NCBI GenBank assembly: GCA_002290555.1
Contig: NEUK01000066.1
Location: 1-43,864 of the forward strand
From: Spartobacteria bacterium AMD-G4
GTDB taxonomy: Bacteria; Verrucomicrobiota; Verrucomicrobiia; Chthoniobacterales; Terrimicrobiaceae
DNA: 43,864 bases
Direction: 5' to 3'
Below the pieces are notes generated by a model. The model was not told where the DNA came from. It saw only the letters and a program-made list of their open reading frames with translations, and made no database searches. Of the stretch, positions 1 to 43,864 are shown one piece after another. The position numbers were made by a program, and so were the translations under genes. How positions within the stretch are numbered: position 1 is the stretch's first letter; each line of letters opens with the position of its first letter.

Positions 1-306
1 ATCGAAGCGGGATTCGCGGAGCGGCTTGCCGCAGTTGCGCGTTTCCATTTCGGCAAACTCCACGGCGCGCGACTCGATGAGATCGGCGAGCTTGAAAAGG
101 CGGCTGGCCCTCTCTGGAGCGGGAGTGTGCGGCCATGGACCATTGTCGAAGGCCTCGCGGGCGGCGCAGATCGCTTTGTCCACATCCTCCACCGACGACT
201 CCGCGACCTCGCCGAGTTGCGAATTATCGGCGGGGTTGTGAAACGGCCTGACCTTTCCATTCCGCGCGGAAACAAAGGCACCGTTCAGATAGTTTTTCCG
301 TGTCAT
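1..306 (-). CDS. Aldehyde dehydrogenase, N-terminal 102 residues (truncated by window edge)
   Basis: The reading frame opens at an ATG whose A is base 306 and runs off the left edge without a stop. The visible 102 residues have the start of the NAD(P)-dependent aldehyde dehydrogenase fold: a short beta-hairpin lead (KNYLNGAFV), the FHNPADNSQLGEV segment typical of the 'NPATGE' region, and the helix-rich stretch ending ADLIESRAVEFAEMETRNCGKPL. Within the family this looks closest to betaine/gamma-aminobutyraldehyde-type enzymes, but the catalytic Cys and Glu lie outside the window, so the substrate is unknown. A strong ribosome binding site (GGAGG, five bases before the ATG) fixes the start. 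The start shares a TGATG overlap with the stop of the upstream small membrane protein, suggesting translational coupling. Confidence 0.85.
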   Translation of the reverse strand, partial: MTRKNYLNGAFVSARNGKVRPFHNPADNSQLGEVAESSVEDVDKAICAAREAFDNGPWPHTPAPERASRLFKLADLIESRAVEFAEMETRNCGKPLRESRFD

Positions 307-524
307 CACATCCTCCCGGGTTTCCAGAGAGCGGCGTTGAGGCAGGACCAGATGTGGATGATCCAGCCCAGCATGCCAAAGCTGATGAACCAAACGACGC
401 CAGCCCCCACAAAGAAGAGCAGCGCTGCAAGCACACGGCCTTGGACCAGTTGCCCCAAGCCTGGAAAAAAGAAACTGCAAACAGCCGCAATCACATTACC
501 CGCCGATCCTTGGTTTTCATTCAT
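306..524 (-). CDS. Small two-helix membrane protein, TM2/DUF5683-like
   Basis: This 72-residue protein has two predicted membrane helices (about residues 10-30 and 33-55). The first contains FFPGLGQLVQGR, which resembles the PGLGQ-x-x-x-G turn of TM2-type and DUF5683-type small membrane proteins. No enzymatic motif is visible and the function is unknown. It directly precedes the aldehyde dehydrogenase with a TGATG stop/start overlap, so the two are probably made together. There is no Shine-Dalgarno sequence before the ATG; an AT-rich TATTTT lies about ten bases upstream. Confidence 0.7.
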   Translation of the reverse strand: MNENQGSAGNVIAAVCSFFFPGLGQLVQGRVLAALLFFVGAGVVWFISFGMLGWIIHIWSCLNAALWKPGRM

Positions 525-628
525 ACGGAAAATATCCGGTCTGCGTGCAAGTTGCGCAAGCGATTCCCGTGGTGCGAGAGATCAGGTTTTTCCATGACAG
601 GGCCCCTCGTTTTTGGGAGTGCTTAGGC

Positions 629-2323
629 GTGCCCAAGATCCTCGTATCGCCCCAGTGGATGACAACGCTTGGGAAAGTCGCTGTCATTTTCGTGGTCTGC
701 TTTTGGATTTACTCGCCCGTTTACCATGGCGAGTGGCTCTGGGACGATGACTACCTCCTGACAAACAACCCAGTCGTTCAGTCACCCGACGGGCTCGGCA
801 GCTTGTGGTTCGCGCCGGCGACGGCGGATTACCTGCCGCTGACGATGAGCGCGCTCTGGCTGCAGTGGCGCTTTTTTGGGCTGGATTCCACGGGTTACCA
901 CATTGTTTCAATCATCCTGCATGCGCTGGCTTCCTGCCTGCTTTGGGGACTGTTGCGGCAAATGCACATCCGCGCCGCCTGGCTCGCGGGGCTGCTCTTT
1001 GCGGTGCACCCGCTGTGTGTGGAATCCGTGGCGTGGATTTCGGAATTGAAAAACACCCTGTCGCTCCCGCTTTTTCTGGCGGCGGCCTGGTGCATCGTGC
1101 GATTCGAACAAGGATCTGGGCGTCGGTTTTATCTTGCGGCCATGGGATTTTTCCTTGCAGCGATGCTGGGTAAAAGTTCTGCCGTCATGTTTCCTTGTGT
1201 GATGCTTCTGCATACCTGGTGGCTGAGAGGTCGCGTCGGCTGGCGCGATATCCTGCACAGCACCCCGTTTTTTCTCATTTCGCTTTTGCTCGGGTTGATC
1301 ACGCTGCACTTCCAGCTGAGCCGCGCCATTGGCGGCGAGCCGATTCCGATCGGCGGTTTCGACTCACGCCTCGCGATTGCCGGGATGGCTGTGCTTTTTT
1401 ACCTCGCCAAGATTTTCTGGCCTCTCACGCTCCTTCCGATCTACCCCCAATGGAAAGCGAATCCGCCAGAGGCCTATCAATTCCTCCCATGGCTGCTGAT
1501 CCTTGCAGCACTCGCTTTTTTCTGGATTCATCGAAAAACCTGGGGTCGGCATGCCCTGATGGCCTTGGGATTTTATTTGATCACCATCCTACCCGTCCTG
1601 GGCTTCGTCTCGATGTCCTACATGCGTGTGGGCTGGGTGGCGGATCATTTCCTCTACATCCCGATGATTGGGATCATCGCGGGGATCGCTGCGGCAACTG
1701 GTGAAGTCTTCCGGCGAACGGGCAATTCCGGCAAACAAATCCTCTTCAGCGTGGCCACGATTGCGGTGGGCGGCCTCACGCTATTGAGCCACAACTATGC
1801 CGCCGTGTGGGACAACGAGGATAAACTTTGGAGCTACACGCTCCTGCACAACTGGGACTGCTGGCAGGCGCACAACCGACTTGGCGCAAGAGAATTCAAT
1901 CGAGGAAAAATCGATGTTGCACTCCCTCATTTTCGCGAAGCGGTGCGACTCCGCCCCGACCTGGCGGAAACCCGTAACAACCTCGGTTCCGGAGTGCTGG
2001 CAACCCAGGACACAAAGACAGCTATCGTCGAGTTTCGCGAAGCTTTGCGCTTGTCTCCAAGCATTGTCGCTATCCAAGCCAACCTCGCCCGCGCGCTTTG
2101 GCTTGATGACCAATTCCCAGAGGCAACAGACCTTTACGCGGACTTGGTCCGGAGGTTTCCTGAAAATCCGAATTTCCTTTGCAATCTTGGTGTTGGTTAT
2201 TTTCAGACCGGTCGCAAGCAGGAGGCTGTGGAGTGCTTCGAGAAGGCGCTGCAGATCGCTCCCGATCTTCAAGATGCCCGCAGAAACCTTGAGACTGTGC
2301 GCGAGGCCCTATTGAAAAACTAA
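629..2323 (+). CDS. TMTC-like polytopic membrane glycosyltransferase with C-terminal TPRs
   Basis: About ten hydrophobic segments (residues 15-420) are followed by roughly four tetratricopeptide repeats (about 430-560). The first luminal/periplasmic loop carries WLWDDDYLL (residues 37-44), the acidic loop expected in GT-C transferases that use polyprenyl-phosphate sugars. The combination of GT-C-like membrane part and TPR tail matches the eukaryotic TMTC/O-mannosyltransferase plan and its bacterial relatives. The likely role is transfer of a sugar to a protein or envelope acceptor outside the membrane; donor and acceptor cannot be read. I chose GTG at 629 because GGGAG lies nine bases before it. 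The frame is open back to an ATG at 545, and another ATG lies at 659. The 3' end overlaps the convergent gene by 15 bases. Confidence 0.75.
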   Translation: MPKILVSPQWMTTLGKVAVIFVVCFWIYSPVYHGEWLWDDDYLLTNNPVVQSPDGLGSLWFAPATADYLPLTMSALWLQWRFFGLDSTGYHIVSIILHALASCLLWGLLRQMHIRAAWLAGLLFAVHPLCVESVAWISELKNTLSLPLFLAAAWCIVRFEQGSGRRFYLAAMGFFLAAMLGKSSAVMFPCVMLLHTWWLRGRVGWRDILHSTPFFLISLLLGLITLHFQLSRAIGGEPIPIGGFDSRLAIAGMAVLFYLAKIFWPLTLLPIYPQWKANPPEAYQFLPWLLILAALAFFWIHRKTWGRHALMALGFYLITILPVLGFVSMSYMRVGWVADHFLYIPMIGIIAGIAAATGEVFRRTGNSGKQILFSVATIAVGGLTLLSHNYAAVWDNEDKLWSYTLLHNWDCWQAHNRLGAREFNRGKIDVALPHFREAVRLRPDLAETRNNLGSGVLATQDTKTAIVEFREALRLSPSIVAIQANLARALWLDDQFPEATDLYADLVRRFPENPNFLCNLGVGYFQTGRKQEAVECFEKALQIAPDLQDARRNLETVREALLKN

Positions 2324-2998
2324 CTCCTTCACTCTCACGAAGCGAGGTTCTTCAAAAGAAGCGACTCTTGCAACGAAGCCCGGCCATTCCATGCGATGTA
2401 AATGGACGCGCCTGCCATCCAGTTCCCCTTCGAACTCACTCCAAACAAGCGCCCTCTCAAGACCGCCAGAAATCCCTGATCCTTCGAGTTTTAAAATCGC
2501 CTCCTTGGCCGTCCACAAATCCACAAAAAGTGACGCGGCATGCTCTCCCGCCGCAGCAATTTGTGCGGCTTCCGCACCCGAAAAAAACCGCCGAGCGATA
2601 GAAACAAAGTCCGCACGACGCTCTTTTTTTTCGACATCAAAGCCAATGGGCGTGCGAGAAAAAGCGATGGCCACCTCTTTTCCAGAGTGGCTTAAGCTGA
2701 AATGTAAATCGGGATGATTGACCAAAAAGGGCTTGCCCTCGGGATGCGTCTCAATACATTTTTCTTCGGAAGGTTTTCGCGTATATTTTGCTATAAGACT
2801 GCGTATTGCACATCTTGAGAGTATAAATGCTTCACTCGTATCTTGACCGGAAATAGCCTTAAGTTTTGCCTTTTCGTCTTGGCTTAAGAGGCTGACATCA
2901 GGCATTCCCCTCACCCGCCATACTTCAATCATCCCAAGCTCAAGCATGTTGGGCTTATTTTTAATGATTTCTTCCTGCCTATTTTTTTCTTGCAGCAA
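2309..2998 (-). CDS. 4'-phosphopantetheinyl transferase (Sfp/AcpT superfamily)
   Basis: This 229-residue protein carries the three Sfp-family signatures in order: HFSLSHSG after a GKPFL lead (substrate/CoA binding), IGFDVEKKER (metal-binding Asp and Glu) and WTAKEAILKLEGSG (the W-x-x-KEA catalytic motif). It should move the phosphopantetheine arm of CoA to an acyl or peptidyl carrier protein. Length fits the family. No carrier-protein or synthase gene is nearby, so the partner is unknown; it could be the primary fatty-acid ACP enzyme or serve a secondary pathway. The TTG start at 2998 has AAGGA seven bases upstream; an ATG at 2947 is the alternative. The 5' half is visibly more AT-rich than neighbouring genes. 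It is divergent from the gene at 3028 and converges, overlapping by 15 bases, with the glycosyltransferase. Confidence 0.85.
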   Translation of the reverse strand: MLQEKNRQEEIIKNKPNMLELGMIEVWRVRGMPDVSLLSQDEKAKLKAISGQDTSEAFILSRCAIRSLIAKYTRKPSEEKCIETHPEGKPFLVNHPDLHFSLSHSGKEVAIAFSRTPIGFDVEKKERRADFVSIARRFFSGAEAAQIAAAGEHAASLFVDLWTAKEAILKLEGSGISGGLERALVWSEFEGELDGRRVHLHRMEWPGFVARVASFEEPRFVRVKELVFQ

Positions 2999-3027
2999 AG
3001 TTGATTCCTTGTTTATTTAAGTGCCTA

Positions 3028-3441
3028 ATGAAAGTAACAGATATCAATACCCAGACCTTGACGGCACTTCTTTCCCTTACCAAGAAAAAAGAGAGCCTGC
3101 AGGCCAAAATCGCTGAAGTCGAAAAAGACATCGCAGCTTTAGCCTCGGGCGAGATTCTTGCCGCAACCCGTCTGATCCGTGCCAAATCCATCAAGAAGCG
3201 CCGAGGAATCGCCAAAGGTCCGAAAAAGCCACGCTCCGCCAAGGGCTTCATGCAAGAAGAGATCATCAAACTCCTCTCAGCCGCCGGTGAAATCGGCCTC
3301 AGCGTGAGGGAACTGGCTGAAAAAATGGAAAAGCCTGCGGGTCAGGTTCATGTTTGGTTCAGCAATACCGGCAAAAAGCTGGGACTGTTTGAAAAAATCG
3401 ACACGGGAAAGTGGAGGAAACTCTCCAACCCAGCCCAGTAA
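3028..3441 (+). CDS. Small coiled-coil / basic linker / winged-helix protein (putative DNA-binding)
   Basis: I do not recognise a named family. The 137 residues divide into a heptad-like N-terminal helix (about 8-40), a strongly basic linker (52-73, with KKRR and KKPR clusters) and a C-terminal region with winged-helix character (74-132). In that region EEIIKLL and LSVRELAEKM look like helices, GQVHVWFSNTGKKLG like the recognition helix and turn, and LFEKIDTGKWRKL like the wing. The plan (oligomerising helix, basic tether, DNA-binding end) resembles nucleoid-associated or silencer proteins; that is inference. ATG 3028 was chosen over an upstream TTG at 3001 because it removes a non-helical leader. 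No clear Shine-Dalgarno is present. A perfect terminator follows directly. Confidence 0.7.
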   Translation: MKVTDINTQTLTALLSLTKKKESLQAKIAEVEKDIAALASGEILAATRLIRAKSIKKRRGIAKGPKKPRSAKGFMQEEIIKLLSAAGEIGLSVRELAEKMEKPAGQVHVWFSNTGKKLGLFEKIDTGKWRKLSNPAQ

Positions 3442-3458
3442 GAATCCATCCGACCTTC

Positions 3459-3498
3459 AAAAGGCGTTTCACAGCATTTGTGAAACGCCTTTTTTTTT
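3459..3498 (+). terminator. Intrinsic terminator after the winged-helix gene
   Basis: A perfect 15-bp stem (arms 3459-3473 and 3479-3493, arm sequence AAAAGGCGTTTCACA) with a five-base GCATT loop ends in a run of T to 3498. It lies 17 bases after the stop of the plus-strand gene. Read on the minus strand it also forms a stem ending in TTTT, so it may work in both directions between this gene and avtA. Confidence 0.92.
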
Positions 3499-3516
3499 AC
3501 CCGCCTCATCCGCACA

Positions 3517-4773
3517 TCAAAAAGCGGAGGCGACCTCCTCACCGATGATTTTGAGACCGGCACGCACATCCGCGTCGCTCATGGCAAATGAAATACGAAG
3601 GCATTCCTGGCGGTGGCGCCAATCCTCATCAGGCAGGCCAAAAAAGAAATAATCACCAGGCACAACGAGGACCCCACGATTCTTGAGCGTTTCGTAGATC
3701 TCGCGCGATGTCTTTTTGGCTCCGTCGAGCCAGAGCCAAAGAAAGAGGGCGCCCTCGCTTTCATGGAGGGCATAGGGAGCGTCCGCAGGAAAAAATTCTG
3801 CAATCGCCTCGAGCGCAGCATCTCGTTTTTTCAGATAAAAGGGACGGATGATATCGCGACTGAGGCGAACAATTTCGCCGCTGGCAATGAGAGGACCCAC
3901 GATCGCCTGGCCGAAATTCCCATTGGCGAGGCCCGTCACAGCCATCATGGAAGAAACGGCGGCGGCCACCTCCGGAGAAGCCACCACGAACGCCGTGCGC
4001 GTGCCGGGGAGGCCGAACTTCGACAGACTCATCACATGAACGGTCTGCGCTGTCCAAAGCGGCTTCGCCTCCCCGAAAACAAGACCGGGAAAGGGCCATC
4101 CATAGGCATTGTCGATAATGAGCGGGATATTGCGCTGTGCGGCGATGTCGGCCAGGTGCCCGAGCTCGGCATCCGAGATGAGATTCCCGCTGGGATTCGT
4201 GGGTCTGGAGACACACAGGGCAGCGATGTCGGAGCCTGGGTGGAGATTTTTAAAATCCACATGGTATTTGAAGCGGTGCGAACCAGTGCGGGAGATGCCG
4301 GGCTGGACTCCGGCGAACATTCCCGGCTCAAGCGACTGGTTCGCATACCCGATGTATTCCGGCATGAGCGGGAAGAGAATGCGGCCGAGGGACCCATCAC
4401 CACGGCGGCCCCCGAAAAGATTGAAGAGGAAATAGAAGGCGGTCTGTCCCCCGGGTGTCACAGCAATATTCTCTGGGCCGACGGGCCAACTAAATTCCCT
4501 ACGGAGCAAAGCGGCGAGGCTCTCCAGCACCGCCGCATTGCCACGGGGCGGATCGTAAATCGCCAGCGTGCGGCGCAATATGGAGGGATCGCCCACGATT
4601 TTTTCCATGCGCTCTTTCCAGACGGCCTCCATCTCCGGGATGTGTGCGGGATTTCCCCCACCCAGCATGAGGGGTGCTGGACCGACTCCTGAAAGCGCCT
4701 TGCCCAGGTCATCCATGAGACTCTCGATGCCGCTGCCGCCCGAGAGATTCTGGCCGAGTGATGAAAATTCCAT
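3517..4773 (-). CDS. avtA: Valine-pyruvate aminotransferase AvtA
   Basis: PLP-dependent fold-type I aminotransferase, 418 residues from ATG 4773, matching the length of E. coli AvtA (417). Diagnostic segments are MLGGGNPAHIPEME near the N-terminus, the YDPPRG motif, FPLMPEYIGYA, FKYHVDF, CVSRPTNPSGN, the PLP-ring Asp/Tyr in IDNAYG (about 221-224), the Schiff-base Lys in SLSKFGLPG (about 252) and GALFLWLWL. The enzyme interconverts valine plus pyruvate with 2-oxoisovalerate plus alanine in the cytoplasm, linking alanine and branched-chain amino-acid pools. The start at 4773 gives MEFSSLGQNLSGGSG, aligning with the E. coli N-terminus; a longer frame to 4812 is less likely. It is transcribed away from thiH. 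Confidence 0.92.
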   Translation of the reverse strand: MEFSSLGQNLSGGSGIESLMDDLGKALSGVGPAPLMLGGGNPAHIPEMEAVWKERMEKIVGDPSILRRTLAIYDPPRGNAAVLESLAALLRREFSWPVGPENIAVTPGGQTAFYFLFNLFGGRRGDGSLGRILFPLMPEYIGYANQSLEPGMFAGVQPGISRTGSHRFKYHVDFKNLHPGSDIAALCVSRPTNPSGNLISDAELGHLADIAAQRNIPLIIDNAYGWPFPGLVFGEAKPLWTAQTVHVMSLSKFGLPGTRTAFVVASPEVAAAVSSMMAVTGLANGNFGQAIVGPLIASGEIVRLSRDIIRPFYLKKRDAALEAIAEFFPADAPYALHESEGALFLWLWLDGAKKTSREIYETLKNRGVLVVPGDYFFFGLPDEDWRHRQECLRISFAMSDADVRAGLKIIGEEVASAF

Positions 4774-4930
4774 GCGCGTCAGGATGCGTGATGATCGCCC
4801 GTGGTTCAACACCTCGCTTGGCGATCCGAGTCCAAGCCGCGAAAGGTCGTTGCCATTTCCGACCGAAACTCGCCGCTTGCGGCGCGGGATGTTTCATTGG
4901 TTAATGCGCGTATCAGCGCATAGTCATCGT

Positions 4931-6046
4931 ATGGGTTTTTCCAATTTTTTCCAACAAGCCATCACTCGAAAATCAGCCTCACTGCGCGCATTCGAGTCAC
5001 TGCTCGCCCCCATGAGCGACGCTGCGCTGGAATCCCTCGCCGCTCGCTCCACGGCTGTGACGCGCAGGCATTTCGGCCGCACGATGAGACTCTTCGCGCC
5101 GCTCTACCTCTCCAACGAGTGCATCAACTCCTGCGCCTACTGCGGATTCTCGCGCGAGAATGCCATCCAGCGCGTGACTCTCGAAATCGAGCAGGTCGCC
5201 GCCGAGGCGCGCCACCTCTCGGCGGAAGGCTTCCGCAACATTCTTCTCGTGGCAGGCGAGCATCCCAAGTTTGTTTCGGGCCCCTATCTGGAAATGTGCG
5301 TCGCCCACCTGCGTCCCCATGTTCCCGCGCTCTCGATCGAGGTCGCGCCAATGGAGACCGCAGACTATCTGCCCATCGTTCGTGCCGGCGCGGAAGGATT
5401 GGTGGTTTATCAGGAGACCTACCATCGCGAGACCTACTCGCAGGTCCACCTTGCGGGGCCAAAAAAGGATTTTGACTGGAGGCTGGATTGCCCCGAGCGC
5501 GGATACGAAGCCGGGTTCCGACGCTTGGGAATTGGCGCGCTTTTCGGCCTCGCCGATTGGCGCTACGAGGCTGTGGCGCTCGCCGCCCATCTGGAATATC
5601 TCCAGCGCGTGTGCTGGAAGGCACAGATCACAGTCAGCATGCCCCGTCTGCGACCCGCAGCCGGGGAGTTTGAGCCCGGGCATCCCCTCGCCGACCGTGA
5701 ATTCATTCAGCTCCTGTGCGCCCTGCGCGTTTCCTTCCCGGCCATTGGCATTATCCTGAGCACGCGCGAGCCTGCGGCCTTGAGGGATGTCCTCGCTCCC
5801 CTTGGTGTCACCATGATGAGTGCCGGCAGCCACACCGAGCCGGGCGGATACACCGGCCAGGGCCGGGAAGCTCTCCACCTGACGGTCAAAGGTAAAATCG
5901 TGCCCGATTCTGGAGCGGAAGCTGCCACGGAACAATTTTCGATCTCGGATGATCGCGATGCACGCACCGTCGAATCCGCCCTTCATCGCATGGGGCTCGA
6001 ACCCGTTTGGAAGGATTGGGACGAGGCCATTCTCTGCGCGGTATGA
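4931..6046 (+). CDS. thiH: 2-iminoacetate synthase ThiH (tyrosine lyase)
   Basis: Radical SAM enzyme of 371 residues. The CINSCAYC motif (Cys64, Cys68, Cys71; CX3CX2C) binds the [4Fe-4S] cluster and SAM. Other ThiH features are LLVAGEHPK, VYQETYHRETY, DFDWRLDCPERG, GIGALFGL, ISTVSMPRLRP-like SMPRLRPAAG and SAGSHTEPGGY. It cleaves tyrosine to 2-iminoacetate (dehydroglycine) and p-cresol for anaerobic-type thiamin thiazole synthesis. ATG 4931 gives the usual ThiH length; the frame stays open upstream across avtA, which I ignore. The stop overlaps the thiS start (ATGA). No TPP riboswitch consensus was seen in the 157-base gap to avtA. Confidence 0.93.
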   Translation: MGFSNFFQQAITRKSASLRAFESLLAPMSDAALESLAARSTAVTRRHFGRTMRLFAPLYLSNECINSCAYCGFSRENAIQRVTLEIEQVAAEARHLSAEGFRNILLVAGEHPKFVSGPYLEMCVAHLRPHVPALSIEVAPMETADYLPIVRAGAEGLVVYQETYHRETYSQVHLAGPKKDFDWRLDCPERGYEAGFRRLGIGALFGLADWRYEAVALAAHLEYLQRVCWKAQITVSMPRLRPAAGEFEPGHPLADREFIQLLCALRVSFPAIGIILSTREPAALRDVLAPLGVTMMSAGSHTEPGGYTGQGREALHLTVKGKIVPDSGAEAATEQFSISDDRDARTVESALHRMGLEPVWKDWDEAILCAV

Positions 6047-6243
6047 ACATCTCCCTCAATGGCGAGGCCCGCGGCATCGAAGGTCAAAAATCTCTCAGCG
6101 ACCTTGTAGCGGAGCTTGGACTCGAGCCGAGAATGATCCTCATCGAACACAACGGGTGCGCCCTCCACCGCAGCGAGTGGTTGGAGCGGGGACTGGCCGA
6201 GGGTGACCGCATTGAGATTCTTCAAGTTGCCGCCGGAGGATGA
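6043..6243 (+). CDS. thiS: Sulfur carrier protein ThiS
   Basis: This 66-residue protein has a ubiquitin-like fold pattern (MNISLNGEAR, LSDLVAELGL, IEHNG, LAEGDRIEILQVAAGG) and ends in Gly-Gly, the tail that is adenylated by ThiF and converted to a thiocarboxylate to supply sulfur to the thiazole ring. The ATG at 6043 overlaps the thiH stop by four bases. ThiG and ThiF are not in the window; the next gene converges 16 bases downstream. Confidence 0.93.
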   Translation: MNISLNGEARGIEGQKSLSDLVAELGLEPRMILIEHNGCALHRSEWLERGLAEGDRIEILQVAAGG

Positions 6244-6259
6244 GGCGAATCCCACGGGA

Positions 6260-7557
6260 TCACTCGTAGCGGAGCGCGGTGATGGGATCGATGTTCGAGG
6301 CCTTGGCAGCAGGATAGAGCCCGGAGAACAAACCGGCAAAGAGAGCAAAACCCACAGCCAAAAGAATGGCATCGGCACTGAGAACAGGGACATTTTCCGT
6401 GGGTGAGATGGCTTTGAGAATTTCGATCAAACCTAACGACGCAAAAATACCCAGTAGGCTCCCGAGGAAGGAAACGAGGATGCTCTCGATGAGAATCTGC
6501 CAGAAAATATCCCTCTGGCGCGCCCCGACTGCGAGGCGAATACCGATCTCGCGGACACGCTCGGAGATGCTTGCGAGCATGATATTCATGATGCCGATGC
6601 CGCCTACGAGCAGGCTGATGGCGGAAATGAGAGCTCCACTCAGACGGGTTGCCCGGACACTGGCTTCGATGCGGTCGAACCAATCCTGGCGCGTTTCCAG
6701 GTCGAAGTCGTCAACCCCACGATGGGTGGTATTCAGTATGGAGCGGACTTCATCGAGGGCGGGGCGAAAGAAATCCAAATCCCCCACCCTTATCGTCAGC
6801 GTCTCAAGCTTTATGGTTTCAAGCGAGTCGAGAGGAAAAGCGCCGGAGCGAAACTCGTAAAACATCGTTGTAAACGGAATCAGAACCGTTTCATTTTTTT
6901 GGCGAAAAGGATCCCAACGGCGCGAGAAAGATTTGCCAGACTTTCGAGCACGAGCATGAGACTCCATCTGGTAGAGGGACAGGATACCGACGACCGTGAA
7001 TGGACTGGAATCAATGAGGATTGTGTTGCCAATAGCCTTTTCTGGCGTGGTATTCGGCCAAAGATATCTGGCCACCGAATCGCCCACGACAGCGCAGCGC
7101 GTGCCCCTTTCGATGTCCAGTGGGGTCAGGTATCGCCCTGCGGCCAGTTCGTGCATGCCAATGACGAAATGGTCCGGGTAGATTCCTCTTATCGAGTAGC
7201 GCTCGGGGTTGCCCCCGCCATCGGTGGCGACCGCGGTCGAGAAAGAAATCTCTGGGGAAACATGGGAGATAAAGTTGGCCGAGCGGCGGATGGCTTCGGC
7301 GTCGAGGAGCGTGCGCCCGGGTGAGAGGTTGGCAAAATCGAAGTCGGAACTTGAGGGCTCTCTACTGACGACTGAAACAGATTCCAGCCCCCCCATTTGC
7401 TGCATGAATTTGCGACTTCCTTCTTCAATGCCTCCCGTGAGGGCCATTGTGGCGACGAGACTGCTTACACCAAGGACGATGCCAAGCATCGAGAGGGCGG
7501 TGCGAAATTTGTGGGCTGAGATTTCACGCAGCCCAATCGAAATAGCGATGAAGAGAT

Positions 7558-7561
<4 letters not shown>
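6260..7561 (-). CDS. MacB/FtsX-family ABC transporter permease
   Basis: A 433-residue protein with a first membrane helix near residues 17-42 (FRTALSMLGIVLGVSSLVA), a large periplasmic MacB-type domain (about 45-310) and three C-terminal helices (about 312-335, 360-390, 395-420). The motifs GGIGIMNIMLASISERVREIGIRLAVGA and GLYPAAKASNIDPITALRYE are hallmarks of MacB-type permeases. These are mechanotransmission pumps that push substrates or lipoproteins through the periplasm rather than across the inner membrane. The start overlaps the ATPase stop (ATGA). Together with the ATPase and adaptor upstream it makes a full MacAB-type unit; no TolC homologue is in the window. Confidence 0.9.
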
Positions 7562-8234
<673 letters not shown>

Positions 8235-8238
<4 letters not shown>

Positions 8239-9317
8239 GACTTGGATTTTGCAGAAGTCTCCGAGGGCTCTACAAGGAGGACATCCTCATTTTCTCCGAT
8301 ACCGGACTTGATCTCGGCATGTGTGGAATCAATAGCGCCCACGATGACTTCACATTTCTGAGGTTTGCCATCCTTGAGCAGATAAACGGCCTTTTTTCCC
8401 TTGCCCTCGAAGATGGCGGTGAGAGGCACGGTGACCACGCCGGTGATCTTCGGCAAGGCAAGGCGCACGGTCACTGACACACCTGGCTTGAGCGCACCGT
8501 CGTTCCGGTCGATTACGCCCCGCACCTCGAATCCTTTGATGTTATTTTTGACGCTGGCCAGCGGAGCGATGAAGAGGACTTTTGCTGTCGCCGTGGCTTT
8601 GTCCGAGTCAGGAGATTGAATCGTCAAATCCTGACCCAGGCTCAACTTGGCGGCATCGAGTTGGTTCACTTGGGAGATGATGAGCAAGCGGGAGAGATCG
8701 GCATAGGTCATGAGGCTTGTGCCGGAATTCACGCTCGCCGCGCCCACGACGACCTGCCCCTCGCTGACGGGGATTTCCAGCACGGTGCCATCGAAGGGAG
8801 CGAGGACGCGGGTTTTGGCAAGGCGGTCATCAACTGTTTGGCGGCGGCGCAGTGCTTTGTCGAGGCCGTTTTCCTCGATTTTGAAATCAGCCATGATATT
8901 TAAAAACTCCTCATCGCTGAGCAGCTTGCGCTCGTGAAGTTGGCGGGCACGATCGAAGTTGCCTTTCGATTTTCCCATGATCAGGCGGGCGCCCTCGATC
9001 TCGGCATCGGCGGCGGCGCGTTCGTTGAGCAAGTCGGTGTCGTCGATCGTTACCAACAAATCCCCTTTGTTCACTTTTTGACCGGGGATCACATGGATCT
9101 GTCGAATTCGTCCACCGACTTCGGGTTTCACATCGACCTGCAGGGAGGGCTTCACCTCGCCAGCGATATTCAAATCGGGCGCGATATCCGCACGGCGCGA
9201 CTTGGCCAAGGGATAGTCTTCGACTTTTTCCGATGCAGTAAAAGGTGGCCAGCCTTGATAGAAAGCCGTTGCGGCAAGGGTGAGAAAAAAGGCTGCTGCA
9301 GACAAGAACTTGGTCAT
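8235..9317 (-). CDS. Periplasmic adaptor (HlyD/MacA-like membrane fusion protein)
   Basis: About 360 residues, with an N-terminal signal-anchor (FLSAAAFFLTLAATAF). A barrel/lipoyl half (VKPEVGGRIRQIHVIPGQKVNKGDLLVTIDD) is followed by a helical hairpin (about 95-150), the second lipoyl half (RVLAPFDGTVLEIPVSEGQVV), a beta-barrel region and a membrane-proximal domain (VYLLKDGKPQKCEV). It should connect the MacB-type permease to an outer-membrane channel. I use ATG 9317; GTG at 9335 is an alternative that adds six residues. It sits 20 bases after the FIST gene and overlaps the ATPase start. Confidence 0.9.
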
Positions 9318-9337
9318 GGAGCAGGCACTATACACCT

Positions 9338-10465
9338 TCAGGGTGTCTTCTCAAGGAACACAGCGCATGCGGCCGTGTAGCCGTGTATGGCATTGACACC
9401 GCGAACTGGGGCGATTTCTCCATTGCAGAAGGAGCCCGCAATGGGCTTGCCTCCGAGCGCGTCTGAAACCTCTGCGGCATCTTTGCTGGAAGCGCCGAAA
9501 AATTTCTGCCCACGGCCGAGGCAGGAAAAAAGAAGGGCTCCATAGGCCTTCCGTTTGGCTTTTCGAATGGGATCGTAGCCACGGCCGAGATCCTCAAGAG
9601 CCGCACTGGGATTTCGTAGCTGGTATTGAAGAGTTTGCCCGATGCGTGGGATACCGGCTATCACCACAGCGCCGGAGTCGGGGTCAGCTCCGATAATGTT
9701 TTTGATCAGAAAATCCCCCGAGTGGAAATCGTGGATGTATTCGGAGCCCGCAAGGCCTGCGAAGAGATTGCCCTTGGCACTCGTTTTCTCATCATCGCTG
9801 AGTGTCTCAAATGCTCTCTCCAAGGCGCGATAGGCGGGCTGGCCGCCAAGGGAATAGATCACATTCTGGTCGGCGTGCGTTACAGTGAATGGCTCGCCGA
9901 TCGGTCGGCATCCCTGGGTGAGCGATGGCACGAGAACTGTGCGGCCGATGGTCGGAACGGCGGTGGCGGCAACCGTGTTTCCATTGATGAAAACAGTGGC
10001 TTCACCATGTCTCGCGCCACTCGACAGCCCACCCACCACGCTGACTCGGGGCGAGCGTTGGTTGGAGGAATTCAACCAATCCTCGATCGGAAATGCCGAG
10101 GGATCTGAGAGGGCAATCCAGCCGTTGGCTTCCGTGTGCGAGGGAAAATCGGCGTCCTCGAGCGTCAATGGGTCGCCGAATTCGCCTTGGCAAGCGATAA
10201 TGGAAAATCCGTCCCCATTTTCAAATTCGGTCGCCCCCTCGATATGGCCGGAGGTCGTGCAGCCAACGATATCTTGGATATGACCATCGACGCGCAGGAT
10301 TTCACAAAAATCAGCAATGTGCGGCATGTAATGCTGACTCACAAAGGCAAACGCCATGCGGGCAGGTGAACCCAGAGTCGAACGCAGATGGGTAGCGGCG
10401 CCAAGAACAGCGGAGGGATTGTAGGAATTGGCGGTCTGGAAACTGGCGGCTTTGAACTTGCCCAT
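9338..10465 (-). CDS. FIST-domain sensory protein
   Basis: A 375-residue soluble protein with FIST_N (about 20-220) and FIST_C (about 225-360) character: the FAFVSQHYMPHIADFCEILR opening, VGCTTSGHIEGATEF, the LGGQPAYRALERAFETLSDDE linker, the GDFLIKNIIGADPDSGAVVIAG segment and the closing GKPIAGSFCNGEIAPVRGVNAIHGYTAACAVF. FIST domains are predicted small-ligand sensors in signal transduction; some members bind haem/NO. Here FIST stands alone without kinase, cyclase or methyl-acceptor parts. The gene is 20 bases upstream of the MacA-like adaptor, so it is the first gene of the exporter unit or is co-transcribed from further upstream. The ligand is unknown. Confidence 0.87.
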   Translation of the reverse strand: MGKFKAASFQTANSYNPSAVLGAATHLRSTLGSPARMAFAFVSQHYMPHIADFCEILRVDGHIQDIVGCTTSGHIEGATEFENGDGFSIIACQGEFGDPLTLEDADFPSHTEANGWIALSDPSAFPIEDWLNSSNQRSPRVSVVGGLSSGARHGEATVFINGNTVAATAVPTIGRTVLVPSLTQGCRPIGEPFTVTHADQNVIYSLGGQPAYRALERAFETLSDDEKTSAKGNLFAGLAGSEYIHDFHSGDFLIKNIIGADPDSGAVVIAGIPRIGQTLQYQLRNPSAALEDLGRGYDPIRKAKRKAYGALLFSCLGRGQKFFGASSKDAAEVSDALGGKPIAGSFCNGEIAPVRGVNAIHGYTAACAVFLEKTP

Positions 10466-10525
10466 CGAATCATCATTGCGGATGGAAAGTTCGAGTCAAT
10501 CCAGTGCTGCCCGATGCGTGCATTT

Positions 10526-11674
10526 TCAGCCGAGTATGCGGCGTAGATTTTTGACCGAATCGAAACACTCAAGCGCACACTCCCGGGCCGCGCGGGAGAG
10601 CGCTTCCCAATCCTTGAGAACGCGCTGCGCGCACTCCACGGCGGAAGCTTGGTCATGCATCCAAAGAAATCCACTTTCGACGGGCAGGAACTTTTCCGCA
10701 GCGGTGGATTCCGTGATGACCGGTCGACCGAGAGCAAGAAATGCGGCTGCTCGGTCGCTGATCCATCCCGTGCGTGTCAGGTCATCCACTTTCACCGGCG
10801 TGAACTCTGCAAGTGATCCGCGCAGATAGTCAAAATAATGCTCCGGCGAGGCAACGACATCGCCGGGGAAGACATGGCTCCAACCATGTGCTCGCAAGCG
10901 GTCGGCATCGGCGTCGTCGCGGGGCATATGCATGGCCAACTCCCACTCCGCTTCAGGAACTTTGGCGGGCACATCCAAGTAAGGCTCGAACTGTGCGCGC
11001 TTGGAGAAGTCGCGGTATGCCCCGTCGATCTCCAGCTGACCCTCCCAATACCATTGGCCGACCGTGGTGAAGCGATTCCTCAGTGGGCGTGGAGCGGGCT
11101 GCAGGAGTTCGGTGTCCACGATGGGGTAGAATGTTTTCCAGTCCACGCCTGGCGGAGGCTTGGGCAATCGGCAATCGGGCGAGTTGATGTTCCGTCCGAT
11201 TGTCCAGAACTCTGTGTGGAACGACTGCCCCAACTCGAGCTTGTCCATCCAATAGCAAATCTCCGTGGGATCGATATTGATGTAAATACGACGCTCAAAC
11301 AACTGCACAAGCGGAGGACGGATGGAGTAGCTGATGTTGAGCAGCGTTGTGGGACCAGCAAGGCGCTCACGGAATTCCCGCTCGGTCATGCCATGGAAGT
11401 CGAATCCCCCGAGCTCCTGCAAGTCGGAGGGGGCGCGCTGATAAAGCAGAACATAGTTCAAGCCATGGGCCAGCATCCGTTCCTCAAAAATCTTGATACA
11501 GCGCTTATCGAGCTCCGAATTCCCCGAGGAAGGCATGAGCTCCATCCAAAAATAATCCCTCCCGAGGCGCTTGAGACCACGGGCCCATTGCAGGGGCACG
11601 GCGAAATTTCCGCCCCCCTCGGGATACTTTGCCGCAAATCCACTGCCGAGGAAAACCGATCCTTTATCCTTCAT
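10526..11674 (-). CDS. Glycosyltransferase, GT-B/CgeB-like
   Basis: This 382-residue protein has a GT-B-like C-terminal half: TGWISDRAAAFLALGRPVITEST (about 300-322), with the conserved 'D/SDR-x-x-x-x-A-x-GRPV' acceptor loop, then VECAQRVLKDWEALSRAARECALE. The N-terminal part has the G-rich entry GSGFAAKYPEGGGNF and an INIDPTE segment. No signal peptide or membrane helix is visible, so it is probably cytoplasmic. Donor and acceptor cannot be named. It lies in the long minus-strand run with 110 bases before it and 60 after it, so its link to its neighbours is weak. Confidence 0.65.
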   Translation of the reverse strand: MKDKGSVFLGSGFAAKYPEGGGNFAVPLQWARGLKRLGRDYFWMELMPSSGNSELDKRCIKIFEERMLAHGLNYVLLYQRAPSDLQELGGFDFHGMTEREFRERLAGPTTLLNISYSIRPPLVQLFERRIYINIDPTEICYWMDKLELGQSFHTEFWTIGRNINSPDCRLPKPPPGVDWKTFYPIVDTELLQPAPRPLRNRFTTVGQWYWEGQLEIDGAYRDFSKRAQFEPYLDVPAKVPEAEWELAMHMPRDDADADRLRAHGWSHVFPGDVVASPEHYFDYLRGSLAEFTPVKVDDLTRTGWISDRAAAFLALGRPVITESTAAEKFLPVESGFLWMHDQASAVECAQRVLKDWEALSRAARECALECFDSVKNLRRILG

Positions 11675-11784
11675 ATTAAAGGCGAGTCATACCCGATACT
11701 CGGCCGGCTGCAAGGCGAGCCGAAATCTATCAAAAGGAAGGCGGATGAGTTGCCCCGCACGCTGTCGGGATTTGGCACATCTCC

Positions 11785-12255
11785 TCAACGCAGAGGCACC
11801 GTGAGCGGCGTGGGGTTGAGGAGCATAATCGCAAAGGCACACGCATAGATGGCCAATCCCAGGAAAACGCCGATGGAGCCGAGTCGGTAGGCGTTTGTTT
11901 TGGCATTCCGGTAGAGAATGATGGCGGTGAGTGTTTGGGTGATGTCCGGCTGGATGCAGCGGGTCAGCACCCATTTGACGGAGAGCACACGCATAAAAAT
12001 CCAAAGGCAGGCGATAAGGATGATCGCGAGGGCGACTATAATGAGCGCTTGAGCGGGGAGGCTTGTGCCGGCGATGAGGCGACCGGAGAAACCCGTGGTG
12101 GATATGGCCACAGCGGCGAAACCAATGACAACTTGGGAGCGCTGGTGGAGGATGTTTAGCTGGCGCTCCAGCAGGCCCAGGAGAAAAGTCTCCTCGTCTG
12201 GAAAGGCAGTGACAAGGTTTTTGGCCTCTTCCTGGGCTGACTCCGGGTGTTTCAT
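11785..12255 (-). CDS. Small integral membrane protein of unknown function
   Basis: A 156-residue protein with a soluble acidic N-terminus (MKHPESAQEEAKNLVTAFPDEETFLLGLLERQLNIL has a helical character) and three predicted membrane helices (about 40-58, 66-87, 128-150). A short basic stretch between helices 2 and 3 contains RNAKTNAYR. I recognise no family. The open frame extends far upstream to 12708, but that part lies antiphase over the NUDIX gene, so ATG 12255 is used. It follows the NUDIX stop by 10 bases and is presumably co-transcribed with it. Confidence 0.65.
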   Translation of the reverse strand: MKHPESAQEEAKNLVTAFPDEETFLLGLLERQLNILHQRSQVVIGFAAVAISTTGFSGRLIAGTSLPAQALIIVALAIILIACLWIFMRVLSVKWVLTRCIQPDITQTLTAIILYRNAKTNAYRLGSIGVFLGLAIYACAFAIMLLNPTPLTVPLR

Positions 12256-12265
12256 GGCTGGAATT

Positions 12266-12760
12266 TTAAATGTTGCTCTCTTGGGAATCCCAATGAACGA
12301 CCTTGGAGAGCATCGTGTCGCCCTGGAAGTGGAAGTAGGCACGGAATGAGCCACCCTCGATGACCCCTGGTAGCCAGTGAATATCGTCGGCCCACATTTC
12401 GTGGTAGGGAATGGCATTGATCGGGGTCCAGATCGGAAGGGCCTCATCAGTCTCGATGAGGGTGCCGCTGCAGGAGCTGGCGGTAAAAACCGTGCAATGG
12501 AGGCTGTAGCCGTCCGTAAATTGAAAGTGCAGCTCTCCGCGCGATTGCACTCCATGCGGGGTGAGGCCAACTTCCTCCTGCGTCTCGCGCACAGCACAGG
12601 CGTGGGGCTCTTCGCCGGGCTCGATGCGACCGCCGGGGGCATTGATTTTTCCCGCGCCAAGGCCGCGCTTTTTTCGGATGAGGAGAATTTGTCCAGCCTG
12701 GATGACAAAACACAGGGTTGCGCGCTCGCGCGGCTGCCACTGATTCCAGAAATCGTCCAT
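12266..12760 (-). CDS. NUDIX hydrolase, MTH1 (NUDT1)-like 8-oxo-dGTP diphosphatase
   Basis: A 164-residue protein with a complete Nudix box from Gly44 to Leu66 (G-x5-E-x7-RETQEEVGL). Segments outside the box match human MTH1: IRKKRGLGAGKINAPGG before the box and MWADDIHWLP plus FRAYFHFQGDTML after it (MTH1 has MWPDDSYWFP). The DD of that motif reads the oxidised purine base in MTH1. It should hydrolyse 8-oxo-dGTP and related oxidised purine nucleotides to monophosphates. Start: ATG 12760, only 11 bases after the nuoN stop; the frame is open to 12904, but that part overlaps nuoN. The position suggests read-through from the nuo operon. Confidence 0.88.
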   Translation of the reverse strand: MDDFWNQWQPRERATLCFVIQAGQILLIRKKRGLGAGKINAPGGRIEPGEEPHACAVRETQEEVGLTPHGVQSRGELHFQFTDGYSLHCTVFTASSCSGTLIETDEALPIWTPINAIPYHEMWADDIHWLPGVIEGGSFRAYFHFQGDTMLSKVVHWDSQESNI

Positions 12761-12771
12761 GCCAGCAGCGA

Positions 12772-14217
12772 TTACGGCAGGAAGCTGATGAGCAACTGCG
12801 GGTAGAATCCGAGAATCAGAATCAGAAGGGCAGAAACCACAATCGCAAGTTTCGAAAGCGGTGAGACGACGACCTCTCCACATCCCTCGGGAGCGGGTTG
12901 CCAATACATGGCACGGATGACTTTGAAGTAGTAGTAGAAGCCGCTTGCCACGGTAACCACACCGATCAAGACGAGAAGATAAAGACCTTGCTGCATGGCG
13001 ACCTCAAAGATGAAAAACTTACCAAAAAAACCAACTGTGAAAGGCACGCCAGCCAATGAGGCGGCGGCGATGAGCATGGCCAAGGCCAAGCCAGGAGAGC
13101 GGCGGGCCAATCCGTTGAAGTGGGAAATATCGTCACCACCAGTCGCTTTGGTGACGGGCACCATCACGAGAAAGGCAAGGAAGGTCATGAGAAAATAACC
13201 TCCTAAGTAGAAGACGACTGCGCGACCGGCAAAGGCATCGCCGATGGCGGCAAGGCCGACGAGAAGGTATCCCGCGTGGGCGATGCTGGAGTAACCAAGA
13301 AGGCGTTTGAAATTCGTTTGCGGGATGGCAGCCAAGTTGCCGTAGATCAAAGTGAGCGCGGCAAGCAGCATGAGAACAAGCAGGAGTTTACCTTGAAACG
13401 ACTCCAAGACCAAGAATGGCTGGAGAACGCGGATCAGAATAACAAATCCAGCAGCTTTCGACGCCACAGCGAGGTAAGCAGTGATCGGTGTCGGCGCACC
13501 TTGGTAAACATCCGGGACCCAGAACTGGAATGGCGCTGCGGCAATTTTAAAGCCAATGGCAACGAGAACCATTCCAAGGCCAAAGAGGATTGCGGTGTGG
13601 TTCGCCTCGGGGACGATGGAGAGATTTTTCTGGATGAATGCGAGATTCGTCTCCCCGGTCATACCAAAAATCCAAGTGATGCCGTAGATGAAGAATCCGG
13701 TCGAAAGCGCGCCAAGGACAAGGAACTTCGTGCCGGCCTCGAGGCTGGCAAGACTGCGGCGTGTGTAGGCGACTTGGATGTAGAGCGAGATTGTGACCAA
13801 CTCCAGCGCACAGAAGATCATGATGAAGTCGGCGGCGGACGCCATCCACATCAAGCCCGCGCAGGTGAAAACGGGCAGAATGAAAAACTCGCCGGAACCA
13901 GCCTCCGGGCGCTCAGCCGGCACAAGCCGTTGAACAATTGGGAGATAATCGATAGCAAGAATGAGAGTGAAAATCGTGGCCAGCAGGGCAAATCGCTTGA
14001 AGAAAAGCGAGAGACCATCCACCACATAAAATCCTGAGTTCTGCATGGCAACCGGGTTGCTTTCAATGAAGAAACTCAAAACGAAAACGCAGAGCAGACC
14101 AAAAATGGCCCCATGAGCCAAGGTGACTTTATTGGATTTGAAACTAAAGGATTCCGCCATGAGCAGGAAGATACCCAGACAGACGACACAAATTTCCAAG
14201 GCGACAGGCGGGATCAT
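12772..14217 (-). CDS. nuoN: NADH-quinone oxidoreductase subunit N
   Basis: A 481-residue antiporter-like membrane-arm subunit with about 14 helices. The conserved TM5 glutamate is Glu139 in CALELVTISLY, and the discontinuous-helix lysine region reads AAPFQFWVPDVYQGAPTPITAYLAVASKAAGF. It forms one of the three proton channels of complex I. Length equals the family norm. The start overlaps the nuoM stop (ATGA) and the NUDIX gene follows after 11 bases. Confidence 0.95.
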   Translation of the reverse strand: MIPPVALEICVVCLGIFLLMAESFSFKSNKVTLAHGAIFGLLCVFVLSFFIESNPVAMQNSGFYVVDGLSLFFKRFALLATIFTLILAIDYLPIVQRLVPAERPEAGSGEFFILPVFTCAGLMWMASAADFIMIFCALELVTISLYIQVAYTRRSLASLEAGTKFLVLGALSTGFFIYGITWIFGMTGETNLAFIQKNLSIVPEANHTAILFGLGMVLVAIGFKIAAAPFQFWVPDVYQGAPTPITAYLAVASKAAGFVILIRVLQPFLVLESFQGKLLLVLMLLAALTLIYGNLAAIPQTNFKRLLGYSSIAHAGYLLVGLAAIGDAFAGRAVVFYLGGYFLMTFLAFLVMVPVTKATGGDDISHFNGLARRSPGLALAMLIAAASLAGVPFTVGFFGKFFIFEVAMQQGLYLLVLIGVVTVASGFYYYFKVIRAMYWQPAPEGCGEVVVSPLSKLAIVVSALLILILGFYPQLLISFLP

Positions 14218-15713
14218 GGCAGAAGCAAAGCGGGTGTAACGAGGTTCACAAGAATTTGCGGAAAGAATCCGAAGAACAGCATGATGGCAAGCAAGATGAC
14301 GATGGCCGCGTGAGGGAGTCCGGAGAGATCGGAGAGTCGTGACCAGCGATCGGAAAGCGGTCCCATAAACACACGGCGATAGGCTCTGAGCATGTAGATA
14401 GCGGATATGACAATGCCCCAGACCGCGCAGATGGTTGCGATTTGAAAGCTGTTGAATCCAAAGACTTCTTTGCCGTCAACAAAACCCATTTGCGGCGCAC
14501 CGGCAGAAAAGGAACCGAAGAAAATGAGCAATTCCCCGGCGAATCCCACGAAACCTGGGAGACCAACGGAAGCCATGGCAGCAAAACCGAAGGCGAGGCC
14601 GAGTTTCGGAGTGGCTCGGGCGATTCCGCCGAGTTCCGAGAAATCCAGAGTGCCCGTGCGCTCGCGGATTTCACCACAGAGGGCAAAGAGAACGGCGATG
14701 GTGAGACCGTGGCTTAGGAGCATAAGCGAAGCGCCGGTGAGGCTGACTTGATTGAGAGCCGCAAACCCAAGGAAAATGTAGCCCATGTGCATCACGCTGG
14801 AGTAGCCGAGCATGAGATCCAACTTGCGCTGGGCGATCGTGACATACCCCACATAGAGGATATTGCAGGCGAGTAGAACCAGTAAGAGCGGAGCAAAGGC
14901 CTGAACAGATTCTGGAAGTATCGGAACGGCTAACCGGATCAGACCATAGAGGCCGAATTTTTTCAGGACTCCGGCATGAAGCATGGAGGCTGGAGCGGGA
15001 GCACTCGCGTAGGCCTGCGGCGCCCATGTGTGAAAGGGAAAGAGAGAAACAAGGATACCGAACCCAACCAGAAGAAGGAGATAAACAACCGGCTCATCAG
15101 GAACCAACCCGGCTTGGGCATTGGCAAGCATCTGACGCAGATCAAAGGACCGGGCACCTTCGGGTTGGATCAGGTAAAGGCCAATGATGCCGAGGAGAAG
15201 AATGAAACTGCCGGTTGCCAGATAAATCGTGGCCTTCCAAGCTGCCGCTTGCCGGTCACCCGAACCCCAGATGCCGATGAGGAGAAAGGTCGGGATGAGG
15301 GCCAACTCGTGGAACATGTAAAAGAAGAAGACATCCACCGAGGCAAAGGCACCAACCAAGCCAGCCGAGATAAGGAGGATGCTGGCATAGAACCAACGGG
15401 CATTTTCCAGCGGTGCCCGCGCCACGCAGACTGCTGCCAGCGAGACGATCACCGATAGAAAAAGCATGATGAGGCTCAGACCGTCGGCACCGAGTGTGAA
15501 GCTAATGCCCAACTGCGGCACGACAGGAAAACTGGAGACAAATTGGAAGCCTGCCTGCGCGGGATTGAAGAAGACGGCCACCGTCAGGAAGAAGAGCACA
15601 TTCAGAGCCGCGCCGAGAATGGAAGTGAACCTCGGATTGGCTCCGGCCATAACGAGGACCGCCGATAAAATCGGCACAAGAATGAGGAAGAGAAGCGGGC
15701 TGACGGAACTCAT
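14214..15713 (-). CDS. nuoM: NADH-quinone oxidoreductase subunit M
   Basis: A 499-residue antiporter-like subunit with about 14 membrane helices. Glu136 in YMFHELALIPTFLLIG is the TM5 acid. FPFHTWAPQAYASAPAPASMLHAGVLKKFGLYGLIR carries the channel lysine; ASM-LHAG is the usual NuoM variant of the loop. Proton translocation in complex I. It overlaps nuoL (its start) and nuoN (its stop) by four bases each. Confidence 0.95.
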   Translation of the reverse strand: MSSVSPLLFLILVPILSAVLVMAGANPRFTSILGAALNVLFFLTVAVFFNPAQAGFQFVSSFPVVPQLGISFTLGADGLSLIMLFLSVIVSLAAVCVARAPLENARWFYASILLISAGLVGAFASVDVFFFYMFHELALIPTFLLIGIWGSGDRQAAAWKATIYLATGSFILLLGIIGLYLIQPEGARSFDLRQMLANAQAGLVPDEPVVYLLLLVGFGILVSLFPFHTWAPQAYASAPAPASMLHAGVLKKFGLYGLIRLAVPILPESVQAFAPLLLVLLACNILYVGYVTIAQRKLDLMLGYSSVMHMGYIFLGFAALNQVSLTGASLMLLSHGLTIAVLFALCGEIRERTGTLDFSELGGIARATPKLGLAFGFAAMASVGLPGFVGFAGELLIFFGSFSAGAPQMGFVDGKEVFGFNSFQIATICAVWGIVISAIYMLRAYRRVFMGPLSDRWSRLSDLSGLPHAAIVILLAIMLFFGFFPQILVNLVTPALLLP

Positions 15714-17521
15714 TTGGAAATCAGGATGTATAGAAGGCCAACCACACCAGCGCCGAAGAAGAAGGCATAGGCTTGAATATTACCGAGTTGCAGGAACCGG
15801 AGAGCGAAACCACAAGCCCAAGTGAGCTTGCTGGGAACTTGAACGACAAGGAGATCAACGACCCATCGATCCGCCCAGGAGAGAAACGCTGCCCCCCCGC
15901 CTTGGATGTATTTAACGAACCAGAAATACACATTGTCGATGTAGAGGCGGTTCGCAAAAAGCGGGATGGAGATCGGGTCTTTCTGGGCTTTGAAGTAAAG
16001 CAAGGCTGAGAGGCCTGCCCCACCGAAGAACATGGCATAGAGGAGCGGGTGCAACAGGTGCGGCACGAGCGCGGCATCCGGGTGGACCAATTTGAAGAAG
16101 TGATCTTGGATGAAGGGGAATCCCGCAAAAATGGCGAGAACCGAGAGAACAAGCATGGGGACCAGCATGGTAATGGGTTGTTCCTTGGCGTGTTCCGCAT
16201 GCTCGCTGCGAGCTTTGCCGAAGAAGACGACGAAGAACTCACGGAAGATGTAGAAGGCGGTAAGACCAGCCGCAGCGGCAACGAGCCAGCCGAGGAAGGG
16301 AATTTTCACGACAGCCCACTCGATGATAAGGTCTTTGCTGAAATAACCGCTCGTGTAGGGGCACCCGGCAAGAGCCAACATGCCGGCAATGAAGCAAATC
16401 ATGGTTACCGGGGTTTTCTTGCGAAGTCCGCCCATGTGCCACATATCCACCTCGTGGTGCATGGCGATCATGACAGATCCTGCGGCAAGGAAGAGGAGGC
16501 ACTTGAAGCAGGCGTGGGTGAAGAGGTGAAACATCGCGACATCGGATGTGGGAGCGACCCCGATGCCGAGGACCATGTAACCAAGCTGGGAAATGGTGGA
16601 ATAAGCCAAAATGCGCTTGATATCACTCTGCTGGGTAGCCATGAGCGCGGCGGCGAAGCAGGTGATACCACCGATCCAAGCAATAACCTCGCGGGCGTCT
16701 GGCGCCATTTCCAGAATCGGGAAAATGCGAGCCAGCATATAGACACCTGCCGCCACCATGGTTGCCGCGTGGAGGAGTGATGAAACCGGCGTCGGGCCTT
16801 CCATCGAATTTGGCAACCACACATGCAGCGGCATCTGGGCGGATTTGCCGATGGTTCCCATGAAAATCAAGATGCAGGCGATGGTGAGATAAATCGGCGC
16901 TGTGGCGAGACCGGGTAGAGATTCGATTAACTCGCTGAAGACAACCGTGCCCGTTCCGAACCACAGAAGGAGGATGCCGAGCATGAACCCGAAATCGCCA
17001 ATGCGGTTGACGATAAATGCCTGTTTTCCAGCATCTGCTGCGGAATCTTTGGAGTAATAATGCCCGATGAGGATGTAAGAACTCACGCCGACGAGTTCCC
17101 AAAAGATAAACATCATCACAAGGTTGTCTGCGAGCACAATCCCGAGCATCGAGAAGAGGAAGAGGGAGAGGCCGGCAAAGAAACGGGAATAACCCTCCTC
17201 ATCTCGCATGTAGCCCAGCGAATAGGTGAAGACAAGGACGGAAATGGAAGTCACCACCAGAAGCATCACCTTGCTGAGATGATCAAGGGTGACACCCATC
17301 GTAAGATTCAGCTCTGGGCCGAGGCTCAGCCAATTGATAGAAAGTATCTTGCCATCAGTCACCTGGCCAAAGAGCCACCAACTCAAGACACAGCCGGTGA
17401 GAGCGGCGATGAGGGCCAGCGAAGCACTGAGCGTTTTTGAGAATTTACCCAGAAGGAGGATCAGTGCGGCGCTGACCAACGGGGTGAAAAGAATAATCCA
17501 GGGCGCGGTTTGCGTGCTCAT
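15710..17521 (-). CDS. nuoL: NADH-quinone oxidoreductase subunit L
   Basis: A 603-residue distal membrane-arm subunit. Visible hallmarks are Glu142 in IFWELVGVSSYILIG, Lys226 in GKSAQMPLHVWLP, MEGPTPVSSLLHAATMVAAGVYML, and a C-terminal extension after about residue 480 that would form the lateral helix and TM16 running along NuoM and NuoN. The start shares TGATG with the nuoK stop and the end overlaps the nuoM start. Confidence 0.95.
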   Translation of the reverse strand: MSTQTAPWIILFTPLVSAALILLLGKFSKTLSASLALIAALTGCVLSWWLFGQVTDGKILSINWLSLGPELNLTMGVTLDHLSKVMLLVVTSISVLVFTYSLGYMRDEEGYSRFFAGLSLFLFSMLGIVLADNLVMMFIFWELVGVSSYILIGHYYSKDSAADAGKQAFIVNRIGDFGFMLGILLLWFGTGTVVFSELIESLPGLATAPIYLTIACILIFMGTIGKSAQMPLHVWLPNSMEGPTPVSSLLHAATMVAAGVYMLARIFPILEMAPDAREVIAWIGGITCFAAALMATQQSDIKRILAYSTISQLGYMVLGIGVAPTSDVAMFHLFTHACFKCLLFLAAGSVMIAMHHEVDMWHMGGLRKKTPVTMICFIAGMLALAGCPYTSGYFSKDLIIEWAVVKIPFLGWLVAAAAGLTAFYIFREFFVVFFGKARSEHAEHAKEQPITMLVPMLVLSVLAIFAGFPFIQDHFFKLVHPDAALVPHLLHPLLYAMFFGGAGLSALLYFKAQKDPISIPLFANRLYIDNVYFWFVKYIQGGGAAFLSWADRWVVDLLVVQVPSKLTWACGFALRFLQLGNIQAYAFFFGAGVVGLLYILISK

Positions 17522-17841
17522 CAGAACTTCAGCGTGGTCAAGTCTTCAACATGGGTGGTCTGCTTGGCGCGGAAAAGCGCGACAATAATGGCAAGGCCGA
17601 CGGCGACTTCGGCAGCGGCGACGGTGATGATGAAAAACACCAGCACTTGGGCGTTGTAGTTCGGCATGCCATCGGCAAGCAGGTTGAATCGAGAGAAGGC
17701 GACGAGCGAGAGGTTGGCCGCGTTCAGCATGAGCTCGAGCCCCATGAAAATAATGAGAATGTTTCTACGGAGGAGCACACCACCCAGGCCGATGGAGAAG
17801 AGTATTCCGCTAACGATGAGGTAATGCGCTAAGGTTGGCAT
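17521..17841 (-). CDS. nuoK: NADH-quinone oxidoreductase subunit K
   Basis: A 106-residue, three-helix subunit with the conserved membrane glutamates Glu36 ([14 protein letters not shown]) and Glu78 ([16 protein letters not shown]), both needed in homologues for coupling electron transfer to proton pumping. The ATG at 17841 gives the normal length; the frame is open upstream to 17976, but that part lies within nuoJ. Gap to nuoJ is 10 bases. Confidence 0.95.
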
Positions 17842-17851
17842 GAAAAAACGA

Positions 17852-18355
17852 TCACTTGAGCTCTTTTTTGCTGAGCAGGACGACGCCGACCGTCGAAACG
17901 AGGAGCAGGACGCCGATAATTTGAAAGGGAAGGTTGAAGTTGCGGAAGAGCGTGAAACCGACTTGGGCGACATCATTTGCCATGGGATGTGAGACGGCGG
18001 GCTTCACGACATCCAAGGCTGGGAGGGCCGTGATGACCTGAGTGAGCGCAGCAAGAAAACCTCCGACGACTATGCCACCACCAACCCATGCAGAAAGGCG
18101 AACGCGGCGACGCTTCTCTTCACGAAGATCGAGCAACATGATGATGAAAAGAAAAAGAACCATCACGGCGCCGGCGTAGACCAGAACCTGCACCACAGCG
18201 ATGAAGTAGGCATCCAGCGTAATGAATACGGCAGCAAGAGCGACGAACGACATCACGAGGCACATAGCGCAAGAGACGGGGTTTCTCAGAAGAACCACTC
18301 CCAGCGCGAAAGCGAGCATGAGGAGAGAGAAAGTCGAAAAGAGGACGAGTTGCAT
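17852..18355 (-). CDS. nuoJ: NADH-quinone oxidoreductase subunit J
   Basis: A 167-residue protein with five predicted helices (about 3-22, 28-48, 53-75, 90-112, 137-160). The NuoJ signature region covers [46 protein letters not shown] with the pi-bulge helix and YAGAVMVLF. It belongs to the complex I E-channel region with NuoH, NuoA and NuoK. A 44-base gap separates it from nuoI. Confidence 0.94.
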
Positions 18356-18399
18356 TTGATGAGTTGGTTCGGCGTTGTATCAGCCGAAAACGAAACATT

Positions 18400-18930
18400 C
18401 TACTTTTTTTCGTTCCACTTATTGACGAGACCGCTCATCTCACCGCCGAGTTCGCGGAGTTTGTGGATGTCGTGGACCATCTCGGCTCGGGAGAGCCCGG
18501 TGATGGAGTAATCCTTGCGGAGGTAGATTGCCTGCTCCGGACAGACCTCCTCACAGAGGCCGCAGTAGATACAACGGATCATGTCGATATCGAATGTCTT
18601 CGGGCGCTTCTCGACCTTGCTCCAGCGCTCATTTTCCGGGATTTCCTCGGGCTGGATGGTGATAGCACGAGGAGGACAAATAAATTCACAGAGTTGACAG
18701 CCCACGCATTTATCGCGCCCAAACTCGTTGCTCACGAGGGTCGGAGCGCCGCGATACCAATCGGGCATCTGGGCGTCCCACTTCTGCTCGGGGTATTGCA
18801 TGGTTACTTTCGTCTGCCCCGTGAGAAGGCGGAGCATGTGTTTGAGCGTGATAAAAAGACCTGCGACAATCGAAGGCAGGTAGATTTTTTCAGCCAATGT
18901 GAGGTGCGGGCGCGCAACGGTGTAAGCCAT
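18400..18930 (-). CDS. nuoI: NADH-quinone oxidoreductase subunit I (two [4Fe-4S] clusters)
   Basis: A 176-residue ferredoxin-like subunit with two CX2CX2CX3CP motifs: Cys75-78-81-85 (CVGCQLCEFICP) and Cys120-123-126-130 (CIYCGLCEEVCP). These ligate clusters N6a and N6b, which carry electrons from the peripheral arm toward quinone. An amphipathic N-terminal helix (LFITLKHMLRLLTG) is as expected. It is the first nuo gene of this block: nuoH, which usually precedes nuoI, is absent, and a coiled-coil/TPR gene lies 84 bases upstream. Confidence 0.95.
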   Translation of the reverse strand: MAYTVARPHLTLAEKIYLPSIVAGLFITLKHMLRLLTGQTKVTMQYPEQKWDAQMPDWYRGAPTLVSNEFGRDKCVGCQLCEFICPPRAITIQPEEIPENERWSKVEKRPKTFDIDMIRCIYCGLCEEVCPEQAIYLRKDYSITGLSRAEMVHDIHKLRELGGEMSGLVNKWNEKK

Positions 18931-19014
18931 AAAGGAAATTTGTTTCTAACAATGTTCGCTGCGCAAGGCAACTTTGGACTCACATTTTTTCGCAGATCCA
19001 AGCCGAACGAGGAT

Positions 19015-21105
19015 TCAAGGCACCGGCTGAATCAACGAGAGGCGGCGCTCGAGGGAGAGATCGGGCTCGGCACCAAGAACCTTGGCTTTTTCGTAATGCC
19101 TCTTGGCGAGTTGAAGCGAGGGGGGCTCGGAATTGGCATACATGACGGCGAGGTTGAAGTGGGCGTTCGCGTAATTGGGATTGAGGGAGAGGCTTTCGCG
19201 GAAGGATTCCTCCGCCTTGGCGGTGTCGCCTTTTTTTCCAAGGGCGATCGCGAGATAGTTGTGGGCAATTTCATTCTTGGGATCGAGCGGAATGGCGCGT
19301 CTGAGGAGCTCTATCGCATCGTCGAAGCGACCCTGACGGCAACTGACATTGGCCAAATTGACCAAGACAAAAACATCGTCTTTATTAAGGCTGAGGGATT
19401 TTTCAAGGGCGACCTTGGCGGCCGAAAGTTTGTCCAGCTCGATCTGAATGACGCCGAGATTCGCAAGGGCGAAGTGGTTTGAAGGGTCGTTATCAACTAC
19501 CTGTTGGTATTTTTTTTCCGCATCCGTGAAGCGGCGCAGCCTCACGAGTTCTGAAGCCTCCATAACGAGCTTCTTGGAATCCTCCGAAAGTTCATTGGCA
19601 CCTCCCGATGATTTGGCTTGAGGAGGATTATCGGATTTGACCGCCACAAGGGATAATCCATCCCCGTCACTTTGGGGGGCTCTGAGGAGCAAGATTGGCT
19701 CGTTCAAGCGAATCTGCTCTTCTTTCCTCACGATAGGAGGAGGATTTGAAAGGATGCCAAGCGAGGAGGCGAGGGCCTCGGATTGCACTTGAAGGCGCTG
19801 AAGCTCGTTTTCCAGATCCGAGACTGCCTGAGCGCGCTCGGTTTGTTCGGTGATCTGGCGAATGACGATTTGCCGCAGGAGTTGGCTCTCGGAGTAGAGG
19901 CGCTCTTGCTCCTCGCTTGGTGTGGGATTCAGGCGAAGGCGTGCGAGCTCCCCGGTGGCCTCATCGAGTTGCGCGGAGAGGGATTTAACACTCGCATCTC
20001 GAGCGGCCAAGTTCTGGCGGGAGGCATCAAGTCGATCCTGCAGTAAACCCAACTCCTGCCGAAGGCCATCCGACTCGGCTTTTGTGAGGCCACCAGAGTT
20101 GGATATTTCGGCGAGTTTCTTTTCAGAGACAGCCACTTTTTGAGCCAGAGTTTCGTTCTCCGACTCGATTTTGGCGAGACGCTCGAGATCGGATTTTTGC
20201 GCCGCAATCTCTTTTTGAAGTGAGGCGTTTTGCTCTCTGAGTCGTTTGGCTTCCGCAGAGGTATCCTTGAGGGTCTTGACGCGACTGAGTGCCGTGTTGC
20301 GCTCGCCGGCCACATTGCGACGGTCCTCATCGGTGGCCGCAAGGACTTTTTTGATTCCCGTGATGTAATCAGCGGCTCGTTTAAGTTTTTCAACGAGGCG
20401 CGCGTTGTTCTCATCGGCCACCTCGTTCTCGGCCTCGAGGGTGGCAATGCGCCCGGAAAGCGCTGCGATTTTTTTATCCGTTGGCTCGCCGACTTTTTTC
20501 TGGAGCTCATCCCGCTCCTTGGCGATATTTTTGAAGGCCTCATCGGCCTGGGCCAGCTCCATTCTGCTGTTGGCAAGTTCGCCCTCCATTTTCTGGCTCA
20601 ACTTTTTTTCCGTAGAGAGGGATTTTTTGAATTCCTCAATCTGTCTCTGGAGGCTCTCGATCTGCTGACGATCCGAATTGGACGGGGGAGCGGATATCTT
20701 TACGGCCGTCTCGCCGCCTTGCCGTGGGCGGGTGCGGACGAAAGGCTCGGGAATATCGATTTCAAAGCCACGCGTGGGCAGTGGATCACTGTAGTCTGGA
20801 AGTTTCTCGGGTTCTGCGGCAATGACCACGCGGAGGCGTTCAATATTTTGCTGGGCCTTGCGCATGCGGAAATTCACCACCATTTCCTGCCAGGATGGGT
20901 CCTCCTTCCGAATTTGCTCTAAAATCGCAACAGTCGATGCGTAGGAGTTCATGGCGTCCCTCACACGGCCATCTTTTTCCATATTCTCGCCGGATTGATA
21001 ATTTTGATAAGCTTTGAGGAAAAGACCTGAGGGGTCGTTTGCATACACTGCAATCACTGACACGAACAGTGCCGTGGCGGAAATCACGAGGAGGCGGAAG
21101 ATCAT
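19015..21105 (-). CDS. Secreted coiled-coil and TPR protein
   Basis: A 696-residue protein with a signal peptide (MIFRLLVISATALFVSVIAVYA, cleavage near ANDP). A short N-terminal helical repeat is followed by a Pro-rich linker (about 105-140), a long heptad-rich coiled coil (about 145-460, very rich in Glu, Lys, Gln and Leu), a Pro/Ser-rich linker and at least four C-terminal TPRs (about 525-690, e.g. FALANLGVIQIELDKLSAAKVALEKSL and NAHFNLAVMYAN). It is probably periplasmic and scaffolding; no enzymatic motif is visible. ATG 21105 was chosen because it opens the signal peptide; the frame extends to 21129. It is divergent from the gene at 21203 and 84 bases before nuoI. Confidence 0.75.
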   Translation of the reverse strand: MIFRLLVISATALFVSVIAVYANDPSGLFLKAYQNYQSGENMEKDGRVRDAMNSYASTVAILEQIRKEDPSWQEMVVNFRMRKAQQNIERLRVVIAAEPEKLPDYSDPLPTRGFEIDIPEPFVRTRPRQGGETAVKISAPPSNSDRQQIESLQRQIEEFKKSLSTEKKLSQKMEGELANSRMELAQADEAFKNIAKERDELQKKVGEPTDKKIAALSGRIATLEAENEVADENNARLVEKLKRAADYITGIKKVLAATDEDRRNVAGERNTALSRVKTLKDTSAEAKRLREQNASLQKEIAAQKSDLERLAKIESENETLAQKVAVSEKKLAEISNSGGLTKAESDGLRQELGLLQDRLDASRQNLAARDASVKSLSAQLDEATGELARLRLNPTPSEEQERLYSESQLLRQIVIRQITEQTERAQAVSDLENELQRLQVQSEALASSLGILSNPPPIVRKEEQIRLNEPILLLRAPQSDGDGLSLVAVKSDNPPQAKSSGGANELSEDSKKLVMEASELVRLRRFTDAEKKYQQVVDNDPSNHFALANLGVIQIELDKLSAAKVALEKSLSLNKDDVFVLVNLANVSCRQGRFDDAIELLRRAIPLDPKNEIAHNYLAIALGKKGDTAKAEESFRESLSLNPNYANAHFNLAVMYANSEPPSLQLAKRHYEKAKVLGAEPDLSLERRLSLIQPVP

Positions 21106-21205
21106 TTCAAAGCAAGCGAAAGACCACACACAATGCCCGATGACGCGAGGGATATCAACCGGAATAAAGACTCCAACGAGGCAAAATCGGCCTTGCCTTG
21201 AAATG
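21103..21205. repeat. Imperfect inverted repeat spanning two divergent start codons
   Basis: CATTTCAAAGCAAGC (21103-21117) and CCTTGCCTTGAAATG (21191-21205) are inverted copies with 13 of 15 positions matching, 73 bases apart. Each arm contains the ATG of one of the two divergent genes, preceded by TTGAA. It could be a shared operator or a chance result of similar start contexts. Confidence 0.45.
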
Positions 21206-21487
21206 GCTGCGAGCGATGATTGGAGGATGATTGAGTTGGAAATTTATGCTGCAGGTGTTCGCCAGCCCGAAAAAATGCTGGGCTTGGCTCTGGAGCTGGA
21301 TGTGATTCCAAATCTCTGCTATAAAATCGATACGAACCACGACATCGTCTACATGGAATTTTCTCGCGATGTGCCGTCGGTGACTAATTTAGAAGCCCTT
21401 TTTCTTAAACTCGGTCTCGAGGCTCTCTTGGTAGGCCAACCGCCTCCGAAAGCCGATTCACCTCAAAAGACTCAGCGTATCTACTAA
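21203..21487 (+). CDS. Small ACT/NIL-like protein upstream of mlaE
   Basis: A 94-residue soluble protein. The order ELEIYAAGV - helix (EKMLGLALELDV) - NLCYKIDTNHDIVYMEFS - helix (TNLEALFLKLGLEAL) resembles a beta-alpha-beta-beta-alpha ACT/NIL ligand-binding fold; this is a pattern judgement, not a family assignment. The start is uncertain: ATG 21203 (no Shine-Dalgarno, inside the inverted repeat), ATG 21227 (GGAGG directly adjacent) or TTG 21236 (GGAGG nine bases upstream). It ends 19 bases before mlaE and is likely co-transcribed with the Mla genes. Confidence 0.65.
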   Translation: MAASDDWRMIELEIYAAGVRQPEKMLGLALELDVIPNLCYKIDTNHDIVYMEFSRDVPSVTNLEALFLKLGLEALLVGQPPPKADSPQKTQRIY

Positions 21488-21506
21488 CCCCCCGGCAGCG
21501 ACCGAC

Positions 21507-22295
21507 ATGCCAATTATTGGTTTTTTTTTGAATTTATACCGAGATTTCCTGACATTTTTGGGTCAGGTCGCGATGTTGGCGGGTGAAACAATCCTCTCGA
21601 TCGTCTGCGGTCGTATTCGACTGAAGCTGGTCATCCAGCAGATTGCGGAGATTGGATTCCGCTCCCAACTGGTGGTTATTGTCACCGGAGGTTTCACGGG
21701 TGCGGTCTTCACGGCGCAGGCCTATTTTCAGTTTGCGACCCTGAACATGGAAACGGCAGTCGGCCCTGTGGTCGCAGTCTCGATGTTCCGCGAACTCGGT
21801 CCGGTGCTGGCGGGCCTGATGGTTGCGGGACGGGTGGGTGCCGCCATGAGCGCGGAGATCGGCACCATGCGAGTCACGCAGCAGATCGACGCGCTGCGCG
21901 CCTTGGCAGTGAACCCGGTCGACTACCTTGTGGTGCCCCGTGCCTTGGCGATGTTTGTTTCCATGCCATTTCTGGTAGTCGAGTGCGTGGGCTGCGGGAT
22001 CATTTCCAGCTATTATGTGGGGGTAAATGTTCTGAATATTTCGGGCGTTTACTTCCTCGCCAACACTCAGAAATTCGCTGATTCCAGTGATATCGTCATG
22101 GCCTTGGTGAAGGGATTTTTCTTCGCAGGCGTCATTGTTTTCATCAGCTGCCGAGAGGGGTTGAACGCCAAGGACGGAGCGGTGGGAGTGGGACGCGCCA
22201 CGACAAGCACCGTTGTCAATTGCTCGCTGGCCATCCTTGTCGCAAACTTCTTTCTCACCATGGCCCTGAATATCCTGTTCCCTGCCGGCCAATGA
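21507..22295 (+). CDS. mlaE: MlaE-type phospholipid ABC transporter permease
   Basis: A 262-residue permease of the MlaE/YrbE family with five to six helices. Family marks are FTGAVFTAQAYFQF, GPVLAGLMVAGRVGAAMSAEIGTMRVTQQIDALRALAVNPVDYLVVPR (the GTM-x-x-x-Q-IDAL coupling helix) and VGVGRATTSTVVNCSLAILVANFFLT. It forms the inner-membrane part of an MCE lipid transporter. The stop overlaps the mlaF start (ATGA). Confidence 0.93.
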   Translation: MPIIGFFLNLYRDFLTFLGQVAMLAGETILSIVCGRIRLKLVIQQIAEIGFRSQLVVIVTGGFTGAVFTAQAYFQFATLNMETAVGPVVAVSMFRELGPVLAGLMVAGRVGAAMSAEIGTMRVTQQIDALRALAVNPVDYLVVPRALAMFVSMPFLVVECVGCGIISSYYVGVNVLNISGVYFLANTQKFADSSDIVMALVKGFFFAGVIVFISCREGLNAKDGAVGVGRATTSTVVNCSLAILVANFFLTMALNILFPAGQ

Positions 22296-23047
22296 TGAAT
22301 GCTCCACTCATCCAAGTCCGAAATCTGGTTCAAAAAATCGGAACTCAGGAAATCCTCAAGGGCCTGACATTGGACATCCACAAAGGCGAAACGCTTGTCT
22401 TGCTGGGAAAGAGCGGCGGAGGGAAAAGCGTGTTTTTGCGGCACCTGATCGGCCTCATGCGTCCTGTTTCGGGAAGTATTTTATTCGAGGGCCAGGAGAT
22501 TACAAAACTCAAGGAACGCGAACTCGAACCGATTCGCAGAAAGATCGGCATGCTTTTTCAAGATGGGGCGCTCTTCGACTCGATGAATGTTTTCGATAAT
22601 GTCGCATTTCCCGTGCGCGAGCGCGGCGAACGAAATCCAGTCGTGATCCGCAGGAAGGTTGAGGAATCACTGGCCATGGTCAATATGGGCGGACACGACA
22701 AAAAAATGCCGGTCAACCTGAGCGGAGGCATGCGCAAGCGGGTCGCTCTCGCAAGGGCGATCATCTCACCGCCGGCTGTCATCCTCTACGACGAGCCCAC
22801 AGCAGGGTTGGACCCCATCGTCTCCGACAGCATCAACAAACTCATCCGCCGTCTGCAGGCCGAGCTACATGTCACATCGATCGTCGTGACCCACGACATG
22901 GTGAGCTGCAACCACATCGGCGACCGGGTGGCTCTGCTGAGCGAAGGACGCATCTATTTCACGGGAAATACAGAAGACCTTCGCACAGCCACAGACCCGG
23001 TGGTCCGAGATTTTGTGGATGGCAGGTCGGGAGAAACCATTTATTGA
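22292..23047 (+). CDS. mlaF: MlaF-type phospholipid ABC transporter ATPase
   Basis: A 251-residue ATPase. Walker A is GKSGGGKS (39-46), the Q-loop is in MLFQDGALFDSMNVFDNVAFPV, the signature is LSGGMRKRVALARAI (the LSGGM form typical of MlaF), Walker B is ILYDEPTAGLDP and the H-loop is VTHD. It energises lipid movement between the inner and outer membrane. Two consecutive ATG codons (22292 and 22295) follow the mlaE stop; the first overlaps it. Confidence 0.94.
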   Translation: MMNAPLIQVRNLVQKIGTQEILKGLTLDIHKGETLVLLGKSGGGKSVFLRHLIGLMRPVSGSILFEGQEITKLKERELEPIRRKIGMLFQDGALFDSMNVFDNVAFPVRERGERNPVVIRRKVEESLAMVNMGGHDKKMPVNLSGGMRKRVALARAIISPPAVILYDEPTAGLDPIVSDSINKLIRRLQAELHVTSIVVTHDMVSCNHIGDRVALLSEGRIYFTGNTEDLRTATDPVVRDFVDGRSGETIY

Positions 23048-23057
23048 GGAGACAAGC

Positions 23058-23927
23058 ATGAGCAGCGAAGACAAAGGCACACAAATCAAAGTAGGTCTAT
23101 TCATCCTGATCGGTCTCTTGACCGTGGGAATGATGGTCATTTATTTCGGAAGGCTCGGGGAGGGATTCTCGAGCTACTACAATGTCAAGGTGGAGTTCAC
23201 TAATGCCAGCGGGCTTCTGAGAGGTTCTGAGATCTTGCTGGCGGGAGCCAAGGTAGGGCGCATCACGAACGAGCCAGTTATTCTTCCGGACATGCGAGGC
23301 GTCTATGTGGATGTCCGCATTTTGGATCAGGTCAAGATACCTGTCGGGAGCAAATTTTCCATCGGTAGCTCCGGCCTCCTCGGCGATAAATACATCGAAA
23401 TTTCGCTCGATGGAGCAGGGGCAGAAAAAGGATTCATCAAAGCCGGTGATGTTCTCAAGGGCAGTGAAAGCGGCGGCGGCATCGCCGGCATGGCGGAAGG
23501 CGCTGGAGCATTGATCGGCGACCTCCGGACCACTGTGGGAAACATCAACGCCGTGGTGAAAAAGCTCGACTCGACCATTCTTTCCAAAGACGAGCTGGCC
23601 TCGATTTCCGCAACGATGAAAAATCTTGAAACCGCCACTGGGCGAATCGCCGATGCGTCCAAGCAATTTGACACCACCATGGCGAGCGGAAAAGCGACGA
23701 TGGACTCAGCCAAAAAAGCAGCCGACGAGCTTCAGCAAACCCTTTCTGCGATTCACAAGCTCGTCGACCAAGCCAAATCGGGAAGTGGCGTGCTCGGCAC
23801 TCTCATCAGCAACCGCGAAATGGCAAACAACCTTCGCGCCCTTGTGTTGAACCTCCGGAAGCATGGGATTCTTTGGTATAAAGACACAAACGCACCTGCC
23901 CCGGCTGGCGATAAAGTGGAGCCTTGA
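23058..23927 (+). CDS. mlaD: MlaD-type MCE-domain lipid-binding protein
   Basis: A 289-residue protein with one N-terminal membrane anchor (about 10-30), an MCE domain (about 38-115: YYNVKVEFTNASGLLRGSEILLAGAKVGRI and the GSSGLLGDKYIEI motif) and a helical C-terminal region (about 150-260) ending in a Pro/Ala-rich tail. It is longer than E. coli MlaD (about 183 residues), the extra length being the C-terminal helices. ATG 23058 has GAGGAG seven bases upstream. No mlaB or mlaC follows; the next gene is metabolic. Confidence 0.92.
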   Translation: MSSEDKGTQIKVGLFILIGLLTVGMMVIYFGRLGEGFSSYYNVKVEFTNASGLLRGSEILLAGAKVGRITNEPVILPDMRGVYVDVRILDQVKIPVGSKFSIGSSGLLGDKYIEISLDGAGAEKGFIKAGDVLKGSESGGGIAGMAEGAGALIGDLRTTVGNINAVVKKLDSTILSKDELASISATMKNLETATGRIADASKQFDTTMASGKATMDSAKKAADELQQTLSAIHKLVDQAKSGSGVLGTLISNREMANNLRALVLNLRKHGILWYKDTNAPAPAGDKVEP

Positions 23928-23954
23928 CCGTGGATTTTTTCAACCTGAGAGCGT

Positions 23955-23982
23955 TTGACTTGATGCCCAACCAAACTAAACT
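23955..23982 (+). promoter_or_regulatory. Possible sigma-70-type promoter before the phosphatase-SHMT gene
   Basis: TTGACT (23955-23960), a 16-base spacer and TAAACT (23977-23982) lie in the 67-base gap after mlaD. A start site six to eight bases after the -10 would leave almost no leader before ATG 23995, and no good Shine-Dalgarno is present. This is a hand-spotted match only. Confidence 0.3.
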
Positions 23983-23994
23983 GCGTCACAAGAA

Positions 23995-25719
23995 ATGAGC
24001 CAGAAACAGAAGCGAGCCGTTTTATTCATCTGCACGGGGAATGTCTGTCGAAGCCCGATGGCAGAGGCATTGTTTCGCAAAATGTCCTCAGGGTGGGATG
24101 ATCTGCATGTCTTCTCAGCGGGCTTGAGCGCACCACAGGGGGCACCCGCCAGCCGCGATGCGGTGGATGTCCTTGCCGAACAGGGGGTGGACCTCTCGAA
24201 ATTCCGCAGCCAACCGCTCACCGAAGACCTGCTTGTAAAGGCATCCCACATTTTTGTTATGACCCGCGAACACGAGCGCTTGGTGGACATGTTTTACCCC
24301 GAATACATGCACAAGGTCCGCCTGCTCCGCTTCGACGAAAAGGGGGCTCCAGATGTGCCAGACCCGATTGGCCAAGGCCGCGCGGTCTACGCCGAGTGTA
24401 AACTCAGCATCGAGCGGGCCCTGCCATCCGTATTACGAATGATCAACCAAAAATCCATGACGACAACCGAAGAATCCCCAACAGGTCTTTCCGCACTCGC
24501 TGAAACCGATCCCGAAATAGCGGCAGCCATCGACAAGGAATACAAGCGTCAATTTGAGCACATCGAGCTCATCGCTTCTGAAAATTTCACCAGCAGATCC
24601 GTCATGGAAGCACAGGGCTCCTGTCTGACCAACAAGTATGCGGAGGGCTACCCAGGCCGCCGCTGGTATGGCGGCTGTGAATATGTGGACATCGTGGAAA
24701 CACTTGCCATCGATCGTGCGAAGAAACTCTTCGGAGCTCAGCACGCCAATGTGCAGCCCCACAGCGGCAGCCAAGCAAATATGGCCGTCTATTTCAGCGT
24801 TCTGACGCCCGGCGACAAGATTCTCACCATGGATCTGGCCCACGGTGGCCACCTCACCCACGGCCACAAAGCCAACTTTTCGGGCAAATTCTACGAGGTG
24901 CACCACTACGGCGTGAATCGGGAGACCGAGCTGATCGACTATGACGCCCTCGCCCGCCAAGCCGAGGAGGTGCGTCCCAAAATGATCACCGCAGGCGCGT
25001 CGGCCTACCCCCGCATTATCGATTTCCAGCGCATGCGCGAAATCGCCGATGCTGTGGGAGCCTACCTTTTCGTGGACATGGCCCATATCTCGGGACTCGT
25101 CGCAGGCGGCGCTCACCCTTCGCCATTTCCTGTTGCGGACTTTGTCACGACAACCACTCATAAAAGCCTGCGCGGCCCGCGCGCTGGTCTTGTCATGTGC
25201 AAGGAGGAATTTGCCAAGAAAATCGACGCCCAAGTGTTTCCAGGCGTCCAAGGCGGTCCACTCATGCAAGTCATCGCTGCAAAAGCGGTTTGTTTCAAAG
25301 AGGCCCTGCAACCCGACTTCCAAGTCTATGCTCGCCAGGTCGTGAACAATGCAAAATCCCTCGCAGCCAGGCTCTCGAAACTTGGCCATCGCATTGTCTC
25401 GGGAGGCACGGACAACCACGTCCTCCTCGTTGACCTTCGCCCGGCGGGACTCACTGGCGCAGAAGCCTCCCTCGTTCTCGATAAGGCGGCCATCACGGTG
25501 AATAAAAATGCGATTCCGTTCGACACCGAGTCGATCATGAAAACAGGCGGCATTCGCATCGGCACTCCCGCCATGACGACCCGTGGACTCCGCGAGGACG
25601 ACATGATGCAGGTGGCCGACTTCATTCACACAGCACTCGACGCACGGAACGACGACCATCGCCTTGCCGCTCTCCGCCGCGAGGTGACGGCTTTCACGGC
25701 GCGTTTTCCGCTACCCTGA
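23995..25719 (+). CDS. glyA: Fusion: low-molecular-weight protein phosphatase + serine hydroxymethyltransferase (GlyA)
   Basis: A 574-residue single frame. Residues 1-148 form a complete LMW phosphatase: active loop CTGNVCRS (Cys13 to Arg19, CX5R) and the general-acid Asp in VPDPIGQG near 120. Residues 155-574 form a full-length [69 protein letters not shown] and the PLP lysine Lys390 in [18 protein letters not shown] converts serine and tetrahydrofolate to glycine and 5,10-methylene-THF. The loop position that is Thr in the arginine phosphatase YwlE is Val17 here, so phosphotyrosine-like specificity is at least as likely. Internal ATGs at 24439 (codon 149) and 24457 (codon 155) lie exactly at the junction, so a separate SHMT could also be made. 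Convergent with aroK, 11 bases away. Confidence 0.93.
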
Positions 25720-25730
25720 GCCCTCTCCCT

Positions 25731-26258
25731 TTAGGATCGCTGGGCCTGTATGCGCATCGCTTGATCGAGCACCTTGCGTGCGGCTTCCTCTTGTTCGACC
25801 TCGCTCGAGTCAAAGCGGAAGTCGGCGATGGCTTCATAGGCAGACCTCCGCGATGAGAGGAGTTGGTCGAAGGTTTCGCGCGGGTTCGGCGTTTGCAGGA
25901 GCGGACGCTTGCCGCTGCGAATGGCCCGCTCAAAGAGAACGTCCGGTGAGGAATCGAGCCACACAATAATCCCAATTTTTTTGAGAGCCGCACGATTGGC
26001 CTCACGCAGAATAGCTCCCCCTCCGCTGGAGAGAACCATACCGGCGACACCCACCAGATCCGCCAACACCCGCTGTTCGATGTCGCGAAACCCCTCCTCG
26101 CCGCATTTGGCAAAGATTTCCGGGATACTCCGCCCCTCGGCCTTGGCCACCAACTCATCCGAGTCGACGAAGCGATGTCCCGTGAGACTGGAAAGCCTTC
26201 GCCCGACACTTGATTTCCCGCAGCCCATGAACCCGATGAGAACAAAATTTGGCAACAT
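25731..26258 (-). CDS. aroK: Shikimate kinase
   Basis: A 175-residue P-loop kinase. Walker A is GFMGCGKSS (9-17); the shikimate-binding residues are Asp34 (VDSDELV), Arg58 (GFRDIE) and the Gly triplet 79-81 (SSGGGA); the lid contains RSGKRPLL; and SRRSAYEAIADF carries the C-terminal adenine/shikimate arginine. It phosphorylates shikimate at O3 in the chorismate pathway. No other aro gene is in the window. Divergent from the M24 peptidase across 85 bases. Confidence 0.94.
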   Translation of the reverse strand: MLPNFVLIGFMGCGKSSVGRRLSSLTGHRFVDSDELVAKAEGRSIPEIFAKCGEEGFRDIEQRVLADLVGVAGMVLSSGGGAILREANRAALKKIGIIVWLDSSPDVLFERAIRSGKRPLLQTPNPRETFDQLLSSRRSAYEAIADFRFDSSEVEQEEAARKVLDQAMRIQAQRS

Positions 26259-26343
26259 GGAGCGATTCTCTCACAGCCTTGCGGCGGCTGAAATCATTTT
26301 GACTCCCGCTGGCATTTCCCGAAGCGGTCGCTATGGTGGAGCC

Positions 26344-27465
26344 ATGTCGCGACCCAAGCTCATTTTCGGCTCTCCCGAGACCTGCGCGGATTTGCTTTAC
26401 GCCACGCATTTCCGCGCGCCAGATGCCTTCGCCTATCTTGAGGTCGAAGGGAAGAAACACATTCTCCTGAACGATCTGGAGGTCGATCGCGGACGCGCCG
26501 AAGCCAAGGTGGATGTCGTGGATTCCTACTCGGAGTTCGAAGCCACAGCCCGCAAATCCTCCGATAAAAAGCCTTCCCAAGCCAAAGTCATGGCAACTTG
26601 GATTCTTTCCAAGGGGGTCAGCGAACTGAGGGTTCCACACGACTTTCCACTCGGCCTCGCGCGTGATCTTAAAAAGGAGAGTCTCGATCTGAGGCCTGTG
26701 CGCGAATCTTTTCACCCGGAGAGGGAATTAAAGTCCCGACAAGAGGTCCAATTGATCGAAAAAGCTGTAGGCATCGCCGAGGCGGGCATGGCGCGAGGCC
26801 TTGAAGTCCTGCGTGCCGCACGCATCCTCAAGGATGGCAGCCTCTCATTCAATGGGCAGCCGCTGAGTTCCGAACTCCTCCGCATCGAAATGGAGATCGC
26901 CGTGCTGCGCCATGGCGGCGAAGCCCGTGGCGATACGATTGTCGCTTGTGGCGAGCAAGCTTGTGATCCCCACTCGCGCGGCTCGGGCCCGCTTTTTGCA
27001 AATCAGCTCATCATCCTCGACATCTTCCCGCGCGATGCACGCACGGGGTGGTTTGGCGACATCACGCGCACTGTCGTTCGCGGCCGCGCCACAGACGCCC
27101 AGCGGCACCTTTGGGAAACCTGCCTCGCGGGTCAAAAACTGGCCCACGACGCCATGAGGCCCGGAACTGAGGGCCGAATCATCCACAACATGGTCAAAAA
27201 CCACTTTGCGACTCAGGGATACCCTACCGAAATCAAAAATGGACGCTGGCAGGGTTTTTTCCACGGCACCGGCCACGGGCTGGGCTTGGAGATTCACGAG
27301 TCACCTCGATTTTCCGACACCGTCTTCCTTCCAGGCCAGGTCATCACAGTCGAGCCTGGCATCTACATTCCCGGGCTCGGTGGGGTGCGCCACGAGGATG
27401 TCGCCCTTGTCACAAAATCCGGCGTTCGCTTCCTCACGCAGTTCCCAAAACCTTTCGAAATATGA
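26344..27465 (+). CDS. M24-family metallopeptidase (Xaa-Pro aminopeptidase-like)
   Basis: A 373-residue protein with a creatinase-like N-terminal domain (1-130) and a pita-bread peptidase domain (131-373). All five metal ligands can be placed: Asp226 (LDIFP), Asp239 (GDITRTV), His311 (GTGHGLGLEIHE), Glu337 (VEPGIY) and Glu351 (RHEDV). His210 in DPHSRG is the usual substrate-side histidine. It probably removes N-terminal residues before proline from cytoplasmic peptides; a different dipeptide specificity is possible. ATG 26344 has GGTGGAG close upstream; the open frame before it crosses aroK antisense. The stop overlaps prfC (ATGA). Confidence 0.88.
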   Translation: MSRPKLIFGSPETCADLLYATHFRAPDAFAYLEVEGKKHILLNDLEVDRGRAEAKVDVVDSYSEFEATARKSSDKKPSQAKVMATWILSKGVSELRVPHDFPLGLARDLKKESLDLRPVRESFHPERELKSRQEVQLIEKAVGIAEAGMARGLEVLRAARILKDGSLSFNGQPLSSELLRIEMEIAVLRHGGEARGDTIVACGEQACDPHSRGSGPLFANQLIILDIFPRDARTGWFGDITRTVVRGRATDAQRHLWETCLAGQKLAHDAMRPGTEGRIIHNMVKNHFATQGYPTEIKNGRWQGFFHGTGHGLGLEIHESPRFSDTVFLPGQVITVEPGIYIPGLGGVRHEDVALVTKSGVRFLTQFPKPFEI

Positions 27466-29075
27466 CCACCGCAGAGCGCGAAATCGCGCGCCGGCGAACC
27501 TTCGCCATCATCTCGCATCCCGATGCGGGCAAGACCACACTCACCGAAAAATTCCTCCTCTACGGCGGTGCCGTGCAACTCGCCGGCAGCGTGACCTCCC
27601 GCAAAAACGCGCGCGCCACCACCAGCGACTGGATGGAACTCGAAAAACAACGCGGCATCTCGGTGTCATCCACCGTCCTGCAATTCGACTACCGCGACTG
27701 CGTGGTGAACCTCCTCGACACCCCCGGCCACAAGGATTTCTCGGAGGATACCTACCGTGTGCTCACAGCGGTGGATGCAGCCGTGATGGTCATCGACGCC
27801 GGCAAAGGCATCGAATCCCAGACGCGCAAACTTTTTGAGGTCTGTCGCAAACGGGGGGTCCCGATTTTCACTTTTATGAACAAGCTCGACCGGCCGGCGC
27901 GTCCGCCTTTGGAGCTGCTCGACGAATTGGAATCGGTCCTTGGCATCCACGCCCTGCCCATGAACTGGCCACTGGGCGACGGCCCCGAGTTTCGAGGCGT
28001 GTTTGACCGCAAGGAGAAGTGCGTGCATCTCTTTGAAAAAACTCCCGCTGGTGCCTATCGGGCCCCGGTGTCCGTGGCAGGCATTCAGGATGAAGCCGTC
28101 CGCGCGGCGCTCGCGCCGGATGTCCATGCGAAGGTCTGCGAGGAACTCGACCTATTGGATGGGGCGGGAACGGATTTCGACTTCGAAGCCGTGCGTGCTG
28201 GCGAGGCCACACCCGTCTTCTTCGGCAGTGCGGCCAACAACTTTGGTGTCCAACTCCTGCTCGACAACTTCCTCCAACTCGCCCCCCCGCCCGCGCCGAG
28301 ACTCAGTTCCAGCCAATTGGTGGATCCACACAACGAAGCGTTCTCCGGCTTTGTTTTTAAAATCCAGGCCAATATGAACCCCAAGCACCGAGACCGCGTT
28401 TCCTTCATACGCGTCGTTTCGGGATGCTTCCGCCGCGATATGGTCGCCACCCACTCACGCTTGGGAAAGACCATCCGCCTCGGCAATTCCCAGCGCCTCT
28501 TTGCGCAGGACCGCGAGACAGTGGATGAAGCCTGGGCGGGTGATGTCGTAGGTATCGTGGGGAATTACGATTTTCTCATCGGCGACACGGTGTCGGAGGA
28601 TCCCTCCGTCGCCTACCATGAGATTCCGCGCTTTGCGCCCGAGTGTTTCGCCTACTTGCGCAACTCGAGTACGGCCAAATTCAAACGCTTCCGCGAGGGA
28701 CTCGACCAACTGCTCAAGGAAGGCGTGGCGCAGCAATTCGAACTTCCTGATGCCATCCAGCGAGTGCCGCTTCTTGGAGCTGTGGGCCCTTTGCAGTTTG
28801 AAGTCATGCAATATCGGCTCGAGACTGAATACAGCGCCGACTGCCGTGTGGAGTCGGCTCCATGGCAGTTCGCCCGCTGGCCACTGCAAGAGGGATGCCC
28901 CCTCACCTCGAGGCCCGAGTTGCTCACGCCTTCGGGTTGCACGCTTGCACAAGACGCCTCCGGCTTTTGGGTTGTTCTGCTGCCAAGCAGCTGGACAATT
29001 GGGTATCTGGAGGAGAAAAACTCGGCTTTCACATTTTCGCCTGAGCCGCCCCCACCCTCGAAGCCGGACGCCTGA
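27462..29075 (+). CDS. prfC: Peptide chain release factor 3
   Basis: A 537-residue translational GTPase. G1 is SHPDAGKTT (18-26), the switch 1 region is RGISVSST, G3 is DTPGHKDF and G4 is NKLDRPARPP. RF3-specific parts follow: MNWPLGDGPEFRGVFDR, FGSAANNFGVQLLLDNF, and the C-terminal domain with VGPLQFEVMQYRLETEY. It recycles RF1/RF2 from the ribosome after termination. Length is close to E. coli RF3 (529). The start overlaps the peptidase stop by four bases and the TauE gene begins three bases after its stop. Confidence 0.95.
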   Translation: MTTAEREIARRRTFAIISHPDAGKTTLTEKFLLYGGAVQLAGSVTSRKNARATTSDWMELEKQRGISVSSTVLQFDYRDCVVNLLDTPGHKDFSEDTYRVLTAVDAAVMVIDAGKGIESQTRKLFEVCRKRGVPIFTFMNKLDRPARPPLELLDELESVLGIHALPMNWPLGDGPEFRGVFDRKEKCVHLFEKTPAGAYRAPVSVAGIQDEAVRAALAPDVHAKVCEELDLLDGAGTDFDFEAVRAGEATPVFFGSAANNFGVQLLLDNFLQLAPPPAPRLSSSQLVDPHNEAFSGFVFKIQANMNPKHRDRVSFIRVVSGCFRRDMVATHSRLGKTIRLGNSQRLFAQDRETVDEAWAGDVVGIVGNYDFLIGDTVSEDPSVAYHEIPRFAPECFAYLRNSSTAKFKRFREGLDQLLKEGVAQQFELPDAIQRVPLLGAVGPLQFEVMQYRLETEYSADCRVESAPWQFARWPLQEGCPLTSRPELLTPSGCTLAQDASGFWVVLLPSSWTIGYLEEKNSAFTFSPEPPPPSKPDA

Positions 29076-29078
29076 GCC

Positions 29079-29831
29079 GTGCTGGTCCTACTCGATCTGG
29101 CCAAAGAGCAATGGCTCTTTGCGATCCTCTCGGCAGCCTGTGTCGGCATCAGCAAAGCGGGATTCGGCGCGATGGCGATCCCTGGAATTCTTCTGATGAC
29201 CCAAGTCCTACCGGCGCGGGAGTCGACCGGTATTATTTTGCCGATGCTCATCCTGGCCGACTTCTTTGCCGTCCAAGCCTTCCGAAAATTCACCGTCTGG
29301 GGGTTGCTCCTTAAAATCCTTCCGGCGGCCGTCATCGGCATCGTCTTGGGTTGGTGGTTCATGCCCCGGATTCCTGTGGGATTTTTTACTCCTCTCATCG
29401 GATGGATCATTCTTGGGTTGCTTCTCCTGACAGTTCTCCAAAAAACTTCAGACAAGCTTCAAGAGATCGCCGTGGGTCACCCGTCTATTACCTGGCCCCT
29501 TGGACTCCTTGCGGGCGCCTCCACAATGCTCGCAAATGCGGCTGGGCCTGCCATGACCGTTTACCTCCTTGCCGCACGGTTGCCGAAATACGAATTCGTT
29601 GGCACCGCCGCCTGGTTTTTCTTTCTCGTCAATCTCATCAAAGTTCCATTCAGCGTATCGTTGGGCTTGGTTACACCGACGACACTGCTCTTCAACCTCG
29701 CACTCGCCCCAGCGGTGCTGCTCGGCCTTTTCTCGGGAAAGTTTCTTCTTGGAAAAATCAACCAAACACAATTCGAGTGGCTCCTCATCGGCCTCTCCTT
29801 GCTGGGCGCGTTGAGGCTGATCTGGACCTGA
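29079..29831 (+). CDS. TauE/SafE-family sulfite/anion exporter
   Basis: A 250-residue membrane protein with about eight helices in two repeated halves. Each half starts with the family's G-x-G-x-G/A-like helix pattern: GISKAGFGAMAIPGILLMTQ in the first, and GLLAGASTMLANAAGPAMTVYLLAARLPKYEFVGTAAWFFFLVN in the second. TauE/SafE proteins export sulfite, sulfoacetate or related anions; the substrate here is unknown. It starts with GTG three bases after prfC. Confidence 0.88.
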   Translation: MLVLLDLAKEQWLFAILSAACVGISKAGFGAMAIPGILLMTQVLPARESTGIILPMLILADFFAVQAFRKFTVWGLLLKILPAAVIGIVLGWWFMPRIPVGFFTPLIGWIILGLLLLTVLQKTSDKLQEIAVGHPSITWPLGLLAGASTMLANAAGPAMTVYLLAARLPKYEFVGTAAWFFFLVNLIKVPFSVSLGLVTPTTLLFNLALAPAVLLGLFSGKFLLGKINQTQFEWLLIGLSLLGALRLIWT

Positions 29832-29945
29832 AGACCGGGTGGGCAGGGCACCACATCAATCTCCAAGGATCGCTGCGGCCGCTTGAATTCAGCCTCTCAG
29901 CGTTGCGGAGCCCAATGAGCGGGATTTTTGAGCGATCTGGTTCGC

Positions 29946-30413
29946 TCAGGGCTGGAGCCAAGCGCGCAAGCGTGCAGCAATGAGTTTGCCAGAATCCAGC
30001 AACTCGGGTTTGGGGGTTTCCAGGGCAGCGACCACATGGAAGATCCACCCTATCAGAAGGAGAACAAGCAGCAGGGGCGATTTTTTCACGCACATCTGGC
30101 AGATCGATTGCCAGTGGGCCAGTGGGCGCCCCCGCAGGATTTCCCAGGCACAGAGGCCTGCTACGAGCGTGGCGGCGATGAGGAGTGGGATCGAAAGAGC
30201 ATTCAGATAAAGCGAATGCTCGAAATCCCCGCGAAGCGCAGCACAGGCGGCGCGTGTGCCTCCGCAAAACAGACACGGAAGACCCGTGAGCGCCTTGAAA
30301 CCACAAGGCACAGAGGGGATCAGACTTTTCCAGATTGGCAGGGTAGCCAATATCGCTGCGCTGGCAATGAGCGCCACTCGGATGAGTTGCTGGCGTGGAG
30401 TCAGCGCCCGCAT
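29946..30413 (-). CDS. DUF2752-family membrane protein
   Basis: A 155-residue protein with three hydrophobic segments (about 12-30, 72-92, 110-130). The DUF2752 signature is present: CGFKALTGLPCLFCGGTRAACAALRGDFEHSLYLNAL, with the Cys-x-x-Cys-Gly-Gly-Thr-Arg core (usual form CPGCGGTR; here the x-x is LF). Function unknown; the cysteine pair could bind metal or form a disulfide. It begins three bases after the rsmI stop and is the last gene of the minus-strand run. Confidence 0.85.
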   Translation of the reverse strand: MRALTPRQQLIRVALIASAAILATLPIWKSLIPSVPCGFKALTGLPCLFCGGTRAACAALRGDFEHSLYLNALSIPLLIAATLVAGLCAWEILRGRPLAHWQSICQMCVKKSPLLLVLLLIGWIFHVVAALETPKPELLDSGKLIAARLRAWLQP

Positions 30414-30416
30414 CGC

Positions 30417-31121
30417 TCAGTCCCCCGCTTCGGAGGAGTCAGCCTCTTGGCGCACACCGGATCCAGAGGGAATCACGATAGTAATCTCCCCCTTGGGCGG
30501 ATTTTTTTCAAAGTGGGCGATGAGGGCGGCGGGCGTGTCGCGGAGGTATTGCTCGAAGGTTTTTGTGAGTTCGCGCGCGACGCAAACCGTGCGGTGGGGG
30601 CAAGCGGTGTGCAAGGCTGCGAGTGTTTTAAGAATTCGGTGCGGGGACTCGAAGTAGATGCTGGTCTCGGCTCTTGCGGCAGCGGCAGCGAGTTCGTTGG
30701 CACGGCGGCCGCTTTTGACCGGCAGGAAACCGCCGAAGAAAAAACGGTCGCACGGGAAGCCAGACCCCACGAGGGCGGTGAGAACGGCCGATGGACCTGG
30801 GAGCACACTCACGGCGAGTCCTCGTTCGATGCAAGTGCGTATGAGCCTGTAGCCTGGGTCGGAGATACCGGGCATGCCGGCATCCGTGATGAGAGCGACA
30901 TGGGATCCCCCTGCGATGCGGTTTGCAACATCCTCGGAGCGGAAGGATTCGTTGTGTCCGTGCAGGCTGAGGAATGGCTTTTTGATGCCAAGGTGCTGGA
31001 GGAGAAGTCCGCTGTGCCGCGTATCCTCTGCAGCGATGATGTCGGCGGACTTGAGGACCTCGATGGCACGCAAGGTGATATCCTGCCGATTGCCGATGGG
31101 GGTGGGAACGACGCTTAGCAC
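30417..31121 (-). CDS. rsmI: 16S rRNA (cytidine1402-2'-O)-methyltransferase RsmI, short form
   Basis: Tetrapyrrole-methylase fold: LSVVPTPIGNRQDITLRAIEVL, AAEDTRHSGLLLQHL, ALITDAGMPGISDPGYRLIRTC, VLPGPSAVLTALVGSGFP and FFFGGFLPVKSGRR are all RsmI hallmarks, and CVARELTKTFEQ closes the catalytic part. It methylates the ribose of C1402 in 16S rRNA using SAM. I use GTG 31121, which puts the first strand at the start as in many RsmI proteins; TTG 31154 is possible. The protein ends soon after GEITIVIP and so lacks the roughly 40-residue C-terminal extension of E. coli RsmI. Confidence 0.9.
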   Translation of the reverse strand: MLSVVPTPIGNRQDITLRAIEVLKSADIIAAEDTRHSGLLLQHLGIKKPFLSLHGHNESFRSEDVANRIAGGSHVALITDAGMPGISDPGYRLIRTCIERGLAVSVLPGPSAVLTALVGSGFPCDRFFFGGFLPVKSGRRANELAAAAARAETSIYFESPHRILKTLAALHTACPHRTVCVARELTKTFEQYLRDTPAALIAHFEKNPPKGEITIVIPSGSGVRQEADSSEAGD

Positions 31122-31137
31122 GGGATGTGGCCCGTTT

Positions 31138-31644
31138 TCACCACCCCTCGGCAACTTGGGCCGTGATGTTGTTTGCGAGGTCGGCAGCGACGTTGGCCAA
31201 GGCCTGTCGCTCGATGGTCTGAAGGTCGTTCCCGCTAAAGAATGAGGTCGTGCCCACTACGGTTCCACTCATGAGGGTGGCACCTGTGTTTTGATCGATA
31301 ACCGTGTAGAGGACTTTCACGATGAGGCCGAATTCACTGGTGGCGAGAACATTGTTTTGCACAGAACGCTGGGCACTGCGGTCGATGTTTGTGATGGTGC
31401 AGCTCAGTATGGCATCCGCTTGGTCCGAGTTGACGATGTTGTAGCTACCATCCTGCTGGAGACGCTTCACGAGGGTGTCTGCAAACATGACCTCGATGCG
31501 AGATTCATAGGTATTGTTCTTAAATGTCGGAACAGAAAGGCTGCGCACGGAACGCATCGGGGTCGGACGAATCTCACCGAGTTTATAGCCGCAACCGGAG
31601 AGAAAGAGGATGGCGGCCAAAGTGGCAGCTAGGGTGTATTTCAT
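31138..31644 (-). CDS. lptE: LptE-like LPS-assembly lipoprotein
   Basis: A 168-residue protein with a lipoprotein signal (lipobox LSGC, Cys18). The LptE pattern is GCGYKLGEIRP, SLSVPTFKNNTYESRIEVMFADTLVKRLQQDGSYNIV, ADAILSCTITNI, and a C-terminal helix (IERQALANVAADLANNI). In homologues it plugs LptD at the outer membrane for LPS insertion. The sequence fits the 'LPS assembly lipoprotein LptE' domain seen widely in diderms, but LptD is not in the window. The start overlaps the TPR gene stop (ATGA). Confidence 0.82.
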   Translation of the reverse strand: MKYTLAATLAAILFLSGCGYKLGEIRPTPMRSVRSLSVPTFKNNTYESRIEVMFADTLVKRLQQDGSYNIVNSDQADAILSCTITNIDRSAQRSVQNNVLATSEFGLIVKVLYTVIDQNTGATLMSGTVVGTTSFFSGNDLQTIERQALANVAADLANNITAQVAEGW

Positions 31645-32834
31645 GGGTTAGGCAGGGCGGGTTCCACAGCGGGCATGGGAGCCACATCCCTCGAATCGGT
31701 GCGGAGTTTGGGACTGCTCACGACGGGTAACTCGTCGGGAACGATGTCTTGGCGGGAAGGGCCATTGAAATCGGCAAGTGAAGAAGTCTCCACTTGGGCT
31801 TGAAGCCTGCGGCGGAGAGCCGCGGTCTCTCCCGTCTGCTGCTGTTCCGGACCGGTGCGCAGAGCCTCATCACCTGCTTCGCTGCGGATCTCTTGGATAC
31901 GGTCGCGGGCAGCAGTGGCATCCTCCGAACCTGGCGAGCGGCGGATGATGTCGTTGTAGTAGATGGCTGCCGCACGGTAATTTTTGAAGCGGTCGTAGAA
32001 CTTGGCGATGCTCATGAGATCAGCGGATTCCTTGCTCCCGAGACTGGTCACATTGTCCTTGGCTTGGGCGCTCTTTTCACTCTTCGGATACTGGAGAAGG
32101 AAGTCCTCAAAGGTATTCTTTGCAGTGACCAGCGCTGAGAGATCCTCCGTTTTACCGGTCTGCCCAAGGCGCATGTAGATGAAGCCGATTTGATACATGG
32201 CATCGTCGGCGATCGAGCTGTTCGGGTAGCGGTCGAGAACGCCTTGGTAAGCTTTGGCGGCTTCTTGGACGCGGTTTTGACGCTCGTAAGTCAACCCCAG
32301 ATTGAACTGCGCGATGGGAGCATTTTTGCTGTAGGGCGCATTCTGGATAATCGAAGCAAACATTTCCTCAGCTCGATCGGTGCCGGGAAGAAAAGCGATG
32401 CCGAGGAATTTCACTTTTCTTCCACTGAGGTATTCATTGGCAATGACGACCTGACGATTCACAGCGCGCTCGAAGTCGGGCGTGTCAGGATATTGGGTGA
32501 CGAGCTTCTGGTAGGCGTTGAACGCCTTCGTGCCATCTCCGAGGGTCTCGTAGAGTTCAGCTGTGCGGAATTGGGCCTTCATCGCGAGTGGAGACGCAGG
32601 GTGGTTTTTAATGAAGCGTCGGAAGGCTGTGATCGCAGCGAGACCCGCCCCGTCCTGATCCAAAGCCGAGGCCTGCTCGAAATCGGTGCGCTCCTCTGGG
32701 GTCGTATCCTCGTTGACCTCCTGCCGTTTGGGGGGTGGAGGAGCGGACTCATTGGTATCGGGGGCTTGGGCAGGGACCTGCCCACAAACCGCCAGTGACG
32801 CAGCAAGAAAAATCAGTAGAAATCGGAACGACAT
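31641..32834 (-). CDS. BamD/YbgF-like outer-membrane-assembly TPR protein
   Basis: A 397-residue exported protein with a signal peptide (MSFRFLLIFLAASLAVCGQ). The Cys18 context (AVCG) is a poor lipobox, so a lipid anchor is doubtful. Tetratricopeptide-like repeats of the BamD type, built on A-x-x-x-Y-x-x-L/I...YP-x-S, run from about 55 to 320: AITAFRRFIKNHPASP, AFNAYQKLVTQYPDTP, AAKAYQGVLDRYPNSS, AKNTFEDFLLQYPKSE, AIYYNDIIRRSPGSE. The C-terminus is Pro-rich and disordered. Its likely role is an envelope scaffold; classic BamD is about 245 residues, so this is a longer relative. It heads an operon with lptE. Confidence 0.75.
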   Translation of the reverse strand: MSFRFLLIFLAASLAVCGQVPAQAPDTNESAPPPPKRQEVNEDTTPEERTDFEQASALDQDGAGLAAITAFRRFIKNHPASPLAMKAQFRTAELYETLGDGTKAFNAYQKLVTQYPDTPDFERAVNRQVVIANEYLSGRKVKFLGIAFLPGTDRAEEMFASIIQNAPYSKNAPIAQFNLGLTYERQNRVQEAAKAYQGVLDRYPNSSIADDAMYQIGFIYMRLGQTGKTEDLSALVTAKNTFEDFLLQYPKSEKSAQAKDNVTSLGSKESADLMSIAKFYDRFKNYRAAAIYYNDIIRRSPGSEDATAARDRIQEIRSEAGDEALRTGPEQQQTGETAALRRRLQAQVETSSLADFNGPSRQDIVPDELPVVSSPKLRTDSRDVAPMPAVEPALPNP

Positions 32835-33321
32835 CGCGAGGAGGCAAACCTAAGGGAGCGGGCTTGCTGGCGTCAAGATTTCCCATTTTGCGGAGTGCTC
32901 ACACGACAGGTTTCTGGAGGCTTTGGAAGTGAGAAACGGGAGCCAGCGTTTGTTGAAATCTCGAGGCGCTTCCTTCAGACTTCATCCCCACACACCAGTC
33001 GATCCAATGGCGTGGATTCTCGGTCGCCGCGCGAGGCCTCTGGGAACAAGGGCCATTCCGTGCGCTGGCCACCTATACCTCCAGGGCTCGGCGCGAGATG
33101 ATTTTAACCAAACGATTCCAGATTATATCCAATTTGTCGGGAGGCTTCTTATTTGTGGTATTGGCGCATCGGACACATGGAAAAAATAAGAATCCGGGTA
33201 GTTTTCTCTTGCCTTGGAGCATTGCTTTTTTTCGACACCTGCAGGAGAAAGATGACACGATCTTTCAACCTTTCGTTCTCCGCAGCCCGATTCTTTCCAG
33301 GCGGTCTTGAGGTGCGGACTG
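32835..33321. other. 487-base intergenic region with no recognisable gene
   Basis: Both flanking genes are on the minus strand; this lies upstream of the TPR gene and downstream of the AI-2E-type permease. Short open frames exist (for example 32923-33189 plus) but have no start signal, composition or similarity that I can support. Bases 33100-33240 are clearly more AT-rich than their surroundings. Reading minus, a TATAAT occurs near 33122-33127 without a good -35, and a TTGACG (about 32871-32876) lies upstream of the TPR start with only a weak -10. No tRNA, tmRNA, SRP or RNase P signature was seen. Confidence 0.5.
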
Positions 33322-34512
33322 TCAGGCAGGTGAGTCGATCCGCGAAGATGGTGAGGCGGGACGATCCCAAAAGTAGCGCTTGAGGAGCACCTTGATGGTT
33401 GCTGTGAGCGGGACGGCGAGGAGGGCGCCGAGGAGTCCACCAAGAATGAGGCTCCAAGCAAGCACAGAAACGATGACGGTGAGCGGATGGAGACCCACGG
33501 ATTCACCAACGATTTTTGGAGCGATGAATATTCCATCTATATTATTCGCCAGTATGAAGATAGCTGTGACAATGAGGGGATGCGTCCAGTCACCAAATTG
33601 AGCCGCTGCGATGATAACGGCTGGGATGTAGCAGATCATCATTCCCAAGTAGGGAATGAGGCCCAAGACACCAACCATGAGTCCGATAAGAATAGCAAAA
33701 TCCAACCCCAGAACCAGCAAGGCCACAGAAATGAGAAATCCATCGATAAGGCTCACGATGAGTTGGCCTCGAAAGAAACTGATGAGATACGAATTGATTT
33801 CACCGACGAGCGAGACGATTTCATTTTTCAGCGGAGAGGCGCGGAGGGGAAGGTAGCGGCTCCAGTTTTCGGCGATCGATGCGCTGTCTTTGAGGAAAAA
33901 GAAGAGGAAGATCGGCACGAGAATCATACTGAGGAGGAGGCCAAAGACTCCGAGGAATCCACCAAGGCTGCGCTGAAGGAAACGCCCAGACTCAACGGCG
34001 AGATCGGGGATTTTTTGCTGCACCCAGTTCCCGGCGTCCTTGATCGATTGACTCACAAGGGCGGAGAGCTGTTCATTTGCAGGCTGATCGGTTTGATCGC
34101 TTCGAAGGAAGTCGAGGGAGGAAAGGCGGTGCAGATTCTCAAAAGTGCGGGTCGTGAGCGCCTGCGTCTTCTGCATATATCCAGGGAAATTCTTCACAAG
34201 AGTGTTTCCCTGGCGATAGGCGGGAGGGATGATGTAAACGAGCAGTCCCACAAAAAAAGCGGCGAAGGCGAGGTAAACGAGGATGATGCTGATCAGACGG
34301 CTCAGGCCGAGCCGCATCGAAAATCTGACGACCGGCTCAAGAAGAAAGGCAAGGATGGCCGCGACAGCTATGGGCGTGAGGACCGGTTGCAAAAACGAAA
34401 TCGCTCCGACAACGAGAGAGCCAATGAGCAGCACAGAGGCTCCAACGGCCAAAAAAGAAAGCGATGTGATGGCCGCCCAGAGGGATTTGGTTTGAAACGG
34501 GGTCGGGTGCAT
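33322..34512 (-). CDS. AI-2E family transporter (PerM/YdiK, UPF0118)
   Basis: A 396-residue membrane protein with about eight helices and a central soluble loop (about 105-185). Family marks are LTPIAVAAILAFLLEPVV, IIPPAYRQGNTLVKNFP, LVPIFLFFFLKD, RGQLIVSLIDGFLISVALLVLGLDFAILIGLMVGVLGLIPYLG, IFILANNIDGIFIAPKIVGESVGLHPLTVI and LGGLLGALLAVPLTATIKVL. The family name comes from one proposed AI-2 exporter; some members are Na+/H+ antiporters, so the substrate is open. It starts five bases after the parA stop. Confidence 0.9.
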   Translation of the reverse strand: MHPTPFQTKSLWAAITSLSFLAVGASVLLIGSLVVGAISFLQPVLTPIAVAAILAFLLEPVVRFSMRLGLSRLISIILVYLAFAAFFVGLLVYIIPPAYRQGNTLVKNFPGYMQKTQALTTRTFENLHRLSSLDFLRSDQTDQPANEQLSALVSQSIKDAGNWVQQKIPDLAVESGRFLQRSLGGFLGVFGLLLSMILVPIFLFFFLKDSASIAENWSRYLPLRASPLKNEIVSLVGEINSYLISFFRGQLIVSLIDGFLISVALLVLGLDFAILIGLMVGVLGLIPYLGMMICYIPAVIIAAAQFGDWTHPLIVTAIFILANNIDGIFIAPKIVGESVGLHPLTVIVSVLAWSLILGGLLGALLAVPLTATIKVLLKRYFWDRPASPSSRIDSPA

Positions 34513-34517
34513 GGGGT

Positions 34518-35318
34518 CTATTTACCTGTCTTGTTAACGAACGCCATGCCCTGCTTTTGACGGTCGAGAAATTCCTTTGCAAGCTTGCGGTAAGCAAGGG
34601 CTCCCATGCCATCGGGGTCGTGCTCGAAAATCGTCTTCCCGTGGCTTGGAGCCTCGGCGAAGCGGACCGTGCGCGGGATGACAGATTTGTAAACGACCTC
34701 TTTGAAATGCCCGCGCACTTCCTTTTCCACAGCTGGATTCAGGTTCGTGCGGCTATCGAACATCGTCAGCAAGAGTCCCGAGATCGAAAGCGTGGGATTT
34801 GCTCCGCTGGCTCGGATGCGATCGGTCACCTCCATAAGTAGCCCAAGTCCCTCAAGGGCATAGTATTCGCACTGGATTGGGACGAGGATTTCATCTGCTG
34901 CCGCAAGGGCATTTGACATGAGGATACCAAGAGACGGAGGACAATCGAGGAGGATGAAATCAAAAAGGCTTTGCTTGCGAAGGCCCTCGAAACAAGTGCG
35001 GAGGCGCATCATATGGTCGTCCATGCGGGCGACTTCTATCTCCGCACCGGCCAGGTCGAGATTCGAGGGTATGAGAGAGAGATTTTTGACGCGGGTGGGA
35101 ATGACGAGTTCGGTGGCGGTTTTCTCGCCGATGAGTGCGGAGTAGATGCTCGGGTTCTCGGTATCCTTGGAATCAAGAACGCTCGTCGCACTCCCTTGAG
35201 GATCGATGTCCACGAGCAGAATGCGGGATTTTTTCTCCGCGAGGGCAGCGGCCAAATTGACGCTGGTAGTGGTCTTGCCGACCCCTCCTTTCTGGTTCGT
35301 GATGGCGATGACTTTCAT
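34518..35318 (-). CDS. parA: ParA-family chromosome-partition ATPase (Soj)
   Basis: A 266-residue protein with the deviant Walker A KGGVGKTTT (10-18), the LLVDIDPQGSAT switch 1 motif (DxDPQG), ILLDCPPSLGILMSNALAAADEILVPIQCEYYALEGLG and SVIPRTVRFAEAPSHGKTIFEHDP. All of these match chromosomal Soj/ParA rather than plasmid type Ia forms, and there is no N-terminal HTH. It moves or times chromosome origin segregation with ParB. No parB is next to it and no clear parS site was found; the neighbours are an amidase (60 bases upstream) and a permease (five bases downstream). Confidence 0.92.
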   Translation of the reverse strand: MKVIAITNQKGGVGKTTTSVNLAAALAEKKSRILLVDIDPQGSATSVLDSKDTENPSIYSALIGEKTATELVIPTRVKNLSLIPSNLDLAGAEIEVARMDDHMMRLRTCFEGLRKQSLFDFILLDCPPSLGILMSNALAAADEILVPIQCEYYALEGLGLLMEVTDRIRASGANPTLSISGLLLTMFDSRTNLNPAVEKEVRGHFKEVVYKSVIPRTVRFAEAPSHGKTIFEHDPDGMGALAYRKLAKEFLDRQKQGMAFVNKTGK

Positions 35319-35378
35319 TCAGTAGGTGCTTTGTTGCACAGAGCGGGGGCGAGTTGTCAACTGCTTCGGAGCTTGATC

Positions 35379-36584
35379 TCAGCGTTTGCCATAATAATCG
35401 ACGAGTCCGGCGGCGACGCTGTCGGCGTATTCCCGATAAATGCTGGGCCGAACGGCTCCGGCGACCTTTTTTTTCCCCTCGAAGTCACCCGCTTGGATGC
35501 GGGCGTGGACATCGCGGGAGTTCATCACATAGGGCTCCACATAAATGACCGGGCATTGGAAAAGGCGGTTCGCGAGGAGGTTCCTTCCCCAGATGTAGTC
35601 GCTGTCGCCGATACGGACCGCTGTTTTCCCATGGTAAATAAATGGCGGCAGCTTGGTGGCGGCGGCCATGGTTTTGACGAGGGATTTTGTGACGGCGACT
35701 TCCTCTGGGTAGGTGCGGTTGAGGAGCTTCACAAGCATCTCGAAGCGCTGGTCGTCATAGGCGAGTTCCTTGGCGCTCCAGGCGCCTGTGATGAGGAAGT
35801 GAAGGTGGTTCTTGGAGACGAGGGAGGGCTTGGCGGGGTTGCCCCAGTCCTCGGCGTTGAAGTGGAGGCAGAGGACGACATCCGGGCGGGTCGAAGTGTT
35901 CACGAGGGCGGCACGGCGGCGAATCTCGCTGGTGCGGTAGAAAAGGCGTTCGCTTTCCTTGGCGACCGAGAGGGTTGTGATGCCTTCACCTTTGTCGCGC
36001 AGGGAGGCGGCGGCCTGTTTTCGGAGTTGGGCGGGGCGGAGATGAGTGAGTGGATCCGAACCCGAGCGGGTGAGCCACACTTCCGCGCCAAGGACCTTCA
36101 GGCGCTGCACGAGGAGTTTGGCGACGCGAAGCGTCATGTCGCCTTCGACAACGGGCTTGCTTTTGCCAATCTGGAACCAGCGTTCCTCGATTTTCGCCCA
36201 CTTGCCTCCGAGGTGCCCGGGGTCGATGGCGATGCGCAGTCCGGCCAGTGGCTTGCCGGGCTGTGGAGCAATCTCACTGCGTGGCCGCCAGAAACGCGGA
36301 GTCGGATTTGGCGTGGACCCGGCGAATTTCAAAATGTAAGGCGGCTTTCCCTCGCCCGTGCGAATGCGCGCTCCCGAAGGAGTGATGGCAATAAAATCCG
36401 CTGCCGCACCATTCGGAGCATAGACATTATTCAGGAGACGGGTGAACTCCTCGCGAGTGATTGTCTTTTGAAATTTGTCGAGTTGGGACCAATTCGGGGC
36501 CTCTGCGAGCGGGCTGAGTTTCGCCGCCATACCGTTGTGAAGGCAGGTGAGAAAAATCAATAAGGCGGAGAGAAATTGGCGCAT
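35379..36584 (-). CDS. N-acetylmuramoyl-L-alanine amidase (Amidase_3)
   Basis: A 401-residue exported protein with a signal peptide (MRQFLSALLIFLTCLHNGMA). A 90-residue N-terminal region of unknown fold is followed by an Amidase_3 zinc domain: His124 in IAIDPGHLGG, Glu147 in VVEGDM, and His241 in LCLHFNA match the zinc ligands. The C-terminal part (VIYVEPYVMNSRDVHARI) replaces the usual short ending. It probably cleaves the amide between MurNAc and the stem peptide during cell separation. A helical insertion between the Glu and the second His makes the catalytic domain longer than AmiC. Confidence 0.83.
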   Translation of the reverse strand: MRQFLSALLIFLTCLHNGMAAKLSPLAEAPNWSQLDKFQKTITREEFTRLLNNVYAPNGAAADFIAITPSGARIRTGEGKPPYILKFAGSTPNPTPRFWRPRSEIAPQPGKPLAGLRIAIDPGHLGGKWAKIEERWFQIGKSKPVVEGDMTLRVAKLLVQRLKVLGAEVWLTRSGSDPLTHLRPAQLRKQAAASLRDKGEGITTLSVAKESERLFYRTSEIRRRAALVNTSTRPDVVLCLHFNAEDWGNPAKPSLVSKNHLHFLITGAWSAKELAYDDQRFEMLVKLLNRTYPEEVAVTKSLVKTMAAATKLPPFIYHGKTAVRIGDSDYIWGRNLLANRLFQCPVIYVEPYVMNSRDVHARIQAGDFEGKKKVAGAVRPSIYREYADSVAAGLVDYYGKR

Positions 36585-36615
36585 GAAGGATTTTTTAAAT
36601 GCGTTCGCCGCGTGT

Positions 36616-36624
36616 TGCTATAAA
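36616..36624 (+). promoter_or_regulatory. Extended -10 element close to the ymdB start
   Basis: TGCTATAAA matches the extended -10 (TGn plus TATAAT with one mismatch) nine bases before ATG 36633. No -35 match is seen 16-18 bases upstream. The predicted transcript would have almost no leader. Spotted by eye only. Confidence 0.35.
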
Positions 36625-36632
36625 AAGAACGC

Positions 36633-37424
36633 ATGATTCGTCTTCTCTTTCTTGGTGACATCGTCGGCGAGCCCGGTCGGGCTGCGGCAAAAGTGGTGGT
36701 TTCAGAAATGCTCAAGGAGGGAGAAGTCGACTTTGTGGTCGTCAATGGTGAGAACTCCGCCCAAGGCAAAGGGATTTCCCCTAAAATTGCCATCGACCTT
36801 CTGCGCGCGGGTGTGGCGGTGATCACGACGGGCGACCATGCTTGGGACCAAAGGGAAATCGTTCCCTACTTTCCCACCGAGCCGCGCCTGCTGCGGCCGA
36901 TCAACTATCCGCCAGGCGTTCCAGGAAACGGCAGCGTTATCCTCAACACGGCCAAGGGTAAAATCGCCGTCATGAATGTGCAGTGCCGCACCTTCATGTC
37001 ACAACCGCTGGACAATCCCTTCCACGCGGCGTTGGAAGAGGTGGAGCGGTTGCGCACGGAGACACCTGTGATTTTTGTGGATGTGCACGGAGAAACAACG
37101 AGTGAGAAGACAGCCATGGCGAGGCACCTGGATGGCATGGTATCGGCCGTCGTCGGCACCCACACCCATGTGCAGACGGCGGATGAGCGCATCCTCGCGG
37201 GAGGCACTGCGTTTCTCTGCGATGCCGGTATGTGTGGGGCTGTGGACTCCATTCTCGGTCGCGAAGCGGGAGCCGTGATTCAAAAGTTTCTCGACTGTAT
37301 GCCGATCAAGTTTCCGATTGCACGAGGCATCGTGCAGGTCTGTGGGGCATTGATCCAAATCGATCCTGAGACGGGCAAGGCAGCCTCGATCGAGCGGGTG
37401 CAAAAGATCATCGACCTCCGCTGA
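36633..37424 (+). CDS. ymdB: YmdB-family metallophosphoesterase (TIGR00282)
   Basis: A 263-residue dinuclear metal phosphodiesterase. Metal ligands can be placed at Asp9 (LFLGDIVGEPGR), Glu40-Asn41 (VVNGENSAQGKG), and the histidines of VFDVHGE-like IFVDVHGETTSEK and GTHTHVQTADERIL. The family's TGNH motif reads TGDH here (Asp68-His69), an Asn-to-Asp change at a metal ligand. Family members hydrolyse 2',3'-cyclic nucleotides. It is divergent from the amidase over 48 bases and is the first gene of a plus-strand run. Confidence 0.92.
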   Translation: MIRLLFLGDIVGEPGRAAAKVVVSEMLKEGEVDFVVVNGENSAQGKGISPKIAIDLLRAGVAVITTGDHAWDQREIVPYFPTEPRLLRPINYPPGVPGNGSVILNTAKGKIAVMNVQCRTFMSQPLDNPFHAALEEVERLRTETPVIFVDVHGETTSEKTAMARHLDGMVSAVVGTHTHVQTADERILAGGTAFLCDAGMCGAVDSILGREAGAVIQKFLDCMPIKFPIARGIVQVCGALIQIDPETGKAASIERVQKIIDLR

Positions 37425-37428
37425 GAAT

Positions 37429-37448
37429 GTGGCGGCGAGCGCCGCCAC
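37429..37448 (+). repeat. GC-rich perfect hairpin between ymdB and the MATE gene
   Basis: GTGGCGGC, loop GAGC, then GCCGCCAC forms a perfect 8-bp stem. It begins four bases after the ymdB stop and ends six bases before the next ATG. There is no T run, so it is not a standard terminator. It could shield the ribosome site of the next gene or be one copy of a dispersed palindrome. Confidence 0.6.
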
Positions 37449-37454
37449 TCCACG

Positions 37455-38831
37455 ATGCAAAGCGACTCCTACTTCAAAGCCCTGCTGCGGGAAAACCGAC
37501 GCACACTTTACCTGGCGCTGCCCATCGTTGTAGGGCTCGTGGGTCAGATGCTTATGGGCATTGCCGATACGGTTATGCTTGGGCACGTGGGCGTGGTTCC
37601 TCTCGCGGCCTGTGCATTTGCCAATACTATTCTCGCCGTGCCGATGGTTTTTGGTTTTGGCCTACTCTCGGCAGTCAGCGTGAGCGCGTCCCATGCGCAT
37701 GGGGCGCGCAACTCACACTTGGCTGGAGAAAGCCTGCGAGGCGGAATTTTGTTGGCCCTCGCAGTGGGGCTGCTGGTGGGAGCCGGCGCGCATACGGGGT
37801 TGCCTTTTCTTCACCTTCTTGGCCAACCGCATGAAGTCAACGCGACAGTCGGAGGTTATTTCCTCCTGTGCGCCTGGTCGCTATTGCCGCTTTTGGTGAG
37901 CGGCGCGGCGAAGAACTTCTGTGAAGCACTGGGGCGTCCGTGGGTGCCCTTCTGGATCCTGATGGCAGGAGTGCTGCTGAATGTGTTGCTCAACTGGATA
38001 TTGATTTACGGGAACCTCGGCTCACCCGCCATGGGCATCGATGGCGCGGGTATCGCAACGCTTTTGAGCCGTATCGCTGTGATGTGTGGAATCCTCATCT
38101 ATCCCTCCTTCGAGCGTTCGCTGAAAGTGGCTTGGCCACGCGCCTGGCTGGCTCCGGGGGTGCTGAGGGAATCTTGGCATCTCCTAAAAATCGGAATCCA
38201 TACGGCGGGACTGAATCTCTGCGAGGTGACAGGGTTTTCCTTCGGATCGCTTATGATGGGCTGGTTGGGCGTTATTCCACTGGCGGCCCACCAGATCGCG
38301 CTCTCGGTCGCCGCAACGACATTTATGGTGCCTTTGGGGTTGGCACAGGCAGTGAGTATGCGGGTCGGCCACGCGCGAGGCGCGAGCCGCGCGAAGAGGA
38401 TTCCCTCGATTGTGCACAGCGCACTTGGGCTCACTGCGGGAGTCATGGCCTTGTTTGCGGCAGGGTATTTTCTTTTGGGAAATGAAATCGCAGCTGGTTT
38501 CACGCCGGATGTCGCCGTGAGGACACTCACTGTGCAATTGCTCGTGCTCGCGGGTGTGTTTCAGATTTTTGACGGCATTCAGGTGGTCTCCTCCGGAGCG
38601 CTGCGCGGGTTTGCCGACACGAAGATTCCCTTCTTGATCGGCATTGTTTCCTACTGGGTTGTGGCCTTGCCAGTTTCATGGATGTCGGCCTTCCCATTCG
38701 GCTTGGGAGCGCTGGGCGTTTGGGCAGGTTTTGTCGTGGGGTTGGGAGTCGCCGCCGCTTCGATGTCCACCCGTCTCCTTCGAAAATGCAACCGCCTCAA
38801 TGTCTCGCCAACCGCTCGCCAAGCGGGATAA
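37455..38831 (+). CDS. MATE-family multidrug/toxin exporter (NorM-like)
   Basis: A 458-residue membrane protein with 12 predicted helices in two MatE halves (about 15-215 and 240-440). Family marks are LPIVVGLVGQMLMGIADTVMLGHVG in the first half, and FSFGSLMMGWLGVIPLAAHQIALSVAATTFMVPLGLAQAVSMRVGHARG in the second, followed by FQIFDGIQVVSSGALRGFADTKIPF. It exports cationic drugs or metabolites using Na+ or H+. ATG 37455 follows a GC hairpin; the stop is 10 bases before the phosphatase gene. Confidence 0.93.
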   Translation: MQSDSYFKALLRENRRTLYLALPIVVGLVGQMLMGIADTVMLGHVGVVPLAACAFANTILAVPMVFGFGLLSAVSVSASHAHGARNSHLAGESLRGGILLALAVGLLVGAGAHTGLPFLHLLGQPHEVNATVGGYFLLCAWSLLPLLVSGAAKNFCEALGRPWVPFWILMAGVLLNVLLNWILIYGNLGSPAMGIDGAGIATLLSRIAVMCGILIYPSFERSLKVAWPRAWLAPGVLRESWHLLKIGIHTAGLNLCEVTGFSFGSLMMGWLGVIPLAAHQIALSVAATTFMVPLGLAQAVSMRVGHARGASRAKRIPSIVHSALGLTAGVMALFAAGYFLLGNEIAAGFTPDVAVRTLTVQLLVLAGVFQIFDGIQVVSSGALRGFADTKIPFLIGIVSYWVVALPVSWMSAFPFGLGALGVWAGFVVGLGVAAASMSTRLLRKCNRLNVSPTARQAG

Positions 38832-38841
38832 TTTTCTGACC

Positions 38842-39843
38842 ATGTCCGAAACGACCCATGAGACGCTGCGTGGCCTTCTTTGTGGCCTCGGCGATGCAAT
38901 AAGAGATGCCGTGCTCGCGGGGAGGGAGCATCTGGATGCCGCACGCCTCTCGGCGGTGACCGGCCATGCGGGCGGAGACACGATCTACGCCGTGGACAGG
39001 ATCAGCGAGGCGGCGATCCTTGCCTGGTTTCGCGCACACTGGCCGCCCGAGTTTCCGGTCCAGATCGTGATGGAGGGCATCGAGAGCGAGCTTTGTTTTC
39101 CAGAGGGAACGCCTGCGGCGGGCAGCGATTGGAAATGCATCATCGACCCGATCGATGGCACGCGTGGAATCATGTATGACAAGCGCAGCGCTTGGGCGCT
39201 CGCCGGGATCGCCCCGCAGATTGGGGAGGGCACGATGCTTTCGCACATCGTTGCGGCCGCCATGACGGAGATCCCTGTGACCAAGCAATGGCGTGCGGAT
39301 CAATACAGCACAACAACCGGCGGTGACCTGATCGCCACCGCCCGCGACCTGCGGGGCGGCGGCATTCAAACGATCCAACCCGCCCCCTCACAGGCCACCG
39401 ACTTTTCCCATGGATTCTCCTCACTCGTAAAATTTTTTCCCGAAGGCCGCACCCTCACCTCACAAATCGAAGAGCGCCTGTGGGATGAACTCATCGGCTT
39501 GAACTCCGGACTCTCGCCGCAGATTTTCGATGATCAATATCTCTCCACCGGCGGGCAGTTCCACGAACTCATCACGGGCCACGACCGCATGATCGGGGAC
39601 CTGCGACCGCTGATCCTTCGTGTGCTTGATATGGAGTCGCAACTCGTCTGCCACCCTTATGACGCTTGTGCCTGGCTCGTACTGCGCAAGGCGGGTGTTA
39701 TTTTTGAACACCCTCTCGGTGGCTTTCCAGATGCCCCACTGGACACCGAGAGCGGCGTGGCCTGGATCGCCTATGCGAATGAGGGATTGGCTTCACTGGC
39801 GAGACCCGTTCTCACGCGCATTTTGGAGCAGTTTCTCGTATGA
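38842..39843 (+). CDS. Inositol monophosphatase-like sugar/nucleotide phosphatase
   Basis: A 333-residue member of the Li+-sensitive phosphatase superfamily. Metal site 1 is Asp and Glu in GGDTIYAVDRISE and VMEGIESE; the core motif is CIIDPIDGTRGIMYD; and the C-terminal Asp lies in CHPYDACAWLVLRKAGV (the usual motif is WD-x-x-A). An insertion of about 50 residues after the core (YSTTTGGDLIATARDLRGGG) makes it longer than SuhB or CysQ. The substrate is unknown (inositol phosphate, 3'-phosphoadenosine phosphate or a sugar bisphosphate). ATG 38842 is used; ATG 38800 would overlap the transporter. The stop overlaps the next gene (ATGA). Confidence 0.8.
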   Translation: MSETTHETLRGLLCGLGDAIRDAVLAGREHLDAARLSAVTGHAGGDTIYAVDRISEAAILAWFRAHWPPEFPVQIVMEGIESELCFPEGTPAAGSDWKCIIDPIDGTRGIMYDKRSAWALAGIAPQIGEGTMLSHIVAAAMTEIPVTKQWRADQYSTTTGGDLIATARDLRGGGIQTIQPAPSQATDFSHGFSSLVKFFPEGRTLTSQIEERLWDELIGLNSGLSPQIFDDQYLSTGGQFHELITGHDRMIGDLRPLILRVLDMESQLVCHPYDACAWLVLRKAGVIFEHPLGGFPDAPLDTESGVAWIAYANEGLASLARPVLTRILEQFLV

Positions 39844-40472
39844 CGCGCGAACGGTTGCTGGCACTGACGGGAGCGGCAATCCTCAAGATGCTTTTTCTGA
39901 CGCTCCGTCTTCGTATCGAGGATCGAAGCGGCGTTTTGAAGGAGAACGGGGGCGCTCCTGTCATCGTCTGCTTCTGGCATAACAGAATTCTGGGTATCAC
40001 CTTCGCCTTCGACCGCATCTATCCCAAAAAACGCAACGGTGTGACCGTGCTCACCAGCCCGAGCAAGGATGGAGAAATCCTCGCCCAGCTTGTGGGAGCC
40101 TTTGACATGAAAGCGGTGCGCGGCTCGAGTTCCCGGCGCGGTTCAAGTGCGCTGCTCGAGCTGGTGCGCCTCATTCGCGGGGGGCGCGACATTGCGATCA
40201 CTCCCGATGGCCCGCGCGGCCCGCGCTACTCACTCGGGCCGGGAATTATCCTGTTGGCGCAATCCACCGGTGTCCGGATTGTTCCCGCGCATGCGTCCTT
40301 CTCGCGATGTGTGAGAATGAAAACCTGGGATGGATTCATCATCCCGTTGCCATTTTCCAAGGTGTCGGTCACTCTCGACGGGGCTCTGACAATACCCGGC
40401 GAACTGACGGGGGAGGAGTTCGAAGAAAAACGCAAAAATCTGGAGGATCTTTTAAAACATGCAGCGGATTGA
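39840..40472 (+). CDS. DUF374 lysophospholipid acyltransferase-like protein
   Basis: A 210-residue protein with the DUF374/LPLAT pattern: [79 protein letters not shown] and [30 protein letters not shown]. The His in WHNR and the ITPDGPRGP strand correspond to the acyl-transfer motifs. It probably acylates a lipid A-like or phospholipid acceptor at the inner membrane, often taking the place of late lipid A acyltransferases; the exact acceptor is not known. It overlaps the phosphatase by four and folD by 14 bases. Confidence 0.85.
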
Positions 40473-41337
40473 TGGAGCGGCGGTCGCCGCAAAAGTGATG
40501 GAGGAAACGAAGGCGCGCATCGCCATCTTGGCGAGTCGTGGTGTTCGGCCGGGATTGGCCGTGGTGCTTGTGGGTGACGATCCCGCGTCCCGGGCCTATG
40601 TGCGTTCGAAGGATCGCAAGGCCGCAGAGTTGGGATTGCACTCGGTCAAGCACGAGCTTCCTGCCGACACGGACCAGGCAACGCTCTTGGCGCTTGTTGC
40701 CGAGCTCAACGCCGACCCCGCCGTCCACGGTATTCTGGTCCAGTCCCCTCCCCCGCCGCAGATCAACGAGGCCGAGGTCGTGCTGGCAATCGACCCTCGC
40801 AAGGATGTGGATGGCTTCCATCCCGTCAATGTCGCCAAGCTGGCAATGGAGGATCCCACGGGTTTTGTTCCCTGCACGCCGCTTGGCTGCATTCGCCTTC
40901 TGCAAGAAAGCGGTATCGAAACTGCGGGCAAAAGTGCGGTCGTGGTCGGGCGCAGCATGATTGTCGGAAAACCCATGGCTCTCCTGCTCATGAAGCGGGG
41001 ACCGGGCGGGGACGCTACCGTGACAGTCGCCCACTCTCGCACCTGTAACCTCGCCGAGGTGACGCGCAGTGCGGATATCGTCATTGCCGCCATTGGACGC
41101 CCGCATTTCCTCGGCGCGGAGCATATCCGCGAGGGCGCGGTGGTTATCGATGTGGGCATCAACCGTGTGGAAGACCCCACGCAACCGAAAGGCTACCGTC
41201 TTGTTGGCGATGTGGACTACGACGCCGTAGCGCCGAAGTGCTCGGCGATAACCCCTGTGCCAGGCGGCGTGGGGCCGATGACCATCGCCATGCTCATGTC
41301 AAACTGTGTGACGGCAGCCGAGCGGTTGACGGCCTGA
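40459..41337 (+). CDS. folD: Methylene-THF dehydrogenase/cyclohydrolase FolD
   Basis: A 292-residue bifunctional enzyme that oxidises 5,10-methylene-THF to methenyl-THF with NADP+ and hydrolyses it to 10-formyl-THF. Catalytic Tyr47 and Lys51 lie in AYVRSKDRK (YxxxK), Gln95 in ILVQSPPPP, Asp118 in [10 protein letters not shown], and the NADP loop is [13 protein letters not shown] with AHSRTCNL. The canonical VQLPLP reads VQSPPPP here. [17 protein letters not shown] closes the fold. It complements the SHMT half of the fusion protein about 15 kb away. Confidence 0.95.
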
Positions 41338-41439
41338 GCACCGGTCGCTTCAGCGGCCTTGAGCCGTGGTGGTTTTTCCAGTCGGTCCGCGAGGGCGCAA
41401 ACTGGAGCGCCCGAGGGCGGGGCGATCCCCGAGCCAGGG

Positions 41440-42801
41440 TCAATCTTGACGGGAAGAGTCCATGTCATCGTCCTCTTCTTCGCTGGATTTTTCCTTTTTG
41501 GGAGCCTTGGCGGTTACGAGCACCTTGTCGATGCGCTGACGATCCATGTCGATGACCTCGAATTCGAAACGGTCCCAGATGAACTTTTCGCCTTCCCTCG
41601 GGAGATGGCCAATTTGGTGGAGGAGGAAACCGCCAAGAGTCGAGTAGCGGTTGTCATCCTCGCCGGGCAGGTCGTTGTCGATGCCAAGGCTCGTTTTTGT
41701 TTCATCGATGTCGAGCATCGCATCGACGAGCCAAGTGCCATCCTGTCGGAGCACAGACTTGGGATCATGCCGCTGCTCGCGCTCGGGGAGATTGCCGACG
41801 ATGGCCATCATCACATCATTGAGCGTCACAATGCCCTGAAGCCCGCCGAATTCGTCCACGACAAGCGCAATATGTTTTCCGGTCTTCTTAAAAGCCTCGA
41901 TGAGCTTGCCAGCCGGCATGGCCGTGGGCACATAGTTTGGAGGGGTCACGAGGGCACGCAGCTCCACACGACCAGCGAGCGAGAGATTTGCCCAGAGGGA
42001 TTTCACACTGACCATGCCGACTACATTGTCGCGCGTGCCTTGGTAGACAGGAAAATGCGAGTGACCACTCCCCGCTATGCGGCGCCAGTTTTCCTCATCT
42101 TCATCATCGAGTGAGAGCCAGATCATGCGGGCGCGCGGGGTCATGAGGTCTCCAGCGGTTTGTTCACCCAGCTCGAAAACCCCTTCCACCATGTCCTTCT
42201 CGGCCTTTTTGAAGATCCCAGCGCTCAGCCCTTCATCGATCAGCACGCGGACTTCCTCCTCCGAGACAACCGATTCCTTGGGTTTGCGAATGCCAAGGGC
42301 CGCCATGAGAAAGTCGCTGGAGACATTGAGGAGGTTGACCAAGGGCGCAAAAAGCTTCGCCAAGCCATTCATCGGTCGAGCCAACGCAGAGGCAATACGC
42401 TCTGGATTGTTAAGTGCGATGCGCTTGGGAACAAGTTCGCCGATGATGACGGAAAGATAGGTCATCGCACCGACAACGATCGTGAGCGCAATGGCTTCAG
42501 CGTAGTGCTCCAAAGCGGGAACTTTCCCGAGCGCTGCAGCAAGCCTTTCGGAAAGTTTGGCTCCCCCCAGAGCACTGGCCAGAACGCCCACGAAGGTGAT
42601 TCCGACCTGCACCGTGGAGAGAAATTTCCCGGGGGAATTGGCGAGGGAGAGGGCCAGTTTGGCTCCATTGGTGCCTTGATCCGCCATGTTTTTCAGGCGC
42701 GCCTTCCGCGATGTCACGACAGCAATTTCGGCCATAGCAAAAAGGCCGTTTGCAAAAAGAAGTAGAAAGATGAATGTGATTTCGAGTGTCAGAGACGACA
42801 T
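41440..42801 (-). CDS. CNNM/CorC-type membrane protein (DUF21, CBS pair, CorC_HlyC)
   Basis: A 453-residue protein. The DUF21 domain (about 1-185) has four hydrophobic segments and the family marks ANGLFAMAEIAVVTSRKARL and VVGAMTYLSVIIGELVPKRIAL. A CBS pair follows (about 205-335: LMTPRARMIWLSLDDEDEENWRRI, SGHSHFPVYQGTRDNVVGMVSVK, GGLQGIVTLNDVMMAIVGNLP), then a CorC_HlyC domain (about 345-425: LVDAMLDIDETKTSLGI, TLGGFLLHQIGHLPREGEKF). Family members act in Mg2+/Co2+ export or are called hemolysin-like. The tail is acidic. ATG 42801 is used over TTG 42816. Confidence 0.92.
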   Translation of the reverse strand: MSSLTLEITFIFLLLFANGLFAMAEIAVVTSRKARLKNMADQGTNGAKLALSLANSPGKFLSTVQVGITFVGVLASALGGAKLSERLAAALGKVPALEHYAEAIALTIVVGAMTYLSVIIGELVPKRIALNNPERIASALARPMNGLAKLFAPLVNLLNVSSDFLMAALGIRKPKESVVSEEEVRVLIDEGLSAGIFKKAEKDMVEGVFELGEQTAGDLMTPRARMIWLSLDDEDEENWRRIAGSGHSHFPVYQGTRDNVVGMVSVKSLWANLSLAGRVELRALVTPPNYVPTAMPAGKLIEAFKKTGKHIALVVDEFGGLQGIVTLNDVMMAIVGNLPEREQRHDPKSVLRQDGTWLVDAMLDIDETKTSLGIDNDLPGEDDNRYSTLGGFLLHQIGHLPREGEKFIWDRFEFEVIDMDRQRIDKVLVTAKAPKKEKSSEEEDDDMDSSRQD

Positions 42802-42857
42802 GATAGATGGCCGCAAATCTTATCCGAGACTATCAATGGGCGCAAATAGGAACATTT

Positions 42858-42874
42858 GAGGGCACAGAGGGCAC
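42858..42874 (+). repeat. Short tandem GAGGGCAC repeat in the CorC/photolyase gap
   Basis: GAGGGCACA is followed directly by GAGGGCAC within the 139-base gap. It is too short to classify; nearby, CTCC-TTCGA-GGAG can form a small hairpin. No promoter I can defend was found in the gap. Confidence 0.35.
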
Positions 42875-42955
42875 GCAGCGGAGCAGGTTTCAGATACGCG
42901 TCTTAAATACTGAACCGCAAAAATTCAGGACCCTCCTTCGAGGAGAGAAAATGTC

Positions 42956-43864
42956 TTAATCCATCGGCAAGCTTAGTTGCTCATGGGATTTCCGTGCGGG
43001 CTGGCGCTTGCGGCTTCCATGGCGCAGGAACACTTTTCCAGCCTCCTCACGCGCGGAGGGCTCGCGGCGCAGAAGGGCGATTTTGAGACGCGCTTCGCGG
43101 TAGGCGGTCGCATGGTCGACAATTGGCTGAGGGTAATTGACCCCAATCCGACAGCCTGCGGCCACTTGCTGGTCGATTGGCATACGATGTGGTTCGGCAA
43201 GCCATGAGGCAGGCACACCCTCCAATTCTGGGACCCATAGTTTGATAAAACGGCCATCCGGATCCTGATCAAGAGCCTGCTTGGCCGGAGAGTAAATACG
43301 CACTGCATTGATGCCGGTGGTGGCACTTTGCATCTGGGCTTGGCTAAAATGAATGCCCGGCTCGAAATCCAAAAAATGGCGCCCGAGAAAAACCGCTGTG
43401 GGCCTCCAGTGGAGCCAGAGGTGGTGGCTTGCAAAGCTCATGAGCATGGCCCTCATGCGAAAATTGAGCCATCCCGTGGTCTGCAGGCACCGCATACAGG
43501 CATCGACCATAGGATACCCGGTGAGTCCATTTTGCCACGCCTCAAGGCGCCGATGGGCTTCAGGCGTGTCGCTGAAATCCTCCCGCAATCCGTCGCAGGA
43601 CCTCGACATATTTTCAAATTCGATTTGCGGCTCGTCCTCGAGTTTTTGCATGAAGTGGCAGTGCCACCGCAGGCGAGATGCAAAGCTGCTGAGCGAGGAG
43701 CTCCAGCGACGATCCACGCGTGCACCACAAAGAGTTGCCTCCCTGAGTGTGGCGAGGCGCTCCTCCAGCGAGCGAACCGTTGAGGCCATCGAAAGGCATC
43801 CCCAGGACAGGTAGGGGCTGATGCGGGAACAACTCGACCAACCCTCGAGTGGGCTCGACATGGC
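42956..43864 (-). CDS. Deoxyribodipyrimidine photolyase/cryptochrome, C-terminal FAD domain (truncated by window edge)
   Basis: The last 302 codons of a photolyase-family gene; the N-terminal antenna domain lies beyond the right edge. The FAD-binding domain is intact in outline: SSCSRISPYLSWGCLS, SFASRLRWHCHFMQKLEDEPQIEFENM, GLTGYPMVDACMRCLQTTGWLNFRMRAMLMSF, HHLWLHWRPTAVFLGRHFLDFEPGIHFSQAQMQSATTGIN and RIYSPAKQALDQDPDGRFIKLWVPEL. GYPMVDACMR and the adjacent WLNFRMR are the CPD-photolyase substrate and FAD contacts. The tail (about the last 40 residues) is basic and ends QLSLPMD. Light-driven repair of pyrimidine dimers is likely, but a cryptochrome role cannot be excluded without the N-terminus. 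Confidence 0.9.
   Translation of the reverse strand, partial: AMSSPLEGWSSCSRISPYLSWGCLSMASTVRSLEERLATLREATLCGARVDRRWSSSLSSFASRLRWHCHFMQKLEDEPQIEFENMSRSCDGLREDFSDTPEAHRRLEAWQNGLTGYPMVDACMRCLQTTGWLNFRMRAMLMSFASHHLWLHWRPTAVFLGRHFLDFEPGIHFSQAQMQSATTGINAVRIYSPAKQALDQDPDGRFIKLWVPELEGVPASWLAEPHRMPIDQQVAAGCRIGVNYPQPIVDHATAYREARLKIALLRREPSAREEAGKVFLRHGSRKRQPARKSHEQLSLPMD

Follow-up and report, generated by a model that had tools for sequence, protein, structure and literature searches.

A conserved phosphatase-serine hydroxymethyltransferase fusion in Verrucomicrobiota with a predicted link to McsB and a candidate internal translation start

Why do a low-molecular-weight protein phosphatase (LMWP) and a serine hydroxymethyltransferase (SHMT) share one polypeptide? 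The question is raised by a gene in a 43,864-nucleotide stretch of DNA from Spartobacteria bacterium AMD-G4 (contig NEUK01000066.1), which was analysed at its full length and is called the window here. The original prediction, made from the letters of the DNA, held that both enzymes are complete in a single frame, and this was borne out: the frame encodes 574 amino acids and runs without a stop through both Pfam domains (Table 1).

Table 1. Positions in the window of the LMWP-SHMT fusion gene and of its domains, motifs and candidate start.
Feature	Position	Strand	Basis or remark
LMWP-SHMT fusion gene	23995..25719	+	574 aa plus stop, ATG start, uninterrupted frame
Low-molecular-weight protein phosphatase domain (residues 9-144)	24019..24426	+	Pfam PF01451 (LMWPc), E 2e-27
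P-loop CTGNVCRS (residues 13-20) with nucleophile C13, R19 and specificity position V17	24031..24054	+	Alignment
Asp-Pro general acid of the phosphatase, D123-P124	24361..24366	+	45/45 aligned LMWPs
Linker, residues 145-167, weakly conserved except Met155	24427..24495	+	Identity to relatives and column counts
ATG155, candidate internal translation start giving a free SHMT of 420 aa	24457..24459	+	Sequence signature
51-nt stretch (-30 to +21) flanking ATG155	24427..24477	+	Folding scan and synonymous-codon test
SHMT catalytic domain (residues 168-544)	24496..25626	+	Pfam PF00464, E 8e-174
SHMT lysine K390 in TTTTHK	25162..25164	+	Motif aligned to 1kkj

The N-terminal part belongs to the LMWPc family, as it has both the P-loop C(X)5R(S/T) (C13 to R19-S20) and the Asp-Pro acid loop (D123-P124). 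The C-terminal part is an SHMT by its full PF00464 domain and its subfamily score (637 bits against NCBIfam PRK00011, cut-off 335), and glycine-serine interconversion is predicted for it. We take K390 of the TTTTHK motif to be the PLP lysine. By sequence, the closest solved structures are 4egs (8e-24) and YwlE (1zgg/4kk3, 2e-20) for the phosphatase part and 1kkj (E 9e-168) for the SHMT part. The window protein shares the whole catalytic domain and the TTTTHK motif with GlyA of the 1kkj type, which lacks the roughly 150 phosphatase residues at the N-terminus. A structure prediction from five near-identical sequences gave a mean pLDDT of 49.8, too low for use. Both halves are under purifying selection, with dN/dS values of 0.08-0.23 for the LMWP part (13 pairs with finite dS) and 0.04-0.07 for the SHMT part (15 pairs), many dS values being near saturation. 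The range for the LMWP part indicates that it is translated and used. The gene thus almost certainly encodes a functional, conserved LMWP-SHMT fusion for which both enzyme activities are predicted. It is the only match to the protein in its genome bin (1.8 Mb, 74 contigs, 82% complete), and the nearest named records come from Spartobacteria and Verrucomicrobia metagenome bins.

Within the order, 57 of 58 genomes searched (the window's included) matched the fusion protein. LMWP and SHMT lie in one frame without internal stop in 49 of these 57, a count that includes two genes cut by contig ends (G002 and G014, the former judged from the match alone). Seven further genomes encode LMWP-RpiB-SHMT, and one (G049) has LMWP and SHMT as adjacent genes. 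An assembly or sequencing artefact, that is, a stop or frameshift missed near 24440-24460, is ruled out for all practical purposes, since the same open frame recurs in the 49 genomes, which by their record titles stem from several projects.

To place the fusion in the phylum Verrucomicrobiota, we sampled 288 genomes (the window's included), 287 of which matched some part of the fusion protein. SHMT loci were selected by score and then for family coverage, and their domains were labelled with purpose-built HMMs; 211 loci were reduced to 204 by dropping L059-L063 (same-genus named records) as well as L064 and L065 (without SHMT). In this analyst-chosen sample of mostly draft bins, whose genus representatives are not independent, the 204 SHMT loci comprise 96 RpiB-SHMT fusions, 49 LMWP-SHMT fusions with the architecture of the window, 37 unfused SHMTs and 22 LMWP-RpiB-SHMT triples. 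A separate LMWP gene lies inside the fetched stretch at 53 of the 96 RpiB-SHMT loci. A Pfam cross-check found RpiB in five of six scanned proteins, the sixth being an LMWP-SHMT. The window protein itself has no LacAB_rpiB match in Pfam and hence is not a triple fusion of the Minf_1669 type described below. On an SHMT tree built with a quick method (202 rows, the distant SHMTs L210 and L211 omitted), the four architecture labels require at least 19 changes, compared with a mean of 92.8 after shuffling, and the LMWP-SHMT clade of the window is nested in a group of 64 rows that also contains 12 triples. The two omitted loci belong to family f42, where a distant SHMT type replaces the usual one and matches the query only piecewise. 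A contig scan with the phosphatase half returned seven loci: five are Verrucomicrobial fusions (one of them cut), and the other two are Proteobacterial proteins with no SHMT match within about 3 kb on either side.

These fusion variants across the phylum rule out a recent one-off fusion. The original prediction had also proposed that the fusion may preserve an old gene neighbourhood; we take ywlE to lie near glyA in the Bacillus gene order. As relatives elsewhere in the phylum show LMWP-RpiB-SHMT in a single frame or an LMWP gene adjoining RpiB-SHMT, an old neighbourhood of the ywlE-rpiB-glyA kind is strongly suggested.

The triple architecture has been in print since 2008, when Minf_1669 of Methylacidiphilum infernorum was described as a combination of LMW phosphatase, RpiB and SHMT, for which the authors proposed a link between the serine pathway and the pentose phosphate pathway (Hou et al., 2008, PMC2474590). 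Like the window gene, Minf_1669 joins an LMW phosphatase and an SHMT in one polypeptide of a member of the Verrucomicrobia; it differs by its RpiB domain. The passages of PMC2474590 on this gene mention neither McsB nor an internal start, and they are the only description of a phosphatase-SHMT fusion that we found in the open-licence PMC literature. The best PDB sequence match to the phosphatase domain of the window, 4egs, bears the title Ribose 5-phosphate isomerase RpiB. Its chain has 180 residues, of which 35-165 are aligned, and includes no SHMT; the title suggests that the source organism has a phosphatase-RpiB fusion.

How did the window's lineage come to lack the RpiB domain? Its genome carries a separate RpiB gene (L219:1985-2473), and 17 of 19 fetched separate RpiBs of the order form one clade (SH-aLRT 99) in a tree of 119 columns, with stars on just 10 of its 85 inner branches. 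Because this clade includes copies from G027 and G046, two genomes that bear triples, the fused domain probably became dispensable once a second rpiB was there, as far as a 119-column tree can suggest. The idea that the separate rpiB is the released fused domain is unsupported, the separate RpiBs being a clade of their own in this few-column tree. RpiA as a replacement was likewise rejected: it occurs in six of the 58 genomes of the order and not in the window's genome. The fused RpiBs of families f16 and f19 sit on a branch of their own, where two of four have very long ends; the HMM scores of fused RpiBs fall to 59 bits in L042 and 67 bits in L093, most others lying at 118-172. In the same 119-column tree, the f16/f19 domains look as if they were decaying in place. 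The f16/f19 loci concerned are L042, L048, L052, L093 and L102; in L102 the frame breaks inside the domain.

We then asked which phosphatase the N-terminal half represents. The P-loop was found in all 145 labelled LMWPs of the phylum, and its C, N, C, R and S as well as the Asp-Pro pair are invariant in an alignment of 45 LMWPs; a general-acid role of this Asp-Pro is described in a passage of PMC8001253. YwlE of Bacillus subtilis and PtpB of Staphylococcus aureus share with the window domain the fold family, the P-loop C(X)5RS and the catalytic Asp-Pro, and the mcsA-mcsB-clpC-like run in the window's genome resembles their setting. In contrast to both, the window phosphatase is fused to SHMT and has a Val where they have Thr (P-loop position 5), and its activity on arginine is a prediction. 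According to a passage of PMC8001253 that relays Fuhrmann et al. (2013) on YwlE, Thr at this position goes with phosphoarginine and Ile with phosphotyrosine. The window protein lacks the Thr of the YwlE/PtpB type (Val17), and the 145 LMWPs are mixed (Ile 56, Thr 45, Val 37, Ser 7), so that the rule leaves the specificity unsettled.

In the window's genome, McsA-like, McsB and ClpC-like genes stand in a row (L218, G000:C32:9500-16500, at 2300-6389), as they do in Gram-positive bacteria. The McsB scores 413 bits against a cut-off of 385 for PRK01059.1-4 but does not reach the cut-off of any of four further arginine-kinase models; the McsA-like gene scores 141 bits, under its cut-off of 210. Of the 58 genomes of the order, 55 have a PF00217 match; for the phylum the count is 274 of 288, with many weak matches. 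Among the fusion-bearing genomes, no match was found in G006 (97% complete) or in the less complete G002 and G005. A control search with PF00217 gave no match in 14 control genomes, among them Bacillus subtilis, which we expected to have McsB.

With thresholds chosen after the values were seen (McsB: PF00217 E up to 3e-50; LMWP: YwlE-like profile A1 E up to 1e-30), and with weak matches, possibly fragments or paralogues, counted as below threshold, 207 of the 288 genomes have both proteins and 61 neither, while 13 have McsB only (G110, G155, G171, G182, G188, G254, G276, G285, G300, G301, G323, G326, G335) and seven LMWP only (G185, G195, G215, G225, G246, G263, G315). Fisher's exact test gives p 3e-41 but ignores kinship. 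A tree-aware co-loss test on the SHMT tree (154 rows) is borderline: its eight starred independent pairs hold about five concordant and no contrary ones (median p 0.0625), and when the direction is reversed, one contrary pair appears in a few pairings. Within one genus (g29), 11 of 22 genomes have both, 10 neither and one McsB only. Since the phosphatase tracks McsB, and since the fused copy is the sole LMWP-profile match in the window's genome, we consider it somewhat probable that it is a YwlE-like protein-arginine phosphatase opposing McsB, as YwlE does according to a passage of PMC9112008. The tracking of McsB by this phosphatase seems to be new, with the reservation of the borderline tree-aware test. 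Methylacidiphilum has McsB/Clp homologues (Minf_0242, Minf_0241), so that McsB is already in print as a stress-induced gene of a member of the Verrucomicrobia (PMC8024496); the passages of that paper on these genes draw no link to the phosphatase-SHMT fusion. The main text of PMC12283558, on essential genes of Verrucomicrobium spinosum, mentions neither glyA nor McsB.

A fused gene need not yield fused protein only. The original prediction had named two in-frame ATGs, at codons 149 and 155, as possible starts of a free SHMT. Codon 149 was discarded, with Met in only seven of 25 family rows, while codon 155 held up by its conservation and its unstructured context. The linker is 35-78% identical to that of 16 relatives, compared with 82-95% for the SHMT part, and yet column 155 is Met in 21 of 25 family rows, the other four having their Met one or two residues later. 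Met occurs in the SHMT-start zone of 47 of 49 LMWP-SHMT fusions, but in only 14 of 70 RpiB-SHMT fusions (26 rows lacking the landmark pattern were left uncounted) and 10 of 22 triples. Counted by genus, the ratio is 21/21 for LMWP-SHMT against 12/54 for RpiB-SHMT. In a narrower zone from -8 to -18, taking all rows, the numbers are 45/49, 20/96 and 8/22, and two of the 21 LMWP-SHMT genera are without Met. The exceptions in the wider zone are L031 and L032, from the 0.9-Mb genomes G031 and G040.

The bases around the internal ATGs are also unusual. In 21 genera, the 20 bases upstream contain 14% G, compared with 28% when other in-frame positions of these genes are taken; the folding energy of 51 bases averages -3.3 kcal/mol, compared with -12.7 at those positions. 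Unfused SHMTs (34 of them) have similar values at their inferred starts (10% G, -4.3 kcal/mol). When codons were redrawn synonymously from the usage of each gene, which controls for the amino acids, the internal ATG showed less structure than the redrawn sequences (mean z +1.69, 21 genera, p 2e-6) and was poorer in G (z -1.94), whereas 126 control positions gave -0.16 and +0.17, respectively. No such bias was found at the equivalent site of 77 RpiB-SHMT genera (z +0.09, p 0.44) or of 20 triple genera (z 0.00, p 0.84). The window gene has a z of 2.47, and no 51-base windows of its whole frame are less structured than those on codons 155-157. Depending on the window used, the site reaches the 90th percentile of its own gene or more in 16 to 19 of the 21 genera; L073 (z -0.42) and L082 (+0.65) are weak cases. 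No Shine-Dalgarno (SD) sequence was found at ATG155, and the internal ATGs generally bind the anti-SD more weakly than control positions do (mean -0.39 kcal/mol, n=47, compared with -2.57, n=940). The 34 unfused SHMT starts bind likewise weakly (+0.22 kcal/mol), and an SD of -4 kcal/mol or lower occurs at 4% of internal and 6% of unfused starts. This agrees with a passage of PMC10783764, in which some Verrucomicrobia are described as SD-scarce.

ATG155 is a conserved in-frame ATG in an initiation-like context, and this signature makes its use as an internal start likely. Such a conserved start in LMWP-SHMT genes would seem to be new. A comparable arrangement is cas8b/Cas11b, in which one frame gives a long and a short product from an internal Met; there, the start is reported from experiments (PMC11899642), whereas for the window gene it is read from a sequence signature.

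These findings have to be weighed against other explanations. The original prediction had suggested that SHMT is regulated by the phosphatase or that the two share a partner. On this reading the phosphatase would dephosphorylate SHMT itself or some partner in one-carbon metabolism, and the tether would raise the local concentration. Phosphatase and SHMT do share a polypeptide in 71 of the 204 loci and lie within the same fetched neighbourhood in many more. On the other hand, the phosphatase follows McsB whether it is fused to SHMT, next to it or at another place in the genome, including four genomes of family f14 in which it lies away from SHMT (G058, G199, G224, G256), and this pattern suggests a general rather than an SHMT-specific role. 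Furthermore, 61 of 288 genomes are below both thresholds, yet SHMT was matched in nearly all of them (except G062, G159, G310 and G314), and the main text of PMC9112008 mentions neither GlyA nor hydroxymethyltransferase. We found no support for regulation of SHMT by the phosphatase and regard it as improbable. A less remote alternative, though still an unlikely one, is that the N-terminal domain acts on phosphotyrosine or small molecules and that it coincides with McsB owing to genome size, lineage or data quality. The Val or Ile at the specificity position of many members and the borderline tree-aware test would fit this, but the joint presence and absence within the single genus g29 and the retention of LMWP and McsB in 0.9-Mb genomes speak against it, as does the fact that YwlE entries are the closest named relatives whose function has been tested, going by passages of PMC8001253 and PMC9112008.

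Similar doubts could be raised about ATG155. Both the Met and the unstructured, G-poor stretch might come from a flexible linker of Ser, Thr, Pro and Asn or from co-translational folding, in which case only the 62-kDa fusion would be made. The site indeed has no SD, G031 and G040 manage without the Met, and the LMWP-RpiB linkers of the 22 triples lean the same way, albeit more weakly (z +0.74). However, the synonymous-codon test controls for the amino acids, the Met enrichment is specific to the LMWP-SHMT architecture, and the position and context of the site match the inferred starts of unfused SHMTs, which are SD-less, too. We consider a silent ATG155 slightly less probable than the phosphotyrosine or small-molecule alternative.

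The reading that we prefer as a whole is a long-kept fusion in which a YwlE-like eraser is tethered to SHMT, with free SHMT made from ATG155 in addition; we give it a probability of about one half, its activities being predictions. The fusion would derive from a phosphatase-RpiB-SHMT gene cluster that was variously fused across the Verrucomicrobiota. Its SHMT half would be the ordinary glycine/serine one-carbon enzyme of the cell, and its N-terminal half the YwlE counterpart that opposes the arginine kinase McsB. As the phosphatase part lacks a separate stop codon, it would exist only tethered to SHMT, and an SD-less second start at ATG155 would yield free SHMT as well; the phosphatase is thus probably always tethered and the SHMT also made free. 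SHMT could then be abundant and the phosphatase scarcer, mixed SHMT oligomers could form, and the inferred stoichiometry would tie the dose of the eraser to that of a housekeeping enzyme, yet keep it below. More tentatively, and with somewhat less than even confidence, we propose that in this order the eraser occurs only as a rider on SHMT, that chains from the two SD-less starts co-assemble, and that the dose is set by SHMT abundance and start choice. In the same proposal, the triple would have lost its RpiB once a second rpiB was present, and the SHMT start would have persisted or been regained lineage by lineage.

Most work on arginine phosphorylation by McsB concerns Gram-positive bacteria. 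A kinase and a phosphatase that are, for the most part, retained or lost jointly across 288 genomes would extend it to a whole phylum and name a candidate phosphatase for the McsB system, one that is often physically joined to central metabolism. The internal start would show how, in one fusion, a tethered form can coexist with a free one. The small genomes G031 and G040 keep the fusion together with McsB.

A few observations concern the surroundings of the gene. Immediately upstream, the same strand carries genes resembling mlaE, mlaF and mlaD (21507-23927), with 67 bases between the stop of the mlaD-like gene and the ATG of the fusion, and an upstream mlaD match was seen in five of 14 same-genus loci (L002-L005, L014), some of which have short flanks. 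Downstream, a convergent shikimate kinase gene (25731-26258, minus strand) lies 11 bases past the fusion stop and recurs in nine of the 14 loci (L002-L005, L008, L011-L014; again some with short flanks). A 408-amino-acid open frame antisense to the SHMT part (24433-25659, minus strand) is probably a by-product of codon usage. Further downstream, an M24 peptidase frame (25909-27465, plus strand) overlaps an RF3-like gene (27462-29075, plus strand) by four bases.
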